Below are positions 1 through 43,355 of a stretch of DNA of 43,355 bases, one piece after another. The notes beneath the pieces were generated by a model, which made no database searches, was not told the origin of the DNA, and worked only from the letters and a program-made list of their open reading frames with translations. A program made the translations under genes and the position numbers. This DNA comes from Chloroflexota bacterium (lineage in GTDB: Bacteria; Chloroflexota; Dormibacteria; Dormibacterales; Dormibacteraceae), in NCBI GenBank assembly GCA_005882115.1, contig VBEG01000047.1, positions 1-43,355 of the forward strand, read 5' to 3'. How positions within the stretch are numbered: position 1 is the stretch's first letter; every line of letters starts with the position of its first letter.

Positions 1-2
1 AC

Positions 3-236
3 CGTTTCGGTAAGGTCACCCTCCGTTACCTCGGCAAGCTCCGCCACATCCCGGTCGGCGAAGCCCATAAGAACCGAAGGGTCAGGCTATTTGTCGCAGG
101 CCCTCACGTCCGAATCGTCACCGAGGATGGTGAGCTCATCCGCGAACTCTCCATCGATTCACAGCGCGACTACCAACCGCTCGGAGGCCGCTGGCCTGTG
201 CACAATGTCTTGCAACAGGTGTCCTCGATGTCCTGA
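3..236 (+). CDS. IS481-family transposase, C-terminal fragment (partial)
   Basis: The reading frame enters from the left edge and ends at TGA 234-236, giving 77 residues. It contains RHIPVGEAHKNRRV, VRIVTEDGELIREL and RDYQPLG, which match the conserved C-terminal tail I remember for IS481-type DDE transposases. The catalytic DDE core lies outside the window. The stop codon is the first part of a possible terminal inverted repeat, TGAGACAGGACA. The fragment lies only 12 bp from a truncated tRNA-Ser fragment, so the insertion sequence ends at the edge of the tRNA-bounded region. Family assignment is by motif memory only. Confidence 0.8.
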   Translation, partial: RFGKVTLRYLGKLRHIPVGEAHKNRRVRLFVAGPHVRIVTEDGELIRELSIDSQRDYQPLGGRWPVHNVLQQVSSMS

Positions 237-245
237 GACAGGACA
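234..245 (+). repeat. probable right terminal inverted repeat of the IS481-type element
   Basis: TGAGACAGGACA, read outward as TGTCCTGTCTCA, has the TGT end typical of IS481 elements and overlaps the transposase stop codon. The left end is outside the window, so the repeat cannot be paired here. Confidence 0.4.
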
Positions 246-247
246 AG

Positions 248-273
248 GAGCGGGAAGGGAGGGATTCAAACCC
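248..273 (-). repeat. attachment-site-like duplicate of the tRNA-Ser 3' end
   Basis: These 26 bases match 2624-2649, the T-arm and acceptor 3' end of the intact tRNA-Ser(GCU) gene, with one mismatch (A for G in the T loop). Similarity stops abruptly after the T stem, as expected for an attL/attR core left by a site-specific integration. The interval between the copies is about 2.4 kb and carries a serine recombinase remnant next to the intact tRNA. A simple segmental duplication is the alternative. Confidence 0.7.
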
Positions 274-322
274 GCTCATCTATCTACATCAACAGCCTCT
301 AGGCAGACGTTCAGTCGCGCCA

Positions 323-505
323 ATGGAACTGACGCAACACCCATTGACCCCGGAGGACAGAGGCGCGCTTCAGCCAGTGCTGGCCCGCTTGAGCCGCTTA
401 GTGGCCATCACAACAACGAATCTCATCCACGATGCGACCTTCAAGCCGGTGCCTGGCTCGCGGATTGACAAAGCCAGGAAGGACAAGCTGGAAGATTCGT
501 ATTAA
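323..505 (+). pseudogene. N-terminal part of a gene interrupted by in-frame TAA
   Basis: This 60-codon frame starts at ATG 323, reads MELTQHPLTPEDRGALQP and ends at TAA 503-505. The same frame then continues without interruption as LARQRLISAEDHLRSILTLL into the 542-1096 reading frame. The two parts look like one helical N-terminal region broken by a nonsense codon. The family is not recognised. It lies in the tRNA-bounded accessory region next to other decayed genes, which fits pseudogenisation, but recent mutation or sequencing error cannot be excluded. Confidence 0.45.
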
Positions 506-541
506 CTGGCGCGCCAGCGGCTGATCTCCGCTGAAGACCAC

Positions 542-1096
542 TTGCGCTCGATCCTGACTTTGCTGGCACCCGAGTCTCTGTTGCCGCAGTTCTCTCTATT
601 CACCCTGATCGGTGGCGCTGCAGTCGCAACGGTGCATGCCAGACGCCTCCTGGACCCTGCGATCGACGAAAGCGCTCGCCTTGGGCGGGGCCTCAGTGTC
701 CGCTTGGTGAATTTGGAGAAACAGCAAAAGGTGCATCCCGAGGCACAGGGAAGTCACTTCGATGATCGTGTCGAGCACCTTCGCAAGCGGGCTGAGGCCA
801 ACGGGATAGCCGTCATTCGAAACCGCAACGGAGCAATCACCGGGTTTGGTGATGGCTGGCTATCGGATACGGATCTGTTCGAGATGTACATGCCCGGGAT
901 CGGCAAAACCTACTTCCAATACCTGGCCATGCCGTCAGATGACCAGAACTTTGTCCTCGTACCCACTCATGTGGACGTGCCCGTATTAGCCGACGTACTC
1001 GATTCTGCGCTCAGTCTGTACGACGAAACCGTTGCCTTCTTCCTGGGCCACGGGGGCTATCCCGCGATGGTGTGGAATGAGGCGAAGAAGGGTTAG
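542..1096 (+). CDS. hypothetical protein, probable downstream part of interrupted gene
   Basis: The frame is 184 residues from a TTG at 542; no Shine-Dalgarno site is visible. It is in phase with 323-505, separated only by one TAA, so TTG 542 is probably not the original start. A hydrophobic stretch near residues 16-30 (FSLFTLIGGAAVATV) is followed by a soluble region rich in charged residues, with RKRAEANGIAVIRN, ITGFGDGWLSDTDLFEMY and FVLVPTHVDVPVLADVL. I do not recognise the family. Nothing indicates a catalytic site. The compositional pattern looks coding, and it lies inside the accessory segment. Confidence 0.5.
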   Translation: MRSILTLLAPESLLPQFSLFTLIGGAAVATVHARRLLDPAIDESARLGRGLSVRLVNLEKQQKVHPEAQGSHFDDRVEHLRKRAEANGIAVIRNRNGAITGFGDGWLSDTDLFEMYMPGIGKTYFQYLAMPSDDQNFVLVPTHVDVPVLADVLDSALSLYDETVAFFLGHGGYPAMVWNEAKKG

Positions 1097-1120
1097 GTTC
1101 CGCAGTTAAGCTTCGAGCCT

Positions 1121-1261
1121 ATGCACGCTGCCATAGTCAACTACATGTACTGCTCGGGCTGGGTCTACCAGTCAGTTGATGCGGTGAGGTCCGATCTGCC
1201 GCGCTGGGAGAGACACGCCAGTAGGGCAGCCGGAGGCGGCATTGACGCTTTCAACAGGTGA
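1121..1261 (+). CDS. small ORF, unknown
   Basis: ATG 1121 to TGA 1259-1261 gives 46 residues, with VNYMYCSGWVYQSVDAV and LPRWERHASRAAGG. It sits in the otherwise empty 1097-1394 gap. No clear ribosome binding site is visible and it could be the remnant of a longer gene. The rest of this gap holds short perfect inverted repeats, GTTCGG/CCGAAC at 1305-1320 and GACTG/CAGTC near 1333-1345, and no other gene that I can see. Confidence 0.25.
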   Translation: MHAAIVNYMYCSGWVYQSVDAVRSDLPRWERHASRAAGGGIDAFNR

Positions 1262-1394
1262 GCACATACTCAACGTCGAGACGACGGTCTTCGTACATGC
1301 CTCAGTTCGGCCCGCCGAACGTGGCGACGCCTGACTGTGACAGTCGCATTATCGCCATCTCGGATGCTGGTGGGTTTGACGGAGGGACTGTCAT

Positions 1395-1952
1395 ATGAAG
1401 CGATTCCCGCTGGATTCATTCCAGCGTTTGATTCTTGCGAGCAGCCTGATGCTTGCATGGGTTGCAATCCTGCCTGTATCGGCCCAGGCAGCGGGTCCGA
1501 TCCACACCAACTTCTCTTTCACCATTCCCGACGACAACGTTTGCGGAATCCCGGTCATGACCTCAGGTATCGGAGTCGATAATTTCACCCCCATTCTTGA
1601 TTCCGACGGGAACATGGTGGGCTTCTTGGACACGGGCGAAGTCCACATCACTTTCACCGCAGCGAATGGAAAGTCTGTTCAAGTCTCCGCAGCCGGGCCT
1701 ATCACCGGAAACTTGACAGTGAACCCAGACGGCACGCTGACCTTCACGACAACGTTTAAGGGCCTTCCCGAGAGGATCTCCACAACGCGCGGGGCGATCC
1801 TGACACGTGATGCAGGGATCATCATGTTCAGTACGACTGTCGATAGCGAAGGGAATGTGATCTCTCAGACCTTTACGCAATCCGGACCTCATCCTGAAGC
1901 GGACGCGGACTTTGCGCTGTTCTGCGAGGTTGTCACCGCAGCGCTCGCGTGA
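1395..1952 (+). CDS. secreted hypothetical protein
   Basis: The product is 185 residues with a clear Sec signal peptide: basic start MKRF, hydrophobic core near residues 11-27 and an AQA cleavage site near residue 32. The mature part alternates short hydrophobic and Thr/Ser-rich strands (VHITFTAANG, GTLTFTTTFKG, IIMFSTTVD), which suggests an extracellular beta-rich fold. It resembles no family I can name. ATG 1395 is supported by GGAGGG eight bases upstream. A strong bipartite hairpin follows the gene. Two cysteines (CGIP and LFCEV) near the ends of the mature protein could form a disulfide. Confidence 0.65.
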   Translation: MKRFPLDSFQRLILASSLMLAWVAILPVSAQAAGPIHTNFSFTIPDDNVCGIPVMTSGIGVDNFTPILDSDGNMVGFLDTGEVHITFTAANGKSVQVSAAGPITGNLTVNPDGTLTFTTTFKGLPERISTTRGAILTRDAGIIMFSTTVDSEGNVISQTFTQSGPHPEADADFALFCEVVTAALA

Positions 1953-1983
1953 TGTAGGCGTTGCTCGCCCGGTGGTCAGTCAT

Positions 1984-2007
1984 GGAGGCGGCCGAGAGGC
2001 CGCCTCC
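1984..2007 (+). terminator. perfect 10-bp hairpin downstream of the secreted protein
   Basis: GGAGGCGGCC, loop GAGA, GGCCGCCTCC. An outer helix is possible between CCGGTGGT just upstream and ACCACTGG just downstream. No U-tract follows, so it may act as an RNA-stability hairpin rather than an intrinsic terminator. Confidence 0.5.
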
Positions 2008-2081
2008 CACAACCACTGGCCAGTAACCCGCCGCCGTGTACTACCGATGCAGTTCAGCGCAGACGCCTGGAGCCTTGCGCG

Positions 2082-2681
2082 ATGACGAAGCAGGCCGTCA
2101 AGGAGTCCGGACTGTTCCCAACCATTGACCCGGTATTCGGAGACTTCCTGAACGGGATACCGGCCGCGCGGCCGTCCGTGACCATCGAGACAGCGCAGGT
2201 GCGGACGGCGAACCTCAAGCGCAAGCTTGCGCGGATCGGTGAGCGGTATGAGGCTGACGAGATCACCCACGATGAGTGGAAGCAGAAGGGAGACAAGATG
2301 CGCGCTGAGATCGCTGCGCTGGAGTCAGAGGCTGCCGCGCCCGTTGACGCCATCGAACTCCTGACCCTCGGACAACAGTGGCGCGAGGGTGACGCTGCCC
2401 AGCGCGCAGCCGTCCTACACGCGTTGTGGGAGCGCATCGAGATTCGTGACCGCAAGGTCGTGAGGCTGACGGCGCGCGCCGACCGCGCTCAGCGGGCGCA
2501 TCAGATGATCGCCACTGCGTTGCAGTACATCAAGGACGGCGTGTTTGACGAGTCAGACATTGAGGATCAGCCGCGACCACCGCAACGTGATGGTGGGCCA
2601 GGTGCTGCGCGGAACACATCGATGAGCGGGAAGGGAGGGATTCGAACCCTCGAGGGAGCTTTACACCCCCTACCCGCTTAG
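2082..2681 (+). pseudogene. large serine recombinase, C-terminal remnant
   Basis: The frame from ATG 2082 gives 199 residues. Residues about 40-90 form a coiled-coil-like stretch with LARIGERYEADEITHDEW and KMRAEIAALE, followed by QQWREGDAAQRAAVLHALWE and a basic tail. This is the pattern of the C-terminal coiled-coil region of large serine recombinases. The N-terminal resolvase domain with its catalytic serine and the zinc-ribbon part are absent, and upstream sequence in this frame is not recombinase-like, so the gene is a remnant. The frame runs into the 3' half of tRNA-Ser, so its last residues are encoded by the antisense of the tRNA. Its position beside the intact tRNA fits an integrase at an attachment site. 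Confidence 0.65.
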
Positions 2682-2716
2682 CAGGCGGGTGCTTTCGGCC
2701 ACTCAGCCACCTCCCC
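2627..2716 (-). tRNA. tRNA-Ser (anticodon GCU)
   Basis: On the minus strand the acceptor GGGGAGG pairs with CCTTCCC (one G-U). The anticodon stem CCCGC/GCGGG encloses loop CTGCTAA with anticodon GCT. There is a long class II variable arm and a T arm GAGGG-TTCGAAT-CCCTC. Length is 90 nt, as expected for tRNA-Ser. No CCA is encoded after the discriminator G. Its 3' end is duplicated at 248-273. Confidence 0.95.
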
Positions 2717-2786
2717 GACAAGGGAGCCTGTCGCTCGATTCTATCCACCCCAGCCTGCATCCATCGCTCTCCATACTTACAAGCCG

Positions 2787-5030
2787 ATGGAAGCTCCCGG
2801 CGGACCAGGCGCGCCCCCGATGTGGGGAACTGGACGCAAGATGGCGTTCGGGGCGGCGCCCGGTTCCCGGAGCAAGGTCTGGTACACCCTCGCCGACGGC
2901 AACCTCAGCGAGGTGTTCTTTCCGTATCTCGACCGCGTCGCGCTGCATGAGCTGCGTTTTTTCGTGTCCGCCAGCGGCGCCCCGCCGGTCGATGACGCGG
3001 CCGACGGCCAGCACTCGATCAGCTGGATCAGCCCCGGCGTACCCGCCTTTCACGTCGATTCGACGCATCACGAATACAGGCTGACCAAAGAGTTCTTTTC
3101 CGACCCGGAAGAGAACGCGATGCTCATCGCGGCCACGTTCACTCCCGAGCTGCCCGACCTACGCCTCTACCTGCAGGCCTCCGCCCACTGGCAGCCGGGT
3201 ACCGAAGGTAACTTCGGCAGCGTCCTCGACACACATCCTCCGGCCTTGTTGCTCCAGCAGCAGGACGTGTGGATCTGCGTCGTCGGGCCGTTCAGCCGTG
3301 CCACGGTCGGCTACTTCCGCAGCTCTGACGTGCACATCGACCTGAGCGACGCGGACGGATACCTGACCGCCATGTATGACCGGGCCGGTCCGGGAAACGT
3401 CGCGGTCGGCACCGAGCTCGGCGTCCGCGCGGGCACGTTCCAGCTCGCCATCGGATTCGCGCACTCGAGAGCCGACGCGGAGGAGGTCGCCCGGAACGCG
3501 CTGCAGAAGGGCGCGGGAACGGTGCGTCAGGCCTTCGAACGTGCGTGGCATGCTCAGGCCGAGATCCCGCGCGCTCTCGAGAAGGTGAGCGGTGACGAGG
3601 GGATGCTCGCGCGTGCCTCCTTCGCTCTGCTGCACTGTCTCGAGGACAAGTCCCACGCGGGAGCCTTCATCGCGGCTCCAGCCGCGCCGTGGGGTGAGTT
3701 GAATCACGACGGCAGCCACCTCTACCAGCTCGTCTGGCCGCGGGACCTCTGCCGCATCGCCACCGCGCTTCTCGATGGTGGCGACAGCGAAGCGGCGCTG
3801 CGCGCGTTCCGCCACCTGCAAGCGCAGCAACGTCCGGACGGAGGCTGGTATCAGAACTGGACCATCGACGGGACTCCTCACTGGCAGTCGACCGAGCTGG
3901 ACCAGATCGCGCTCCCGATCCTGCTTGCATGGCGGCTCGGCGTGGCGGGCTGCCTAGACCACGATCCTTACCCGACGATGGTCCGGCGGGCAGCGCAATT
4001 CATCATCCGCGAGGGTCCGCTGACGACCCTCGACCGATGGGAGGATTCAGGCGGTCTCTCACCGTCGACGCTGGCGGCGTGCATCGCGGCGCTGATCGTT
4101 GCTTCCGAGTTCGCGAATGACGCGGGGGAGCACATCGCCGCGGGTCACTTTCGCGCAGTGGCCGACTACTGGAACGACCGGGTCGAGGCCTGGTGCTCGC
4201 TTTCCTCCGGACAGTACTTGCGGCTGGGCTCCGATCCAGACCGGCGGCCGACCGAAGGCGCGATCGCGCCCGAATTCCTCGAGCTTGTTCGCTATGGGCT
4301 CCGCAGGCCCAAGGACGAGCGCGTCCTACGCAGCCTGCAGGGCGTCGACACATCGCTGAAGGTGAGTCTCCCAGCGGGCCCGAGCTGGCGACGTTATGTC
4401 GGCGACAGCTACGGCGAGCACGAGGACGGCTCGCCGTGGGACGGCGGTGGGCGGGGCCGCGCCTGGCCGGTGCTCACTGGCGAGCGCGCGCGTCATTTCT
4501 TCTCCATGGGGCTGCCGGCCGCCGAGCTCGTGCGAACTCTCGAAGGATTTGCGGGGCAGGGACTCGCGCTTGCCGAGCAGCTGTGGGACGCGCCGGACGT
4601 TCCGACGCGCCGCCTTCAGTTTGGCAAGCCGAATGGCTCCGCGTGCCCGCTCGGCTGGGCACACGCAGAGTATCTCGAGCTCCTCGTGACGATCGCGCTC
4701 GCCGGGTTTCCCGACATCGTCATGCCGGCGCGCCGCCGTTACACCGAGGGGCAGGCGCAGGAACCGCCGTTCATCTGGTCCCACAGGCACCAGATCACAC
4801 GCATCGCCGCGGGCCGGCGGCTTCGCGTCCAGCTGCCGAGGCCCGGCGCCGTCCACTACACGTTCGACAACTGGGCCTCGCACGTGGAAGTCGACGCCAT
4901 CGACACAACGCTCGGCGTCTGGGTCGCCGAAGTTCCATGCCACGAGCTGCCCGGCGGGGCGGAGCTGTCCTGGACCGCGCACTACATGACCGGTTGGGAA
5001 GGGAAGAACTTCTCCCTGACAGTGGACTAG
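2787..5030 (+). CDS. glycoside hydrolase family 15 glucoamylase-type enzyme
   Basis: The product is 747 residues, normal for bacterial GH15 enzymes that hydrolyse terminal glucose from alpha-glucans or related oligosaccharides. The N-terminal part (about 1-270) is the beta-sandwich domain typical of bacterial members (SRSKVWYTLADGNLSEVFFP). The (alpha/alpha)6 catalytic domain follows with LYQLVWPRDL, WEDSGG (general acid, near Glu419) and GWAHAEY (general base, near Glu628). No signal peptide is visible, so it is probably cytoplasmic, acting on stored glycogen together with the locus at 23640-34892. ATG 2787 has no Shine-Dalgarno site but a CATACT element lies 9 bases upstream, which could give a nearly leaderless message. 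Confidence 0.9.
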   Translation: MEAPGGPGAPPMWGTGRKMAFGAAPGSRSKVWYTLADGNLSEVFFPYLDRVALHELRFFVSASGAPPVDDAADGQHSISWISPGVPAFHVDSTHHEYRLTKEFFSDPEENAMLIAATFTPELPDLRLYLQASAHWQPGTEGNFGSVLDTHPPALLLQQQDVWICVVGPFSRATVGYFRSSDVHIDLSDADGYLTAMYDRAGPGNVAVGTELGVRAGTFQLAIGFAHSRADAEEVARNALQKGAGTVRQAFERAWHAQAEIPRALEKVSGDEGMLARASFALLHCLEDKSHAGAFIAAPAAPWGELNHDGSHLYQLVWPRDLCRIATALLDGGDSEAALRAFRHLQAQQRPDGGWYQNWTIDGTPHWQSTELDQIALPILLAWRLGVAGCLDHDPYPTMVRRAAQFIIREGPLTTLDRWEDSGGLSPSTLAACIAALIVASEFANDAGEHIAAGHFRAVADYWNDRVEAWCSLSSGQYLRLGSDPDRRPTEGAIAPEFLELVRYGLRRPKDERVLRSLQGVDTSLKVSLPAGPSWRRYVGDSYGEHEDGSPWDGGGRGRAWPVLTGERARHFFSMGLPAAELVRTLEGFAGQGLALAEQLWDAPDVPTRRLQFGKPNGSACPLGWAHAEYLELLVTIALAGFPDIVMPARRRYTEGQAQEPPFIWSHRHQITRIAAGRRLRVQLPRPGAVHYTFDNWASHVEVDAIDTTLGVWVAEVPCHELPGGAELSWTAHYMTGWEGKNFSLTVD

Positions 5031-5038
5031 CCCCATCC

Positions 5039-5075
5039 CCCGGCTTCGCCGGGTACTTCCCCATGAATGGGGAAG
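5039..5075. repeat. double-hairpin module, copy A
   Basis: Two adjacent perfect hairpins: CCCGGC-TTC-GCCGGG (5039-5053), then CTTCCCCA-TGAA-TGGGGAAG (5056-5075). They lie between the convergent stop codons of the glucoamylase and the 5086-5973 gene. They could end transcription from both sides, although no long U-tract follows. A second copy with compensatory changes lies at 7728-7761. Confidence 0.7.
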
Positions 5076-5085
5076 AGTTATTCCC

Positions 5086-5973
5086 CTAGCGTTCTTCGGG
5101 CGGCTCCAGGTCGTCGAGCCTCAGCCCGTTGCCGGTCTCTTCGTCGAACTGGCTGTGCAGCTCCCCGCAGTCCGCGCACCGGTAGTACTCGCCGACAAAA
5201 CCCTTGTGCCACACCGCGTAGCTGACGATGCCGGGTTCCTCGACCAGGATCTCCTGCTCGAGGCGGTAGATCACCTGCTCCCATCCGCCCGCCTCGATTT
5301 CGTCGTCGAGCACGACCACGCAGTAGGGATGCGGCTCGCCCCACAGCATGACGACCTCGCCCCGACGCTCGTCCTCAGCGTTGACGATCGACCATGCCTC
5401 GGCCGCCTGGCCGCGGCTGCTTCTCACCAGCCGAAGCTGGGCCCAGAAGCGTTCGGCTGACTCGCGTTCGGCCTTGTCGTGCTCCGCCTGCGCTTCCTGA
5501 AACGCGCTCCACATGCGCAGAAGGTGGTTGCGGAACCGGTGATAAGTCGGCAGCAGCTTGGGCTGCTGCTTCGGCGAGCCGATGAGCTTCTCGAAGGCGT
5601 GCTCGAACGCAGCCTCGACGCGCTCCTGGCGGTCGGACACGTCGGGCGCCCACGCCTCGTCCTCGGACAACCGCATGCTCTCGTTCAAGACGACCTCGAA
5701 GTCGAGCCAGTCATCGCCGAACTCGGGCACGAAAACGGACTCGACTAGGTCGGCCAGGCGGTGCTCCTCGAGCAGGGCGGGAGTCACTTTGCCACGCGCT
5801 TCGGGCCAGCCCTTCCAGCCCATCACGTTGTGGATCCAGTAGTCGAAGACGGTGACCGCGTACTGCAGCGCAGCGGGAGAGCTCCAGATCCCGGTCGGCC
5901 AAGTCTTCTTGCCGGTTCGAACCTTGTTGTAGAGGGAGATGACCTGCTCTTCGTCCAGGTATTCAGTTTCCAT
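5086..5973 (-). CDS. hypothetical protein
   Basis: The product is 295 residues from ATG 5973, which is preceded by GGAGGG at ideal spacing; an in-frame TTG at 5985 is a less likely start. The sequence is acidic and rich in Trp and Tyr: TWPTGIWSSPAALQYA, FDYWIHNVMGWKGWPEARG and a C-terminal YAVWHKGFVGEYYRCADC. The single CxxC near the C-terminus could bind metal only with a partner. I do not recognise a family and no membrane segment is visible. The gene is divergent from the MoeB-like gene, with a TATAGT element in the 58-bp spacer. Confidence 0.7.
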   Translation of the reverse strand: METEYLDEEQVISLYNKVRTGKKTWPTGIWSSPAALQYAVTVFDYWIHNVMGWKGWPEARGKVTPALLEEHRLADLVESVFVPEFGDDWLDFEVVLNESMRLSEDEAWAPDVSDRQERVEAAFEHAFEKLIGSPKQQPKLLPTYHRFRNHLLRMWSAFQEAQAEHDKAERESAERFWAQLRLVRSSRGQAAEAWSIVNAEDERRGEVVMLWGEPHPYCVVVLDDEIEAGGWEQVIYRLEQEILVEEPGIVSYAVWHKGFVGEYYRCADCGELHSQFDEETGNGLRLDDLEPPEER

Positions 5974-6031
5974 GGCGCCCTCCAACTATAGGAATAAGCC
6001 CGAAAGCACCCTGGGTATAGTCCCTATAGAC

Positions 6032-6877
6032 ATGACTCAAACTCGAAGCTTCACCCCTGACCAGGTCGCGCGGTACGCCCGCCACCTGATCCTGCCCGAG
6101 GTCGGCGGCGCCGGCCAGCGCAAGCTGCTGAATTCGAGCGTCCTGCTCCTGGGCGCGGGCGGGCTGGGCTCGCCCGCGGCCATGTACCTGGCGGCGGCCG
6201 GCGTGGGCAAGGTCGGCATCGTCGACTTCGACGTCGTCGACGCGTCCAACCTGCAGCGCCAGCTGCTCCACGGCAATGACGACATCGGACGTCCAAAGGT
6301 CGAGTCAGCGGCCGAGACGCTGCGCAACCTGAATCCTGATGTCGAGGTTGTCGCGATCAACGAGCACCTGAACTCGGAGACGGCAATGCGCATCTTCTCG
6401 CCGTATGAGGTGATCGTCGACGGCACTGACAACTTTCCGACGCGCTACCTGGCCAACGACGCGGCACACTTCCTGGCCAAGCCGCTCGTGCACGGCAGCA
6501 TCTTCCGGTTCGAGGGCCGCCTCGCCCTTTTCGACTCCGCGAAAGCCACCGGCTGCTATCGCTGCCTGTTTCCCGAACCTCCGCCTCCTGGCAGCGTGCA
6601 GAGCTGCGCCGAGGCAGGCGTGTTCGGAGTCCTGCCCGGGATCATCGGCAGCATGATGGCGTTCGAGACGATCAAGTACCTCCTCGACATCGGGCGGTCG
6701 ATGATCGGCCGTTACCTGCTTTTCGAAGGCGAGGAGATGTCGTTCCGCGAGCTGCGGCTGCGCCAAAACAAGGCGTGCCCGTTGTGCGGCGAGAACCCGA
6801 CTGTCGACTCGTTGATCGACTACGAGGCCTGGTGCGGCACACCGGCGATGGAACCCTCCGAAGCCCAGGCCAGCTAA
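6032..6877 (+). CDS. moeB: MoeB/ThiF-type sulfur-carrier adenylyltransferase
   Basis: The product is 281 residues. Enzymes of this family adenylate the C-terminal glycine of a ubiquitin-like sulfur carrier (MoaD or ThiS) in molybdopterin or thiamine synthesis. Visible features are the nucleotide-binding GAGGLGSPAA, the following DFDVVDASNLQRQ, DGTDNFPTRYL, the region SCAEAGVFGVLPG with the conserved cysteine, and two CxxC zinc pairs (CYRC and CPLC). There is no C-terminal rhodanese domain, unlike MoeZ proteins. ATG 6032 is chosen because MTQTRSFTPDQVARYARH is the usual family start. TATAGT lies 10 bases upstream, so the transcript may have a very short leader. MoeB and ThiF cannot be told apart here. 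The gene lies just before larE. Confidence 0.88.
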   Translation: MTQTRSFTPDQVARYARHLILPEVGGAGQRKLLNSSVLLLGAGGLGSPAAMYLAAAGVGKVGIVDFDVVDASNLQRQLLHGNDDIGRPKVESAAETLRNLNPDVEVVAINEHLNSETAMRIFSPYEVIVDGTDNFPTRYLANDAAHFLAKPLVHGSIFRFEGRLALFDSAKATGCYRCLFPEPPPPGSVQSCAEAGVFGVLPGIIGSMMAFETIKYLLDIGRSMIGRYLLFEGEEMSFRELRLRQNKACPLCGENPTVDSLIDYEAWCGTPAMEPSEAQAS

Positions 6878-6889
6878 CCTCCTAGCTGG

Positions 6890-7717
6890 GTGATGATCCA
6901 GCTCGACCGCTACGACGCGACGCGGGTGAAATTGGCCCGGGAGCGCGTGCGCGGTCTGGGGTCGGTACTTGTCGCGTATTCGGGCGGCGTCGATTCGACG
7001 TTGCTGCTCAAGCTGGCAATCGACGAGCTCGGCGATCGCGCGGTCGCGGCGCTGGCAAGCTCGCCGGCGTACCCCGAATCCGAGCAGCAAGAAGCTCGTG
7101 ACCTGGCCCGCTCCCTGGGTGCACGGCTGGTCGAGGTTACGACCAGCGAGGTCGAGCTCGATGCCTATGCTCGCAACAACCCGGACCGTTGCTTCCACTG
7201 CAAGGAAGAGCTGTTCGACACCCTCGCACCGGTGCAGCAAGATCTCGGCCTCGCGCATCTCGCGTATGGAGCGACCGCCGACGACGCCGGTGACCATCGA
7301 CCTGGCCACGGATCGGCCGTCCGCCGCGGCGTGCAGTTCCCCCTTCTCGAGGCCGGCATGGCGAAGTCAGAGATCCGCGCGGCGGCGCGCGCGCTTGGTC
7401 TCCCGAACTGGAACAAGCCGTCCTTTGCCTGTCTGTCGTCGCGAATTCCGCACGGTACGCCTGTGACAGTGGCGGCGCTGCGCCAGATCGAAGCCGCAGA
7501 GGCGGCGCTGAAGGCGCTCGGGTTCACGCAGGTTCGGGTCCGCCACCATGGCGATGTCGCGCGGATCGAGGTCGACGAGGTGGACATACCGCGCCTGCTA
7601 GCTGAGCGAGGACGCGTGACCAGCGCACTGCGCGAGGCCGGCTACAAATTTGTTTCGGCCGACCTCGAGGGGTACGCCACCGGAAGTCTCAACCGGACCT
7701 GGAGAAAGGGCAGCTGA
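6890..7717 (+). CDS. larE: ATP-dependent sacrificial sulfur transferase LarE
   Basis: The product is 275 residues, with GTG 6890 directly followed by ATG 6893. LarE matures the pyridinium-thiocarboxylate nickel cofactor of lactate racemase-type enzymes. The N-terminal PP-loop SGGVDST binds ATP. RCFHCKEE supplies Cys101 and Cys104 and SFACLSSRIP supplies Cys181. From memory, single-Cys LarE enzymes sacrifice that cysteine, while three-Cys enzymes bind a [4Fe-4S] cluster that carries sulfide; this protein is of the three-Cys kind. larB, larC and larA are not in the window. It begins 12 bp after the MoeB-like gene, probably in one operon. Confidence 0.9.
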   Translation: MMIQLDRYDATRVKLARERVRGLGSVLVAYSGGVDSTLLLKLAIDELGDRAVAALASSPAYPESEQQEARDLARSLGARLVEVTTSEVELDAYARNNPDRCFHCKEELFDTLAPVQQDLGLAHLAYGATADDAGDHRPGHGSAVRRGVQFPLLEAGMAKSEIRAAARALGLPNWNKPSFACLSSRIPHGTPVTVAALRQIEAAEAALKALGFTQVRVRHHGDVARIEVDEVDIPRLLAERGRVTSALREAGYKFVSADLEGYATGSLNRTWRKGS

Positions 7718-7727
7718 TAGCCCCTCC

Positions 7728-7761
7728 GGCCCTTCGGGCCACCTCCCTATGAATGGGGAGG
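7728..7761. repeat. double-hairpin module, copy B
   Basis: GGCCC-TTC-GGGCC (7728-7740), then CCTCCCTA-TGAA-TGGGGAGG (7742-7761). It has the same architecture and the same TGAA loop closed by A-T as copy A. Stem pair 2 changes from T-A to C-G, a compensatory difference. It lies between larE and glpK; its loop contains the apparent glpK ATG and its 3' arm is purine-rich like a Shine-Dalgarno site. Confidence 0.7.
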
Positions 7762-9254
7762 AGGTCGTCCTGAGCCTCGACGAAGGGACGACCGGCGCCA
7801 CCGCGATCGCGGTGGGCATCGACGGTGAGGTACGCGGCAAGGGCTACGAAGAGATCGCTCAGCACTATCCGCGGCCCGGTTGGGTCGAGCACGACGCAAC
7901 AGATATCTGGTCTGCTGTTCAGACAAGCGTGCGTCAGGCGCTCGACGCAGCCGGCGCCAAACCGAGCGACGTGCGCGCCGTGGGCATCACGAACCAGCGC
8001 GAGACGCTTGTGTTGTGGGACAAGGAGACGATGCAGCCAATCTCGCGCGCGATCGTGTGGCAGGACCGCAGGACGGCGGACGAATGCACACGGCTGCGAG
8101 CGGCGGGCCATGAACACCGCGTACGGGAGATCACCGGGCTGGTCCTCGATCCCTACTTCACGGCGACGAAATACGCCTGGGCGCTGAAACACATCGAGGG
8201 AGCGGGAGAAGCGGCCGCCGGCACCGTCGACTCCTGGCTCATCGCGCGCCTCTCCTCGGGTCGCGACCACGTCACGGACGCCTCGAACGCATCGCGCACT
8301 CTGCTGTTCGCCATCAGTAGCGGTGAATGGAGCGACGAGATGGCCGAATTGTTCGGCGTCTCGCTTCGCAACCTGCCGCGCATCGCCGATTCGAGCGGGC
8401 ACATCTCGACCACGGATCCTGATGCGTTTCTCGGCATCCAGGCCCCGATCGCTGGCGTCGCGGGCGACCAGCAGGCGGCGCTGTTCGGTCAGGCCTGCAC
8501 GAAGGACGGCATGGCCAAGAACACGTATGGCACGGGCTCGTTCGTCCTGATGCAGACCGGCAAGCGCCGCGTGGCATCAGGAGCGGGCATGCTGACCACC
8601 GTCGCCTGGCGCCGCGCCGGAGAGCTCAGCTATGCGCTCGAGGGCGCGATCTTCATCACCGGCGCGGCGCTGCAGTGGCTGCGCGACGGGCTAGGGATCA
8701 TCGCGAGCGCCGGCGAAGCCGGCCCCCTTGCAGCCTCGGTTCCGGATGCCGGTGGTGTTTTCCTGGTGCCTGCCTTTGTCGGACTGGGCGCACCACACTG
8801 GGATCCTTACGCACGCGGCACGATCGTGGGCCTGACGCGCGGGAGCGGACGCGCCCAGCTTGTGCGGGCTGCCGTCGAATCGATGGCCTACCAGACCCGC
8901 GACGTCATCGACGCGATGGAAAGAGACACCGGACAGCGGTTGACCGAGCTGCGGGTGGACGGCGGGGCCGCTGTGATGGACGTGCTCTGTCAGCTCCAGG
9001 CCGACCTTCTCGGCATCCCGGTGCGCCGTCCCCGGCAGACCGAGACCACTGCGCTGGGCGCGGCGTTCCTTGCCGGCCTGGGAGCAGGCCTGTGGACAGA
9101 CGCGGACCTCGCCCGCTTGTGGAAGCTGGATCGCGAGTTCGAGCCCACCTTGTCGCGCGACCAGGCCGACGCGTTGCAATCACGCTGGCGCCAAGCCGTC
9201 GAACGCAGCCGTTCCTGGGAGCGACCTGAAGAAGCCCTACCGGATAATCAGTAG
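7749..9254 (+). CDS. glpK: glycerol kinase
   Basis: The product is 501 residues, the usual length of FGGY-family GlpK, which phosphorylates glycerol to glycerol 3-phosphate. Motifs include LSLDEGTTGATAI (most family members have DQGTT, so Gln is replaced by Glu), ITNQRET, WQDRR, TDASNASRTLLF, AGDQQAALFGQ, KNTYGTGSF and GGAAVMDVLCQLQADLLG. ATG 7749 lies in the loop of a repeat hairpin; only about eight residues precede the first conserved residue. An initiation at CTG 7771 just after GGGGAGGAGG is possible but non-standard. A frame extension further upstream would overlap larE and is not family-like. No glycerol facilitator or glpD is present nearby. Confidence 0.92.
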   Translation: MNGEEVVLSLDEGTTGATAIAVGIDGEVRGKGYEEIAQHYPRPGWVEHDATDIWSAVQTSVRQALDAAGAKPSDVRAVGITNQRETLVLWDKETMQPISRAIVWQDRRTADECTRLRAAGHEHRVREITGLVLDPYFTATKYAWALKHIEGAGEAAAGTVDSWLIARLSSGRDHVTDASNASRTLLFAISSGEWSDEMAELFGVSLRNLPRIADSSGHISTTDPDAFLGIQAPIAGVAGDQQAALFGQACTKDGMAKNTYGTGSFVLMQTGKRRVASGAGMLTTVAWRRAGELSYALEGAIFITGAALQWLRDGLGIIASAGEAGPLAASVPDAGGVFLVPAFVGLGAPHWDPYARGTIVGLTRGSGRAQLVRAAVESMAYQTRDVIDAMERDTGQRLTELRVDGGAAVMDVLCQLQADLLGIPVRRPRQTETTALGAAFLAGLGAGLWTDADLARLWKLDREFEPTLSRDQADALQSRWRQAVERSRSWERPEEALPDNQ

Positions 9255-9258
9255 TCCC

Positions 9259-9867
9259 GTGAGCACCGAAGCCGCCTCGCGTCCCGCCCGACACCAGGTC
9301 CTCTACGCTCACCACCTCTGGTTGCAGCAGCGATTTTTCGCCGGCCTGCTCCTCCTGGCGGGCGTCGTCGCGACCGGCATCGCCATTTATCAGGGTCAGC
9401 TCTTCTCCCCGGCATTCGCGGTGTGGCTCGTCTACATTCCGACCGGCATTCTGCTGGGCGGTGCGATCCTCCTGTACCGCTGGCGCAGCAACCTGCGCGT
9501 GCTGGACGACGGCGTGCGAATCTCGAGCATGCTCCAGAACGTGGTCCTCGACTACGACTCGATCAAGTCGGTCAAAGCACTGCCCCTGCGGCAGCATTTT
9601 CAAGACAAGCGAAGCCGAATGATCGCGCCGATCATGAAGCAGCATATCGACAAGCCCGCGGTCTTCATCAAGGTTCGCGGTGACGAGACCGAGCTCGCTC
9701 AGATCAAAAAGCGCCTCGGCATCTTCCGATCGCGGCTGATGTACGACGACACGATCGCCGTCCCAGTCCCGGACGCGGACACCGTTGTCTGGGAGATCAG
9801 CGCGCACCTTCCGGAACGACTTGGACAGAACCAGGGCGGGGCCAGACGACGCAAACGGAAACGGTGA
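9259..9867 (+). CDS. membrane protein with two TM segments and a PH-like domain
   Basis: The product is 202 residues from GTG 9259, five bases after the glpK stop. Two hydrophobic segments lie near residues 23-43 (FFAGLLLLAGVVATGIAIY) and 50-72, followed by a soluble part (about 75-185) with RVLDDGVRISSMLQNVVLDYDSI, reminiscent of bacterial PH-like domains on membrane anchors. The C-terminus is strongly basic (GGARRRKRKR). Function is unknown. The stop overlaps the GTG of the next gene (GTGA), which points to translational coupling with the PMT-like glycosyltransferase. Confidence 0.7.
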   Translation: MSTEAASRPARHQVLYAHHLWLQQRFFAGLLLLAGVVATGIAIYQGQLFSPAFAVWLVYIPTGILLGGAILLYRWRSNLRVLDDGVRISSMLQNVVLDYDSIKSVKALPLRQHFQDKRSRMIAPIMKQHIDKPAVFIKVRGDETELAQIKKRLGIFRSRLMYDDTIAVPVPDADTVVWEISAHLPERLGQNQGGARRRKRKR

Positions 9868-11534
9868 TCCGGCCCGCGGGCGGCGAACCGCAGGACGCGC
9901 CGGTGATCCCGAAAAAGGCGACGGCGTATTTCGACCGCGTCGACCTGATCGCCATCCTCGCGCTGACAGTGGTCGCGTTCGTCATTCGCTTCTTCAGCCC
10001 GATCCTGCCGGACTTCTTCCTCCATCCGTTCCAGGGGCCACTGGTAACCGACTGCGTGTCCCGCACGCCGGTCGATCCGCAGGGCGACCTCGGCACGATC
10101 TGCGGCCTCGCGTATCCGTTCAACCGCGGCTCTCCCGACATCAACGGCCAGCTCTCGCCGCCCAACGGACAGGTCTTTGACGAGGTCTATTTCCCCGTCG
10201 ACGCCTACGACGACGTCAAGGGCATCGAACAGTGCAAGCCGACCACCGTGCTCTGCAAGTTCAACTACTTCGACCCGGAACCGCCGCTGAGCAAGGAGAT
10301 CATCGCCGCCGGCGAGCTTGGTTACGGCTGGTACCGAGCGCATTTCCAGGGCGCGACGGGCGATTACATCGACCTCGGTTTCAACACCTTCGGATGGCGA
10401 ATCGCCGCATGCATCTTCGGCACCCTTTGCATCCCGATGATGTATCTCTTCGCCCGGCGCTTGTGGCCGAATCGCCTCTTTGCCATCGCCGCGGCCACCC
10501 TCGCATGTTTCGACGGGATGTTCTTCATCCAATCGCGAATCGGGATGATCGACATCTTCCCGATCTTCTTCATCCTCGCGGCGTACTTCCTGTTCCTCGT
10601 CCACATGCAGAGCAGGTCATCCAGCTTGTCACTGCTTTCACTGGTCGCGCTGGGCACAGTGCTCGGCATCGGCATCGCGTCGAAATGGATCGTGCTCGGT
10701 GCCTGGGCGTCGATCGTGTTCTTTCTGGTCGTCAGGCTCGCGCTGCATGCGTTCAAGATCGACTGGGGCCCGCCACTGTTCACATCCTCAGGCTGGTTCT
10801 TGCCGCGCTATATGGCCGTTGGACTCCTCGCGCTGGTGGTGGTCCCGCTGGGCATTTACCTCCTCTCCTGGTACCCGTTCTTCGCTCGCGGGCAGTTTCA
10901 CAACCTCACCGACCTGATCAACTACCAGCTCGAATCCTTCAACTACCACAAGAACCTGGTCGCGACGCATCCGTACGGATCGCCCGCGTGGTCCTGGCCG
11001 TTTCTCGCCCGGCCGGTGCTGTACTACGCGCAGTACGACGGACTTGGCAATGACGTCTTCACAGGTCAGGTCCTGTGGGCGCGGATCTCCGACCTCGGCA
11101 ATCCCTGGATCTGGTGGACGAGCCTCCCCTGCGTCGCCGCGCTGCCGTACTTCATCGTCCGGCATCGCAGCTTTCCGGCGGCGGTGATCCTGCTCGGATT
11201 CGTCACCCAGTACGCGCCGTGGTTTCCGATCACGCGCGTGTTGTTCATGTACCACATGTTCGGCGGGCTCATCTTCATGGTCCTCGCCCTGGCCTTCGTG
11301 CTCTCGTACCTGGCATCCAAGCTGCGCCCTCCGAACCGGGAGGCACTGGTCGCGGTGCATCTCGCGACGGCGGTCTTCTTCTTCGGCTACTTCTATCCGG
11401 TCTGGACCGCGGTACCGATCTCGAGCTCAGCCTGGTTCGAAGGCTCCGGCACACCGCCCTGGGGGCCGAAGATGTGGCTTGTCAACTGCCGCGACTTGCC
11501 CGCGTCGCAGCCGCAGATCTTCTGTTGGAACTAA
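9864..11534 (+). CDS. PMT/GT39-like membrane glycosyltransferase
   Basis: The product is 556 residues from GTG 9864, overlapping the previous stop. It is a polytopic membrane protein. After the first TM (about 27-45) comes a loop with VFDEVYFPVDAY, carrying the Asp-Glu pair of protein O-mannosyltransferases, and PPLSKEIIAAGELGYGW, equivalent to the PMT PPLGK-type motif. Many TM segments follow, with FFIQSRIGMIDIFPIFF and the C-terminal MYHMFGGLIFMV. Family knowledge suggests sugar transfer from a polyprenyl-phosphate donor to secreted proteins or lipids outside the membrane. Four Cys in the first loop may form disulfides. It is probably in one operon with both neighbours. Confidence 0.8.
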   Translation: MIRPAGGEPQDAPVIPKKATAYFDRVDLIAILALTVVAFVIRFFSPILPDFFLHPFQGPLVTDCVSRTPVDPQGDLGTICGLAYPFNRGSPDINGQLSPPNGQVFDEVYFPVDAYDDVKGIEQCKPTTVLCKFNYFDPEPPLSKEIIAAGELGYGWYRAHFQGATGDYIDLGFNTFGWRIAACIFGTLCIPMMYLFARRLWPNRLFAIAAATLACFDGMFFIQSRIGMIDIFPIFFILAAYFLFLVHMQSRSSSLSLLSLVALGTVLGIGIASKWIVLGAWASIVFFLVVRLALHAFKIDWGPPLFTSSGWFLPRYMAVGLLALVVVPLGIYLLSWYPFFARGQFHNLTDLINYQLESFNYHKNLVATHPYGSPAWSWPFLARPVLYYAQYDGLGNDVFTGQVLWARISDLGNPWIWWTSLPCVAALPYFIVRHRSFPAAVILLGFVTQYAPWFPITRVLFMYHMFGGLIFMVLALAFVLSYLASKLRPPNREALVAVHLATAVFFFGYFYPVWTAVPISSSAWFEGSGTPPWGPKMWLVNCRDLPASQPQIFCWN

Positions 11535-13474
11535 TAGCCGGCCTTTTCCTCGCCGCGAGCGCGGTCGCGGGGTTCGGCATCACCTATCTCTCAGGCGTCG
11601 CCTTCACCCTCGAAGAGCGAATCGTGTTCGGTGCGGTGCTTGGCGCGATGACGGTCGCGCTCACGACGTTCGTCCCTGCCTTGCTGATCAGGGACTTGAC
11701 GCTCATCACCGTCTTGCTCGGGCTGGCCGTCGCTCTTGGAGCGGGCGCGCTAGGGTTGCTTCGCGGGCGCTCGGTGCTCAGCCGCGACTGGAAGGACTTG
11801 CGCGCTCGTTGGCTGTCACCTCCTCTTAAGCCGGGCCATCCCTGGCCGCTCGCCGCCGTGTTTCTCATTTGCGCGGCGTGGACCATGCATTTCCTGCACC
11901 AGGCCTATGTCTATACGCCAGACGGTCTGTACGCCGGTTACGGCAATATCTGGGGCGACTGGGCCGCGCACCTCACTTACGCGGGCTCGTTTGCGTTCGG
12001 ACACAACTTTCCGCCCGAGTTTCCAGTCGACCCCGGACATCACCTCGGCTATCCGTTCATGGTCGACTTTCTCGCGGCCGACCTCGTTCCCCTGCGCCTG
12101 TCCCTCACCGAAACCCTGACCGCGACGAGCGGCATGCTTGGGTTGGCCTTTCCCGCGGTCCTGTACCTGGCGGCACTGAGGTTCACTGGTGGGCGCGCCG
12201 CGGCCGCGATCGCGGTCTTCCTTTTCCTGCTGAGTGGCGGACTCGGTTTCATCTACCTGGGCGACGACCTTCGGCGCTTCGGTCTGAGTGCGCTCACCCA
12301 TCTGCCGCGCGAATACACGCTCAACCGCGACGTCAACCTCCAGTGGCTCAACCCGGTGCTTGCGTACCTGGTTCCTCAACGTTCGACCGTGTTTGGGTTC
12401 AGCCTCGTTTTGATCGTGCTCGTAACGCTCTGGATCGCATTGCACGAAAGGCTGGGCTGGCGTTCGTTTCTCTTTGCGGGGCTCGTTACCGGAGTCATGC
12501 CAATCTTCCAAGTCCACGCATACGGCACAGTGGTCGCGCTGCCCGCGTTCTGGGCGCTTTTCAACCGCAGGCCTGATTGGGTTGCCTATTTCGTGCCCGC
12601 GCTCCTTGTCGGCGTGCCGATCCTCATCTGGATGTGGCCTCCGGACAACACGAGCGTCTGCGGCGCTATGCCTTCGATCTATGGCTTCTGCATCGAGCCG
12701 GGTTGGTTGTCCTCGGGCAACCTGCTGACCGACGGGCCGGGCGCGTTCGGGGCGAAGTGGCTCTGGTTCTGGATCTGGAACACCTCGCTGCTCTTGCCGA
12801 TCCTCCTGGTCGCCCAGCTGGTGCTCCGATCGTTCCCAACCGCATTCCCGACCTGGTTCGCGCCGATGTGGCTCTGGTTTGTCGTTCCGAACCTTGTCGT
12901 GCTCCAGCCGTGGGTTTGGGACAACACCAAGTTCTTCATTTTCTGGGCGCTGCTTGGCAGCGTGCTCGTGGGAGCGCTGCTTGCCGCAATGCTGAAGCGC
13001 GGTCCGCTGACCGCCGTTCTCGCCGTCGCCGTGATGGTTGTGTTGGGCCTTTCGGGCGGGCTTGATCTCGCACGCGCGTCGGACTTCAAGGTAAGTGCCA
13101 ATCAGTTCACCGACGCGGGCGGACTCAAGGTCGCGGATTGGGTGCGCAACCACACCAGCCCGACCGCCTTGTTCGCCGTCGCGGACGATCACAACAGCCC
13201 GATTCCCACCCTGGCGGGGCGGCGTGAGCTGATCGGCTACTCCGGGTGGTTGTGGACGTATGGCCTCGCCGATTACGTTCGGAAGGGCGCCGACGACAAA
13301 CTCATCCTCGGCGGCGATTCGTCGACGCCGGCGCTTATACGCAAGTATCACGTCGACTACGTGATGATCGGTCCCCAGGAGGTGCCACTCGGCGGCAGCC
13401 GTGCGTACTGGGAGCAGCACGCCACGCTCGTCTACAACGACGGCGAGTACGCCGTGTACCGGGTCAGCGGCTAG
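11525..13474 (+). CDS. polytopic membrane protein, GT-C-like
   Basis: The product is 649 residues from TTG 11525, overlapping the end of the PMT-like gene by 10 nt. Upstream sequence in this frame is antisense-type noise, so a longer start is rejected; there is no good Shine-Dalgarno site. About 13 hydrophobic segments are visible. An early periplasmic loop carries YGNIWGDWAAHLTYAGSFA and DPGHHLGYPFMVDFLAADL, with acidic residues placed as in GT-C glycosyltransferases. A soluble C-terminal part of about 120 residues contains VADWVRNHTSPTALFAVADD and DYVMIGPQEVPL, as in proteins of the Chlor_Arch_YYY/DUF2298 kind. Sugar substrate is unknown. The stop overlaps that of the convergent DUF1003 gene in CTAG. 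Confidence 0.7.
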   Translation: MELIAGLFLAASAVAGFGITYLSGVAFTLEERIVFGAVLGAMTVALTTFVPALLIRDLTLITVLLGLAVALGAGALGLLRGRSVLSRDWKDLRARWLSPPLKPGHPWPLAAVFLICAAWTMHFLHQAYVYTPDGLYAGYGNIWGDWAAHLTYAGSFAFGHNFPPEFPVDPGHHLGYPFMVDFLAADLVPLRLSLTETLTATSGMLGLAFPAVLYLAALRFTGGRAAAAIAVFLFLLSGGLGFIYLGDDLRRFGLSALTHLPREYTLNRDVNLQWLNPVLAYLVPQRSTVFGFSLVLIVLVTLWIALHERLGWRSFLFAGLVTGVMPIFQVHAYGTVVALPAFWALFNRRPDWVAYFVPALLVGVPILIWMWPPDNTSVCGAMPSIYGFCIEPGWLSSGNLLTDGPGAFGAKWLWFWIWNTSLLLPILLVAQLVLRSFPTAFPTWFAPMWLWFVVPNLVVLQPWVWDNTKFFIFWALLGSVLVGALLAAMLKRGPLTAVLAVAVMVVLGLSGGLDLARASDFKVSANQFTDAGGLKVADWVRNHTSPTALFAVADDHNSPIPTLAGRRELIGYSGWLWTYGLADYVRKGADDKLILGGDSSTPALIRKYHVDYVMIGPQEVPLGGSRAYWEQHATLVYNDGEYAVYRVSG

Positions 13475-14049
13475 GGAGCCGGGACGCTGATCGGCGGGCG
13501 TTCTGACCCGGCGGCCTGCCCAGAGGGCGCCTGGTTTCGCGCTTCGATCACATCCTCGAGCCGGCGCGCCAGCCGCTTCATCTCGCGATCGCCGCGGTCG
13601 AGGCGGTTGACGATCTGCAGCAGGATCTCGTCCTGGTGCATCAGGTGGTTCATCAACGCCTTCAGTTCTTCCTCGGCCTTGACGTTGAGCTCGTAGTCCT
13701 GCTGCGCGCGTAGGCGGTCACGGTCGGCGATGCGGTTGAGGGCCATCAGGACCACTGAAACCCAAAGCGCGGCCTCGAGGCTGACGATGAAGTTCAAGAA
13801 TTGAAACGGGTACCTGTCCCACGGATGGAGCAGGTTCACGACGTTAAGGCCGACCCACACAACCATCATCCCGATCTGGACCAGAACGAACACCCAGCTG
13901 CCGACCAGGCGTGCGAAGTCGTCTGCGACGCGGTCGGCGAAGGTGCGGCGGCGCTCGATCTCGCGGTTGAGATCGCGGACCGGTGGATGGTCGTGCTGAT
14001 GCTTGATCAGGTCGCGCGCGATGTCTTCGATTTCTCGGGCGATCGACAT
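13471..14049 (-). CDS. DUF1003 family membrane protein
   Basis: The product is 192 residues. Two TM segments lie near residues 51-71 and 84-104, separated by the family signature (H)PWDRYPFQFLNFIVSLEA, and followed by NRIADRDRLRAQQDYELNVKAEEE, the DUF1003 hallmark. The C-terminus is a charged helix and a Pro-rich tail. Function is not established. ATG 14049 follows AAAGGAAAAG. The gene lies 102 bp downstream of dnaE2 in the same direction and may receive read-through from the SOS operon. Confidence 0.88.
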   Translation of the reverse strand: MSIAREIEDIARDLIKHQHDHPPVRDLNREIERRRTFADRVADDFARLVGSWVFVLVQIGMMVVWVGLNVVNLLHPWDRYPFQFLNFIVSLEAALWVSVVLMALNRIADRDRLRAQQDYELNVKAEEELKALMNHLMHQDEILLQIVNRLDRGDREMKRLARRLEDVIEARNQAPSGQAAGSERPPISVPAP

Positions 14050-14151
14050 TTTTTCGGGTGCTTTTCCTTTGGGTTGCTGCGACGAAGATTGGCTGTAACT
14101 CCATAGCTTGGCGCAAAAGGCCCCGGTTCGGCTACGGAAAGTAAGGACTTG

Positions 14152-17100
14152 TCATCGGTAGTCGTGGGAGCGCTGGGCGGGACGCGGTGCGCCTTCGAGG
14201 GCCTGAATGTGGCTGGCCAGGACCGAGTGCACGCCGTCCTGGCGCTGCATCACGCCGTCGATGATCAGGATCGGCTGGCGGTTGGCGACCTGGCGGTAGC
14301 GGTCGTAGACGTCGGGCTTGATCGTCACGTTGACCTGGCCGAACTCGTCTTCGAGGGTGAAGAACCGGATCTTCTTCGCCGTCGAAGGAGCTTGCCGGGT
14401 GATGACCAGCCCGGCGACACGGACCTGTTTGTTGTTGGCGATCGCTGGGAGTTTGTTGCTCTCGAGGGCGCCCATCGCGGCCAGGCGATCGCGGCAGAAG
14501 TGGATCAGGTGGTGGCCCGTCGAGAGGTCGGAGATCCGGTACTCGAGCTGGTTGGCGTCGAAGTCGTCAACATCGGGAAGGGAAGGGGCGGTTCCGTTGA
14601 GCCTGAGCTCGGACTGCTTGTCGATGCCCCGACGCAGGCCCTTGCCATGCCACCGCTCCTGCCAGCCCCAGAGCAGCTCGCGCCGCGGCTGGCCGAGAGC
14701 ATCGAAGGCGCCGACCATGACCAGGTTGCGGACTGCGCGAGGGCCGATGGGTCCGCCGCGCATGCGGTTGATGAAATCGTCGAACGATAGATATGGGCCG
14801 CCTCGATCGCGGTCTTCAACGATTGCCTTGCGGCCCTCTTCGCCGAGGTCACGGACATAGTTGAGACCGATGCGCATCGCGTACCTCGCCTTAACAGGCA
14901 GGGTTGACTCGGTGAGTACGCTGGATTCGGTTGGCAGGCGGGGGAGGGGCCTGGAACCAAAGGGAGGGCCCCCGGCGAGTTGTGGGGTTGCCGAAGCGCT
15001 GCCCGATCCCCCGCGAGTGCCGGCAGATGCTGGATACATGTCTCGCTGTATGCCGCGAGTGCCGGCAGTCGCGGGAAATTGACCCGGTGCGACCTCAGGC
15101 AACGCCTCGGGCAGGCAGCGGATGTCGGATAGGTTGATGTCGACAGGCAGCGCCTTCAAACCGTGGCGTTTCAGGTCCTCCACCAGCACGCTTGGGTGGT
15201 AGAAGCCCATCGGCTGGTTGTTCAGCAGTCCGCACCCAAACTCGACCGGGTGGTGCAGCTTCATCCACGCGGTCTCGTAAGACGTGCGGGCGAACGCCGC
15301 CGCATGAGAACGGCAGAATCCGTAAACCGCAAATCCCTGCACCGCCGCGAAAAGCTGGTCGGCTACCTCGCGCGGCACCTCGTTGGCGAGGCAGCCGCCG
15401 ATGAACTCGTCTTCCAGGGATGACATCTCGACCCGATTGAGGTGGCGGGTCATGGCGCGCCGAAAGCCGTCCGCGCGTCCCGGCTTCATGCCGGCGACGT
15501 ACATCGCGATCTCGATGATCTGCTCCTGGTAGAGGATCACGCCAAGCGTGTCCTTGAGGATCGGCTCGAGGAGCGGGTGCGCGTACGTGACCTCCTCGCG
15601 TCCCTGCTTGCGGCGGATGTACGGATGCACGGCGTTGCCCTGGATCGGTCCTGGCCGGATGATCGCCACCTCGACGACGAGGTCGTTGAACGTCTTCGGC
15701 CGAGTGCGGGGCAGCGTCTGCATCTGCGCCCGCGACTCGATCTGGAACACGCCGATGGTGTCGGCCTCGCCGCACATCTCGAAGACGGCCGGGTCGTTCA
15801 GAGGCAGCTGGTCGAGGTCGGGCCTGGTCCCTGTCGTGTCCTTGATCAGCTCGAGGGCCTCCGCGACCACCGACAGAGTGCGCAGCCCGAGCATGTCCAT
15901 CTTGATCAGGCCCAGGTCTTCGACGTCGTCCTTGTTGAACTGGACGACGCGGCGCCCTTCCATCGTCGCGGGCTCGACCGGCGCGATGTCGACCAGTGGC
16001 TCGCCGGTGACGAGCATGCCGCCGTTGTGGATCGAGAGGTGGCGGGGAAACTCGATGACCTCGCGGCACAGCTCGAGGAACTGCTGCCAGCTCTGAGGCC
16101 GCATATCGGGTGGCGGCACCGCACCAGTCATCGAGTCCTCGACGTCTTCGGTAAACCAGCGGTCTACACCTTTGGCCAGGCGGTCGAGCAGCTCGGCCGA
16201 AAAGCCAAGCGCTTTGCCGACCTGGCGGATCGCCATCCGCGGCTGGAAGGTGACGATGTTGCAGACCATCCCGGTCCGCTCCCAGCCGTACTTCTCGTAG
16301 ATGTACTGGATGACCTGCTCGCGATGCTCGGTCGAGAAATCGATGTCGATGTCGGGTGTGCTGGTCATCTCTTCGTGCAGGAAGCGCTCGAAGAGCAGGT
16401 TGTGCTCGATGGGGTCGACCCGCGTGATGCCGAGCACGTAAGCGACGATCGAGTCGGCGGCGGAACCTCGGCCCTGTCCCGGCACCCCGTGCTCGCGGGC
16501 AAAGCGCATGAGGTCCCAGTTGATGAGGAAGAACTCGGCCAGGCCGGTCTTCTCGATCACCTCCAGCTCGCGCTGCAAACGCTGGGCGACCGCGGGGGTG
16601 ATCGGCCGGTAGCGGTCGCGGACGCCTTCGAAGCAGAGCTTGTAGAGAAACGAGAACGGGGTCTCGCCGGCTGGGACCGGGTAGCCGGGGAACCTGACCT
16701 TGCGGAAGTCGAGGTCGACATCGCACTCCTGGGCGATCTCCCATGGCGTGGCGAGCGCTTCGGCGTGGCCATGGAAGTGCGGTCGCAGGTCCGCGCCGCC
16801 CTTGAGGTGGTGCTCCGAGTTGGGGAGGAGGTGAGCCCTCGCCTCATCGAGTGTCGCCCGGTGGCGGATCGCGACCAGGACGTCGTGGAGACGGCGCCGC
16901 TCCGCGACGTGGTAATGGACCTCGTTGGTGGCGGCGACCCCAGCGCCGCACCGCCGCGCCATCGCGGCTCGACCTTCGAGCACCCACTCGTCCTCTGGCC
17001 GCCTGTGATGGTGCAGCTCGCTGAAGACGTTCTCTTTGCCCAGGGCGCCCTGCAGCTCGCGCATTCTCTGTTCGCGGTCGGTGGGGCTGAGATAGAAGAG

Positions 17101-17454
17101 CTCGCCGCGATGCTCGGCCACCGTGTCCAGGGTCGTGCGCGCGTCGCCCTTGGGCTGGTCGGCGTGGGCGAGGGTGAGAAGGCGGCACAGGTTGGAGTAG
17201 CCGCGCAGGTTGCGCGCGATGAGGATCAGCTCCTCGCCGTCGACCTCAAGAGAGGCGCCGATGATCGGCTTGACGCCCAGCTTACGGCACGCCTGCAGGT
17301 GGCGGACCGCTCCATACACACCGCCACGGTCGGTGATGGCGAGCGCCGGCATCTCGAGCTCGGCGGCCCGCATCGCCAGCTCATAGGGATGCGAGCCGCC
17401 ATCCAGGAACGAGAAGTTGGAGTGGCTGTGGAGCTCGACATACGGCGCCGGCAT
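14152..17454 (-). CDS. dnaE2: error-prone DNA polymerase III alpha subunit DnaE2
   Basis: The product is 1100 residues, the usual DnaE2 length. The N-terminal PHP domain begins YVELHSHSNFSFLDGGSHP; the polymerase active-site region contains STPDIDIDFSTEHREQ near residue 370; the C-terminal OB-fold region has QVNVTIKPDVYDRYRQV. With ImuA and ImuB it performs mutagenic translesion synthesis in the SOS response. ATG 17454 overlaps the preceding stop (ATGA). An insertion of roughly 55-60 residues, rich in Gly, Ser, Pro and Thr and containing a duplicated 16-bp element, separates VDINLSDIRC from YAMRIGLNYVRDLGEEG (about 14884-15100), where relatives have a short linker. The reading frame stays open. 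Confidence 0.95.
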   Translation of the reverse strand: MPAPYVELHSHSNFSFLDGGSHPYELAMRAAELEMPALAITDRGGVYGAVRHLQACRKLGVKPIIGASLEVDGEELILIARNLRGYSNLCRLLTLAHADQPKGDARTTLDTVAEHRGELFYLSPTDREQRMRELQGALGKENVFSELHHHRRPEDEWVLEGRAAMARRCGAGVAATNEVHYHVAERRRLHDVLVAIRHRATLDEARAHLLPNSEHHLKGGADLRPHFHGHAEALATPWEIAQECDVDLDFRKVRFPGYPVPAGETPFSFLYKLCFEGVRDRYRPITPAVAQRLQRELEVIEKTGLAEFFLINWDLMRFAREHGVPGQGRGSAADSIVAYVLGITRVDPIEHNLLFERFLHEEMTSTPDIDIDFSTEHREQVIQYIYEKYGWERTGMVCNIVTFQPRMAIRQVGKALGFSAELLDRLAKGVDRWFTEDVEDSMTGAVPPPDMRPQSWQQFLELCREVIEFPRHLSIHNGGMLVTGEPLVDIAPVEPATMEGRRVVQFNKDDVEDLGLIKMDMLGLRTLSVVAEALELIKDTTGTRPDLDQLPLNDPAVFEMCGEADTIGVFQIESRAQMQTLPRTRPKTFNDLVVEVAIIRPGPIQGNAVHPYIRRKQGREEVTYAHPLLEPILKDTLGVILYQEQIIEIAMYVAGMKPGRADGFRRAMTRHLNRVEMSSLEDEFIGGCLANEVPREVADQLFAAVQGFAVYGFCRSHAAAFARTSYETAWMKLHHPVEFGCGLLNNQPMGFYHPSVLVEDLKRHGLKALPVDINLSDIRCLPEALPEVAPGQFPATAGTRGIQRDMYPASAGTRGGSGSASATPQLAGGPPFGSRPLPRLPTESSVLTESTLPVKARYAMRIGLNYVRDLGEEGRKAIVEDRDRGGPYLSFDDFINRMRGGPIGPRAVRNLVMVGAFDALGQPRRELLWGWQERWHGKGLRRGIDKQSELRLNGTAPSLPDVDDFDANQLEYRISDLSTGHHLIHFCRDRLAAMGALESNKLPAIANNKQVRVAGLVITRQAPSTAKKIRFFTLEDEFGQVNVTIKPDVYDRYRQVANRQPILIIDGVMQRQDGVHSVLASHIQALEGAPRPAQRSHDYR
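14884..15100 (-). repeat. repeat-containing in-frame insertion in dnaE2
   Basis: The element CCGCGAGTGCCGGCAG occurs twice, near 15011-15026 and 15053-15068, with further GC-rich near-palindromes (GGGCCCCCGG near 14967). The encoded segment contains PATAGTRG and PASAGTRGG, which repeat each other. It resembles an intergenic palindromic repeat that inserted into the coding region without breaking the frame. The exact borders are estimated from where DnaE2 similarity resumes. Confidence 0.5.
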
Positions 17455-17702
17455 CAGTCATAAACCCGCTCGACAAACCAGTCGTTGCTCGCGACGTCGT
17501 GATAGAGCTCGCACAAGAGGTTGCTGTTGAGCACGACCTTCCAGTACTCGCGGACCACGGGTTTGGTCCACCAAGACGTCTCGACCTTCCAGCGGGCGAT
17601 GGGGTCGATCGAGCCGTTGAGCACACCGGAGATGGACTCGGGTGCGCCGCCTGGTCCAAGGACGACATCGATCGCGGCGGCAGGAGTGATCAACCTCGTC
17701 AC
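17454..17702 (-). CDS. small DUF6504-like protein of the mutasome operon
   Basis: The product is 82 residues from GTG 17702, with overlaps on both sides: its start overlaps the imuB stop (GTGA) and its stop overlaps the dnaE2 ATG (ATGA). Visible features are IARWKVETSWWTKPVVREYWKV and YHDVASNDWFVERVYD, the Trp-rich pattern of small proteins that I recall as DUF6504 between imuB and dnaE2 in actinobacteria. Its role is unknown; constant co-translation suggests an accessory part of the ImuA-ImuB-DnaE2 complex. The DUF name is from memory; reality of the gene is well supported by the overlaps. Confidence 0.75.
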   Translation of the reverse strand: MTRLITPAAAIDVVLGPGGAPESISGVLNGSIDPIARWKVETSWWTKPVVREYWKVVLNSNLLCELYHDVASNDWFVERVYD

Positions 17703-18802
17703 GCTGGCTGCGGTTTCCAGACCACGTCATCGCCGAAGCGTTCCTGCAGCCGCTCCAGCGCGGCGGTCACCTCTTCGCTCGATCCATCGCCGCCCGCCCA
17801 CAATCGCAGCTGGCGCCGTCCCGCGCCCTCGAGCACAGGCAGCTCGATCCAGAGCTCGGTGATAGGCGCGCACGCTTGCCATTGCTTGATCCACCCTCCG
17901 ATGAGCCCGAACAACTCGGCAGTGCTGCTCAACGGATGCCGAACGACCGACTCACGATTTTCGGATACGCCTGATTCGAAGACGAGTCGCACCCGCACTT
18001 GTTTCGCTCCTGCGCCGCGAAGCCCCAGCTCGTCCGCCAGGTCGCCGCACAACGCGCGCGAGACAAAGAGCAACGCCTCGCGGTCCTCGACCGGTTCGCC
18101 GAACTGCCGATGCGCGCTCGTGAAAAGCGGCGGTCGCCACGCCTCGAGCTGATCCGGCTCCAGGCCGCGCGCAAGCAGGACCGCGTGCCTCCCGTCGCGA
18201 CCCAGCTGGCTTTCCAGCTCGCGTGGACCGATCGCCGCGACCGAGCCGAGAGTGCGCAGGCCAAGTAGATCAAGCCTTTCGAGCTGCTCAGCGTCGAGCG
18301 GCAGCTCACGCGAGCGAAGAGGAGCGAGGAATGCCCGGGAGTCTTGCACCTGCATCAGGCGACCTGGCCTGGCGCGTGCCGCCGCGAGCCGCGCCGAGAA
18401 CGGACCAGGCGCGAGGCCGAGCCGGGGTTCGCGGCCGATCGCCTTCAGCAATCGCCTGCGCATCTCCCTGATCGATTCGCCCGGTCGCACGACCCCACTC
18501 AGGTCGAGCCATGCCACGCCTTCGTCGCGCACCTCGACAATTGGCGCGAGGTCGTAGAGCGCGGTCGAGATCAGCTCGCGAATGCGAGCGGTCGCTTCCT
18601 CATCCGGTAGAACGAAAGTCGCCTGTGGGCACAGATGCTCCGCCTGCCGCATCGCCATCCCAGTCATTACCCCGAGCTCCAGCGTCTCTTCGGACGCAGC
18701 GACGACGTGCTCGTCCCACCGGCCGACTATCACCGGCGACCCATAGAGGTCAGGGCGCCGCGCGAGCTCGAGGTGATTGGTCAGACCGCAGCAGACTCGC
18801 GT
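17699..18802 (-). CDS. imuB: ImuB, catalytically inactive Y-family polymerase-like protein
   Basis: ImuB is the hub that links DnaE2 to the beta clamp. The Y-family fold is visible from RVCCGLTNHLELARRPDLYG (palm start) through VMTGMAMRQAEHLCPQA and WLDLSGV, to LDLLGLRTLGSVAAIGP (helix-hairpin-helix-like) and the little-finger region. The DxD/SE catalytic acids of true Y-family polymerases are not evident, as is usual in ImuB. The frame is open to 18985 but that part is the shadow of imuA and not protein-like. No ATG, GTG or TTG exists near the expected N-terminus; ACG 18802 lies 7 nt after GAGGAGG, so I place the start there, overlapping imuA by 22 nt. From this start the length is 367 residues. 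Confidence 0.85.
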   Translation of the reverse strand, partial: TRVCCGLTNHLELARRPDLYGSPVIVGRWDEHVVAASEETLELGVMTGMAMRQAEHLCPQATFVLPDEEATARIRELISTALYDLAPIVEVRDEGVAWLDLSGVVRPGESIREMRRRLLKAIGREPRLGLAPGPFSARLAAARARPGRLMQVQDSRAFLAPLRSRELPLDAEQLERLDLLGLRTLGSVAAIGPRELESQLGRDGRHAVLLARGLEPDQLEAWRPPLFTSAHRQFGEPVEDREALLFVSRALCGDLADELGLRGAGAKQVRVRLVFESGVSENRESVVRHPLSSTAELFGLIGGWIKQWQACAPITELWIELPVLEGAGRRQLRLWAGGDGSSEEVTAALERLQERFGDDVVWKPQPA

Positions 18803-19530
18803 GGTGGCGCCTCCTCGAAATGAACGGGCATCTCGGTGACGCCGACGGCATAGTCGGCAAGCCGACGCTCGCCAAGGGGATAGCGAATCTCGAGCTCTAT
18901 CTCGCCGAGCGGCGGCGCGACACGGTTTTTCACGCAGCGCGCCGAGGCGCGAAGGCCGGCAAGTTGGCCACGGTCCCACATCCAATCGGATCGCGAGAAC
19001 CCAAGGCTGAAGCTCGACGCGTGGGCAAAGGCGCGACTGGGAGCGTCGATCACTCCCACAAGCACTGTGCCCGAGCGGTTGGCGCCCGACTCGAGAGGTC
19101 CCAGCCAGTGCTCTGGGACCTCGCCTGTCAAGAGGAGGAAGCCGGCGCCCGCTCGAGCGAGAGTGGCCGCCGCCTCGCCGGCGATTTCAGGAGCCGGCGC
19201 GCGGACGACGGTCAGCGCGCCAAGCTCCGCAGAGAAGGGAAGGAGGCTTTGGGGGTCGAATCCGCCCGCGTCGATCACGATCGAATGCGCGAACTCATGC
19301 GTCGCATTGGCGAGCAGGGAGAGGGCGAGCGTGAGCTTGCCGCAAGTACCGCTGCCAATGAAAAGCGAGAGCCGGCCCCGCGGCAATCCGCCGATGCCGG
19401 TGAGGCTGTCGACCGGTGTTCCGCTGGACCACGCCTGGGGCGGCGGCAGCTCGGCCGCCCTGGTCAGCGCCTGGCTGCCAAAGCGGACCCGGATCGAATC
19501 AATGGCTAATTCGAGTTTCTGTCCCTGCAT
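18781..19530 (-). CDS. imuA: ImuA, RecA-like mutasome protein
   Basis: The product is 249 residues. A RecA-like fold is suggested by the P-loop region IGSGTCGKLTLALSLLANAT, with preceding IGGLPRGRLSLF, and by SIVIDAGGFDP after it; the C-terminal part holds ARCVKNRVAPPLGEIELEIRY. ImuA is the first protein of the SOS-induced ImuA-ImuB-DnaE2 cassette and is required for induced mutagenesis in species that have it. The gene starts at ATG 19530, 58 bp downstream of a perfect LexA box, and overlaps imuB. Similarity to RecA/SulA-type ATPases is clear, while the exact name rests on context. Confidence 0.85.
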   Translation of the reverse strand: MQGQKLELAIDSIRVRFGSQALTRAAELPPPQAWSSGTPVDSLTGIGGLPRGRLSLFIGSGTCGKLTLALSLLANATHEFAHSIVIDAGGFDPQSLLPFSAELGALTVVRAPAPEIAGEAAATLARAGAGFLLLTGEVPEHWLGPLESGANRSGTVLVGVIDAPSRAFAHASSFSLGFSRSDWMWDRGQLAGLRASARCVKNRVAPPLGEIELEIRYPLGERRLADYAVGVTEMPVHFEEAPPRESAAV

Positions 19531-19587
19531 CTTTCAGGGCCTCGGAGGAAGACGCAGGGGGTAACTGGAGGCCGAAGAGAAAGATAC

Positions 19588-19601
19588 CGAACGAATGTTC
19601 G
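19588..19601. promoter_or_regulatory. LexA (SOS) operator
   Basis: CGAACGAATGTTCG is a perfect match to the CGAAC-N4-GTTCG operator of Actinomycetota and related bacteria. It lies 58 bp upstream of imuA and 42 bp upstream of the divergent oxidase gene, so the mutasome operon, and possibly the oxidase, would be repressed by LexA. Confidence 0.9.
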
Positions 19602-19642
19602 CGGGTCAAGAGGCTTGACCGAGGCACGGCTATCTTCCTTAT

Positions 19643-20647
19643 ATGTCGCGGGTCGTCGTGATCGGAGGCGGGGTCATCGGCTGCGCCGCCGCCGAGCGTC
19701 TGACGCTCGACCACCACGAGGTCACCCTCTTCGAACGTGACCAGCTGGGTGCGCACGCCTCAGGTGCCGCCGCCGGTGAGCTGAGCCCCTCGGTCCTGGA
19801 CTCGGACAACCAGGCCCTAGCCATGTTTCCGGAGGTCGTGGCCAGGATCGAGAAGGACAGCAGCCTGAATGTCGAGTACCGCACCCAGCAGGGCCTGAGG
19901 CCCGCATTCACGCCGCAAGAAGCCGAGCTACTCAAGGCTGGGGAGGGACGCTGGCTGGACGCAAGCGAGTGTCGGCAAGCCGAGCCGGCGCTGAGCTCCG
20001 ACGTGTTGGGCGCGTTGCTGCTCGAGCACGCGCACCTCACACCGCCGCGATTCGTGCGAGCCCTTGCTCGAGCGGCCGCCGTTCGCGGTGCCGCTATACG
20101 CGAGGGAACGCCGGCCATCGGTTTCGCGATCGAAGACCACCAGGTCCGGGGCGTCACCACGTCGAGGGAGACGATCGACGCCGATTGGGTCGTCGTCGCC
20201 GCGGGCCCTTGGACACGCGAAGTCGCATCCACCGCGGGTGTCGACATCGATGTCCGCCCGCAGCGCGGCCAACTTGTCGCGTTGGATCCGGGATCCACAG
20301 TGCTCCGGGGCAGCGTCTTCTGGTCTAACGGTTACCTGGTGCCCAAGGGCGACGGCACGATCATCGCGGGAGGCACCGAGGAAGACGCGGGATTCGATGA
20401 CCGGCCGACGGTCGAGGGCATCGCGTCGCTCCTGACGTTCGCGCAGAAGCTCGTGCCGGCTCTGGCGACGGCGAGTCTGCAGCGCGTGTGGGCGGGGCTG
20501 CGACCGCTGACCGGCGATGGAAGACCGATCGTCGCGATCAGCGAGGTCGGCAACCTCATCGTGGCCACGGGTCATCACCGCAAGGGGATCCTGCTGGCGC
20601 CGCTCGCCGCGGAGCAGGTAGCGGAGCTGATCAAGGGCACTAGATAA
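19643..20647 (+). CDS. thiO: FAD-dependent amino acid oxidase, glycine oxidase ThiO-like
   Basis: The product is 334 residues. The dinucleotide-binding motif VVVIGGGVIGCAAAERL opens the protein, followed by VTLFERDQLGAHASGAAAGELSP, the DAO-type FAD contact ADWVVVAAGPWTREVA, RPQRGQLVAL, and the C-terminal RVWAGLRPLTGDGRPIVAIS and ATGHHRKGILLAP. Length and these motifs match ThiO, which oxidises glycine to the imine used in thiazole synthesis, but related D-amino acid oxidases are hard to exclude. ATG 19643 lacks a Shine-Dalgarno site; TATCTT lies 6 bases upstream, suggesting a leaderless message. Divergent from imuA, sharing the LexA-box region. Confidence 0.8.
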   Translation: MSRVVVIGGGVIGCAAAERLTLDHHEVTLFERDQLGAHASGAAAGELSPSVLDSDNQALAMFPEVVARIEKDSSLNVEYRTQQGLRPAFTPQEAELLKAGEGRWLDASECRQAEPALSSDVLGALLLEHAHLTPPRFVRALARAAAVRGAAIREGTPAIGFAIEDHQVRGVTTSRETIDADWVVVAAGPWTREVASTAGVDIDVRPQRGQLVALDPGSTVLRGSVFWSNGYLVPKGDGTIIAGGTEEDAGFDDRPTVEGIASLLTFAQKLVPALATASLQRVWAGLRPLTGDGRPIVAISEVGNLIVATGHHRKGILLAPLAAEQVAELIKGTR

Positions 20648-20654
20648 ACAAAGG

Positions 20655-20678
20655 GCCGGGGCTCCACAGAACCCCGGC
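20655..20678. terminator. bidirectional terminator between oxidase and lysine-rich gene
   Basis: GCCGGGG and CCCCGGC form a 7-bp perfect stem (extended by inner pairs). On the minus strand it is followed by CCTTTGTTT, a U-rich tail that fits termination of the lysine-rich gene; the plus side has no U-tract. Confidence 0.65.
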
Positions 20679-20715
20679 GCGTAACGGACTTACGAAATGA
20701 CTGAAGAGAAGTGTC

Positions 20716-20787
20716 TTACTTCTTCTTCGAGGTCTTCTTGGCGGCCTTCTTGGCCGGCTTCTTGGCAGCCTTCTTCTTAGCCATCAT
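20716..20787 (-). CDS. 23-residue lysine-rich micro-protein, histone H1-like
   Basis: From ATG 20787 (a second ATG follows at once) to TAA 20716 the product has only 23 residues, of which 12 are Lys and 6 are Ala, built on KKAAKKPAKKAAKK-type repeats like the basic tails of H1-like and HU-like proteins. A very strong ribosome binding site, AAGGAGG, stands 6 nt before the first ATG, and a hairpin with a U-rich tail follows the stop, so this is a convincing though tiny gene. It would bind nucleic acid by charge. It may be translated together with the short ORF upstream, whose stop overlaps its ATG. Confidence 0.75.
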   Translation of the reverse strand: MMAKKKAAKKPAKKAAKKTSKKK

Positions 20788-21026
20788 CTATTACCTCCTT
20801 CTCCTAAAGATATGGACCCGATAGGTTCGATCGGTTTGGCGGGTTCCATGTGGTGGTTAGACGTGGTCAGGATGTCTCCTACACGCACCTCCTCTGCAAC
20901 CCCACGGGCTTCGCCACGGACCCTCATTGATAAGGATTCCGAGACGTTGGCGGTTTGTCGAAATGGTCCGCTTTCTCGCGTCGGGTCCGTTGCCTCTGTG
21001 GTGGCAACCACGAGTCGCATCGCCAT
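20784..21026 (-). CDS. short ORF with DsrE-like N-terminus
   Basis: From ATG 21026 the product is 80 residues. Its N-terminus LVVATTEATDPTRESGPF aligns with IVAATGPTDPTRASVPF of the DsrE-family gene at 40900, with 10 identities over a 19-residue stretch, and a beta-strand ending in GEA follows where the other has GDA. The rest, EEVRVGDILTTSNHHMEP and onward, does not match. A TTGACG-N18-TATCAC promoter ends about 10 bases before the ATG. The TGA overlaps the start of the lysine-rich gene. It may be a shortened relative, a decayed gene or a chance ORF within a long 5' leader. Confidence 0.35.
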   Translation of the reverse strand: MAMRLVVATTEATDPTRESGPFRQTANVSESLSMRVRGEARGVAEEVRVGDILTTSNHHMEPAKPIEPIGSISLGEGGNR

Positions 21027-21036
21027 ACAAGGTGTT

Positions 21037-21066
21037 GTGATACTCGATGAACCCCACTCACGTCAA
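21037..21066 (-). promoter_or_regulatory. promoter for the lysine-rich micro-gene unit
   Basis: On the minus strand, TTGACG (21061-21066) and TATCAC (21037-21042) are separated by 18 bp, giving a start near 21030. The -35 end overlaps an 8-bp inverted repeat, CAACCCTC/GAGGGTTG (21065-21099), with eight consecutive T residues in its spacer, a possible operator. Confidence 0.5.
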
Positions 21067-21169
21067 CCCTCGTGAAGATTTTTTTTCCGAGAGGGTTGTG
21101 GAAATTTCTGCGGATGTCGTCGTGATGACGACGATGATCGACGTCTTCAAGACTGCGACGATAGACATC

Positions 21170-21673
21170 ATGCGAGTCGTCCTCGGACATGGAGCATCTG
21201 GCACCGCGGCGTTGATGAAACCTTACGTCGTGGGTTTCAAACGACGAGGAATCGATGCCATCGCGGTCGATCTTCCTCGCGGTGTGGCGGAGAAAGCAGT
21301 GCCTGTCTTCATCAAGACCTCGGGTCGAGGACATGAGGTCATCGGTGGTGGTCAATCCTTCGGTGGAAGGGTCGCGAGCATGGCCGCGGTCGAGGCAGAC
21401 TTCGGCGGTCTGATCCTTTTTTCATATCCGCTGCACCGTCCGGGCTTCCCCGATCAGCTCCGTACGGAGCACTGGTCTCAGATTCGTTGCCCGACTCTAT
21501 TTCTCAGCGGTGATCGCGACCCGTTCGCGCGCCTGGACCTGCTGAAAGAGAAGATCAAGCTGATCCCAGGCGCGCGCCTCGAGGTGTTTAAGGGCCAGGG
21601 CCATGGTTTGCTCGCGGTTCTCGACCAGGCACTCGATATCGCAGCCGCCTTCACAAAAGAAAACCTCAAGTGA
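21170..21673 (+). CDS. alpha/beta hydrolase, TEX30/KANL3-like
   Basis: The product is 167 residues from ATG 21170, chosen because RVVLGHGASGTAALMKPYVV is the usual family beginning; the open frame reaches back to 21047 but that part overlaps promoter-like sequence and is not conserved-looking. The core shows the oxyanion motif GHGA, nucleophile elbow GGQSFGGRVAS, FSYPLHRPGFPDQLRTEHW, the acid loop FLSGDRDPFARLDLL and catalytic His in KGQGHG. Substrate is unknown. No Shine-Dalgarno site is visible. Its stop overlaps the GTG of the next hydrolase (GTGA), implying one operon. Confidence 0.78.
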   Translation: MRVVLGHGASGTAALMKPYVVGFKRRGIDAIAVDLPRGVAEKAVPVFIKTSGRGHEVIGGGQSFGGRVASMAAVEADFGGLILFSYPLHRPGFPDQLRTEHWSQIRCPTLFLSGDRDPFARLDLLKEKIKLIPGARLEVFKGQGHGLLAVLDQALDIAAAFTKENLK

Positions 21674-22527
21674 CCGCCAGCCAGCACATGGTCGAAGCCA
21701 ACGGGTTGCGCTTTCGGACGATGGCCGACGGTCCAGCCACCGGCGAGCTTTGCGTTTTGCTCCACGGATTTCCCGAAGGCGCCGAATCCTGGTCCCGGCA
21801 GGTCGATGCGCTGGCTCGTGCAGGCGCCCTGGCGGTGGCGCCCGACATGCGCGGCTACGGTGGGACCGATGCCCCGAACGGGGTCGACAGCTACAACCTC
21901 GACCACCTGGTCGAGGACGTCGCCGGAATCATGAGGGCCTTCGGCCGCGACTCGGCCCACATCGCGGGGCACGACTGGGGGGCGCTGGTGGCGTGGTTCT
22001 TCGCGGGGCTGCACCCCGAGATGACCATGAGCCTGACTGTGCTGTCGGTCGGGCACCCCGCGACCCTGGGCGCCGCGACCGCGGCGGACGAAGATCAGAA
22101 GGCGCGCTCTCAGTACATCAGGCTCTTCTTGATGGAAGGCAAGGCCGAGGGCGTCCTCGCCGAGGATGACTTCCGCCGACTGCGTGCGATGTTCGCCGGC
22201 GCGGTGCCCAAGCCCGTGATCGACCGATTCGTGCGGTCTCTGTCGAGACCCGGGCGCCTCACCGCGGCGCTCAACTACTACCGCGCGAACCTTTCGCGGG
22301 ACAACTGGTGGGCTGGTCTGCGACCGGATCTGCGGGTCACCGCGCCGACAGTTCTCCTGTGGGGGGACCAGGATCCGGCGCTCGGACGTTGGCAAGCTGA
22401 GAGCACCGCGAAGCACATGGGTGGCGACTTTCGGCTTGAGATTCTTGAAGGCGCAGGACACTGGCTGCAGTTCGAGCGGTCGGACGAGGTGACACGGTCG
22501 CTGGTGCAACGCGTCACCAAAAAGTAA
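21670..22527 (+). CDS. alpha/beta hydrolase, epoxide hydrolase-like
   Basis: The product is 285 residues from GTG 21670, overlapping the upstream stop; ATG 21688 is an alternative. The motif order is that of soluble epoxide hydrolases and haloalkane-dehalogenase relatives: LLHGFPEG, DMRGYGGTDAP, nucleophile Asp in AGHDWGALVAW, acid in LLWGDQDPALG, and His in GAGHWLQFE. The cap domain lies between about residues 130 and 215. HGFPE and an Asp nucleophile favour epoxide hydrolase. The physiological substrate is unknown. Probably cytoplasmic. Confidence 0.82.
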   Translation: MTASQHMVEANGLRFRTMADGPATGELCVLLHGFPEGAESWSRQVDALARAGALAVAPDMRGYGGTDAPNGVDSYNLDHLVEDVAGIMRAFGRDSAHIAGHDWGALVAWFFAGLHPEMTMSLTVLSVGHPATLGAATAADEDQKARSQYIRLFLMEGKAEGVLAEDDFRRLRAMFAGAVPKPVIDRFVRSLSRPGRLTAALNYYRANLSRDNWWAGLRPDLRVTAPTVLLWGDQDPALGRWQAESTAKHMGGDFRLEILEGAGHWLQFERSDEVTRSLVQRVTKK

Positions 22528-22537
22528 GCTTTCACCG

Positions 22538-22828
22538 ATGCTGCAACGGGGAGACCAGGAGCGGCGGTCCGGTCTGCGCCGTCTGGACGACATTCTGGAA
22601 AGCCTCGAGCAATTGAATCTTCACGACAAGACCGAGTTGCCGGATCACATCGCGGAGGCGCTCGTGATGCTGGGCATCGAACAGCCTCACGCGATCGCGA
22701 TCCCGCAGCTGATTGAACGCGTGTGGGCGATGCAGCAGCCGTACCTCATCACAATCGTGGTTGAGCGACGACGCCGGCGCCGGCGCAAGGTCTCGACCGA
22801 ACCCAGCTCGACCGAAGCTCCCAACTGA
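22538..22828 (+). CDS. small hypothetical protein
   Basis: The product is 96 residues from ATG 22538. It is mostly helical: RRLDDILESLEQLNLHD, then LPDHIAEALVMLGIEQPHAI and IPQLIERVWAMQQPYLIT, ending in a run of seven Arg residues and a Ser/Thr tail. It resembles no family I know. The overlap CTGA with the next frame suggests translational coupling with the phosphatase gene. Confidence 0.6.
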   Translation: MLQRGDQERRSGLRRLDDILESLEQLNLHDKTELPDHIAEALVMLGIEQPHAIAIPQLIERVWAMQQPYLITIVVERRRRRRRKVSTEPSSTEAPN

Positions 22829-23643
22829 AACCCGGCGACTGGCTCGAGGTCTTCTCTCGCATCGGCGAGGGCGTGCGCAGCGCGGTGCTGCCACTCGCGG
22901 GCACGGAGGCTGGTCGCGCTGCCCTCACCGTGGGTGCCGGTGGCGACACGACGATTGAGCTCGACCGGGTGGCGGAGTCGGTGGTTCTCGGCGAGCTTGC
23001 CGGGCACGCGGATCGAGGAGAGAAATTCTCCGTCCTCTCGGAGGAGGCGGGGCGGCGGACCTTCGGTGCCGACTTCCCGCTTGTCCTGGTCGATCCTGTC
23101 GACGGCAGCTTGAACGCCAAGCAGGGCGTCCCGTTGTTCGGGCTGATGCTCGCGGTCCTCGACGGGCCGCTCGTCTCCGACAGCTACGCGGGCGTCGTTT
23201 TCAATCTCGCGACCGGCGAGCACTGGACAGCGATCCGCAACGAAGGCGCCCGCCGCAATGGCGAGCCCGTGACCGCGATGCGCCGCTCGCTCGCCGGTCG
23301 CATCGAGCTGCTCGGACTCGAGAGCACACCACGCAACCTCAAGCTCGCTCAGCCGCTGGTCGAGCGCGCCGCGAAGATCCGCATACTGGGCTCGATGGCG
23401 ATCTCGATCGCTCTCACGAGCGCCGGCGCGTTCGACGTCTTCTGCGCTCCATCGCCCGTCCGGGTGTTCGACATGGCGGCAAGCCTCCTCCTGCTGTCCG
23501 AGACGGGAGGTGTCGCAACGACGATGGAAGGCGAGGCGATCGGAAATCTACGCTGCGATCTCGATAGCCGCTCGACGCTTCTGTGCGCCCCGACACCCGA
23601 GCTCCACGCCGAGGCGATGAAGATCCTGCGAGCCTCGCGGTGA
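22825..23643 (+). CDS. inositol monophosphatase-family phosphatase
   Basis: From the proposed CTG 22825 the product is 272 residues; from the first standard start, GTG 22873, it is 256. Metal-binding motifs of the family are present: LSEEAG, VDPVDGSLNAK (DPxDGSxN) and VFDMAASLLLLSETGG (normally WD-x-A). Members dephosphorylate inositol phosphate, fructose-1,6-bisphosphate or related sugar phosphates using magnesium. The segment LKPGDWLEVFSRIGEGVRSAV before the GTG is the expected first helix, so I prefer the upstream start, which overlaps the preceding TGA as CTGA. The stop overlaps the next GTG. Its neighbours suggest a sugar-phosphate substrate. Confidence 0.82.
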   Translation: MKPGDWLEVFSRIGEGVRSAVLPLAGTEAGRAALTVGAGGDTTIELDRVAESVVLGELAGHADRGEKFSVLSEEAGRRTFGADFPLVLVDPVDGSLNAKQGVPLFGLMLAVLDGPLVSDSYAGVVFNLATGEHWTAIRNEGARRNGEPVTAMRRSLAGRIELLGLESTPRNLKLAQPLVERAAKIRILGSMAISIALTSAGAFDVFCAPSPVRVFDMAASLLLLSETGGVATTMEGEAIGNLRCDLDSRSTLLCAPTPELHAEAMKILRASR

Positions 23644-24980
23644 ATCTCGATCCGGCCCGCACCGTATTTGTGATCCTCAGCTTCGAAGGACCTGACGTCT
23701 ACAGCCGGGCGGGAGGGCTCGGGGTCAGAGTCACAGGGTTGTCGCGGGCGCTGGCGCTGATGGGTTACACGACATATCTCTTCTTCTGTGGCGATCCCCA
23801 ACTGCCGGGTGAGGAGGACCTCGAGGGAGGCAAGCTGCGGCTGAGGCGCTGGTGCCAGTGGATCTCGGCCCAGCATCGCGGCGGCGTGTACGACGGCGAG
23901 GAGGGGAAGATCCGCGACTGGAACTACAGCCTGCCGACAAGTCTCGTCGACAGCGTCATCGTGCCTGCGATCGCCGAGGACAGGTACGTGATCGTGTTGG
24001 GTGAGGAATGGCACACCTCGTGGTCGATGAGGCTCATCTCGGATTCGCTCTACTACCGCGGCATTCGCGATCGGGTGGTGATGTTATGGAACGCCAACAA
24101 CACGTTCGGCTTCAACCGGATCGAGTGGGCACCTCTAAACCTCGCGAGCACCGTCACTACGGTGAGCCGCTACATGAAGTTCCGGATGTGGGAGTGGGGG
24201 CAGAACCCGATCGTGATCCCCAACGGCATTCCACGCGAGTCGATAGGCAACCCCGATCCGCAGGCGGTGGCGGAAGTAATGTCTGCCGCCGGGGCCGAGC
24301 ACTTCTGGTTCAAGATCGGCCGCTTCGATCCCGACAAGCGCTGGCTGATGGCGGTCGCGGCCGCGGCCGAGTTGAAGCGACGAGGGCGCAGCGTCAAGCT
24401 CCTGATGCGTGGGGGCCGCGAGCCGCACGGCAACGAGGTCATCGGCCTTGCGACGAATGCAGGCCTCGCGGTGCGCAACGTGGCTGCACCTCCCGATGCG
24501 GCGCGGCTCGCGAGCGTGCTCCGGGAATCCGCCGAGGCGGACGTGATCAACGTGACGAGCTTCATCGAAGAGTCACTCGTGCGTGTGATCTATGCATCCG
24601 CCGACGCCGTGCTGGCCAACTCCGGTCACGAGCCGTTCGGCCTGGTCGGCCTGGAGGTCATGGCGGCCGGCGGTATCGCAGTGACCGGTTCCACGGGCGA
24701 GGACTACGCCGAGGCGTACCGCAACGCCCTCGTCCTCGAGACCGACGATCCCCTTGAGATCGTGACCGAGCTTTCGGTGTTGAAGGAAAAGCCGCGAGTC
24801 GCCGAGCACCTGCGCAAGCGGGGACGCATCACAGCGCGCGACTACGTCTGGGAGAAGGTGATCGACCAGCTGATCCTGCGCGTGGACTTCGCGGCAGAGA
24901 AGCAGGCAGTGGAACCACCGCAGTCAGGGCCCGCCAGGAGGCGGATAAGCCGAACGCGGACGCTGCGATCATTGACGTAA
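23640..24980 (+). CDS. GT4-type glycosyltransferase
   Basis: The product is 446 residues from GTG 23640, overlapping the previous stop (GTGA). The N-terminal Rossmann domain carries YSRAGGLGVRVTGLSRALALMGY, the acceptor-side loop of GT4 enzymes. The C-terminal domain carries the donor-binding HEPFGLVGLEVMAAGGIAV with the EX7E pattern, plus IPNGIP and KIGRFDPDKRW. Directly upstream of the glycogen synthase fusion (4-bp gap), it probably acts in alpha-glucan or trehalose-type metabolism, transferring glucose from a nucleotide sugar. The exact product cannot be read from sequence. Confidence 0.82.
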   Translation: MNLDPARTVFVILSFEGPDVYSRAGGLGVRVTGLSRALALMGYTTYLFFCGDPQLPGEEDLEGGKLRLRRWCQWISAQHRGGVYDGEEGKIRDWNYSLPTSLVDSVIVPAIAEDRYVIVLGEEWHTSWSMRLISDSLYYRGIRDRVVMLWNANNTFGFNRIEWAPLNLASTVTTVSRYMKFRMWEWGQNPIVIPNGIPRESIGNPDPQAVAEVMSAAGAEHFWFKIGRFDPDKRWLMAVAAAAELKRRGRSVKLLMRGGREPHGNEVIGLATNAGLAVRNVAAPPDAARLASVLRESAEADVINVTSFIEESLVRVIYASADAVLANSGHEPFGLVGLEVMAAGGIAVTGSTGEDYAEAYRNALVLETDDPLEIVTELSVLKEKPRVAEHLRKRGRITARDYVWEKVIDQLILRVDFAAEKQAVEPPQSGPARRRISRTRTLRSLT

Positions 24981-24984
24981 CCGC

Positions 24985-27900
24985 ATGACCAAGCCGCTTC
25001 AGGTCGCCTTCGTCTGGCACATGCATCAGCCGTATTACAAGGACGACCTCACGAGCACCTACCTTCTGCCGTGGGTTCGGCTGCGATCGGCCAAGGACTA
25101 CTACAAGATGCCAGCGCTGCTGGACGGATATCCCAAGATCCGTGCGACCTTCAACCTTGTGCCGTCGCTGCTCGCTCAGATTGAGGACTACGGCAAGGAA
25201 GAATCCGTCGACCTGTTCCTCAACCTCAGCAAGCGCGCCGCCGGCGAGCTTTCCGCCGAGGAGCGGGAGTTCGTACTGCGGTGGATGCGAGAGTCGCCTC
25301 GGGCGCTTCGCGTGCAGCAATCGCCGCGATACCTCGACCTGGCCGCGCGGCTGCCGGATGCCCAGTTCACCGACAAGGACATCCGCGATCTCCAGGTCTG
25401 GTTCAACCTCGCGTGGTGCGATCCCGTTTGGGTTGAATCGGACGCGCGACTCGCGGAGCTGAAGCGCAAGGACCGTGACTTCACCGAGGACGACAAGACG
25501 ATCCTTTTTGGCGCGCAGCTCGAGCGTATCCGCAGCGTGATCCCCAAGTACCGCGAGCTTGCGGAGCGTGGGCAGGCGGAGCTGACGTTTTCTCCCTACT
25601 ACCACCCCATCCTTCCACTCATCTGCCACGTCGACTCCGCGCGCAGCGCCAACCCGCATGTCGAGCTGCCGGAGCGGCACTTCTCGCATCGCGAGGACGC
25701 GGAGCGCCAGATCGAGCTGGGCATGGGGCTTTTCGAGCGGATGCTCGGGCAGCGGCCGAAGGGCATGTGGCCGTCCGAGATGGCGGTTGGGGAGAGCGTG
25801 ATCGGGCTCGCCGAGAAGGCCAAGGTCGATTGGATGATCAGCGACGAGGAAGTGCTTGCCCGTTCTCTGGAGGGGCAGTTCAACCGCGACGAGCATCTCT
25901 ACCAGCCGAAGCGAGTGGCGCGAGAGGGCGGTGCGGTCTCGATGGTCTTTCGCGACTCGCAGCTGTCGAACGTGATCGGCTTCGACTACCAGCGCATGTC
26001 GTCGGTCGACGCGGCGCGCGACCTCATGGCCAGGCTGCGTCGGATCCGCGACGCCCAGGGCGACCGCGATTTCCTCGCGGTGATCGCGCTCGACGGCGAG
26101 AACGCCTGGGAGTTCTATCCACGCGACGGCCACGATTTCCTCAACGCGGTCTACACCGAGCTCGAGTCGACATCGGACATCGAGACAACGACGGTCTCCG
26201 ACTTTCTGGCCGAGCACGCCCCGCAGCAGCTGCTGCACCATCTTCATACCGGCAGCTGGATCGGCGCGAGCCTCGACACCTGGATCGGAGACCCGGAGCA
26301 CAACGTCGCGTGGGACTTGCTTGCCGAGACTCGCGATTGGCTCGAAGCGCAGTCCCAGCAGCGTCCAAAGGATTCCCAGCAAGCCGCGCTGGCGTGGCGC
26401 GAGATCCTCATCACCGAGGGCAGCGACTGGTTCTGGTGGTTCAGCCGGAAACATGACTCGGGCATGGACCCGATCTGGGACAACCAGTTCCGCCTGCACC
26501 TGCGCAACGTTTACAAGCTGATGGGCGCGCGCGCACCAGCGCGTCTGTTCCAACCGATCATCAAGCGCGCACCGTCGGCTGAGCGGGCCGTTCCCTCGGC
26601 TTCGATCAGTCCGCACTCCCGACGCGATCCGGTATGGAGCCAGGCGGGCTACTACCTGGTCGGATCGGGGTTTGGGGCGCTGCATCGGCCCGCGGGTGTC
26701 GTCGAGCGCGTGTTCTACGGCAACGACGACGACAACATGTACTTCCGAATCGACTCGCCTCGGTCAGGGGCCGAGCTTGAGGCGCAGAAGATGGAGTTCT
26801 GGCTTTACGTCTCGGGGCCGCCGGCCGCCGACGGCGGGGGAAACGTCGATCTTCCGCTGCCGAGAAGCGCAGTGGGCGAGCTCGGGTTCGACCCCGCCTA
26901 CGTGGTCCGTATCTCCCCGCGCTCTCAAGGTGGGACGGTCTCCGTGGCAAGGGTCGTCGAGTCGCAGACCAGCGCCATCGCCGAGACGAGCTGGGACGTC
27001 GACGACCCGTTCGCGATCGGGATTCCATTCAGCGAGCTCGGCAAGCGCCTTGCAGACGCGTTCGAGCTGGTTCTGGTCGTCAGTCGCGAAGGCAAGGACA
27101 TCGAGGTTGTGCCGCCGTCGGGCGCGCTCGGGATCCGCGTGCCGGGTCAGACTCTCGCCATCGAGGTCGAGCACGCGAACCATCTGAAGGTTCTGGTCGC
27201 GACGGCCGAGCTGGCGCCGTTCGCCAAGCTGGGCGGCGTTTCCGATGTCGCCGCCGCGCTGTCGAAGGAGCTCCTGCGTCTCGGACACGACGTCCGGGTA
27301 GTGCTGCCTCGATACCGCCAGGTCGACATCGGGCGCTATGGCTTGCGACCGATCGTGACGGATCTTGCGGTGCCCCTGGGGGCAGACAAGATGAGCGCTA
27401 CGATCTTCGAGGCCCGGCTCGGCGAGATGGTCGTGTACTTCGTCGACTGCCCGGCTCTGTACGACCGCGACGGGATGTTCGGCTTCGGCGACGACGACGC
27501 GCGATCCGTCTACTACTGCCGGGCGGCGATGGAAATGATGCCCGCGCTTGACTTCTTTCCTGACGTCGTGCACGTGCACGACTGGTACGGCGCGCTGATC
27601 CCGAACCTGCTAGACCGTGTCTACGACGGCGAGGGTTACGCGGACATCGCGACGACGCTGACGATCCACAACTTGTCGGCCCAAGGGGTCTTCGGGTTCG
27701 GGGCGTTGATGCTCGCCGGACTGCAGGAGTGGGGCCTGATCCGGCTGGGAATCCCGGGGCTCGACAACGTCGTTAACGCCCTCGGCCGTGGAATTCACTT
27801 CGCTGACGTCGTGAACACCGTCAGCGAGCGATATGCGACCGAGATCCAGACCCCGGAGTACGGCGAGGGCCTCGACGAGCTGCTGCGCCGCAACACGCAA

Positions 27901-28683
27901 AAGCTGCACGGGATCCTGAACGGGATCGATTACGAGATCTTTGACCCTCAGCGCGATCCCAACATCCCGATCCACTATTCGGCGGAGGCGCCGCAAGGAA
28001 AGGCTTTATGCCGATCCGCGCTCCGGACAGAGCTCGGCCTAGAGGACTCGAACAAGCCGCTGTGCGCGATCGTGTCTCGCTTCTACGACGTGAAGGGCTT
28101 CGACCTCATCGAGCAGGCGATGCCCGAGCTGGTGCAGCTGGGCCTGCAGATCGTGGTGATCGGGACAGGGGACCGGCGATATGAGGACATGTTCCGGCGC
28201 TGGGCATCGGAGCTGCCACGCCAGGTGGCGGTTGCGATCGGCTTCGACGCTGCGCTCGCGCAGCGCATCTACGCCGGCGCCGACATGCTGTGGATGCCGT
28301 CGCGGTTCGAGCCCGGCGGCCTGGCGCAGCTGATCGCGCTGCGCTACGGGACGATTCCCGTCGTGCGGGCGACGGGTGGCCTGGCCGACACGATCCGCGA
28401 CTACGACCCGGTCGCGCAGAAAGGGAATGGGTTCCGTTTCGGCCCGTACGACCCGTGGCAGTTCTTCGCCGCCGTGGTCAGGGCAGCCGAGACGTTCCGG
28501 CATCCGACGGTTTGGCAGTGGCTGATCCAGCACGACATGCAGGAGGACGTGTCGTGGTCGCGCTCGGCCTACAAATACGTGCAGCTCTATCTGGCCGCGA
28601 TTGCCGCCCACCGCGAGCGCCATGGGCTGGTCGGTTCCACGGAAGCCGGGTCGGCTCCTTCACCCACCCCAGTCGGGCAGTAG
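24985..28683 (+). CDS. glgA: GH57 - beta-sandwich - GT5 glycogen synthase fusion
   Basis: The product is 1232 residues. Residues about 1-530 are a GH57 domain: HMHQPYY at 13-19, GMWPSE with the likely nucleophile Glu265, and ALDGENAWE with the likely acid Asp370. Residues about 545-725 form a beta-rich domain like those following GH57 in amylopullulanases. Residues about 733-1210 are a GT5 glycogen/starch synthase: KLGGVSDVAAALSKEL (ADP-glucose binding), HVHDWYGALIP, TIHNLSAQG, NGIDYEIFDP and SRFEPGGLAQLIALRYGT. It may extend and remodel glycogen with one polypeptide. The GH57 activity (branching or hydrolysis) is not decidable here. The stop codon lies in the loop of a hairpin that begins a repeat unit. 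Confidence 0.92.
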   Translation: MTKPLQVAFVWHMHQPYYKDDLTSTYLLPWVRLRSAKDYYKMPALLDGYPKIRATFNLVPSLLAQIEDYGKEESVDLFLNLSKRAAGELSAEEREFVLRWMRESPRALRVQQSPRYLDLAARLPDAQFTDKDIRDLQVWFNLAWCDPVWVESDARLAELKRKDRDFTEDDKTILFGAQLERIRSVIPKYRELAERGQAELTFSPYYHPILPLICHVDSARSANPHVELPERHFSHREDAERQIELGMGLFERMLGQRPKGMWPSEMAVGESVIGLAEKAKVDWMISDEEVLARSLEGQFNRDEHLYQPKRVAREGGAVSMVFRDSQLSNVIGFDYQRMSSVDAARDLMARLRRIRDAQGDRDFLAVIALDGENAWEFYPRDGHDFLNAVYTELESTSDIETTTVSDFLAEHAPQQLLHHLHTGSWIGASLDTWIGDPEHNVAWDLLAETRDWLEAQSQQRPKDSQQAALAWREILITEGSDWFWWFSRKHDSGMDPIWDNQFRLHLRNVYKLMGARAPARLFQPIIKRAPSAERAVPSASISPHSRRDPVWSQAGYYLVGSGFGALHRPAGVVERVFYGNDDDNMYFRIDSPRSGAELEAQKMEFWLYVSGPPAADGGGNVDLPLPRSAVGELGFDPAYVVRISPRSQGGTVSVARVVESQTSAIAETSWDVDDPFAIGIPFSELGKRLADAFELVLVVSREGKDIEVVPPSGALGIRVPGQTLAIEVEHANHLKVLVATAELAPFAKLGGVSDVAAALSKELLRLGHDVRVVLPRYRQVDIGRYGLRPIVTDLAVPLGADKMSATIFEARLGEMVVYFVDCPALYDRDGMFGFGDDDARSVYYCRAAMEMMPALDFFPDVVHVHDWYGALIPNLLDRVYDGEGYADIATTLTIHNLSAQGVFGFGALMLAGLQEWGLIRLGIPGLDNVVNALGRGIHFADVVNTVSERYATEIQTPEYGEGLDELLRRNTQKLHGILNGIDYEIFDPQRDPNIPIHYSAEAPQGKALCRSALRTELGLEDSNKPLCAIVSRFYDVKGFDLIEQAMPELVQLGLQIVVIGTGDRRYEDMFRRWASELPRQVAVAIGFDAALAQRIYAGADMLWMPSRFEPGGLAQLIALRYGTIPVVRATGGLADTIRDYDPVAQKGNGFRFGPYDPWQFFAAVVRAAETFRHPTVWQWLIQHDMQEDVSWSRSAYKYVQLYLAAIAAHRERHGLVGSTEAGSAPSPTPVGQ

Positions 28684-28914
28684 CTGCCCGGTTGGCTCAT
28701 AGCCCTCGGATTCCTACCGGCGTTACTTTGGCGGCGGGGTTCATCCCGGCCGCGACTATGTCTTTCAGGCCGCCCAAACGTCGCTCCGAGTAACTACTTC
28801 GACAAGTCCAAACCGTATTCCGGAAAGAGAGCAGGCCCGTCGCGAAGCGACCGGCCGATGAGAGGGAACCATCTGGGTTCCCTCTCATATTCACCCACAC
28901 CAGTCGGGCAGTAG
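28667..28914. repeat. repeat unit 1 (about 250 bp)
   Basis: It is bounded by CCCCAGTCGGGCAGTAG (28667-28683) and nearly the same CACCAGTCGGGCAGTAG (28898-28914). The core 28688-28827 is identical to 30090-30229 at 133 of 140 positions. The core can fold into a long imperfect hairpin (GGCGTTACTTTGGCGGC against GCCGCCCAAACGTCGC). After the core come GGCCCGTCGC-GAA-GCGACCGGCC and a perfect 13-bp hairpin ATGAGAGGGAACC-ATCTG-GGTTCCCTCTCAT (28858-28888). No convincing gene is seen in it. Confidence 0.85.
28668..28694 (+). terminator. hairpin enclosing the glgA stop codon
   Basis: CCAGTCGGGCAG, spacer TAG, CTGCCCGGTTGG: 12-bp arms with G-U pairs. The TAG in the loop is the stop codon of the GH57-GT5 fusion. 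It is also the left boundary of repeat unit 1. Confidence 0.6.
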
Positions 28915-28971
28915 CCGCAAGCTTTCGAGCACCTCTTGTAACCGGCTTCCGCGCGCTCCGTTACACGAGCA

Positions 28972-30045
28972 ATGAAGCGCCTCGTAACCGTCATTTTGTT
29001 CACGTTGACGAGTGTCGCCTGCGCCAGTCCTGGCGGGAGCCAGACAACTGCGAGGCCGTCGCTTGCATCGCAAACCGCCACCCCGGCACCTTGCCCGACC
29101 CAGGCAAGGGCAAAGGCGCTCATCATCGTTCCCTCTCCCGACGCGCGATTCATCTCGGCAACTGAGATTGGCTACACGACGACAAACCAGCCGGACAGCC
29201 CGATTGATGGCGCGACCACGATCTGGCGAATGAATCTCGACGACATGCAGCCTCACTCTGTGGCTACGCTGCAAGGCGACGCAATCGCTCTCGCGTGGAG
29301 TCCTGACGGCTCCAGCATTGCGTTCATCGCATACACGGGCCCGCTCGGTGAAAACCGGCTGTGGCTCAAAAGTGGCAGTTCAGAACCGAGGACGATCACG
29401 CCGCTGATCCCCGTCAGCGGGCGCGAATACATCAGCACCGACCAGATCACGGTCGCCTTCTCGCCCGACGGGAAGTTCCTGTTGATGGTCGACACGATCG
29501 TGACCGGCGACGGCTCAGACGTCAGCGCAACATTTCAGATCCGCCAGACGTCAGACGGCAGGCTCTTGTGGGTGCCACCAAGCGCACGGAAGGCGAACGC
29601 CTACGGCACCTCCATGGCCGTGTGGTCGCACCTCAGCGATCGTCTGTACTACGCGGATCCCGATGCCGTCGGCGGTAAGACCGGCATCCACGTCTGGGAG
29701 CCATTCGACAAAGTCTCAATCCTTGCCGGCGTCACTGGCTGGACTTCGCCCTCGCTCTCTCCCGACGACCGATTCGTCGCTTATGAGGTCGACGGGACCG
29801 ATGGCAAGCCGCACATCACCGTCCGCGATCTACAGTCAGAGACTGTCCGGTTGGTGACTCAGGTCGCAGGGCAACCGATCATGCTGTCCGACTCTGAGCT
29901 GTTGGAACGGCATTTCGTGCGCCAGATTGACGGAGCACCCGGACCGCCGTACATCGCGGACCGCTACTTCGCACTCAACCTGACGACGAATGCGGAAACC
30001 CCAATGCCCGCAGGCTTCGAGCCCATGGACATTTGGCCGCACTGA
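28972..30045 (+). CDS. lipoprotein with beta-propeller-like repeats
   Basis: The product is 357 residues. The N-terminus MKRLVTVILFTLTSVACASPG is a lipoprotein signal with lipobox SVAC (modified Cys near residue 17). A Thr/Pro-rich linker follows, then repeated strands of the PD40/TolB type: ALAWSPDGSSIAFIAY, VAFSPDGKFLLMV, AVWSHLSDRLYYADP, SPSLSPDDRFVAYEVDGTDG. It should be anchored on the outer face of the cytoplasmic membrane and bind a ligand or partner; the function is unknown. ATG 28972 lacks a clear ribosome binding site. The gene is bracketed by two direct repeat units and interrupts the glycogen locus. Confidence 0.75.
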   Translation: MKRLVTVILFTLTSVACASPGGSQTTARPSLASQTATPAPCPTQARAKALIIVPSPDARFISATEIGYTTTNQPDSPIDGATTIWRMNLDDMQPHSVATLQGDAIALAWSPDGSSIAFIAYTGPLGENRLWLKSGSSEPRTITPLIPVSGREYISTDQITVAFSPDGKFLLMVDTIVTGDGSDVSATFQIRQTSDGRLLWVPPSARKANAYGTSMAVWSHLSDRLYYADPDAVGGKTGIHVWEPFDKVSILAGVTGWTSPSLSPDDRFVAYEVDGTDGKPHITVRDLQSETVRLVTQVAGQPIMLSDSELLERHFVRQIDGAPGPPYIADRYFALNLTTNAETPMPAGFEPMDIWPH

Positions 30046-30068
30046 TGGCGGCCATGTGGCCTCAGCCT

Positions 30069-30307
30069 CCCCAGTCGGGCAGTAGCCGCCCGGTTGGCTC
30101 ATAGCCCTCGGATTCCTACCGGCGTTACTTTGGCGGCCGGGGTCATCCCGGCCGCGACTGTGTCTTTCAGGCCGCCCAAACGTCGCTCCGCGTGACTACT
30201 TAGACAAGTCCAAACCGTATACCGGAAAGCGACCGGCCTTATTGGGGGCCCCTACGGGGACACATCTGGGTTCCCTCGCATATCTACCCGCCCCAATCTG
30301 GGAGCAG
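30069..30307. repeat. repeat unit 2 (about 240 bp)
   Basis: It is in the same orientation as unit 1 and is bounded by CCCCAGTCGGGCAGTAG (30069-30085) and the diverged CCCCAATCTGGGAGCAG (30291-30307). Core 30090-30229 matches unit 1 with seven mismatches; here the inner stem GCGGCCGGG/CCCGGCCGC is perfect. The 3' part differs from unit 1 (CCCC-TAC-GGGG hairpin) until ATCTGGGTTCCCTC. The right boundary encodes the last residues of the phosphorylase on the minus strand. The 30046-30283 gap holds only this unit. Confidence 0.85.
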
Positions 30308-32341
30308 TCGCAGCTGCTCGACTCGGCGGGCGCCGGGTCCGTAGGCGCTGGTGAAGTAATCGATGACCATGCGCCGCGCAGAGAACTGCGTCGCCACGTT
30401 GCGCATCGACGCCTTCATCATCTCCACCCACCGCCGCGGGATGCCCGCCTCGTCACGCTCGTAGAAGGCGGGCACGACCTCGCGCTCCAGCAGCCGGAAC
30501 AGCCCCTCGGCCTCGGCGACGTCGTCGATCTCGGGCCGGTCGAGCGTCGCGCCGGAGGGGATCGCCCAGCCGAGCTCAGGGCGGTAGGCCTCGTCCCACC
30601 ATCCGTCGAGGACGCTGACGTTCAACGCTCCGTTGGCGCCGGCCTTCATGCCGCTGGTGCCGCTTGCCTCGAGAAAGCGCCGCGGGTTGTTGAGCCAGAC
30701 GTCGGCCCCCTGCACAAGATGACGCGCGAGGGCGATGTCGTAGTCCTTTAGAAACACGACGCGCGGCTCTTCGCGGGCGAGGCCGACGATCCCCGCCACG
30801 ATGTCCTTGCCCGGCTGATCCGCGGGATGCGACTTGCCCGCAAAGAGAATCTGCACCGGTCGCTTGGTGTTGCGGAGCAGCTTCGTCAGGCGCGGCCGGT
30901 CCCGCAGCAGCAAGTTCGCGCGCTTGTAGGGAGCGAACCTGCGGCCGAATCCGATCGTCAACGCGTTCATATCGATCTCATGCGGCGTCTCGGCGCGCTC
31001 CTTCGAAAGCTCGAGCAGCCGTCGCTTGAGGTCGCCATGGATCGTCCACAGCTCCGCCGCGGGTATCTCGTACACGGCGTGCCATCTGCCATCTGCCGGA
31101 TCGAGATCCCACCAGTCGGAGCCGACGTACCGGCTCAGCAGCGAAGCGATCTCCGGCGCGACCCAGGTCGGCATGTGGACCCCGTTGGTCACGGATCCAA
31201 TCGGCACCTGCGCGTCCGGCAGTCCGCGCCACGCGTCCTTCCATAGCCGGCGCGAGACGGCCCCATGCAGCCGGCTGACCCCGACCGACTGGTCGGCGAG
31301 GCGGAGGGCGGCGTACGTCGTGCAGAGCCTCTCGCGCGGATCGCCCGGGCGCTGCCGGCCGAGGTCCATGAAGCGATCGAAGGAGATGCCCACCTGCGCC
31401 AGGTATGGGCCGAGGAGGTCCCACACCAGGCCGGCGTCGAAGTAGTCGCTGCCCGCCGCGATCGGCGTGTGAGTGGTGAAGACGATGCCCGCGCGGGCGA
31501 CGAGCCGCGCCTCTTCGAGGGTCATCTGACGCGAAGCCCTGAGCTCCCGGATCCGCTCGATTGCGCAGAGGAAGCTGTGTCCCTCGTTGAGATGAAACAC
31601 GCCCGAGTCGAAACCGAGCGCGCGCAGGATACGAACGCCGCCGATGCCGAGCACGATCTCCTGGCGCAGGCGACGGTCCGGTTCGGGCACGTAGAGGCGG
31701 TCGGTGATGTTGCGCAGGTCGTTGGGGTTGGACTCGAGATCTGTGTCGAGCAGGAAGAGCGGCACACGGCCGACCTGGGCGCGCCAGACCGCGATGCGCA
31801 CGTTGCGCTGGCCGATCGGAGCGTCCACCTCGACGCCTTCGACCTTGTTCACCGGCAGGTCGGAGCCACGATTCTCGGCGTAGACCTCGAACTGGCGGCC
31901 GGCGGCGTCGATGTCCTGCCTGCCGAATCCCTGCTTGTAGAGGAGGCCGACCGCGACGAGAGGAAGGCCGAGGTCGCTCGTTGCCTTCAGGTGATCCCCG
32001 GCGAGCACGCCGAGGCCGCCCGAGTAAATCGGCAGGCATTCGGAGAGTCCGAACTCGAGCGAGAAGTACGCGATGCCGAGCGGCGCCTGCGCGTCCATGA
32101 ACCGCGGCTTGCGCTCGTAGTACTCGTGGTAGGCCGTCCGTGCATCGTCAAAGGCGCGCTTGACCTCCTCGCGTTCGGACGCCCGCCGGACGCCTTCCTC
32201 GCCGAGCTGCGCGAGGAGGAGGACGGGATTTTCACGCGTCGACTTCCAGAGCTGGGGGTCAAGAGCGCGAAACAAAGCCTCGATGCGGGGCTGCCAGGTC
32301 CAGAGCAGGTCGTAAGCGAATTGATTTAGTTCCTCGACCAC
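30284..32341 (-). CDS. glgP: alpha-glucan (glycogen) phosphorylase, GT35, short type
   Basis: The product is 685 residues from GTG 32341, the short bacterial/archaeal GT35 type. It releases glucose 1-phosphate from alpha-glucan ends. Motifs: YFSLEFGLSECLPIYSGGLG (6-residue gate region), HLNEGHSFL, FTTHTPIAAGSD, VTNGVHMPTW, GFGRRFAPYKRANL and the PLP site EASGTSGMKAGANG with Lys566. PLP phosphate serves as the acid catalyst. The C-terminus LRLLPDWGG is encoded by the border of repeat unit 2. Divergent from the nucleotidyltransferase gene with only 28 bp between start codons, so promoters must overlap. Confidence 0.93.
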   Translation of the reverse strand: MVEELNQFAYDLLWTWQPRIEALFRALDPQLWKSTRENPVLLLAQLGEEGVRRASEREEVKRAFDDARTAYHEYYERKPRFMDAQAPLGIAYFSLEFGLSECLPIYSGGLGVLAGDHLKATSDLGLPLVAVGLLYKQGFGRQDIDAAGRQFEVYAENRGSDLPVNKVEGVEVDAPIGQRNVRIAVWRAQVGRVPLFLLDTDLESNPNDLRNITDRLYVPEPDRRLRQEIVLGIGGVRILRALGFDSGVFHLNEGHSFLCAIERIRELRASRQMTLEEARLVARAGIVFTTHTPIAAGSDYFDAGLVWDLLGPYLAQVGISFDRFMDLGRQRPGDPRERLCTTYAALRLADQSVGVSRLHGAVSRRLWKDAWRGLPDAQVPIGSVTNGVHMPTWVAPEIASLLSRYVGSDWWDLDPADGRWHAVYEIPAAELWTIHGDLKRRLLELSKERAETPHEIDMNALTIGFGRRFAPYKRANLLLRDRPRLTKLLRNTKRPVQILFAGKSHPADQPGKDIVAGIVGLAREEPRVVFLKDYDIALARHLVQGADVWLNNPRRFLEASGTSGMKAGANGALNVSVLDGWWDEAYRPELGWAIPSGATLDRPEIDDVAEAEGLFRLLEREVVPAFYERDEAGIPRRWVEMMKASMRNVATQFSARRMVIDYFTSAYGPGARRVEQLRLLPDWGG

Positions 32342-32369
32342 GGACTTAAGATCCTATTGGGTTGGGGAA

Positions 32370-34892
32370 ATGAAGGCGGTCGTCATGGCCGGCGGCGAGG
32401 GATCGCGTCTGCGACCGCTCACCAGCAACATGCCCAAGCCCCTGGTCCCCGTCGCCGGGCGCCCGATCATGGAGCACATCCTTCTCCACCTGCGCCGCCA
32501 CCAGCTGCGCGACGTGGTGGCGACGGTGCAGTACCTGGGCGCGTCGATCCGCAACTACTTCGGCGACGGCTCCGAGCAGGGAGTCGCGCTCAGCTACTCG
32601 GTCGAAGACTCGCCGCTGGGAACAGCTGGCTCGGTGATGCTTGCTCGGCAACAGCTGAACGAGCCGTTTGTCGTCATCTCGGGCGACTCGCTGACGGACA
32701 TCGACCTCGGCGCCGCCGCCCGCTTTCACCGCGAACGCAAGGCCCTCGCGACCATCGTATTGAAGCCGGTGCCGAACCCGCTCGAGTACGGGGTCGTCGT
32801 TGTCGACGAGGGCGGCGCGGTGCAGCGCTTCATCGAAAAGCCAAGCTGGGGCGAGGTCATCAGCGATCTGGCCAACACGGGCATCTACATCCTCGACCCG
32901 TCGGTGTTCGAGTTCTTCCGGCCCGGCGAGGTCACCGACTGGTCGGGCGACGTATTTCCGAAGCTGCTGAAAGAAGGCGAGCACGTCTTTGGCTGGATCG
33001 CCGACGGCTACTGGGAGGATGTGGGCAGCCACTCCGCGTACATGAAGGCCAACTTCGACTGCCTCGAGGGCCGCGTCAAGGTGCAGCTTCCAGGCGAACG
33101 GGTTGGTGAGTCGACGTGGATCCATCCGGACGCCGAGGTCTTCCCCGGCGCGAGAGTCGACGGCCCGGCGCTGATCGGCGCCGGCGCCAAAGTGCGAAAC
33201 GGGGCTTGGGTGAACGGGCCGGCGATCATCGGCGCGTACACCACGGTCGATTCCGGCGTGAAGATCTCGAACTCGATCGTCTGGGACCACAGCTACATCG
33301 GCCTGAACTCACGCCTGCGGGGCGCGGTCGTGTGCCGGTCGGTCACGGTCAAGAACGGCTGCCTCCTCGAAGAAGGAACCGTCATCGGCAGCGACGTGAC
33401 GATTGGCTCGGGCTCGACGGTCAATGCCAACGTGCGGATCTGGCCGAACAAGGAAGTCGAGCCCGGCGCCGTGGTCCGCGAGTCGATCATCTGGGCCGGG
33501 TCCTGGAAGAGAGGCCTCTTCAGCTCCTACGGCTTGAACGGTTTGATCAACATCGAGATCACGCCCGAATTTGCCTCGCGACTGGGCGCGGCGATCGGGG
33601 CGCTCACGCCGAAGGGGACGGAGATCGCGTTCTCGCGCGATTACACGCGCTCCGCACGCATGATCGGGCGGGCGTTGATGTCAGGGATCATCTCGTCAGG
33701 CAGCAACGTGATCGATCTGTCCGTGCTACCCGCGCCAGTGTCGCGCTACTGGTCGCGTCGCAACCACGTGTCCGCGGTGCACGTGCAGACGTCGCCAGTC
33801 GACCCGCGCGCGGCGGACGTCCGCATCTTCGATGACCACGGCCTTGACGTCGACAAGCGGAGTGAGCGAAAGCTCGAGGGCCTTTTCTTTCGTGAGGACA
33901 TCCGCCGCGTCTCGCACTACGAGATGGGGCGGATCACCCGGCGCGACCAGCAGACCGAGCGCTACATGGAGGATATGCTCGCCGCGCTCGATCTCGAGGC
34001 AGTGCGAGGCGCTGCATTCAAGGTCGTCATCGACTACAACAACGGCGCGTCGGCGATGGTGCTGCCGCAGGTGTTACGCGAGCTGAACTGCGCGGTGATC
34101 CCCCTGAACGCGGCTCCCGCGGAAATTCTGGTCGAGTCGGATGACGCGACGTTTCAGGCCCACCTCCAGGAGATGGGTGTCATCACCGCAGCTGTCAAAG
34201 CCAAGCTCGGCGTCTTCATCGACGCTCCGGGCGAGAGGTGCTTCATCGTCGACGAGACGGGGACGCTCCTCAGTCATGACGAGGCGTTCGAGGTCCTGAC
34301 GCAGCTGGCGCTGACGACCAAGCCGGGGATGGTGCTGGGGCCCGCATCTTCCTCGCTTGCGTTTTCGATGATCGCCGAACGGTTCAACAGCCGGTTCGTG
34401 CCGACCAAGATCACGCCCGGTGCAGTGCTGCGGGCCGCTCAACACGCCGAGGCGGTGCTGGCGTCGGACGGGGGCGGAGGGTTTTGCTGGCCGGACTTTG
34501 CGATCTCGTTCGACGCCATCTTCACCGTGGCGCGGGTGCTCGAGATGCTCGCCAAGACGGGGACATCGCTCGGAGCGCTCCGCTCGCGCATCCCGCAGGT
34601 CACCCACCGGACCGCGGTCGAGTTTTGCCCGTGGGAGGTCAAGGGGCGAGTGATGCGGACGATGATGGAGCGCCATCTGCGGGACCGTGTCGACCTGACC
34701 GACGGGGTGAAGGTGTTCGTGGACGACGGGTGGGTCCTGGTGGCGCCTGACGCCGACCGGCCCGAGTACTACATCATCGGATCGACGACCGACCCGGGCC
34801 ACGCCGGTCGGCTGGTCGAGGAGTACTCGCAGCTGGTGCGGTCGGTGGTCGCCGAGGCGGCGCCCCAGGCGGAGGCGGTCGTCGAGACCTAG
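32370..34892 (+). CDS. sugar-1-phosphate nucleotidyltransferase fused to degenerate phosphomannomutase domain
   Basis: The product is 840 residues. Residues 1-235 are the nucleotidyltransferase (MAGGEGSRLRPLT, KPLVPVAGRPI, LGTAGSV, FIEKPSWGE). Residues about 250-370 are a left-handed beta-helix (IGAGAKVRNGAWVNGPAIIG). Residues about 375-830 are a phosphohexomutase fold. Proteins of this layout are called mannose-1-phosphate guanylyltransferases, but glucose-1-phosphate is possible given the glycogen context. In the mutase part, TASHNP is replaced by QTSPVDP (around 473-479), the DxDxDR magnesium loop by DAPGER (618-623), and the ExSGH-type sugar loop by GGGGFCWPDF, so mutase activity is unlikely. 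ATG 32370 follows GGGTTGGGGAA. Confidence 0.87.
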   Translation: MKAVVMAGGEGSRLRPLTSNMPKPLVPVAGRPIMEHILLHLRRHQLRDVVATVQYLGASIRNYFGDGSEQGVALSYSVEDSPLGTAGSVMLARQQLNEPFVVISGDSLTDIDLGAAARFHRERKALATIVLKPVPNPLEYGVVVVDEGGAVQRFIEKPSWGEVISDLANTGIYILDPSVFEFFRPGEVTDWSGDVFPKLLKEGEHVFGWIADGYWEDVGSHSAYMKANFDCLEGRVKVQLPGERVGESTWIHPDAEVFPGARVDGPALIGAGAKVRNGAWVNGPAIIGAYTTVDSGVKISNSIVWDHSYIGLNSRLRGAVVCRSVTVKNGCLLEEGTVIGSDVTIGSGSTVNANVRIWPNKEVEPGAVVRESIIWAGSWKRGLFSSYGLNGLINIEITPEFASRLGAAIGALTPKGTEIAFSRDYTRSARMIGRALMSGIISSGSNVIDLSVLPAPVSRYWSRRNHVSAVHVQTSPVDPRAADVRIFDDHGLDVDKRSERKLEGLFFREDIRRVSHYEMGRITRRDQQTERYMEDMLAALDLEAVRGAAFKVVIDYNNGASAMVLPQVLRELNCAVIPLNAAPAEILVESDDATFQAHLQEMGVITAAVKAKLGVFIDAPGERCFIVDETGTLLSHDEAFEVLTQLALTTKPGMVLGPASSSLAFSMIAERFNSRFVPTKITPGAVLRAAQHAEAVLASDGGGGFCWPDFAISFDAIFTVARVLEMLAKTGTSLGALRSRIPQVTHRTAVEFCPWEVKGRVMRTMMERHLRDRVDLTDGVKVFVDDGWVLVAPDADRPEYYIIGSTTDPGHAGRLVEEYSQLVRSVVAEAAPQAEAVVET

Positions 34893-34909
34893 AATCGATT
34901 TTCTGCCGA

Positions 34910-34985
34910 GCGGGCGTAGCTCACCTGGTAGAGCGCAACCTTCCCAAGGTTGAGGTAGCCGGTTCGAGACCGGTCGCCCGCTCCA
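34910..34985 (+). tRNA. tRNA-Gly (anticodon CCC)
   Basis: Acceptor GCGGGCG pairs with CGCCCGC; D arm GCTC/GAGC; anticodon stem CAACC/GGTTG with loop TTCCCAA, anticodon CCC; T arm GCCGG-TTCGAGA-CCGGT. Discriminator T and an encoded CCA. Length is 76 nt. Confidence 0.96.
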
Positions 34986-35047
34986 ACTCGGCCTCGCTGC
35001 GCGGGGAGCCCGTAGGACGCTGCAACACGCGGTTATCGTTTGCCTCG

Positions 35048-35509
35048 ATGCTGATTCTGCCGGTTGCCCTCGCGGTCGGCGCCCTCGGTTTGCTTGCCCG
35101 CGGCCGCCGGCGCGTCGTCCTGACCCTTGCGGTAGCTGCCCCGATCCTCTCCGTGCTCGCCCTCGCCGCTCAGTACCTCCCCAGCGGGCTCGAATCCTGC
35201 ACTGCTTCGACGTCCGGGCCCATGGTCTGCCGTTCGCTGCCGGCCGTCTACGCGTGGGCCGGGCCCGTGCCCTACCTGATCGCCATCGGGCTGATCGTGC
35301 TTTCGCTGGCGCCGCTGGCCAGCGTGCGCGTCGGGAAGTGGTGGCCGGCCGCGGCATCAGCCTTGCTGCAGGCCATTCCTCAGGTGATCAGCTTCGGCGG
35401 CTTCATCGATTGGGCCCCCGCGCTGGCAGTGACGATCGCGGTTGCCTTCGCCCTGCTCGGACCTCGCACCGCCGGCCAGCCAGCACCGGCCGCTTCGCCC
35501 AACCGCTGA
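35048..35509 (+). CDS. small four-TM membrane protein
   Basis: The product is 153 residues from ATG 35048. Four hydrophobic segments are visible, near residues 2-17, 24-42, 72-90 and 105-137, with an extracytoplasmic loop between the second and third containing two cysteines (ESCTAS and VCRSL), which may form a disulfide. The C-terminus is Pro/Ala-rich. No family is recognised. It starts 62 bp after tRNA-Gly. The stop codon lies in a 17-bp tandem duplication and overlaps an ATG that opens a five-codon mini-ORF. Confidence 0.6.
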   Translation: MLILPVALAVGALGLLARGRRRVVLTLAVAAPILSVLALAAQYLPSGLESCTASTSGPMVCRSLPAVYAWAGPVPYLIAIGLIVLSLAPLASVRVGKWWPAAASALLQAIPQVISFGGFIDWAPALAVTIAVAFALLGPRTAGQPAPAASPNR

Positions 35510-35534
35510 TGGCCAATAACCGCTGATGGCCAAC
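35501..35534 (+). repeat. 17-bp tandem duplication at a translation start
   Basis: AACCGCTGATGGCCAAT (35501-35517) is followed directly by AACCGCTGATGGCCAAC (35518-35534), with one difference. Each copy has the overlapping stop/start TGATG. The first ATG (35509) opens a five-residue frame, MANNR, whose TGA overlaps the methyltransferase ATG 35526. Confidence 0.85.
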
Positions 35535-36122
35535 AACATCTCGAATCTCATGTTTCGGGCCATGTATCGGTTCGGCTTCAAGCCCTGGGACTCCGGCATC
35601 CCGCCGCCCGAGCTGAAGGAGCTGATCGAGGGACCACAAGCCCGAACTCCCGGCAAAGCCCTCGACCTCGGCTGCGGCACGGGCACGAACACGATGTACA
35701 TGGCGCAGCACGGTTGGGACGTGACCGGTATCGATTTCGTCTCGACGGCCATTGCAGCGGCCCGCAAGAAAATGCAAGCCGCGAACGTGGCGCCGCGGCT
35801 CATCCAGGGCGACGTCACCCGCTTGAAGGAGCTCAGCCTCGGCGCCGACTACAGCCTGGTCTTCGACCTGGGATGCCTGCATTCAATCCCTGAGGTACGT
35901 CGTGACGCGTACGCGGCTGGTGTCAACGAGGTGACAGTGCCAGGCGCCGACTTTCTCGTTTGGGGTTTCTACGCCAAGCCCAATTTCTTCGTGAACGCCA
36001 AGCTCGCACAGGAAGAGCTCGAACAGCTTTTCGGCAAGTCGTGGGACATGGTGCGAGCGTGGGGAGGTGAGCAACCCGACCGCTTTCCGGGTCGCTGGTA
36101 CCACCTGCGTCGCAAAAGCTGA
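35526..36122 (+). CDS. class I SAM-dependent methyltransferase
   Basis: The product is 198 residues from ATG 35526. Motif I is ALDLGCGTGTNTMYMAQHGW, followed by VTGIDFVSTAIAAARKK (acidic residue after strand 2), LIQGDVTRL and LVFDLGCLHSIPE. The organisation resembles TPMT/tellurite-resistance-like small methyltransferases. The acceptor is unknown. Translation may be coupled to the upstream gene by TGATG. Its stop overlaps the ATG of the DinB-like gene (TGATG again). Confidence 0.8.
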   Translation: MANNISNLMFRAMYRFGFKPWDSGIPPPELKELIEGPQARTPGKALDLGCGTGTNTMYMAQHGWDVTGIDFVSTAIAAARKKMQAANVAPRLIQGDVTRLKELSLGADYSLVFDLGCLHSIPEVRRDAYAAGVNEVTVPGADFLVWGFYAKPNFFVNAKLAQEELEQLFGKSWDMVRAWGGEQPDRFPGRWYHLRRKS

Positions 36123-36613
36123 TGGCGGGAACTGTTTTCGACTTCTACACCGGGTGGGAGCAGCACAACGCGCTGCTCATCAAGTCGATCGCCCCACTCC
36201 AAGTGGAGCAGCTGATGTGGTCGCCGGCGGAAGGCCTGTGGTCGATCCGCATGCTGGCCTGCCACATCGTCGCGGCCAGAGCGTGGTGGTTCCACGGATG
36301 GATGGGCGAAGGCGACGATGACCTCCGCGGCCTGATCAGGATGGATGACGACTCCGACTTGACCAGGCCGGACGCGTCGACGATCTGCGCCGCGCTCGAG
36401 AAATCCTGGTCCGACGTGCATGCGTGCCTGTCCAGGTGGACGGAAGCCGACCTGTCTGCGAGCTTTCAGCGTCCTCGGCCCAACGCCCAGGGCGAACGCC
36501 CGTGGCGAGACCGCCGCTACATCATCTGGCACGTCGCCGAGCACGACGTACACCACGGTGGTGAGATCTCGCTGACGCTGGGCGTGCACGGGCTCCGCGG
36601 GCTGGACATGTAG
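36122..36613 (+). CDS. DinB-like (DUF664-type) metal-binding protein
   Basis: The product is 163 residues. The four-helix bundle of DinB/YfiT-like proteins is suggested by an early His in ACHIVAARAW and a later WHVAEHDVHHGGEIS with the HxxxH pair, giving the three-His metal site of the superfamily. Members include mycothiol- or bacillithiol-dependent transferases; the substrate is unknown here. It starts at ATG 36122 overlapping the methyltransferase stop and ends before a strong terminator. Confidence 0.78.
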   Translation: MAGTVFDFYTGWEQHNALLIKSIAPLQVEQLMWSPAEGLWSIRMLACHIVAARAWWFHGWMGEGDDDLRGLIRMDDDSDLTRPDASTICAALEKSWSDVHACLSRWTEADLSASFQRPRPNAQGERPWRDRRYIIWHVAEHDVHHGGEISLTLGVHGLRGLDM

Positions 36614-36620
36614 CAAGAAA

Positions 36621-36652
36621 GAGAGGATCGGGCGCGGCGGCCCGATCCTCTC
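36621..36652. terminator. bidirectional terminator hairpin
   Basis: GAGAGGATCGGGC (36621-36633) and GCCCGATCCTCTC (36640-36652) form a perfect 13-bp stem with a six-base loop, between the DinB-like gene and the convergent anti-sigma-like gene. A-rich sequence on the left (AGCAAGAAA) gives a U-rich tail for minus-strand transcripts. Confidence 0.85.
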
Positions 36653-36669
36653 CTCGAACGCCTTGTTAT

Positions 36670-37197
36670 CTACGGGTGCGAGGTCGGCGGTCCAGTCGGG
36701 TGGTCCGTCGAGTTGGGATGGCTCGTCGGCTTCCCGCCGGGGTGATCGGTGGCGGACGGGTGATTGGTGGCCGACGGGTGGTTGGTGGGCGCCCCGCTGG
36801 ATCGATGCTCGGAGCTCACCTGCTTTCCATGCTGGTTGGCGAAGGTGCTGACGCACTCGCCGATGCCGTGCGATCCGGGCGCTAGCGCGTCCTTGCACGT
36901 TTGAACCTGCTTGACGACCTGCTGCCCCCAGTTGCTGGGATTGGCGCTGCCGGTCACCACCGTCTCCGTGGTCGCCCCGGCTGCCCCGACAGCGAGTACC
37001 GCGACCGCCAGCCCTGCCGCCCCTTTGGCGGAGATCAAGCTGGCCGCTGTGGCGAGACCTGACATCTGTAGACCTCCCTGGAGATATGCAGCGTGGTAGG
37101 TGGCCTGGGCCGCGTCCGGGCTGGGACCTCCGCGTCCGGCGGTCTCTTGCTGCAGCGTTTGCTCCAGCCACTGGTCGAAGCCTCCGCCATTTACCAC
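36670..37197 (-). CDS. single-TM protein, probable partner (anti-sigma) of the ECF sigma factor
   Basis: The product is 175 residues from GTG 37197, preceded by GGAGG at six bases. Residues 1-50 are soluble; one TM follows near residues 58-78 (GAAGLAVAVLAVGAAGATT). The outer part has two Cys (QTCKD, GECVS) and a tail of repeats such as NHPSATNHPSATDHP and GPPTSHP, rich in His and Pro. It starts one base after the sigma gene ends, so the two are co-translated. An anti-sigma role is inferred from position and topology only; no zinc-binding anti-sigma HxxxCxxC motif is visible. Confidence 0.65.
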   Translation of the reverse strand: MVNGGGFDQWLEQTLQQETAGRGGPSPDAAQATYHAAYLQGGLQMSGLATAASLISAKGAAGLAVAVLAVGAAGATTETVVTGSANPSNWGQQVVKQVQTCKDALAPGSHGIGECVSTFANQHGKQVSSEHRSSGAPTNHPSATNHPSATDHPGGKPTSHPNSTDHPTGPPTSHP

Positions 37198-37198
37198 G

Positions 37199-37762
37199 TC
37201 ATTCCTCCAGAGGGACTGGTTCGGGCATCGAAGTACCCATTTCGGTATTCATCCGCTCCCCGAGCCGGCTGCGGAGACGACCTTTGGCCGCCGCGAGTCG
37301 GGAGGCGACAGTCCGTTCGGGCACGTTCAGGACCGCTGCGATCTCCCGATTGGTGAACCCGTGCAGATGGCGCAACACGATCGCGCTCGCCTGCTTTGGC
37401 GGCAGTGCGCGAAGCTCGCGAACAAGATCGGACTGCATAGAGTCGGTCGGATCCGGATCAGCGGGACGCCCTAGGCGTCGCAGGATTGCCCCTATCTCGA
37501 ACAGACGCTCCCGCCGGCGCTGTGTGAAAGCCACGTTGAGAGCGATCCGAACGAGCCACGCTTCGGCGGGCGCGTCCTTCTTCCACGTTCGCCAGGCCCG
37601 GAACGCCCGTAGGTAAGCCTCCTGGGTCGCATCCTCAGCGGCCGCGGGGCTTTTGAGAATGATCACCAGCGTCGCGAATATGCGTTGGTAGGTTGACCGG
37701 TACAACCGGTCGAAATCGTCCTTGCTCCCTGGGCGGTAGGACTGGGCTGGCTGGTCGATCAC
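37199..37762 (-). CDS. ECF-family RNA polymerase sigma factor
   Basis: The product is 187 residues from GTG 37762. Region 2 is visible as DFDRLYRSTYQRIFATL to AEDATQEAYLRAFRAWRTW, and region 4 as LRALPPKQASAIVLRHLHGF followed by TNREIAAVLNVPERTVASRLAAAKGRLR, a helix-turn-helix. This is the standard two-domain ECF layout directing transcription of a stress regulon. It is transcribed with the membrane partner downstream. It is divergent from the Tat-exported oxidase; the shared 204-bp spacer may contain its autoregulated promoter, which I cannot identify. Confidence 0.92.
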   Translation of the reverse strand: MIDQPAQSYRPGSKDDFDRLYRSTYQRIFATLVIILKSPAAAEDATQEAYLRAFRAWRTWKKDAPAEAWLVRIALNVAFTQRRRERLFEIGAILRRLGRPADPDPTDSMQSDLVRELRALPPKQASAIVLRHLHGFTNREIAAVLNVPERTVASRLAAAKGRLRSRLGERMNTEMGTSMPEPVPLEE

Positions 37763-37874
37763 GTAAGTTTGAGGCGCCGATCGATTTCTTAAACCCTCTT
37801 CAAGTAGTGTCCTGAAGGTTTGCTAGGTGCACGTTAGGGGAACGTCGACCCATGACCAGCACCAGGTGGTCGCC

Positions 37875-37949
37875 GCGGTCACGATTTCGTGAGCCGCTAG
37901 ACGGCATTTTGGAACTGGGCCTCCCATAAACTGGGAGCCCCGCTTTTTT
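37875..37949 (+). promoter_or_regulatory. structured leader with terminator abutting the ribosome binding site
   Basis: First hairpin: GCGG-T-CACG-ATTT-CGTG-AG-CCGC (37875-37897). Second: CTCCCA-TAAAC-TGGGAG flanked by GGG/CCC (37917-37941), then TTTTTT (37944-37949), a classic intrinsic terminator. The AAGGAGGA ribosome binding site of the oxidase starts two bases later. Such placement fits transcription attenuation of the oxidase gene. The signal is unknown. Confidence 0.55.
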
Positions 37950-37966
37950 GGAAGGAGGATGTGTCG

Positions 37967-39634
37967 ATGGCCCGTAGCCCGCTGCTGAGCAGGTTCCAGA
38001 CGCTTTTCGCCGACTTCGAAGAAGCGGAGCGCTCCGGCCGCTCGGTCGCCGAGATCCGCGAGGAGCGCAGGTCGATGCGCTTCACGCGCCGAGATTTTCT
38101 GAAGGTCGCCGGGGCTGCTGTGGGCGCCGCGGCGCTAAGCGGGCCCGCCGCCGCACTTGCCGCCACCGCGACGCGAGGGAGCGTGACCCAGGGCGCGATC
38201 GCGATCATCGGCGGTGGCATAGCCGGCTTGAACGCCGCCCTGACGCTCCAGGACGCCGGCATCGCCTCCACCGTTTACGAAGCGTCAAGTCGGGTCGGCG
38301 GCCGGATGCACTCCGACACCACCTCCTGGCTCAATGGTCAGACCAGCGAGCACTGCGGTGAGCTCATCGACAGCGGCCACAAGACGATCCTCGGTTTGGC
38401 GAGCCGGTTCAAGCTCCCCACCGTCGACCTGCTGGGCGCGGAGCCGATCCACTCCACAGACACCAACTATTTCTTCGGGCACTACTACACCGACGCCCAG
38501 GCCCAGGCCGACTTCAACGCGGTCTGGAACAACGTGAAGAAGGACGTCAACGCCGCCGGCTACCCGACCACCTACACCCAGTCGACGCAGGCTGGTCGAG
38601 ACCTCGACCACATGAGCATTTACGACTGGATCGAGAGTCGCGTCCCGGGTAGACACGCGAGCCCCATGGGACGCCTGCTGGACGTCGCCTACAACATCGA
38701 GTACGGCAACGTGACCAAGGAGCAGAGCTCGCTCAACCTCATCTACCTGCTCGGCTTCTCATCAAACCCTGGCAACTTCCAGATCTTCGGAGCGTCCGAC
38801 GAGCGGTATCACATCGCCGGCGGCAATGAGCGGCTCCCGCAGGCGATCGCGGCGGCGCTGACGCTCGGAACCGTGCAGTTGAACACTGCGCTAACCGGGA
38901 TCCTGCGCAACTCAGACGGCACATACAACCTGAGCTTGAAGAGCGGGAACACGGCCACATCAAAGGTCGTCGACCGGGTGATCATGGCGATACCGTTCTC
39001 CATCCTGCGCACCATCCTCACGTCGGATCTGGACTATCAAACGGCTGGGTTTACGCCTCTGAAGCAAACCGCCATCTCGCAGCTGGGCTACGGCAAGAAC
39101 GCCAAGCTCCACCTGCAGTTCGACACGCGGTACTGGAACTCGCCAGGGCCGTGGGGGATCGGGAACGGCAGCACTTACTCGGACACGGGCTACCAGAACA
39201 CGTGGGACGTCACGCGCGCGCAGGATGGGACCACCGGACTCCTCGTCGACTACACGGGCGGGGGAGTGCCGCTTGCTTCGTTCGGAGGCGATCCCACGAA
39301 TGCCGCGCAGGTGGCGAAGTTCGCCAAGGCATTCTTGAGCCAGATCGAGCCCGTGTTCCCAGGCATCACTCGGCAGTGGAACGGACGTGCGACGCTGGAC
39401 GTGCCACTGACCGACCCATTCTTGCTGGGCTCGTACTCCTACTGGAAGGTCGGGCAGTACACGCAGTTCGCCGGCTACGAGAAGGTCCGCCAGCCCCCGG
39501 TCACGGGCAAGTGCCACTTTGCCGGCGAGCACTGCTCGCAGGACTTCCAGGGGTACATGGAGGGCGGCGCGTCGGAGGGCTTGCGCGCGGCGAACGAGAT
39601 CATCGACGACTACAAAGTTGGACTGACCCCTTAA
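37967..39634 (+). CDS. Tat-exported flavin monoamine oxidase-like protein
   Basis: The product is 555 residues from ATG 37967, which is 7 bases after AAGGAGGA; GTG 37961 is too close to that site. Residues 40-60 are a Tat signal (TRRDFLKVAGAAVGAAAL, twin Arg at 41-42), preceded by an unusual 38-residue N-extension. The FAD motif AIIGGGIAGLNAALTL and VYEASSRVGGRMHS follow; the C-terminal FAD contact is CHFAGEHCSQDFQGYMEGG. Family members oxidise primary amines or amino acids, giving hydrogen peroxide. The substrate is not known. Folded with FAD in the cytoplasm, then exported. Confidence 0.85.
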   Translation: MARSPLLSRFQTLFADFEEAERSGRSVAEIREERRSMRFTRRDFLKVAGAAVGAAALSGPAAALAATATRGSVTQGAIAIIGGGIAGLNAALTLQDAGIASTVYEASSRVGGRMHSDTTSWLNGQTSEHCGELIDSGHKTILGLASRFKLPTVDLLGAEPIHSTDTNYFFGHYYTDAQAQADFNAVWNNVKKDVNAAGYPTTYTQSTQAGRDLDHMSIYDWIESRVPGRHASPMGRLLDVAYNIEYGNVTKEQSSLNLIYLLGFSSNPGNFQIFGASDERYHIAGGNERLPQAIAAALTLGTVQLNTALTGILRNSDGTYNLSLKSGNTATSKVVDRVIMAIPFSILRTILTSDLDYQTAGFTPLKQTAISQLGYGKNAKLHLQFDTRYWNSPGPWGIGNGSTYSDTGYQNTWDVTRAQDGTTGLLVDYTGGGVPLASFGGDPTNAAQVAKFAKAFLSQIEPVFPGITRQWNGRATLDVPLTDPFLLGSYSYWKVGQYTQFAGYEKVRQPPVTGKCHFAGEHCSQDFQGYMEGGASEGLRAANEIIDDYKVGLTP

Positions 39635-39682
39635 CCCCTCAGGCGGCGGCGGTGCGTTCCAGGGGGGTGCGCCGGGAGCCGG

Positions 39683-40876
39683 CTACGCCGGGCCCGGCGC
39701 AGCAGGGGGGACTTCCCCCCTTGACGGAATGCGAAGCGCCATCGCACCCCAGGCCATCGCCGCCGCCGCCCCGATACCGGGCACGAAAGCCAGCAGCGCC
39801 AGACCGGTCGCGTCCCACAACGCCCCGGCGATCAGAGGGATGACGAATGCGGTCGCGTACTGAAGCGTGAAGATCGCCGCGCTCATCCGGGCCACGCCGC
39901 CCGGCGGAGCGAGGCGCGGCGGAAGGCTCAGCACCACAACGAACGCAAGCGCGGTCGCGAACCCCAGCACGAACGCCCAGGCGACTATACCTACGCCGGG
40001 CGTGAGCACCAGGCCGACCTGCGCCGTCCCCATCAGAACCGCGGACCCGATGAACCCGATACGGCCGGTGAGCAGCTTCTGCCAGAGGGCAACTGCGGGA
40101 GCCGTCAACAGTTGCGATCCGTTGAGCACGGCCAGCGTCGGGGAGATGAGGTCATGGCGCCCCGTCTGCTCGAGAAAGTCAGGGATGTAGGCGTTGGCCC
40201 CGAAGTACGTGGCGGATGCCATCCCCATCACCAGGCCGATTCGAATTGTCTGGTTCTGCCGCCAGTCCGGCCACCAGCGGTTCGTGGTTCCTGAAGGAAG
40301 CGAGGCCCTTGACGGCGCGGCGACACCGATCGCGATCGCGCTGAGCAGGACCAGCGCCGACCAGGAAGCGAGTGCCCACCGCCAATCGCCATGGGCAAGA
40401 GGAAGCACGCCGACCGGTGTGGTCAGCGCCGTCGGCAGCGTCTCGCCGATCAGGATGCCGTTGCTGTAGACGGCGGTCGCGATCGCGATTCGCCGAGGGA
40501 ACCACTCCCGGACCAACGCGGGAAAGGCCGGCTGCGTGACGGCCACACCGATGCCCATCAGGAATGTCGAAGTGAAGAGGACGGGAACGCTTGGTCCATA
40601 CCCGCGCAACCCGCCGAAAACCGCCACCGCCCCGAGCCCCGCCAGCAACGCGCCGCGGGCGCCAAGCCGCGCGATGAGCAGCGAACCGGGGATCGACCCG
40701 ATGGCAAGGATCAGCACTGGCCCGGATACGACCGCTCCGATCGCCTTCTCGTCGAGGTGCAGGTCGCGGTGGATCAGTGGGATCAGAGGCGGGACCGCGA
40801 GCATCGTCAGGCGGATGTCGATCCCGCCCAGCCAGAGCAGCAGCAGCCTCACCCAGTCGGCGCGCGTCAGCCTCAA
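39683..40876 (-). CDS. MFS transporter, CynX/NimT-like
   Basis: The product is 397 residues with about 12 hydrophobic segments. The first segment follows RADWVRLLLLWLGGIDIRLTM; the loop between TM2 and TM3 has LLIARLGARGALL, an A-like motif. MGIGVAVTQPAFPALVREWFPRR is the strongly conserved TM4/loop of the CynX/NimT-type family, which moves cyanate, nitroimidazole or small organic anions. The substrate is unknown. It is divergent from the DsrE-family gene, with 23 bp between the two start codons. Confidence 0.82.
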   Translation of the reverse strand: MRLTRADWVRLLLLWLGGIDIRLTMLAVPPLIPLIHRDLHLDEKAIGAVVSGPVLILAIGSIPGSLLIARLGARGALLAGLGAVAVFGGLRGYGPSVPVLFTSTFLMGIGVAVTQPAFPALVREWFPRRIAIATAVYSNGILIGETLPTALTTPVGVLPLAHGDWRWALASWSALVLLSAIAIGVAAPSRASLPSGTTNRWWPDWRQNQTIRIGLVMGMASATYFGANAYIPDFLEQTGRHDLISPTLAVLNGSQLLTAPAVALWQKLLTGRIGFIGSAVLMGTAQVGLVLTPGVGIVAWAFVLGFATALAFVVVLSLPPRLAPPGGVARMSAAIFTLQYATAFVIPLIAGALWDATGLALLAFVPGIGAAAAMAWGAMALRIPSRGEVPPAAPGPA

Positions 40877-40899
40877 GCGTTCAAGCCATACTGTTTGCC

Positions 40900-41262
40900 G
40901 TGGCCGGTCTTCTCATCGTCGCCGCAACCGGACCGACTGACCCAACGCGTGCCAGCGTGCCATTCCACATCGCGGTGAACGGAGCCAGGCCGGCCGGCAC
41001 GGAGGTCGCCATCGCCCTCGCGGGCGACGCGGCCGAGCTGATCAAACCCGATGTCATCGCCAACGTAGTGGGGCTCGGCGTGCCGCCTCTTCGTGACCTG
41101 CTCGACAAGTGCATCGACCAGGAGGTGCCGATCTACGTTTGAAAGGGGTGTGCTGAGGCCCGTGGGGTCTTGCCGGAGATGCTCACCCCGAACGCCAAGT
41201 ACATCACGCCTCCCGACCTGGTGCGGCTGACCATGGATGCGGATAAAGTCCTGAGCTTCTAG
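40900..41262 (+). CDS. DsrE-family protein, probable selenoprotein (UGA at codon 81)
   Basis: From GTG 40900 the frame reads MAGLLIVAATGPTDPTRASVPFH, the DsrE-like start, then IALAGDAAEL and GVPPLRDLLDK, and reaches IYV at residue 80. Codon 81 is TGA (41140-41142). The same frame continues KGCAEARGVLPEM to the C-terminus ADKVLSF and TAG 41260-41262, 120 residues in all, the family's normal length. Family members have Cys at position 81, so TGA probably encodes selenocysteine in a U-x-x-C redox pair with Cys84. The stop overlaps the convergent synthetase stop in CTAG, which supports the full-length reading. CATACT 8 bases before GTG suggests a leaderless message. Alternative: a Cys-to-stop mutation. 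Confidence 0.8.
41143..41178 (+). promoter_or_regulatory. SECIS-like hairpin after the in-frame UGA
   Basis: GAGGCCC (41155-41161), loop GTG, GGGTCTT (41165-41171): seven pairs including two G-U. The loop begins 19 nt after the UGA and starts with G. This agrees with the known bacterial SECIS rules: a stem directly downstream in the coding sequence, an apical loop about 16-37 nt from UGA, and G in the first loop positions. Confidence 0.6.
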
Positions 41263-43214
41263 GCGCGGGTCGCGCCGATGGCGGCGAGTGCGCTCGGGTT
41301 CTCCAGCGACGAAAGATCGCCCGGGTCGGTGCCCGTGTAGACCGACCTGACCACGCGGCGGAGGATCTTCGCGTTGCGCGTGCGCGGCAGGTCGCCGACG
41401 AAGTGAACCGCCTTCGGCTTCAGCGGCTTGCCCAACGCCGCGGAGACGAGCTCCTGCAGCTCCGAGGCGAGCGCATCGCTGGGCTGATGGTTGGGGCGCA
41501 GGACGACAAAGCAGACCAGAGCCTCGCCTTTCATCTCGTCGGGCACACCGATGGCGGCTGCTTCGGCGACCGCCGGGTGGCCGACCAGGATGGATTCCAC
41601 CTCTGCCGGACCCAGGCGTTTGCCCGCGATCTTGATCGTGTCGTCGGAGCGCCCGAGCACGTACCAGAGGCCATCCTCCGGATCGACGTAGGCCCAGTCT
41701 CCATGGACCCAGACGTTCTCGAACCGGCTCCAGTACGTCTCGAGGTAGCGCTGGCGATCTCCCCAGAAGCCTCGCGTCATCCCCGGCCACGGGTTCCGTA
41801 TCACCAGCTCGCCTACCTCGCCGCGGATCGACTCGCCGTCGGCGTCGAGCACATCGACGGCCATCCCCGGCACTGGGCCGGCGAACGAGGTCGGGCGCAG
41901 ATGCGTGATCACGTTGCCGCACAGGATGCCGCCTGAGATCTCGGTCCCGCCCGTGTAGTTGATCACGGGCACACGGCCTCCTCCGATGTGCTTGAAGTAC
42001 CACTGAAACGGTTCAGGGTTCCATGGCTCTCCTGTCCCGCCGAGGATGCGCAGGCTCGACAGGTCGTGATGAGACGGGACTTCGTCGCCGTGCGTCATCA
42101 GGCTACGCACGAGCGTGGGCGAGACGCCGAGCACGGTGACGCGGTGCTTGTCGACCATCCGCCACAGGCGGTCTGCCGCGGGGTGATCAGGTGTGCCCTC
42201 GTAGAGCACCATCGTGGCGCCCAGCAGCAGGGTGCCGAAGATGAGCCAGGGGCCCATCATCCAGCCGATGTCGGTGTACCAGAAGACGACATCGTCGGGG
42301 CCGACGTCGAAGCAGTGCGCCATGTCCTGCGCGGACTTGATGGGAAACCCGCCGTGAACGTGCAGTGTCCCTTTCGGCTTGCCCGTCGTGCCCGAGGTGT
42401 AGATGATCATCAGCGGGTCTTCGGGATCGAGCTCTTGCGTGCTCGCGCGGTCGGGGTGATCCTCGAGCAGGACTTCCCAAACCTCGTCCCGGCCATGCGT
42501 CCAGGGGATCTCGCGGACGACGCGCCGATGGACGATCACTTTCTTGACGGTCGGGCAGCTCACGAGCGCGCGGTCGGCGGTCTCCTTCATGGCGACGACC
42601 TGGCCGCGGCGGTAGAAACCGTCCGCGCAGATCAAGACCTTTGCTTCACCGTCGCGCAGCCTGGTCGCGATCGCCTCGGGCCCGTAGCCCGAGAACAGCG
42701 GGATGATGACCGCGCCGATCTTGGCCGCCGCCAGCACCGAGATTGCAACCTCGGGGCACATCGGCATGAATATGCCGATCCGGTCGCCCTGGCGGACACC
42801 GAGCCTGCGCAGCGCGCCGGCGAGCCGCGAAACCTGTTGGTCGAGCTCGCCATAGGTCATGGTGCGGCTGTCGCCCGGCTCGCCCTCCCAGATGATCGCC
42901 GCCTTGTTTGCAAACTCTCCGTCGCGATGACGGTCGAGGCAGGTGGCCACGATGTTCATGCGCGCGCCGATCCACCAGCGTGCCCATGCCTTGCCCTGCG
43001 AAAGGTCGACGACCTTGTCGTAGTCGCGGTAAAAGGCCACGTCGAGGTCTTTGACCGCGGCGTCCCAGAACCACTCGATGTCGTCGTCCGCGCGCCTCAG
43101 GAGCTCATCGAACGTCTCGATTCCGTGGCGGTCCATGAATCGCTTGAGCCGGCTTCTCGCGATGACTTCGGGGCTCGGCTCCCAGATCACATCGCCGATG
43201 ACAACGGGCTGCAT
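41259..43214 (-). CDS. AMP-forming acyl-CoA (acetyl-CoA-type) synthetase
   Basis: The product is 651 residues from ATG 43214, the length of acetyl-CoA/propionyl-CoA synthetases. It has the AMP-binding P-loop IIYTSGTTGKPKGTLHVHGG, WYTDIGWMMGP, INYTGGTEISGG, VHGDWAYVDPEDGLWYVLGRSDD, the hinge and KIAGKRLGPAEVES. The C-terminal catalytic Lys lies in RTRNAKILRR, where acetyl-CoA synthetases usually have SGK. An N-terminal DDIEWFWDAAVKDLDV region is typical of the Acs group. It makes acyl-AMP, then acyl-CoA; acetate or a short branched acid is likely. Divergent from the gene at the right edge. Confidence 0.87.
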   Translation of the reverse strand: MQPVVIGDVIWEPSPEVIARSRLKRFMDRHGIETFDELLRRADDDIEWFWDAAVKDLDVAFYRDYDKVVDLSQGKAWARWWIGARMNIVATCLDRHRDGEFANKAAIIWEGEPGDSRTMTYGELDQQVSRLAGALRRLGVRQGDRIGIFMPMCPEVAISVLAAAKIGAVIIPLFSGYGPEAIATRLRDGEAKVLICADGFYRRGQVVAMKETADRALVSCPTVKKVIVHRRVVREIPWTHGRDEVWEVLLEDHPDRASTQELDPEDPLMIIYTSGTTGKPKGTLHVHGGFPIKSAQDMAHCFDVGPDDVVFWYTDIGWMMGPWLIFGTLLLGATMVLYEGTPDHPAADRLWRMVDKHRVTVLGVSPTLVRSLMTHGDEVPSHHDLSSLRILGGTGEPWNPEPFQWYFKHIGGGRVPVINYTGGTEISGGILCGNVITHLRPTSFAGPVPGMAVDVLDADGESIRGEVGELVIRNPWPGMTRGFWGDRQRYLETYWSRFENVWVHGDWAYVDPEDGLWYVLGRSDDTIKIAGKRLGPAEVESILVGHPAVAEAAAIGVPDEMKGEALVCFVVLRPNHQPSDALASELQELVSAALGKPLKPKAVHFVGDLPRTRNAKILRRVVRSVYTGTDPGDLSSLENPSALAAIGATRA

Positions 43215-43237
43215 GGGTTAATTGTCTCCGCAAGGCC

Positions 43238-43355
43238 ATGAACGAGCTGCCAGACGACTTCGCGGACAGCCTGAGCCGCGTCCTCGATCCACGACACCGT
43301 GAGGTCGTGGCCGAGATCATCGAGGCCGCGACGATGCTGGACGACGTCGGCCTCC
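43238..43355 (+). CDS. unidentified gene, N-terminal fragment (partial)
   Basis: ATG 43238 opens a frame that runs off the window, 39 codons: MNELPDDFADSLSRVLDPRH, then REVVAEIIEAATMLDDVGL. It is helical and acidic. The fragment is too short to name. It is divergent from the synthetase with a 23-bp spacer containing TTAATTGT. Confidence 0.55.
   Translation, partial: MNELPDDFADSLSRVLDPRHREVVAEIIEAATMLDDVGL

Follow-up and report, generated by a model that had tools for sequence, protein, structure and literature searches.

The minus strand of the window analyzed here (the whole 43,355-nucleotide stretch of DNA under study) carries a micro-gene for a lysine- and alanine-rich peptide of 22 to 23 residues, and the conservation of its reading frame makes it close to certain that this is a real, conserved protein-coding gene. 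By analogy with known DNA-binding proteins, we favor, with moderate confidence, the reading that the product is a free polycation resembling a histone H1 tail, which would bind nucleic acid and be made from a transcription unit of its own. Our findings suggest that a histone H1-type tail can form an entire bacterial gene that is conserved across genera, here with a soil bacterium as the source. A second Chloroflexota class has like peptides. Even so, no Pfam or NCBIfam model matches the peptide, and open reading frames of this size are usually missed by gene finders. An earlier note on this DNA had proposed the micro-gene, and its conservation is borne out; the note made no mention of the leader, the locus, the extra copies, the second class, or the HU context described below.

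Conservation of the micro-gene

The coding region and its ribosome-binding site lie as follows.

20716..20787, minus strand: micro-gene for a 22-23 aa Lys/Ala-rich peptide; conserved frame, pN/pS 0.18
20794..20800, minus strand: Shine-Dalgarno site AAGGAGG; AGGAGG in 51 of 58 distinct relatives

The product is (M)MAKKKAAKKPAKKAAKKTSKKK, and the full 23-residue form reads MMAKKKAAKKPAKKAAKKTSKKK before the stop, which bears out the count of 12 lysines in 23 residues given in the earlier note. The strong Shine-Dalgarno site claimed there is also present (20800-20794), 6 nt ahead of the first ATG and 9 nt ahead of the second. Translation probably starts at the second ATG (20784, giving 22 aa) rather than at 20787, because the first Met is substituted in two orthologs (L007 and L008).

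Of the 42 genomes in the Dormibacteria family, 29 have an ortholog with the Shine-Dalgarno site, frame, and stop, as counted with a pattern of Shine-Dalgarno site, start, and KKKxxKK codons, and the peptide occurs in 15 of the 17 genomes of its genus as well as in related genera. The frame and the ribosome site, whose lack of conservation in relatives the earlier note held would speak against the gene, are thus both conserved across 29 genomes. Apart from these genomes and those of a second class described below, nothing matched in a phylum-wide sample of 301 genomes, and of 41 genomes collected by way of named loci, a large share being Acidobacteria, the remaining 39 gave no match either. A search of a plasmid collection with the region returned no match, and the peptide had none in Pfam and NCBIfam up to E 1, a comparison in which a 23-residue low-complexity query could hardly score.

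The frame of the micro-gene is under purifying selection, with a pN/pS of 0.18, whereas the two alternative frames give 1.6 and 9.0 (Nei-Gojobori counts, 22 sequences). All four Ala codons are in use across the relatives while the Ala residue itself is retained; the loci behind this comparison were partly collected by peptide patterns, and the Lys columns are therefore no independent evidence. We considered that so short and simple a sequence could be a functionless, low-complexity open frame arisen by chance. This is almost certainly wrong, given that the Shine-Dalgarno site, frame, stop, and terminator are conserved in 29 genomes, that purifying selection is confined to the micro-gene frame, and that a backwards control pattern had zero matches in every genome listed.

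Locus and transcription unit

The locus is syntenic in most of the 29 carrier genomes, with glycan genes and a pair of hydrolase genes to one side and an unnamed gene, a DinB-type polymerase gene, and dnaE on the other. The window is contig 81 of a metagenome assembly of Dormibacteria type (Chloroflexota), whose DnaE protein shares 82-91% identity with its counterparts in the nearest Chloroflexi and Dormibacteraeota MAGs. The neighbors and the putative transcription signals are the following.

19643..20647, plus strand: convergent neighbor, FAD-dependent oxidoreductase (context only)
20646..20678, minus strand: intrinsic terminator; stem invariant in relatives, U-rich tail overlapping the oxidoreductase stop codon
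21037..21042, minus strand: putative -10 element TATCAC; conserved in the alignment, absent from the consensus-scan calls
21061..21066, minus strand: putative -35 element TTGACG; near-invariant across relatives
21079..21087, minus strand: A-tract upstream of the -35 element, possible UP element; A-run conserved in the alignment
21047..21673, plus strand: divergent neighbor, alpha/beta hydrolase, listed for context; translation probably begins downstream of 21047

The earlier note had described a U-tailed hairpin after the stop, and we found one 3' of the micro-gene stop, with a GC-rich stem of 10 bp (20678-20655) and the U-rich tail CCTTTGTTTA. Its claim of a good upstream promoter held in part: a scan of 20600-21130 for the sigma-70 consensus called no near-consensus promoter, but a promoter-like element (TTGACG-18-TATCAC, preceded by an A-tract, 21066-21037) lies about 250 nt upstream and is retained in nearly all relatives. 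From the position of this element, the 5' end of the transcript is probably near 21030. We infer that the micro-gene is expressed, and in our proposal it would be transcribed alone from the conserved promoter, with its own hairpin ending the message. The oxidoreductase gene was not found at the loci of several relatives in which the micro-gene is still there.

An attenuator leader peptide was ruled out, because the terminator follows the micro-gene and the next gene is convergent, which leaves no co-directional downstream gene. In each of two relatives (G004, contigs C14 and C17; G005, contigs C25 and C39), two contigs carry the micro-gene no more than a few hundred bases from an end, perhaps because the assembly broke a single locus in two or because there are two copies.

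A conserved leader RNA

Between the putative promoter and the Shine-Dalgarno site lies a conserved leader with several predicted helices.

20788..21030, minus strand: conserved 5' leader of about 240 nt; 5' end placed from the promoter position
20989..21008, minus strand: hairpin P1 (GUUGCC / GGCAAC); 2 pairs changed on both sides
20981..20988, minus strand: long-range helix P2, 5' strand GGACCCGA; 95% of cells paired, mostly invariant
20912..20946, minus strand: hairpin P3; 3 pairs changed on both sides
20814..20821, minus strand: long-range helix P2, 3' strand UCGGGUCC; 13 nt ahead of the Shine-Dalgarno site

A DNA search placed the identity of the leader at 73-93% across several genera where most of it aligns. 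The search with the leader only and the search with the peptide pattern returned the identical set of 29 genomes, and therefore the leader and the peptide travel together. The leader is single-copy in its own genome, where no second copy was found. The middle is absent in some relatives, with the 5' hairpins and the 3' part retained. The window's version of the RNA folds better than its shuffles (z -3.0). Hairpins P1 and P3 together hold 5 pairs changed on both sides, compared to a shuffle mean of 1.6 and with 0 of 500 shuffles as high, and their pairing falls from 97% to about 40% when the partners are slid by 1-3 columns; the controls are lenient, given that the structure came from the same sequences and that these are related. 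Helix P2 shows no double changes as aligned and, because it is nearly invariant, its existence is only suggested. Structured mRNA leaders in Rfam share the layout of a conserved, folded 5' region ahead of a single gene, but none of those families matches this one: against Rfam 15, there was no match at the gathering threshold, and relaxed settings gave weak, sub-threshold matches to unrelated families. We regard the leader as a candidate for a new RNA family, and its role is probably to tune the stability or translation of the mRNA.

An 80-codon open reading frame beginning MAMRLVVATTEATDPTR fills the leader (21026-20784, minus strand), and its stop overlaps the start of the micro-gene. We considered that this frame could be translated from a leaderless message and coupled to the micro-gene through the overlap of its stop with the micro-gene start (ATGATG). 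The ATG of this upstream frame comes some 10 nt past the -10 element, the frame stays open in many relatives, and in several of them its stop overlaps the micro-gene start. Still, both the frame and its end vary between relatives, and in codons 1-17, 44 of 200 column shuffles were equal or lower, with no coding signature once more relatives were included, which makes translation of this frame very unlikely. The leader was accordingly rejected as coding sequence; its pN/pS over codons 1-17 went from 0.46 early on to 0.67 with the expanded set, which is ordinary compared to column shuffles.

Copies without the leader

Tandem second copies of the micro-gene were found in two genomes, one encoding 27 aa from a TTG start (L154) and the other 22 aa (L145). 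Each has its own Shine-Dalgarno site and terminator, and the long leader is absent from both. In a second class of Chloroflexota, peptides of 16-20 aa of the form M[PA]AKKKAAKK[STA]... (e.g., MPAKKKAAKKS...) are encoded in 14 genomes, all of one family, with Chloroflexi bacterium RIFCSPLOWO2_02_FULL_71_16 among the carriers; these micro-genes have a short leader and a GGAGGTGA-type Shine-Dalgarno site. In one paralog type of this class, a promoter-like site (TTGACAT) is present and the terminator hairpin is conserved. The other type follows immediately on an upstream reading frame, which may be a small helix-turn-helix gene, and has no promoter-like site of its own (L173, L175, L176, L184, L186, L187, L189, L190, L193, L195, L199, and L201). 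At such short length, shared ancestry of the micro-genes of the two classes cannot be told from convergence.

These copies bear on the possibility that the transcript acts chiefly as a structured regulatory RNA, either a dual-function RNA or a novel riboswitch, with the peptide as a secondary output under its control. The high identity of the leader where most of it aligns, the shared set of genomes, the double changes in P1 and P3, and the folding score are all consistent with such an RNA. We nonetheless hold it to be quite unlikely, given that the tandem copies and the second class retain the peptide, Shine-Dalgarno site, and terminator without the leader, and that for a structure taken from the same sequences, in which P2 is without double changes, kinship alone can beat shuffles. 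The Shine-Dalgarno site, peptide, and terminator persist in shortened leaders, in the tandem copies, and in the other class, and therefore the peptide is the constant part.

Proposed function of the peptide

Across 34 distinct peptides, the composition is 53% K, 28% A, and 4% P, with the AAKK/AKKA repeats of H1-like tails. The earlier note had likened the product to a free histone H1-like tail; the composition and repeat type fit this comparison, and the DNA binding it implies would follow by analogy. The tails of HupB and HbhA of Mycobacterium and of AlgP and PhaF of Pseudomonas likewise carry Lys/Ala/Pro-rich AKKA, AAKK, or KPAA repeats, and DNA binding has been reported or proposed for the tails, with tails of the AKKA/AAKK and KPAA kinds binding DNA in HupB, HbhA, and AlgP (PMC10665949, PMC9239181). 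In those proteins, however, the tail extends from a folded or helical domain within a larger protein, whereas here a tail of 16-24 aa is the whole protein. Chlamydial Hc1 and Hc2 and other small bacterial H1-like proteins are likewise free-standing, basic, and Lys-rich, but Hc2 is 165-237 aa long (PMC2848022). We found no description of such free micro-peptides in these lineages in the literature covered, which included few subscription journals.

We propose that the product is a free, presumably unstructured Lys/Ala polycation of about 23 residues that would act like a detached histone H1/HupB/AlgP tail, binding the phosphates of DNA or RNA regardless of sequence and helping to compact or screen the nucleic acid, with the conserved folded leader tuning mRNA stability or translation. 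Nucleic acid binding is suggested here because of the composition and the resemblance to the AKKA/KPAA tails known to bind DNA. Against this proposal, a plain abundant peptide would not need so unusually long a conserved leader, and polycations also bind polyphosphate and ribosomes. The peptide could instead be a basic micro-protein associated with ribosomes or rRNA, or a binder of polyphosphate granules, given that short Lys-rich peptides bind any polyanion, that AlgP works at polyphosphate granules with its H1-like tail (PMC9239181), and that ribosomal protein RplV also has an AKKA motif (PMC10665949). We consider this somewhat unlikely, since the patchy presence of the micro-gene within one family speaks against a core ribosomal part and no polyphosphate genes were seen among the neighbors examined.

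HU context and longer relatives

In 41 of the family's 42 genomes, several of these 41 being more than 94% complete, HU (PF00216) was undetected; among the 68 genomes in the rest of the class, it was found in 62. The eleven genomes tested for actinobacterial-type IHF likewise gave no detection. The micro-peptide itself has no Pfam match as an HU/IHF protein (PF00216) and is too short for that 90-position domain. The absence of HU makes a nucleoid role for the H1 tail-like peptide attractive, if unproven. The link is suggestive only, because the loss of HU may be a single event in the family and some genera are also without the micro-gene. Simple replacement of HU by the micro-peptide is not supported: in several genera of the family neither was found by these searches, and in the second class of Chloroflexota both are present. 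If the peptide packs DNA, it raises the questions of the minimum size of a chromatin protein and of what substitutes for HU. We rate as unlikely the reading that such a peptide, which at 16-24 residues would be the smallest free-standing chromatin protein of any bacterium, is a main DNA-packing factor in a lineage that has lost HU, at a level governed by a structured leader RNA not described before.

In a third family of the Dormibacteria class (L205-L211), we observed H1-like proteins of 151-166 aa, rich in Lys, Arg, Ala, and Thr, which start like the micro-peptide (e.g., MPAKKKSSKK).
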